13,016 nucleotides of DNA from Spirochaetia bacterium (lineage in GTDB: Bacteria; Spirochaetota; Spirochaetia; Treponematales; Breznakiellaceae). The notes below the pieces were generated by a model. That model saw only the letters and a list, made by a program, of their open reading frames with translations. It had not been told where the DNA came from and searched no databases. The DNA is taken from assembly GCA_025997715.1 (NCBI GenBank), contig BNUY01000088.1, positions 1 to 13,016 of the forward strand. The letters are read 5' to 3'. Shown in pieces: positions 1 to 13,016 of this stretch. The position numbers and the translations under genes were made by a program. The stretch's first letter is position 1; the number at the start of each line of letters is the position of its first letter.

Positions 1-102
1 CCTCTTAAACGGTACACTTTTGCGCTACCTATATTTTCTCTCCGCTCTTAGAGAAGACTGTCCTGACTATCTACATATTTTAGCTGCTCATTTTCAAAGA
101 CA
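1..102. repeat. Left arm of a perfect 102-bp inverted repeat
   Basis: Bases 1-102 are the exact reverse complement of 373-474. The inner limit is clear: matching breaks down at 103/372 apart from scattered bases. The outer limit is not visible because the arm begins at base 1 of the window, so the repeat may be longer. The arm is AT-rich. Read on the minus strand it includes a short reading frame ending at a TAA (48-50). Confidence 0.97.
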
Positions 103-188
103 ACGGCATTGCCCTTACCAGTATCGGTATTTTGGGGGGATAACCTAAGCCGTTCTAGTCCGCAAATTTTGCAACCGCTAAAACCCAT
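48..188 (-). CDS. Possible 46-residue small ORF of unknown function
   Basis: An ATG at 188-186 opens a 46-codon frame that runs through the inner copy of the 37-bp repeat into the left arm and ends with TAA at 50-48. An AAAGGAG lies directly upstream but only one base from the ATG, which is too close for a normal ribosome binding site. The frame contains a CKIC pair near its start (residues 6-9). Its last 16 residues (FENEQLKYVDSQDSLL) can also be read from the right arm on +. The frame may be the 3' end of an older gene rather than a gene in its own right. I do not recognise a family. Confidence 0.25.
   Translation of the reverse strand: MGFSGCKICGLERLRLSPQNTDTGKGNAVVFENEQLKYVDSQDSLL
113..149 (-). 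repeat. Inverted copy of the 37-bp sequence upstream of the spiro-SPASM gene
   Basis: Bases 113-149 match the reverse complement of 1169-1205 at 36 of 37 positions; 29 bases (121-149 / 1169-1197) match without a break. The core contains TTATCCCCCCAAAATACC when read toward the gene. The two copies point in opposite directions and bracket the repeat arm and all the toxin-antitoxin remnants. Confidence 0.93.
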
Positions 189-372
189 ACTCCTTTGGTA
201 TTTGGATCCTGCCACATTTCAAGCACGAAAAACTCCGTCAATGCACCTTCACTGATTTGCATATCCGTCGAAGCGGTAGCGCCATTAGAACCGGCGCCTA
301 TTGTGCTCACGTTTTTTGTGGCGGTGTTTCCAATAATTGAAATAATGGCATTTTCGTAGGCCCTTGTTACGG
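155..372 (-). pseudogene. 3' fragment of an unidentified gene inside the inverted-repeat loop
   Basis: On the minus strand an open frame covers almost the whole loop, giving 71 codons from the loop edge to a TAG at 157-155. It has no start codon with a ribosome binding site and simply emerges from the repeat arm, where a stop lies eight codons upstream of the first loop codon, so it looks like the C-terminal part of a cut gene. The fragment begins VTRAYENAIISIIGN and ends EMWQDPNTKGVWVLAVAKFAD. The ending, an aromatic stretch followed by a VLAVAKF strand, recalls small periplasmic or lipoprotein C-termini in Treponema, but no family can be named. The composition looks protein-like (no internal stops, plausible hydrophobic alternation), so I favour a truncated gene over chance. 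Confidence 0.5.
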
Positions 373-474
373 TGTCTTTGAAAATGAGCAGCTAAAATAT
401 GTAGATAGTCAGGACAGTCTTCTCTAAGAGCGGAGAGAAAATATAGGTAGCGCAAAAGTGTACCGTTTAAGAGG
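373..474. repeat. Right arm of the perfect 102-bp inverted repeat
   Basis: Exact reverse complement of 1-102. The last 17 bases of this arm (458-474) form the first codons of the VapB-like frame that follows, so the repeat boundary falls inside that gene. Two identical long arms around a 270-bp loop could reflect a duplication-inversion, a site for recombinational flipping of the loop, or an assembly chimera if this is a contig end. Confidence 0.97.
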
Positions 475-634
475 TCAACGAACAGGTGCCAGACCGTGGT
501 ACCATGTACCGGTAAAAAAAGACCAGAGCAAATTACTTGAATATGCCGGTATGTTTGATACTGACGATGTGCAATTAGTACAAGAGATGATAGATGACCG
601 GGAAAACTTTTTCAAAGACAGGCCGGGGGTATGA
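458..634 (+). CDS. VapB-like antitoxin, 58 residues, start uncertain
   Basis: This frame ends at TGA 632-634, overlapping the ATG of the following PIN-toxin remnant by four bases (ATGA), the usual layout of a VapBC operon. The frame is open back to a TAA at 425-427 and has no ATG before 551. A GTG at 458 preceded by AGG at 445-447 is the best start. The protein is small, begins with a basic stretch (VYRLRGQRTGARPWYHV) and becomes acidic after residue 30, with an EYAGMFDTDD segment and an ending of ENFFKDRPGV. A basic N-terminus for DNA binding and an acidic C-terminus for toxin wrapping is typical of antitoxins, but I cannot name the DNA-binding family. Because the right arm of the inverted repeat covers the first codons, the native N-terminus may have been replaced. 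Confidence 0.55.
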   Translation: MYRLRGQRTGARPWYHVPVKKDQSKLLEYAGMFDTDDVQLVQEMIDDRENFFKDRPGV

Positions 635-747
635 TTTTTCTCGACTCAGACACGTTATCATATTTTCTCGCGGAGAATAGTAAAATTGTTCATAGGGTTA
701 AAGAAACTATCGAAGATGGTCGTTGCCAAATCGCTTTTGGGCGTTAA
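631..747 (+). pseudogene. vapC: VapC-like PIN-domain toxin, truncated after about 30 codons
   Basis: The frame starts at ATG 631 and stops at TAA 745-747 (38 residues). It begins MIFLDSDTLSYFLAEN, the first beta strand and helix of a PIN domain with the first catalytic aspartate at D5, followed by a helix (KIVHRVKETIEDG). A complete VapC is about 125-140 residues and needs three or four acidic active-site residues; only the first remains. Residues after about G30 no longer look like PIN sequence and are the complement of the HEPN gene fragment on the other strand. The break is therefore near 719-721, and the toxin should be inactive. The gene overlaps the preceding antitoxin-like frame by four bases. 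Confidence 0.75.
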
Positions 748-814
748 AAATGTTTTCGATGTGTTCCAGGATATGGGTGACGATACTCTGGTCTTTTTTG
801 AGAGGTTCATTCAT
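707..814 (-). pseudogene. HEPN-domain toxin (HepT-like), truncated after about 32 codons
   Basis: On the minus strand an ATG at 814-812 overlaps the end of the MNT gene by eight bases (ATGAATGA) and gives 35 residues to a TAG at 709-707. The start, MNEPLKKDQSIVTHILEHIE, and the following NIFNAQKRFGND are characteristic of the first helices of DUF86/HEPN proteins, the toxin partner of MNT antitoxins. Full-length members are about 110-140 residues and carry the RX4-6H ribonuclease motif near the C-terminus, which is absent here. Homology appears to end at D32 (721-719), exactly where the PIN gene on the opposite strand also ends. An inactive toxin remnant is the best reading. Confidence 0.75.
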
Positions 815-1103
815 AGATCAGGACCATATCCTTTTCTATCCGTTCTTTGAAAGAGCCGGAGAGTCCGGCGGTGGTAACTACGTCAACCTCGTTTTCCAGA
901 TTTTCTTTCAAATCCTGACAAAATCCCGAAAGGTCAAAAAGGGTGCGAATTTTTCCCTTTTCAATGCAGATGTCAATATCGCTTTCCGTCCCCGCCTCTC
1001 CCCGTGCATAGGAACCAAAGAGATACACCCTTTTTACGCCGTAGTGCCGGGCAGTGTCGAAGACCTTGTTTTTTATTTCTTCAATGGTATAGGGCTTAAT
1101 CAT
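807..1103 (-). CDS. MNT-type nucleotidyltransferase antitoxin (MntA-like)
   Basis: The protein is a 98-residue minimal nucleotidyltransferase. It carries the intact GSX10DXD signature: G30-S31, then D42 and D44 in SDIDICIE, with a third acidic residue in EVDVV (D74). In type VII HEPN/MNT toxin-antitoxin systems this enzyme neutralises the HEPN ribonuclease by transferring AMP from ATP onto a tyrosine near its active site; some relatives act by binding alone. I chose the ATG at 1103 because MIKPYTIEEIKNKV is the usual family N-terminus; the longer frame back to 1169 adds 22 hydrophobic residues unlike the family. There is no clear ribosome binding site, and a promoter-like sequence ends only about ten bases upstream, so the transcript may be nearly leaderless. 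The toxin gene that should follow is truncated, leaving this as an orphan antitoxin. Confidence 0.85.
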   Translation of the reverse strand: MIKPYTIEEIKNKVFDTARHYGVKRVYLFGSYARGEAGTESDIDICIEKGKIRTLFDLSGFCQDLKENLENEVDVVTTAGLSGSFKERIEKDMVLIYE

Positions 1104-1113
1104 ATATATACAA

Positions 1114-1143
1114 ATTATAAGACCAAATAGTCCGAATATGCAA
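1114..1143 (-). promoter_or_regulatory. Candidate promoter of the MNT antitoxin gene
   Basis: On the minus strand TTGCAT (1143-1138) and a consensus TATAAT (1119-1114) are separated by 18 bases. Transcription would begin around 1107, leaving only a few bases before the ATG at 1103. The -10 matches perfectly; the -35 matches four of six. The region is AT-rich, so chance is possible. Confidence 0.4.
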
Positions 1144-1168
1144 GCACACGCACCCCCTTTAGAGATCA

Positions 1169-1205
1169 CTTAGGTTATCCCCCCAAAATACCGATACAGG
1201 TAAGG
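1169..1205 (+). repeat. 37-bp sequence duplicated in inverted orientation at 113-149
   Basis: It matches the reverse complement of 113-149 with one mismatch (A at 1198). It ends directly before the ATG at 1207 and includes the AGG that serves as that gene's ribosome binding site. Both copies can be read as LRLSPQNTDTGK in one frame, and the single mismatch is synonymous in that frame (ACA/ACT). The duplicated stretch could therefore come from the 3' end of a coding region rather than a regulatory site. Confidence 0.93.
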
Positions 1206-1206
1206 T

Positions 1207-2739
1207 ATGAATGCCTTGGCCGTATTATACGGAGGAAGCCTCGCGGGGGAAGCCTTCGAACCACTCTTTTCCGGTAAAAGCGCCCTTTTCCTGGCCCTGG
1301 AACAGGCCCGGCGCTTCCCCGGCGTGGAAAAGCTGGTCCTCCTGGGATCGGACCTATGTCCGTTACCTGCCGGTGTAGACCTGGTTTCCCGTCCGGTCTG
1401 GACTAAAAAGACCCTCCTCCAAACCCTGTCGGAACTGTCCGGGGGCTTTGATTGCACCTACTATGCCTGGGCGGACTGCCCCCTCCTGGACCCGGTTCTG
1501 GCGGGGAGAATCGCGGAACGGCATCTGCGCTACCATGCGGAATACTCCTACGCCGATGGCTGGCCCTACGGCCTTGCGCCGGAACTGCTTGCGCCGGGGG
1601 TAGCGGGGATCCTCGCGAAGATCCTGGCTGAGGGTGATGGACCGGTGGAACGGGACGCCCTCTTTTCAGTAATCCAGAAAGATATCAACGCCTTTGATAT
1701 AGAAACAGAGATTTCTTCTATAGACTTGCGGAGCCATCGCCTGAGCCTTACGGCGGATTCCCGGCGTAACGTCCTCCTCCTCTCCCGGCTCATAGAGGCG
1801 GGGCTTTCCTCTGCCAAGGCCCCGGCCACGGACGCCGAGCGGATCATCCCCGCCCGTCCGGAACTGCTGCGTACCCTCCCGGCGTTTTATACCATCCAGG
1901 TTGCAGGACCCTGTCCCCAAGTCTGTTCCCTCTGCCCCTACCCGAAATTCAGTGTACCGGGCTTCATGGAGCCCGACCGTTTCGCCGCACTCCTGGACAA
2001 GATAAGCGCCTTTTCCGGCGATGCGGTGATCGATCTGTCCCTCTGGGGGGAACTTTCCCTTCATCCGCAAAAAGAGGAGCTTATCGCCGCGATCCTTGAG
2101 CGGCCCGCACTTTCCGGTGTCATCGAAACATCGGGGCTGGGCTGGAAAAAGGCCGGTTTGGAAGCCCTGGCGGAAGCCGCCTCCAAAGCTGCGCCGAGAA
2201 ATCGGACCTTAGGTCCGCACGGCATGGCGGCTTTATCCTGGATAGTATCCCTGGACGCAGCGGACCCTGGCCGCTACCGGGAAATCCGGGGGCCGGGTTT
2301 TGCGGAAGCGGTCAACTGCGCAAAAACCCTCGCAACCCTCTTTCCCAAGGACACCTATGTCCAGGCGGTCCGGGTCAAGGGGGTGGAGGATGATATCGAA
2401 CAGTTTTACCGGTCCTGGAAGGAGGAAGGGGCGCAGATAATCATCCAGAAGTACGATGATTTTTGCGGCGCGCTGCCCAAACTCCAGGCGTCGGACCTTT
2501 CTCCGGTACAACGCCGTCCCTGCTGGCATCTTATGCGGGATATGGCGATCCTCATTGACGGCCGGGTTCCCCTCTGCCGGGAAACATTAAACGGTGGGGA
2601 GATGCTGGGCAACGTCTTCACGGAAAGTCTTGAAACGATCTGGGCCCGGGGGGAACCCTTTTACCGGGAACAGGGCGCGGGCCTACAATACAGGGGGCCC
2701 TGTGCGGGGTGTGATGAATACTATACCTACAACTTTTAA
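1207..2739 (+). CDS. Spiro-SPASM protein: nucleotidyltransferase-like + radical SAM + SPASM
   Basis: A 510-residue protein of the spirochete-restricted spiro-SPASM type. Residues 1 to about 190 resemble a nucleotidyltransferase fold: GGSLAGEAF and GKSALFLALEQA near the start, then LVLLGSD and WADCPLLDP. A radical SAM core begins at C236-X3-C240-X2-C243 (CPQVCSLC), which would hold the 4Fe-4S cluster that cleaves S-adenosylmethionine. The C-terminal SPASM region has cysteines at C439, C457, C499 and C502 (the last two as CAGC) for auxiliary cluster binding. The substrate is unknown; neighbours suggest a sugar, nucleotide-sugar or glycan-linked modification. The ATG at 1207 follows AGGTAAGG at 1198-1205. 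The gene heads the overlapping operon and overlaps the next gene by 26 bp. Radical SAM and SPASM assignments are firm; the N-terminal fold assignment is inference from motifs. Confidence 0.9.
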   Translation: MNALAVLYGGSLAGEAFEPLFSGKSALFLALEQARRFPGVEKLVLLGSDLCPLPAGVDLVSRPVWTKKTLLQTLSELSGGFDCTYYAWADCPLLDPVLAGRIAERHLRYHAEYSYADGWPYGLAPELLAPGVAGILAKILAEGDGPVERDALFSVIQKDINAFDIETEISSIDLRSHRLSLTADSRRNVLLLSRLIEAGLSSAKAPATDAERIIPARPELLRTLPAFYTIQVAGPCPQVCSLCPYPKFSVPGFMEPDRFAALLDKISAFSGDAVIDLSLWGELSLHPQKEELIAAILERPALSGVIETSGLGWKKAGLEALAEAASKAAPRNRTLGPHGMAALSWIVSLDAADPGRYREIRGPGFAEAVNCAKTLATLFPKDTYVQAVRVKGVEDDIEQFYRSWKEEGAQIIIQKYDDFCGALPKLQASDLSPVQRRPCWHLMRDMAILIDGRVPLCRETLNGGEMLGNVFTESLETIWARGEPFYREQGAGLQYRGPCAGCDEYYTYNF

Positions 2740-3676
2740 CGAAACCTTACCTTCCTATACGGCGGTAGGTGGCGGCGCAGGCGGAACATCTCCCGGCGGC
2801 GGCTCCGGCATTTCGGCGATACTCCTTAACCGCGGGGGGCGGTATCCCCGGCGAACCCTTTTTACGGAACTGGAAAAGGCGGGGTTTGACACGGTGATTT
2901 CCCTTGAGGGCCCCCAGGACCGCTACGACCTGGAGGACCTTTCAAGCCGGTTCCCCTTTGTCCGGTTTATCCTTCTGCAAGACACTATCAGCCCGGGGGA
3001 ACAGATCAATCTGGGGGTAACGGAAACCGCAAGCCCCCTCTTCTTTGTGCTCTGGAACGATCTCCGTATCCTCCATGGGGGGGACTCCGCCAAAATTGTA
3101 TCCTGGCTGCAGCGGCGGCTTTGTACGGCGCCGGTTATGCAGAACGCCGGCCTGGAAACCCTGCCTACCCTTACCGGCCCGGCGTTCTACCGCTCAAAGC
3201 TGCAAGCCCTCCACTTTTCGCCGGAGGTGGAAGCCCAGCCGACCCTCTATCCCTTTGACGGGGTCGGCGTGTATGACCGGGAACGGTTTGTCCGCTTAGG
3301 GGGATTTGACGGGGCGATTCGGAATCCCTATTGGCAGCTCATGGACTTTGGGTTCCGCGCCCATTTATGGGGTGAGGAGATTTGCTGTACCCAACTGGTT
3401 CGGCTCTCCTATGACGGGGAAGCGGCCCCGGAGGACACCACCGCAGACGCGGGCTACCGCCGGTTTTATCTCCGCAACCTGGCCCCGGTGTTTCGTGACG
3501 CCAGGGCCCATGTCCCCCTGCGGCTTTTCCCCGGCTACCTCTTTAAGACCGGCGAAGGCCTGTCAACGGCATGGGGGGAGTTCCGCGAAAACCGGCAATG
3601 GGTAGCGGCCTATGGCCGCCGCTTCCAACGGGATGCCCATATGCTTACCAATCTTTGGGAAACGCCCCGGCCATGA
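2714..3676 (+). CDS. Family 2-like glycosyltransferase (GT-A fold)
   Basis: A 320-residue protein. I start it at ATG 2714, after a GGGG stretch and 26 bp inside the previous gene; the frame is open further upstream but that part is only the shadow of the spiro-SPASM C-terminus. Residues 19-31 are a glycine-rich low-complexity linker. The Rossmann-like part follows (ISAILLNRGG, then TVISLEG). LWNDLRIL contains N115-D116 where GT-A enzymes usually have a metal-binding DXD. The stretch VYDRERFVRLGGFDG ends in the GGFD motif (196-199) that precedes the catalytic region of many GT2 enzymes, with D211 in LMDFGFRAHLWG. It probably transfers a sugar from a nucleotide donor in the cytoplasm. The non-standard DXD makes the activity less certain. 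The gene ends in an ATGA overlap with the SpsF-like gene. Confidence 0.75.
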   Translation: MNTIPTTFNETLPSYTAVGGGAGGTSPGGGSGISAILLNRGGRYPRRTLFTELEKAGFDTVISLEGPQDRYDLEDLSSRFPFVRFILLQDTISPGEQINLGVTETASPLFFVLWNDLRILHGGDSAKIVSWLQRRLCTAPVMQNAGLETLPTLTGPAFYRSKLQALHFSPEVEAQPTLYPFDGVGVYDRERFVRLGGFDGAIRNPYWQLMDFGFRAHLWGEEICCTQLVRLSYDGEAAPEDTTADAGYRRFYLRNLAPVFRDARAHVPLRLFPGYLFKTGEGLSTAWGEFRENRQWVAAYGRRFQRDAHMLTNLWETPRP

Positions 3677-4368
3677 CCGCCCTTATCCTTCAGGGCCGTC
3701 TTGACTCCTCAAGGCTTCCCGGTAAAGCCCTGCTTCCCCTGGGGGACCGCCCCATGATCCGGGGGGTAATGGAAGCCCTCAAGCGGGTCCCGGCGGATTG
3801 CCGCATCCTTGCCTGTCCCGAAGACAGCCTTACCGCGTTTACCCCCCTGGCTAAGGCCGCGAATTTTGAAATTATCGGCGGCCCCAAGTTCGATGTGCTT
3901 CGCCGCTACTGTCAGGCAATACGCCATTATTCGGCAGACTGGGTCATCAGGGCCACCGGCGACAATCCCTTTGTCTTTACCGATGCCGCCGCCGCCCTGA
4001 ACCGGGAGGCGGTGAAAGCCGGCGCGGACTATGCGGGTTACGGCGCGCTGCCCTACGGCGCCGGGGTTGAGGTGATCAAGGCCCGCGCCCTGTTACAGGC
4101 GGAGGAGGAGGCGGCAACGGATGCGGAACGGGAACACGTCTGCCCCTTCCTCTACAATCACCCGGAACGGTTTCTCCTCTACCGTCCCCCGGCGCATCCT
4201 TCCTGGCAGGGAAACGAAATCAGGCTTACCGTGGACACCCCGGAGGACTATGCGCGTGCCCAACGCTTATATGATGCCCTGCTTTCGGTTCCCCCGGAGG
4301 ATCGCAACAAGGGTGAAACGGTTATTGCTGTTTACCGGAAAACCTTTCATGAGGAGAAGCGACAATGA
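3673..4368 (+). CDS. SpsF-like cytidylyltransferase (CMP-sugar synthetase family)
   Basis: A 231-residue protein of the acylneuraminate cytidylyltransferase family (KdsB/NeuA/SpsF type), which activates an acidic or rare sugar with CTP to give a CMP-sugar. The N-terminal signature LILQGRLDSSRLPGKAL holds R9, R14 and K18 of the RXXSXRLPGK nucleotide-binding loop. RATGDNPFVF corresponds to the GD-X-P metal and sugar site, and LTVDTPEDYARAQRLYDAL to the conserved C-terminal segment. Its length fits the family. The start ATG at 3673 overlaps the previous stop (ATGA) and the 3' end overlaps the next gene in the same way, implying translational coupling. SpsF next to an SpsG-like protein is a known pairing in nonulosonic-acid and spore-coat polysaccharide loci. 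The actual sugar cannot be told from sequence alone. Confidence 0.85.
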   Translation: MTALILQGRLDSSRLPGKALLPLGDRPMIRGVMEALKRVPADCRILACPEDSLTAFTPLAKAANFEIIGGPKFDVLRRYCQAIRHYSADWVIRATGDNPFVFTDAAAALNREAVKAGADYAGYGALPYGAGVEVIKARALLQAEEEAATDAEREHVCPFLYNHPERFLLYRPPAHPSWQGNEIRLTVDTPEDYARAQRLYDALLSVPPEDRNKGETVIAVYRKTFHEEKRQ

Positions 4369-6257
4369 AGCCCGGGGCCCTGTTAGTTGTTCCAACGGTA
4401 AAAAAGAGTCACGGCGGCGGGCATCTGGCCCGGGGATCAGCCATGGTCCGTTCCCTTCGCGCTGCCGGCCGGGAGGCATTTCTCTTTCTGCCGGAGATGC
4501 TCGACCCCCGGAAACTACTGGATATCGCCGGTCTCCAGGGTGAATCCTGGATACTCCAGGGGAAAACCCAGGATCCCCGGTACAATCCGCAGTCTTCCAC
4601 GCAGTGGGACTTTATTATCCTGGACAAATTCAGGACAGACCTATGGGAAGCCGCTTCCTGGGCAGCCCTGGCGCCCCTGATCGGCATTGATGAAGGGGGC
4701 GCCCACCGGGACAAATTTGACTTCCTCATCGATCTCCTGCCGCCGCTCCCAAAACGGGGATTCAATCCCCCCAATATAACGGCTCCATCCCTGATCCCTC
4801 TGCCGCATAATCGCCGGCCTTCCTTCCATAACGAAGACGGTATCTTGAAGGTACTGGTCAGTTTCGGTGCGGAGGATGCGGAGGGTCTCACCTTTCAGGC
4901 GGCCATGGCCTTGGGAAAACAGGCCCATCCCCATGAACTTGCAATCACCGTTATCGCCCCCGGCCTCCCGGAGGACAAAGCCCGGACTCTCAAGGCATTT
5001 TCAAAGGGAACTCCCGGTATCACCGTTCTCAAGGGGATGCCGGATCTCCGGGAACACCTGGCGGAATACGACATTCTGATAACCCATTTCGGCCTTACCG
5101 CCTTTGAAGCCCTCCATGCCCGCCTCCCGGTATGTTTGCTTTCCCCCACTCCCTACCACGAAAAGCTGGCCCGTAACGCCGGGTTTTTTTCCGCCGGAGA
5201 GGGTCCCGCCGCCGCCGGCAATATCGGGCGATTCTTCTTTTCCAATAAGAAAGGCCAACATCTTAACACAAAATTCCTCAACACCCTTGCAGTAGGCTCT
5301 GAAAAGATAGCCGCCCGTTACGGTCTGGACATGGTCCCTGACCGGGACCTGGGGGAATTCCTGGCTAGGTTCAACCCTCTGCCGGTCCGGCCCTGTCCCG
5401 CATGCGGCGCTCCTTTTTTTGTCAGGGATAAAAGCCGGGGAATACCAACCCGTTTCTCCGACCGCACATACCGGCGCTGTACCCATTGCGGTATGATCTA
5501 TATGCATTGCATGTCCCCCCCGGGAATAGAATATGAAACCGATTATTTCTTCGATTCCTACAAGAGCCAGTATGGAAAAACCTATCTGGAGGATTTCCCC
5601 AATCTCGTTGATGCCGGGAAAAAACGGCTCGCCGTGATAAAACGTTTTCTGAATGATGAATCCGGCAGACGTCTCCTGGACATAGGCTGCGCCTATGGCC
5701 CCTTTCTGAGCGCCGCCTCTGCCGGGGGCTTTTCGGTTCAGGGCATTGATCCTTCATCCGAGGCGGTCCGCTTTGTGCGGGAAAACCTGGGCATCTCCGC
5801 CAACGAAAGCTTTTTCCCGGACCCTTCACTGGAACACCCGGAAAATGCGGGAAGCTTTGCCGTGATCACCCTTTGGTATGTGCTCGAACATTTTGAGGAT
5901 CTCCGTTGGGTATTGGTGGAAATCAACCGGCTCCTCGCCATGCGGGGGGTGCTGGCCTTTTCCACCCCCACCTCCGGGGGCATTTCGGGGAAAAAATCCT
6001 TACAAGCCTTTCTTGAAAAAAGCCCCCCGGATCACCGGACCATCTGGAGCCCGAAACTATGTAGGCGCATCCTTGCCCGATATGGCTTTCGGCTGAAAAA
6101 AATACGGATCACCGGTCATCACCCTGAGCGCTTCCCCCTGGGAAACCATTTTAAGCAGGGGGGCATTCTCCGGTATCTTCTTCTATTAATAAGCCGCATA
6201 TTCCGCCTTGGCGATACCTTTGAATGTTATGCAATTAAAGTGAAGTCCCTATGGTAA
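4365..6257 (+). CDS. Fusion of SpsG/PseG-like protein with a zinc-finger SAM methyltransferase
   Basis: A 630-residue two-part protein. Residues 1 to about 320 resemble SpsG/PseG, a GT-B-like fold that in PseG removes UDP from a 2,4-diacetamido sugar. A GGGHLAR motif (H20, R23) matches the catalytic GXGHXXR, and SFGAED (about 167) and THFGLTAFEAL (about 240-250) match the second half. Residues 344-375 hold two cysteine pairs (C344/C347 and C372/C375), a zinc ribbon as in sugar C-methyltransferases. A class I methyltransferase domain follows: motif I LLDIGCAYG (437-445), the acidic end of strand 2 in GIDPS, and LWYVLEHFED. The start ATG at 4365 has GAGGAG at 4351-4356 and an ATGA overlap upstream. 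The reading frame is continuous through the linker, so the fusion is not a frameshift. The likely role is making and methylating a nucleotide-activated sugar. Confidence 0.85.
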   Translation: MKPGALLVVPTVKKSHGGGHLARGSAMVRSLRAAGREAFLFLPEMLDPRKLLDIAGLQGESWILQGKTQDPRYNPQSSTQWDFIILDKFRTDLWEAASWAALAPLIGIDEGGAHRDKFDFLIDLLPPLPKRGFNPPNITAPSLIPLPHNRRPSFHNEDGILKVLVSFGAEDAEGLTFQAAMALGKQAHPHELAITVIAPGLPEDKARTLKAFSKGTPGITVLKGMPDLREHLAEYDILITHFGLTAFEALHARLPVCLLSPTPYHEKLARNAGFFSAGEGPAAAGNIGRFFFSNKKGQHLNTKFLNTLAVGSEKIAARYGLDMVPDRDLGEFLARFNPLPVRPCPACGAPFFVRDKSRGIPTRFSDRTYRRCTHCGMIYMHCMSPPGIEYETDYFFDSYKSQYGKTYLEDFPNLVDAGKKRLAVIKRFLNDESGRRLLDIGCAYGPFLSAASAGGFSVQGIDPSSEAVRFVRENLGISANESFFPDPSLEHPENAGSFAVITLWYVLEHFEDLRWVLVEINRLLAMRGVLAFSTPTSGGISGKKSLQAFLEKSPPDHRTIWSPKLCRRILARYGFRLKKIRITGHHPERFPLGNHFKQGGILRYLLLLISRIFRLGDTFECYAIKVKSLW

Positions 6258-7891
6258 GAGAATTTTCAAGGGGCGAAGGGCTCCTAATCCTCGGCGCCGG
6301 AGTCATGCAGGGTCCCGCCATATCACAAGCCTGCGATATGGGCCTGTATACGGTGGTGGTAGACGGGGATCCCACCGCGAGCGAGGCAACGCGGGCGGAC
6401 CGCTTTGAGTGTATCGACCTTAAGGACAAGGAGGGAATCCTTGAGCTGGCCCGTTCCCTCAGATCCACTGGGACTCTTTCCGGGGTAATGACTGCGGGTA
6501 CCGACTTCTCCGCCACCGTGGCCTGGGTCGCGGAGAACCTGGGGCTGCCGGGAATTCCCTATGAGGCCGCCCTCAACGCCTCCGACAAGGACCGTATGCG
6601 CCGCTGTTTTGCCCTAGCCGGAGTTCCCTCACCGCAATTCACCACCTTTACCGCAGGAACTTACCCGAAAGAACTGCCCTTTGATTATCCCACCGTGGTA
6701 AAGCCCGTGGATAACATGGGGGGCCGGGGCTGCCGCCGGGTAAACTCGCCGGAGGAACTAGCCGCCGCCCTGGTTGAAGCCCTTCGCTTTTCCCGGTCCG
6801 GCAAAGCCATTGTGGAGGAGTTCATGGAGGGCCCGGAATTTTCCGTGGACGCCATTGTTCACAAGGATGAAATCACGGTCTGCGGCTTCGCGGATCGCCA
6901 CATCTTCTTCCCCCCCTACTTTATTGAGATGGGCCATACCATGCCCAGCGCCCTAAACAGTCCCGATACCCGGGCGCTCCTGGAAACCTTCTTCGCCGGG
7001 GTACGGTCCCTGGGTATCACCGCCGGATACGGCGCCGCCAAGGGAGACCTGAAGCTCACCCCGCGGGGCCCCATGATTGGGGAAATTGCCGCCCGCCTTT
7101 CCGGGGGGTATATGTCCGGCTGGACCTACCCCTACGCCTCCGGGGTGGAGGTAACCCGGGGGGCCATCCTCGCCGCCCTGGGCCGCCCCTGGTCACCCGG
7201 CCCCGACCTGCACCGGACCGGCGCCGAGCGTGCCTTTATATCCATCCCCGGCAGGGTTCTATCCATCCACGGCCTGGAAAAGGCCCGCAGCACGGAGTAT
7301 GTAAAGGACATCTTCCTCCGCATAGCCGAGGGAAGCCCCGTCAGCTTCCCGGAGAACAATGTCGGTAAGTGCGGCAACATCATCAGCGCCGCCCCTTCCC
7401 GAAAAGCCGCGATGGATGCCGCCTCTTCGGCCGCCCGCTCGGTATTAATCCGCCTTGAGCCAAACCGGCCGGAAACCGATACCTTCCTCGCCATAGGACC
7501 TACGGCGTCCCAAATCTTTCCTCCCTGCGCCTATACCCTTGGCTCGGAACTTCACGGCTTGCTGGAAGCCCTCCCGGACCCGCCCACTGCTTCCGGGGCG
7601 TCGCCCATTGGAATCCTTCCCTTCCCGGACTTTACTCAATCCGGGCTGCGGGATTATGCGGGAAGAACCCCTGCGGAAAGTCTTGAGGCAATACGAATTA
7701 TAACCGGGCTGCTCCTGCCGATAATAGAACAAGGACCTATTGTGTCCAAGGGGCCTGTTCGGTCCCCTGAGTTTCAGGGCTTAGTTCTGGGCCGCCGGTT
7801 TTGGCAAGCCCTGGTCCGGGGCGGCTATCAGGGCGCGGCCTATTTCATTGATACCATCCTAAGCGGAGGGGGAGGGCAGAACAGCGTATGA
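6251..7891 (+). CDS. ATP-grasp ligase with an uncharacterised C-terminal domain
   Basis: A 546-residue ATP-grasp protein. Residues 11-40 form the pre-ATP-grasp Rossmann-like domain (LLILGAGVMQGPAI, then TVVVDGDPTA). The ATP-binding lysine is K151 in VVKPVDNMGGRG, followed by IVEEFMEGPEFSVD (187-200). The magnesium site is E278 and R282 in GDLKLTPRGPMIGEIAARLSGG. Such enzymes join a carboxylate to an amine or other nucleophile through an acyl phosphate. Residues 230-246 and about 330 onward are less typical, and from roughly 400 to the end I recognise no domain. The gene starts 7 bp inside the preceding one and ends in an ATGA overlap with the amidase gene. In this context it may attach an amino acid or acyl group to a sugar; that is inference. 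Amino-acid ligase of unknown substrate is the safe label. Confidence 0.8.
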   Translation: MVREFSRGEGLLILGAGVMQGPAISQACDMGLYTVVVDGDPTASEATRADRFECIDLKDKEGILELARSLRSTGTLSGVMTAGTDFSATVAWVAENLGLPGIPYEAALNASDKDRMRRCFALAGVPSPQFTTFTAGTYPKELPFDYPTVVKPVDNMGGRGCRRVNSPEELAAALVEALRFSRSGKAIVEEFMEGPEFSVDAIVHKDEITVCGFADRHIFFPPYFIEMGHTMPSALNSPDTRALLETFFAGVRSLGITAGYGAAKGDLKLTPRGPMIGEIAARLSGGYMSGWTYPYASGVEVTRGAILAALGRPWSPGPDLHRTGAERAFISIPGRVLSIHGLEKARSTEYVKDIFLRIAEGSPVSFPENNVGKCGNIISAAPSRKAAMDAASSAARSVLIRLEPNRPETDTFLAIGPTASQIFPPCAYTLGSELHGLLEALPDPPTASGASPIGILPFPDFTQSGLRDYAGRTPAESLEAIRIITGLLLPIIEQGPIVSKGPVRSPEFQGLVLGRRFWQALVRGGYQGAAYFIDTILSGGGGQNSV

Positions 7892-9042
7892 GCAAGCGGA
7901 TTCGGTTCGCACAACCGCAGTGTTTCGGCATATCCCTTTTACTCCTGTTCCTGTCCCTTTCCCCGGGCCTCTTCCCGGAGGACATGGCGGCTGCGGCAAC
8001 GGTAGCGGCGGCCGTCCCGTCCCCTGACCCGGTCCCTGCCGCCGCGGCGCCGGTCCTGCAGGCGTTTACCCTGGAAGATACCCTGAAAATACTGGATGCG
8101 GAACTCCGCTGGGACCCCCTGTTCCGCGCCGGTATCCTTTCCTCGGGTGATCATTCCCTGGCCTTCCAGACCGGAGCCGCAGGTGTCAGGAATCCGGTGG
8201 TGCTGGATAACCGGGATGTACTTACCCTGAGCGCGCCCTACCTTGAGGGTGGCGCCCTGCGGTTTCCCGGCGAATTTGTAAGCGCCGCCAGGAGCGCCCT
8301 GGACGAGTATTTGAAGCAGGACCGTTCCCGGTTCCGCATTGCCGCCATCATCGTGGACCCCGGTCACGGAGGCAAGGACAACGGGGCTTCGGGAACCCAC
8401 ACCGTTAAAGGTAAAACCTTCACCCTGCTGGAAAAGGATGTGAACCTCAGGGTTTCCCGTGACCTCCACGCCTTGCTCCGAACCGCCTATCCTGATAAGC
8501 AGGTACTCCTCACCCGTTCAGATGACACCAGGACCACCCTGGAAGACCGGGCAGTCTTCGCCAACTCGGTCCCCCTCAAAGATAACGAGGCCATTATCTA
8601 CATCTCAATTCATTCCAATGCCTCCCTGACCAAGTCCGCCCGGGGCTACGAAGTCTGGTATCTTAGCCCGGAAACCCGCCGTACCCTCGTCACCGAGTCA
8701 AAATACACGGATTCCCCGGAGGTCATCCCCATCCTCAACGACATGATGGAGGAGGAATTCACCACCGAAAGCATCACCATGGCCCAGCTTATTATGAAGC
8801 AGTTCAAGGAAAACCTGGGCTCCCTCATGCCCTCCCGGGGCATAAAGGCCGAGGACTGGTATGTGGTAAAGAACGCCCGTATGCCTTCGGTCCTGGTGGA
8901 ACTGGGCTTTGTCACCAATGAAGCCGACGCGCTCCTTATGACCGACGATACCTACTTGCGGAAATTCTCCCAGGCGTTATATAAGGGTATAACGGAGTTT
9001 GTTGACATGTTTGAGCACACCGGAGGATTCACCTCTCATTGA
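7888..9042 (+). CDS. Exported N-acetylmuramoyl-L-alanine amidase (Amidase_3)
   Basis: A 384-residue zinc amidase that cleaves the bond between N-acetylmuramic acid and the stem-peptide L-alanine in peptidoglycan. The N-terminus has basic residues and a hydrophobic core (ISLLLLFLSLS, about 15-25), consistent with a signal peptide, followed by an Ala/Pro-rich linker (about 34-58). The catalytic domain spans about 150-380: DPGHGG with H160, E182 in LLEKDVNL, H242 in SIHSNA, and E338 in VELGFVTN, so all expected zinc ligands and the catalytic glutamate are present. Residues 55-140 form a separate N-terminal region that I do not recognise. The start overlaps the ATP-grasp stop (ATGA). A role in cell separation or in opening the wall for flagellar assembly fits the position near flaA. 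T. pallidum has an amidase next to flaA1 as I recall. Confidence 0.93.
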   Translation: MSKRIRFAQPQCFGISLLLLFLSLSPGLFPEDMAAAATVAAAVPSPDPVPAAAAPVLQAFTLEDTLKILDAELRWDPLFRAGILSSGDHSLAFQTGAAGVRNPVVLDNRDVLTLSAPYLEGGALRFPGEFVSAARSALDEYLKQDRSRFRIAAIIVDPGHGGKDNGASGTHTVKGKTFTLLEKDVNLRVSRDLHALLRTAYPDKQVLLTRSDDTRTTLEDRAVFANSVPLKDNEAIIYISIHSNASLTKSARGYEVWYLSPETRRTLVTESKYTDSPEVIPILNDMMEEEFTTESITMAQLIMKQFKENLGSLMPSRGIKAEDWYVVKNARMPSVLVELGFVTNEADALLMTDDTYLRKFSQALYKGITEFVDMFEHTGGFTSH

Positions 9043-9560
9043 AGGATTTAATACCGGAATTCCTGAAAAACAAGGTGAAGCGGCGTTTTTTCTCCCTTTG
9101 CCTCCTCTTCCTGTTCGCTTGTGCCGATTTTTTGCTTTTAGGGCTTGTCAGACGGACTTTTGTATTTTATTCTATAGATGATATCAAAACTCCGGTGGTG
9201 GAGGACCGCATGCTTGTACGGGCCGGATCACGGGAGTATGATATAGCACGGTATGTGGAAGAAGCCCTGTTAGGGCCGGTTTCACTGGATTCGGCGCCGC
9301 TCTTTCCCAAGGGAACCCGGCTTGAGTCCTTGCTATACCGGGATGGGGTGGTATATGCGGATCTGACGGAGTCCGCAGCCATGCCGTCCCTGGGAGGGGT
9401 GGATGTCTTTACCGGAGTATATACTCTGTACGGAGGTATTAGGCGGAATTTTTCCTATGTGAAGGATGTCCGGCTGTTTATAAACGGCCACGAGGCTATT
9501 TCCGGAAAAATTCGTGAAAATTTCGCGGAGAATGGGGATATTTTATCTTCGGACCGTTGA
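9039..9560 (+). CDS. Membrane-anchored GerMN-domain protein
   Basis: A 173-residue protein with an N-terminal hydrophobic segment (about 17-37, flanked by KRR before and RR after) and a GerMN-like domain (about 55-160). The domain shows the typical pattern: YVEEALLGP, then FPKGTRLESLLYRDGVVYADL, and later VKDVRLFINGHEA. GerMN domains occur in spore germination and in many non-sporulating bacteria beside peptidoglycan amidases, where they are thought to bind envelope components. I use the TTG at 9039, which overlaps the amidase stop (TTGA) and has GGAGG at 9022-9026; no in-frame ATG occurs before residue 58, which would remove the anchor. A cysteine at 28 could suggest a lipoprotein, but the hydrophobic run continues past it, so an uncleaved anchor is more likely. 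The flaA promoter overlaps its 3' end. Confidence 0.8.
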   Translation: MKDLIPEFLKNKVKRRFFSLCLLFLFACADFLLLGLVRRTFVFYSIDDIKTPVVEDRMLVRAGSREYDIARYVEEALLGPVSLDSAPLFPKGTRLESLLYRDGVVYADLTESAAMPSLGGVDVFTGVYTLYGGIRRNFSYVKDVRLFINGHEAISGKIRENFAENGDILSSDR

Positions 9561-9584
9561 CAAAAAAGAGGTTTTTCGTATACT
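9557..9584 (+). promoter_or_regulatory. Sigma70-type promoter of flaA
   Basis: TTGACA (9557-9562), a perfect -35, is followed after 16 bases by TATACT (9579-9584). The start of transcription would be near 9591. The -35 includes the TGA stop of the GerMN gene (9558-9560). A strong Shine-Dalgarno (AAAGGAG, 9614-9620) lies six bases before the flaA ATG. The sequence fits sigma70 rather than flagellar sigma28. Confidence 0.8.
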
Positions 9585-9626
9585 GTTAGTATTGAGTTCT
9601 ATGATTACTATAGAAAGGAGCATTGA

Positions 9627-10658
9627 ATGAAAAGGATATTCATTCTTATCACTGTCGTGTTGTTTACCGTTGGGACGGCGTTTGCCGAGGAAGCCGTATT
9701 GATTGATTTCGCCAAACTGACGGCGGATATCCATGTCAATGTCGGCGACACTGATGAAGGTACCGAGCCGAATCAGAACAAGCAGACCGTAATGGATTAT
9801 GGCGCCACCGCCGGCGGCAGCTTTACCGATGCCCAAAAGGGGTTGATGAAGACATCCCTCGCCATACCCAATTGGGAGATTCAGCTTGCATCATCTTCCC
9901 GTAACGTGGCGAATACCCGCCTGAGTTATGCGAAGCCGGCCCCCTCAAAGCAGTGGGGGGAGGTTTTGGGTATACGGGTTCATTTCCCGGTGGAACCCTT
10001 TAATTCCTGGGCAATTATCAGGCCTCCCTTTGAAATTCCCGCCTACGAGCAGGGTGAAGTGGGTGACGACGGCACGATTACCGCCCCCGAAACTCCTGAT
10101 GTCACCGGGCCTTCCCGGTTTGAAGACGGGTATGGGGTGGTAAAGAACGTAGGGAATATTAAATCGGTGGCGGTTAACGTCTATGGCCTTAATTTTCCCC
10201 ACAGCCTCTCTACCATACTTATTGATTCTTCGGGAAACCAGAAGAACGTACACATGGGCTACCTTAATGGGGATGGCTGGATGGAACTTACCTGGATGAA
10301 TCCTGCGTATGTACAGGAAGTGCGGAACCGGGAACTGCGTATCTATCCCCTGTACCCCGAGGCAACTCCCTATGTTAAATTCGGCGGGTTCCTTGTCCAG
10401 CGGGATGCCGCACAGGTAGGCGGGGATTATGTCGGTTATTTCAAGGATGTAAAGATCATCTACGACAAAGCCGTGCTTGATACCGAAAGGGATATTGACG
10501 ATGAAGCGACCTGGGGCATCATCAATGCACGGGAAAACGACAAAAAGGCCTTTGAAATGTCGCAGTTTGGGCAGAATCAGATACTGCGGTACATGGAAAG
10601 TCAGAAACTGGCCCCGGAGAGTTCCTTTACCCCCACCCCCACTAACGAGCAGCAATAA
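9627..10658 (+). CDS. flaA: Flagellar filament outer layer protein FlaA
   Basis: A 343-residue protein with a clear signal peptide: MKRIFILITVVLFTVGTAFA with probable cleavage after A20. FlaA is the sheath protein that coats the FlaB core of spirochete periplasmic flagella and affects filament stiffness. Its length agrees with treponemal FlaA1 proteins (about 350). Recognisable features are the exported N-terminus, a WEIQLASSSRNVANTRLSYAKP block, GIRVHFPVEPFNSWAIIRPPFEIP, then VKNVGNIKSVAVNVYGLNFPHSL and a C-terminal WGIINAREN segment. An acidic stretch (about 140-160) may be a surface loop. The gene has its own promoter overlapping the preceding gene and its own terminator after the stop, so it can be expressed separately from the long operon upstream. 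Confidence 0.92.
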   Translation: MKRIFILITVVLFTVGTAFAEEAVLIDFAKLTADIHVNVGDTDEGTEPNQNKQTVMDYGATAGGSFTDAQKGLMKTSLAIPNWEIQLASSSRNVANTRLSYAKPAPSKQWGEVLGIRVHFPVEPFNSWAIIRPPFEIPAYEQGEVGDDGTITAPETPDVTGPSRFEDGYGVVKNVGNIKSVAVNVYGLNFPHSLSTILIDSSGNQKNVHMGYLNGDGWMELTWMNPAYVQEVRNRELRIYPLYPEATPYVKFGGFLVQRDAAQVGGDYVGYFKDVKIIYDKAVLDTERDIDDEATWGIINARENDKKAFEMSQFGQNQILRYMESQKLAPESSFTPTPTNEQQ

Positions 10659-10702
10659 GCCCGGTAATGCGCAGGGTGTGTCCTGATTAACAAAATCTAT
10701 GG

Positions 10703-10744
10703 CTGTCCGGAAAATCGTTCTGATTTTCCGGGCGGTTTTTTTTT
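10703..10744 (+). terminator. Intrinsic terminator downstream of flaA
   Basis: A stem of 14 pairs (10703-10716 with 10722-10735; core CCGGAAAATC / GATTTTCCGG, with two G-T pairs nearer the base) encloses a five-base loop and is followed by nine T residues (10736-10744). It is 44 bases after the flaA stop. Confidence 0.95.
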
Positions 10745-10762
10745 ACATCCAAGGAAATACTG

Positions 10763-12028
10763 ATGAAAAAAGACAAACTTCCGGATCGTCAACTCCTGGA
10801 GGAAATGTATGAACAGCGCCAGGCGGCCATGTTCAATGTCACCAGAGACTTAAAGGCCAGTATTGAAGAAGCGGTTCAGAACTTACCCTCCCCCCCAACG
10901 ATTAAAGGCCGCCCCAAGGAATTCACCAGTTTTTTTAAAAAATACATCCGCATCCTTGGAGGTAATGTTCCGGATGAAGGATTTCCCCGAATCACCGACC
11001 TTATCGGTATCCGGGTTGTTTGTCCCTTCCTTGAAGAAGTTGACACGGTCCAGGCTATGCTGGCCACAATTTTTGACATTGTGGAGGTTGAAAAAAAGGG
11101 CTCCCACTATTCCTTCAAGGAATTCGGCTACGAATCGACCCATATCCTGGTGACAATCCCGAAAGCCCTGACGGCAAAGTACGGTGACTGCGGCTGCGAT
11201 GTGGCGGAGATACAGGTTCGTACCTTATTGCAGGATGCCTGGGCGGAGGTGGAGCACGAACTGGTGTACAAAGCCGAGTTTACCCCCTTTGACGATCCGA
11301 TGAAGCGGAAACTGGCGGCTATAAACGCCAATCTTTCCCTGGCGGACATTATTTTCCAAGAAATCCGGGCCTATCAGCGGCAGTTAAACGGCGAAATGGG
11401 GAAGCGCCGGCATTCCTTTTTCAAAAAGATAGAGGACGCCACGGATTCCCTGCTATTTGATGCCGATACCGCAGAGCTTGGCGAAGAAGAAACAGAAGAA
11501 ATAAGCGGGAAATTCAGCCCCGGGACAAAGGGCTCTGTTCTTCTTGAACGCAGTTCCTCCATGGATGACCTGCTCTTGAATGCCCTGTACGCCCATAACA
11601 AGAACCAGTTTAACGAGGCCATTTATTTTTACAGCCGTATCCTGGAAATGAACCCCGGCGTATCGGTCCGCGCCCTGGTCCACAAACACCGTGGGATGGC
11701 TCATTTTGCCCGTTCCCGGTACGAGGAGGCCATTGAGGACTTCTCCCAAGCCCTCCACCTTAACCCAAAATCCGACAAAGCCGCCTATTACCGGGGCTTA
11801 GTTAAGGCGGTACTCCAGCAATACACCGAAGCCGTGGACGATTTTACCCTATCCATCGCCATAAACCCCTACCAACACTACTGCCTTTACCGCCGGGGCC
11901 AAGCCTATTACCATCTGGGCGACTTACCCCAAGCCCTGGCGGACTGCGAAGCCGCCCTGGTCCTGGACCCCGACTCCCATCCTGCCAAACAGTTTTTAGA
12001 AATCCTGCGAAAAAAACTACGGATGTGA
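10763..12028 (+). CDS. RelA/SpoT-type (p)ppGpp synthetase with C-terminal TPR repeats
   Basis: A 421-residue protein. Residues about 40-205 are a RelA/SpoT synthetase domain, which transfers pyrophosphate from ATP to GDP or GTP to make the alarmone (p)ppGpp. Visible motifs are KEFTSFFKKYIR (52-63), TDLIGIRVV with metal-binding D79, GYESTH (122-127), and EIQVRTLLQDAWAEVEHELVYK with E149. There is no HD hydrolase domain and no TGS or ACT domain, so it belongs with small alarmone synthetases. An acidic linker (228-250) leads to at least three TPR repeats (about 270-415), seen as NEAIYFYSRILEMNP, EEAIEDFSQALHLNP, TEAVDDFTLSIAINP and QALADCEAALVLDP, which should bind a protein partner. AAGGAA (10751-10756) precedes the ATG by six bases. 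The gene begins 18 bases after the flaA terminator, so its own promoter is unclear. Confidence 0.9.
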   Translation: MKKDKLPDRQLLEEMYEQRQAAMFNVTRDLKASIEEAVQNLPSPPTIKGRPKEFTSFFKKYIRILGGNVPDEGFPRITDLIGIRVVCPFLEEVDTVQAMLATIFDIVEVEKKGSHYSFKEFGYESTHILVTIPKALTAKYGDCGCDVAEIQVRTLLQDAWAEVEHELVYKAEFTPFDDPMKRKLAAINANLSLADIIFQEIRAYQRQLNGEMGKRRHSFFKKIEDATDSLLFDADTAELGEEETEEISGKFSPGTKGSVLLERSSSMDDLLLNALYAHNKNQFNEAIYFYSRILEMNPGVSVRALVHKHRGMAHFARSRYEEAIEDFSQALHLNPKSDKAAYYRGLVKAVLQQYTEAVDDFTLSIAINPYQHYCLYRRGQAYYHLGDLPQALADCEAALVLDPDSHPAKQFLEILRKKLRM

Positions 12029-12054
12029 AAAGAATATGCCTGAATAACATTACT

Positions 12055-12091
12055 GGGGGGTCCTGTCAGCGGAAAAGCACAGGGTCCCCCC
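12055..12091. other. G/C-rich hairpin between the synthetase gene and the insertion sequence
   Basis: GGGGGGTCCTGT (12055-12066) can pair with ACAGGGTCCCCCC (12079-12091) around a 12-base loop, with one T-T mismatch and one bulged G. No T-tract follows on either strand, so it is not a classical intrinsic terminator. It lies 27 bases after the synthetase stop and abuts the probable insertion-sequence end; it could serve as a 3' transcript end or belong to the element. Confidence 0.6.
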
Positions 12092-12096
12092 GAAGG

Positions 12097-13016
12097 GCAC
12101 TGTCAACAGGATAAGGCTCAGCAGTTGGATTTGCGGTTGTGTTCGAAGCGGCCTTTCGGGTTAAAAGACTTAGAGATTCGAGGAGGAGAGCGGTTTAAGC
12201 GGACGGGAACAACGCGTATTGCAATTTTGGCGAGCATGCGTTCAAACTTTTTTCTCTGTTTCTTCTCGTCATCTTCCAAGATGCTTTTTATCAGGTCATC
12301 TTTGAGTACTCCTATCGAATAATTGATGTTCACCCGGTATTCATACTTGTTGTTTTTCAATGCCATCCGCTCATCGACCCTTTTCTGTGCCGAACGATAC
12401 GCCACCCCGACAAATTCCGCTATCACCATCTTTGCCCAAAAATCCTGTCGTATCGTCAGCTCGGTTCGCCCGGAAAAGTTTTCCAGTTCCATTTTGTTTT
12501 TTAACACATCATATTCGGTCTCAATACCCCATCGTTGCCAGTATAACCAGGTAAAATCCGCAATGGTGAGCTCTGGGTCCATCACATTGGTGATCAACAC
12601 CTCGTCTTCCCCGGATGAAAGAGGGATTTTCAGTACCCGGACATCTATCACCCCTTTTTTCCACCGGGGACGCCGCATTTTTATCCTATGATCGCCGTAG
12701 GGAAGCCCGTCTATCTCCTGATTAAACCCTCTTGCTACCCGAAATACGAATTCCAGCCCCTTTTGGCGCAGGGTTTTTATCAAATGAAATGAGGGATACC
12801 CCCTATCAGCCAGAATTACCGCTTTCCCAAGGTTCATCTCAAGCAAATTGTCCAGGTGTTTCAATAATAACGTGCGCTCGTCATCCCCCTCTTTCACCGT
12901 GGCCAGTTCTGCCGCCACTACATTTTTATTCAATATATCGTAGAGCAGTGATGCCTGCGCCATCCCATGCCCGTTTTGTTCCCCGAACGCCTCCCGGAGT
13001 TTTGCATCCGATGGCA
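12097..13016 (-). mobile_element. IS4-family insertion sequence, cut by the window edge
   Basis: The element is defined by an IS4-type transposase. Its 3' end must lie between 12029 and 12118. A likely boundary is near 12097, where CACTGTCAACAGGATAAGG resembles the TCAA...TAAG style of terminal repeat seen in this family. The matching end lies outside the window, so the terminal repeat and the target duplication cannot be checked. The boundary is inference. Confidence 0.6.
12118..13016 (-). CDS. IS4-family DDE transposase, 5' end outside the window
   Basis: The frame is open from the stop at 12118 to the right edge, about 298 residues, and the internal ATG at 12963 is not the real start: the codons before it (PSDAKLREAFGEQNGHG) continue the family sequence. 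It is a DDE transposase with an RNase H-like core. The second catalytic aspartate lies in ILADRGYPS (codon 12807-12805). The IS4 signature Y-(2)-R-(3)-E-(6)-K is complete in YWQRWGIETEYDVLK and supplies the catalytic glutamate. The first catalytic aspartate should lie a few residues beyond the window edge. The basic C-terminus (ISKSFNPKGRFEHNRKSNC) is normal for such proteins. No internal stop or frameshift is seen, so the copy may be active. It converges on the alarmone synthetase gene. Confidence 0.92.
   Translation of the reverse strand, partial: PSDAKLREAFGEQNGHGMAQASLLYDILNKNVVAAELATVKEGDDERTLLLKHLDNLLEMNLGKAVILADRGYPSFHLIKTLRQKGLEFVFRVARGFNQEIDGLPYGDHRIKMRRPRWKKGVIDVRVLKIPLSSGEDEVLITNVMDPELTIADFTWLYWQRWGIETEYDVLKNKMELENFSGRTELTIRQDFWAKMVIAEFVGVAYRSAQKRVDERMALKNNKYEYRVNINYSIGVLKDDLIKSILEDDEKKQRKKFERMLAKIAIRVVPVRLNRSPPRISKSFNPKGRFEHNRKSNC

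Follow-up and report, generated by a model that had tools for sequence, protein, structure and literature searches.

The glycan of Treponema denticola is reportedly a pseudaminic-type acid with a 2-methoxy-trihydroxyhexanoyl amide. BtrN, BlsE and DesII, radical SAM enzymes with sugar-like substrates, are also among the closest known systems to the locus described here. In T. denticola, a FlaB glycan of 450.2 Da is described as essential to filament assembly and motility (PMC9481697), flagellar filaments are stated to require PseI (TDE0960) (PMC9862357), and in the available text PseI is the gene tied to FlaB glycosylation (PMC9862357, PMC9481697). In Leptospira, putative glycans have been placed between core and sheath (PMC13144727), and Borrelia FlaB has been suggested to be unglycosylated (PMC7431986). 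Campylobacter jejuni pseudaminic acid with di-O-methylglyceroyl (Cj1295) is likewise a flagellin nonulosonic acid (NulO) bearing an O-methylated hydroxy-acid amide, however Cj1295 has an aminopeptidase-like domain according to its authors, and the main text, as available, mentions neither ATP-grasp nor methyltransferase (PMC3068675). The Bacillus subtilis sps legionaminic acid pathway (SpsC, SpsD, SpsE, SpsF, SpsG and SpsM) brings SpsG, an SpsF-type putative cytidylyltransferase and SpsE together in NulO synthesis, but serves the spore crust instead of flagella, and its description in the available text includes no methyltransferase fusion, ATP-grasp or spiro-SPASM protein (PMC7439481).

The window, a 13,016-nucleotide stretch of DNA from a Spirochaetia bacterium (contig BNUY01000088.1), contains five overlapping genes on one strand at positions 1207 to 7891 (Table 1). 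Successive overlaps measure 26, 4, 4, 7 and 4 nt, the last one running into the amidase gene, and translational coupling across the operon is therefore likely. An earlier note on this DNA had placed a five-gene glycan operon here, upstream of an amidase gene and flaA, and the coordinates, overlaps and conserved gene order confirm it.

Table 1. Features of the spiro-SPASM locus, with positions in the window.
Feature	Position	Strand	Basis or remark
Sigma-28 (FliA)-type -10 box, ACCGATA	1190..1196	+	10 nt before the spiro-SPASM ATG
Spiro-SPASM protein	1207..2739	+	TIGR04321, 576 bits
GT-A glycosyltransferase	2714..3676	+	Fold search; closest fold polypeptide GalNAc-transferases
SpsF-type cytidylyltransferase, proposed CMP-nonulosonic acid synthetase	3673..4368	+	PF02348, 89.8 bits; nearest PDB sequence 6oew
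SpsG/PseG-like domain (~1-340, GxGHxxR) fused to zinc-ribbon SAM methyltransferase (~344-630)	4365..6257	+	PF13489, C-terminal
ATP-grasp ligase with LAL_C2, proposed N-acyl (amide) ligase	6251..7891	+	
N-acetylmuramoyl-L-alanine amidase	7888..9042	+	PF01520; relatives share gene order
GerM-domain protein	9039..9560	+	PF10646; relatives share gene order
Sigma-70-like promoter match, 11 of 12	9557..9584	+	Consensus match only; 14 such sites in the window vs 7.6 expected
flaA, periplasmic flagellar sheath protein	9627..10658	+	PF04620
Terminator-like stem	10701-10737		

Of the loci whose downstream sequence extends for 7 kb or more, 43 of 56 in near relatives and 46 of 53 in the rest of the class keep the five-gene order; a survey of co-occurrence, which the note had proposed, thus finds the genes held together, and chance cannot plausibly account for the set. 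The order extends through flaA at 41 of the 56 near-relative loci and 44 of the 53 more distant ones, and its continuation into the amidase, GerM and flaA genes recurs across the class Spirochaetia rather than being local. The named loci were limited to the best 80 of at least 460 relatives and are skewed to near kin, with one genome entering twice (L078 and L113). SpsF is fused to the SpsG-methyltransferase at all 10 fetched Treponema loci of family f2 and at two further loci (L194 and L207). A T. denticola-like genome has one NeuB-type gene, together with homologs of the SPASM, glycosyltransferase, SpsF-SpsG-methyltransferase fusion and ATP-grasp genes; it differs from the window in that fusion, in an ATP-grasp gene located elsewhere and in having lost the radical SAM cysteines. 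Neither the ATP-grasp gene nor flaA lies in the fetched operon region of this genome or of T. pallidum, whose genome was recognised by a protein identical (100%) to a named one. Outside the class, the complete five-gene set was found at none of 18 loci, 12 of which have SpsF, 4 the SpsG-methyltransferase and none the glycosyltransferase.

The five genes probably constitute the activation and tailoring operon of a spirochaete FlaB glycosylation pathway, controlled in most lineages by a sigma-28-type flagellar promoter; in the best reading, the operon would activate, N-acylate and O-methylate a NulO placed on FlaB. We infer the reactions, substrates and step order as follows. The NulO skeleton would be produced elsewhere by a NeuB/PseI enzyme, with the SpsG domain in the PseG role of releasing a diamino sugar from UDP, and SpsF would generate CMP-NulO. 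The methyltransferase would O-methylate a decoration, which the ATP-grasp ligase would link to the sugar amine as an amide. Maf enzymes and/or the GT-A protein would then attach the sugar to FlaB Ser/Thr in the cytoplasm prior to export, and spiro-SPASM proteins with surviving cysteines, including that of the window, may contribute an optional radical modification. The predicted methyltransferase and ligase steps fit the glycan structure that T. denticola is said to have. Of the parts that the note had credited to the operon, to build, activate, methylate, decorate and transfer a sugar, the glycan operon stands, and building does not, as the skeleton-making NeuB is encoded by a separate gene. 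This reading offers five candidates beyond PseI, with predicted steps and a link to sigma-28 control.

The likely acceptor is the core flagellin FlaB rather than the neighbouring FlaA. The title of a 1998 study by Wyss reportedly puts glycosylation on flagellins, not on sheath proteins. The FlaB motifs VEVSQL and DRIAS, the same as those of glycosylated T. denticola FlaB, are shared by the window genome with T. pallidum and the T. denticola-like genome; one FlaB of the window genome has both motifs and the other VEVSQL only. The motifs are altered in FlaB of family f5, which we infer to be Borrelia-like partly on the basis of this FlaB sequence. The operon reading fits the published proposal that FlaB of Borrelia carries no glycan (PMC7431986). 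The note had named FlaA and FlaB for mass spectrometry; the acceptor motifs point to FlaB, and FlaA is not favoured, since three FlaB proteins are named as modified in T. denticola (PMC9481697), with one review dissenting by describing FlaA as glycosylated too (PMC9862357).

Transfer of the sugar may be carried out by Maf and not by the operon glycosyltransferase. The protein encoded at 2714-3676 has no Pfam or NCBIfam match, and a search of the PDB with a profile of its family gave nothing firm (best E 0.044), so that a fold search was needed. The closest folds belong to polypeptide GalNAc-transferases (GT27), which act on protein Ser/Thr, as would be expected if the GT-A protein rather than Maf were the flagellin O-glycosyltransferase. 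We regard this as somewhat unlikely: a common fold reveals neither donor nor acceptor, Maf (PF01973) occurs in 30/30 tested spiro-SPASM genomes and 0/4 without spiro-SPASM, and published abstracts describe Maf as the NulO-flagellin transferase. Furthermore, the glycosyltransferase was undetected at 20 fetched spiro-SPASM loci outside the class, in genomes that do have NeuB and flagellin. The window genome has four PF01973 matches, the best at 2.1e-25.

The distribution of the spiro-SPASM gene follows that of flagellin. Strong matches were found in 142 genomes of the class, all 142 with flagellin, and in none of the 44 class genomes lacking it. A Fisher test on these counts takes no account of relatedness and is given no weight here; comparison inside one family is more telling, and within f8 four genomes (g145) have both flagellin and spiro-SPASM, and seven (g16) have neither. 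Nine flagellated genomes outside the Borrelia-like family (73-94% complete) have no strong spiro-SPASM match. Strong NeuB matches accompany spiro-SPASM in 51/51 genomes tested, compared with 0/8 without it (one, G149, has a weak match), and a wider table includes five spiro-SPASM genomes with no strong NeuB (71-83% complete). Three NeuB matches were identified in the window genome, of which two are strong, at 332 and 199 bits. NeuB of the T. denticola-like genome scores under both the PseI and NnaB cut-offs. PF02719, searched as the model of a precursor dehydratase, is matched in all 22 genomes covered, with E values no higher than 7e-69 in the 18 spiro-SPASM genomes compared with 3e-12 to 3e-7 in the four without, and the ATP-grasp gene follows the pattern of Maf (30/30 vs 0/4).

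A sigma-28-type box precedes spiro-SPASM at 114 of 132 loci, compared with 23 of 810 other ORFs, and of 131 upstream regions scored, 59 reach 10 of 12 or more where single-base shuffles predict 3.6. The box is absent at the other 18 loci, T. pallidum among them, and in the window the -35 match is poor (approximately 2 of 4, by eye). The mapped sigma-28 promoter of T. denticola has the -10 sequence CCGATAA (PMC9481697). A promoter link to NeuB was considered and rejected, the sigma-28 box being missing from most of 18 NeuB genes.

These observations bear on whether the product might instead be an envelope glycan, whether part of a lipo-oligosaccharide or capsule or linked to peptidoglycan, with the flagellar genes merely nearby. 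NulOs decorate surface glycans of many bacteria, and the amidase and GerM genes, of cell-wall type, lie alongside the operon in conserved order. However, the lack of spiro-SPASM in flagellin-less spirochaetes disfavours an envelope glycan and led us to reject an envelope-only function as the main reading, and together with the promoter association and the co-occurrence with Maf it renders this alternative improbable. The note had left the choice between a flagellar and an envelope glycan open; distribution, promoter, Maf and NeuB, and the FlaB motifs all point to the flagellar one. A literature search found no title or abstract opening tying the operon to flagellin.

The enzymes proposed to activate and tailor the sugar retain their signature residues. 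The GxGHxxR motif is kept in 114/116 SpsG rows and several ATP-grasp core residues in 94/94, in a conservation count confined to rows that passed score and length thresholds (116, 94 and 134 of 161 rows). The SpsF signature residues are kept in 43-47 of 47. Both ligase domains score above their cut-offs (ATP-grasp_4, 38.0 vs 27 bits; LAL_C2, 52.9 vs 29.4 bits), while the PseG model TIGR03590 matches the N-terminal half of the SpsG protein at 35.4 bits, under its cut-off of 153.55. The top NCBIfam matches of the cytidylyltransferase are KdsB-type, all under cut-offs, which might indicate activation of a sugar other than a NulO, such as a Kdo-like acid. This is quite improbable given the consistent presence of strong NeuB described above and the fact that, among 19 spiro-SPASM genomes of the class, 16 have SpsF as their sole PF02348 match, as does the window genome (77% complete); the NulO would otherwise be left without a CTP enzyme of that family.

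The spiro-SPASM protein matches TIGR04321 over residues 4-510, its score lying above the curated cut-off of 250 bits. An AlphaFold model (pLDDT 91.2) and fold matches divide it into an N-terminal pseudo-cytidylyltransferase domain (~13-222) and a radical SAM and SPASM region (~221-510). PF13186 (SPASM) exceeds its gathering score (28.5 vs 21.5 bits); PF04055 falls below (23.3 vs 29.5 bits), with positive fold evidence for radical SAM. The CTP signature of SpsF was not found in the spiro-SPASM rows, which are trimmed at the N-terminus, nor in 11 further rows, mostly with fuller N-termini. A cytidylyltransferase fold with no CTP signature suggests that the protein probably binds CMP-NulO or SpsF.

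The AdoMet-cluster motif CxxxCxxC is intact in the window protein (CPQVCSLC) and in that of Breznakiella homolactica (locus L086), and its cysteines are missing from 41 of 160 distinct homologs, including that of T. pallidum, so that radical SAM chemistry is hardly a core step. The note's radical SAM gene is thus upheld as part of the operon, not as a core chemical step, and the motif survey led us to reject sugar-making by spiro-SPASM in such a role. All four SPASM auxiliary-cluster cysteines are nevertheless present in 91 of 93 sampled rows. A tree of the window protein, 12 of the 80 rows from near relatives and the complete other set of 80 places nine changes of motif state, five of them well forced; it is of a quick kind, with 39 of 90 inner branches unresolved and some long rows, and cannot itself distinguish gain from loss. 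Loss is preferred because regain of three cysteines is unlikely, and the catalytic site has apparently disappeared repeatedly while the protein was retained. A rival view, in which spiro-SPASM keeps radical SAM activity throughout its lineages and substitutes other ligands for a missing CxxxCxxC, is highly improbable: the homologs remain alignable across the domain and keep their SPASM cysteines, but the 41 rows have unrelated residues at the three motif positions (e.g., QNL, YSR and SSS) and the motif-less rows show no CxxxCx2-4C pattern within 25 columns.

We tentatively suggest, with somewhat less than even confidence, that this pseudo-cytidylyltransferase-radical SAM/SPASM fusion passes CMP-nonulosonic acid to an optional, lineage-specific radical step decorating the flagellin sugar. 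The step would apparently have disappeared on five or more occasions, the protein then persisting as an Fe-S scaffold or a regulator of the CMP-sugar synthetase. Together with the methyltransferase and ATP-grasp ligase, it would complete a NulO bearing an O-methylated polyhydroxy-acyl amide, common to most flagellated spirochaetes, T. pallidum included, but not to Borrelia-like genomes. No paper using the word spiro-SPASM was found in the literature search. TPASS_0285 of T. pallidum, annotated as an iron-sulfur (SPASM) protein (PMC5951579, PMC4403809), appears from its name and its position near 300 kb to be the spiro-SPASM homolog. This natural series of catalytic losses, with auxiliary-cluster cysteines kept, provides a route to the role of a radical SAM protein that has no radical chemistry.

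An Rfam search of the window gave no match. The sigma-70-like promoter match ahead of flaA could give rise to a separate flaA transcript.

The five-gene set of the window is probably part of a widespread, flagellum-linked operon for the tailoring of nonulosonic acid (NulO), for which we infer both the reactions and the order of the steps. The most surprising aspect of this operon is its radical SAM protein, the spiro-SPASM protein (TIGR04321), whose catalytic cluster seems to have been lost repeatedly. On the window (contig C88; the genome comprises 3.4 Mb in 447 contigs and is 77% complete), successive genes of the set overlap by 26, 4, 4 and 7 nt, and the end of the ATP-grasp gene overlaps by 4 nt the gene for an amidase, which is followed by those for GerM and FlaA. 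By consensus match only, flaA is preceded by a sigma-70-like promoter and has a terminator-like stem on its 3′ side.

Features of the window and of related sequences
Feature	Position	Strand	Remark
Inverted repeat	1-105 / 370-474		105 bp, 99%
Inverted repeat	113-149 / 1169-1205		37 bp, 97%; reverse copy of the sequence immediately upstream of spiro-SPASM
Small nucleotidyltransferase (PF01909)	807-1169	-	A type that occurs in HEPN-MNT toxin-antitoxin pairs
Five-gene set	1207-7891	+	Spiro-SPASM, GT-A protein, SpsF-type cytidylyltransferase, SpsG-methyltransferase fusion, ATP-grasp ligase
RelA/SpoT-domain protein with TPR repeats	10763-12028		Also downstream of flaA in many fetched relatives
DDE transposase (PF01609)	12118-12963	-	At right window end
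Second NeuB of the window genome (G000)	C77:1070-1792		332 bits, the higher-scoring of the two strong matches
ATP-grasp/FMN-dependent dehydrogenase fusion, locus L224	670-2841		Outside Spirochaetia
The same fusion, locus L228	413-2659		Outside Spirochaetia
The same fusion, locus L229	998-3229		Outside Spirochaetia

Conservation of gene order was examined in 80 named near-relative loci, the best 80 of 460, and in 80 regions from other genomes, the open reading frames of which were searched with profiles of the window genes and related sequences; the gene-order counts for the class were restricted to loci with at least 7 kb downstream of spiro-SPASM. All five genes keep their order on a single strand in 43 of the 56 near-relative loci (from the best 80 of 460) and in 46 of the 53 loci from elsewhere in the class Spirochaetia, with the order extending through flaA in 41 and 44, respectively. 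In Treponema family f2 all ten loci have the SpsF and SpsG-methyltransferase genes fused, as do L194 and L207, which belong to two other families. The ATP-grasp gene is located elsewhere in T. pallidum and T. denticola-like genomes. The glycosyltransferase (GT) gene is absent from locus L186, and little or nothing is retained next to spiro-SPASM in L183 and L188. In four further loci (L063, L064, L081 and L090) SpsF adjoins the amidase directly, the SpsG-methyltransferase and ATP-grasp genes being absent between them and the remaining order kept. Outside the class, the profile search found neither the five-gene set nor the GT in any of 18 loci; SpsF was present in 12 and the SpsG-methyltransferase in four (one out of order), with L138 retaining SpsF, SpsG-methyltransferase, amidase, GerM and flaA.

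The distribution of spiro-SPASM is linked to that of flagellin. Strong matches (E up to 1e-20) were found in 142 of 218 class genomes, all 142 of which encode flagellin; the 44 flagellin-less class genomes gave no strong match and a few weak ones. Family f8 splits alike, with both proteins in four genomes of genus g145 and neither in seven of genus g16. The 32 flagellated class genomes without a strong match comprise nine incomplete assemblies and 23 genomes of family f5, taken to be Borrelia-like.

Genes for NulO synthesis accompany spiro-SPASM outside the operon. Strong matches to the synthase NeuB were found in 51 of 51 genomes with spiro-SPASM and 0 of 8 without (G149 of the latter has a weak match), and in the wider class set in 137 of 142 genomes with spiro-SPASM, the other five being 71-83% complete. 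Strong NeuB was also found in 4 of 44 flagellin-less class genomes; flagellin-less members of family f54 (G239, G283, G335 and G350) carry it in the absence of strong spiro-SPASM, and NeuB alone is therefore no flagellar marker. No widely common neighbour gene was identified around NeuB in 20 regions. The second NeuB of the window genome perhaps belongs to a surface NulO cluster. Testing for the Maf-type glycosyltransferase and for the ATP-grasp protein gave the same result for each: all 30 genomes with spiro-SPASM have it and none of four others does. Of 19 class genomes with spiro-SPASM, 16 have SpsF as their sole CTP_transf_3 match; in G185, one of the three exceptions, the second match is spiro-SPASM itself. 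PseG exceeded the cut-off in only one of 59 genomes (G133), and the sole PseG match of the window genome is the operon's SpsG, a weak one.

The T. denticola glycan is reportedly a pseudaminic-type acid with a 2-methoxy-4,5,6-trihydroxyhexanoyl amide, a structure whose synthesis would call for two enzymes in addition to the common pathway, a methyltransferase and an amide ligase. In the proposed pathway, NeuB and partners would make the NulO skeleton, and SpsG would release the precursor sugar from UDP. An O-methylated acyl group would be prepared and joined to an amine by the methyltransferase and the ATP-grasp enzyme, SpsF would form CMP-NulO, and Maf and/or the GT would transfer it to the core flagellin FlaB. 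In the three ATP-grasp fusions the dehydrogenase belongs to the lactate-oxidase family, and two of them have a Cys-rich linker. A dehydrogenase of this family fits a hydroxy-acid substrate but is only suggestive.

A box, [GTA][CT]CGATA, was identified upstream of spiro-SPASM in 114 of 132 loci, T. pallidum being among the other 18; the rule required it to lie no more than 24 nt from an in-frame ATG among the first 70 codons. The same rule was satisfied by 23 of 810 unrelated open reading frames of these loci and by none of 112 SpsF or 130 GT genes. For the full sigma-28 pattern, 59 of 131 spiro-SPASM upstream regions score at least 10 of 12 matches, where shuffles expect 3.6. The mapped promoter of T. 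denticola flaB2 (-35 TTAA, -10 CCGATAA) is called sigma-28 by its authors, and flaA is described there as having a sigma-70 promoter (PMC9481697). The window's putative spiro-SPASM promoter is a good match at the -10 box only; its -35 region is situated on the margin of the inverted repeats and may have been replaced through insertion or an assembly join.

In T. denticola, the glycan is described as a 450.2 Da modification of FlaB with an essential role (PMC9481697), and a review states that flagellar filaments require PseI (TDE0960) and calls FlaA glycosylated too (PMC9862357). The VEVSQL and DRIAS motifs of FlaB are kept in the window genome, in T. pallidum and in a T. denticola-sized genome, with one window-genome FlaB having VEVSQL and lacking DRIAS. 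Borrelia-like FlaB is changed at both motifs, and the B. burgdorferi difference has already been remarked in a published comparison (PMC7431986).
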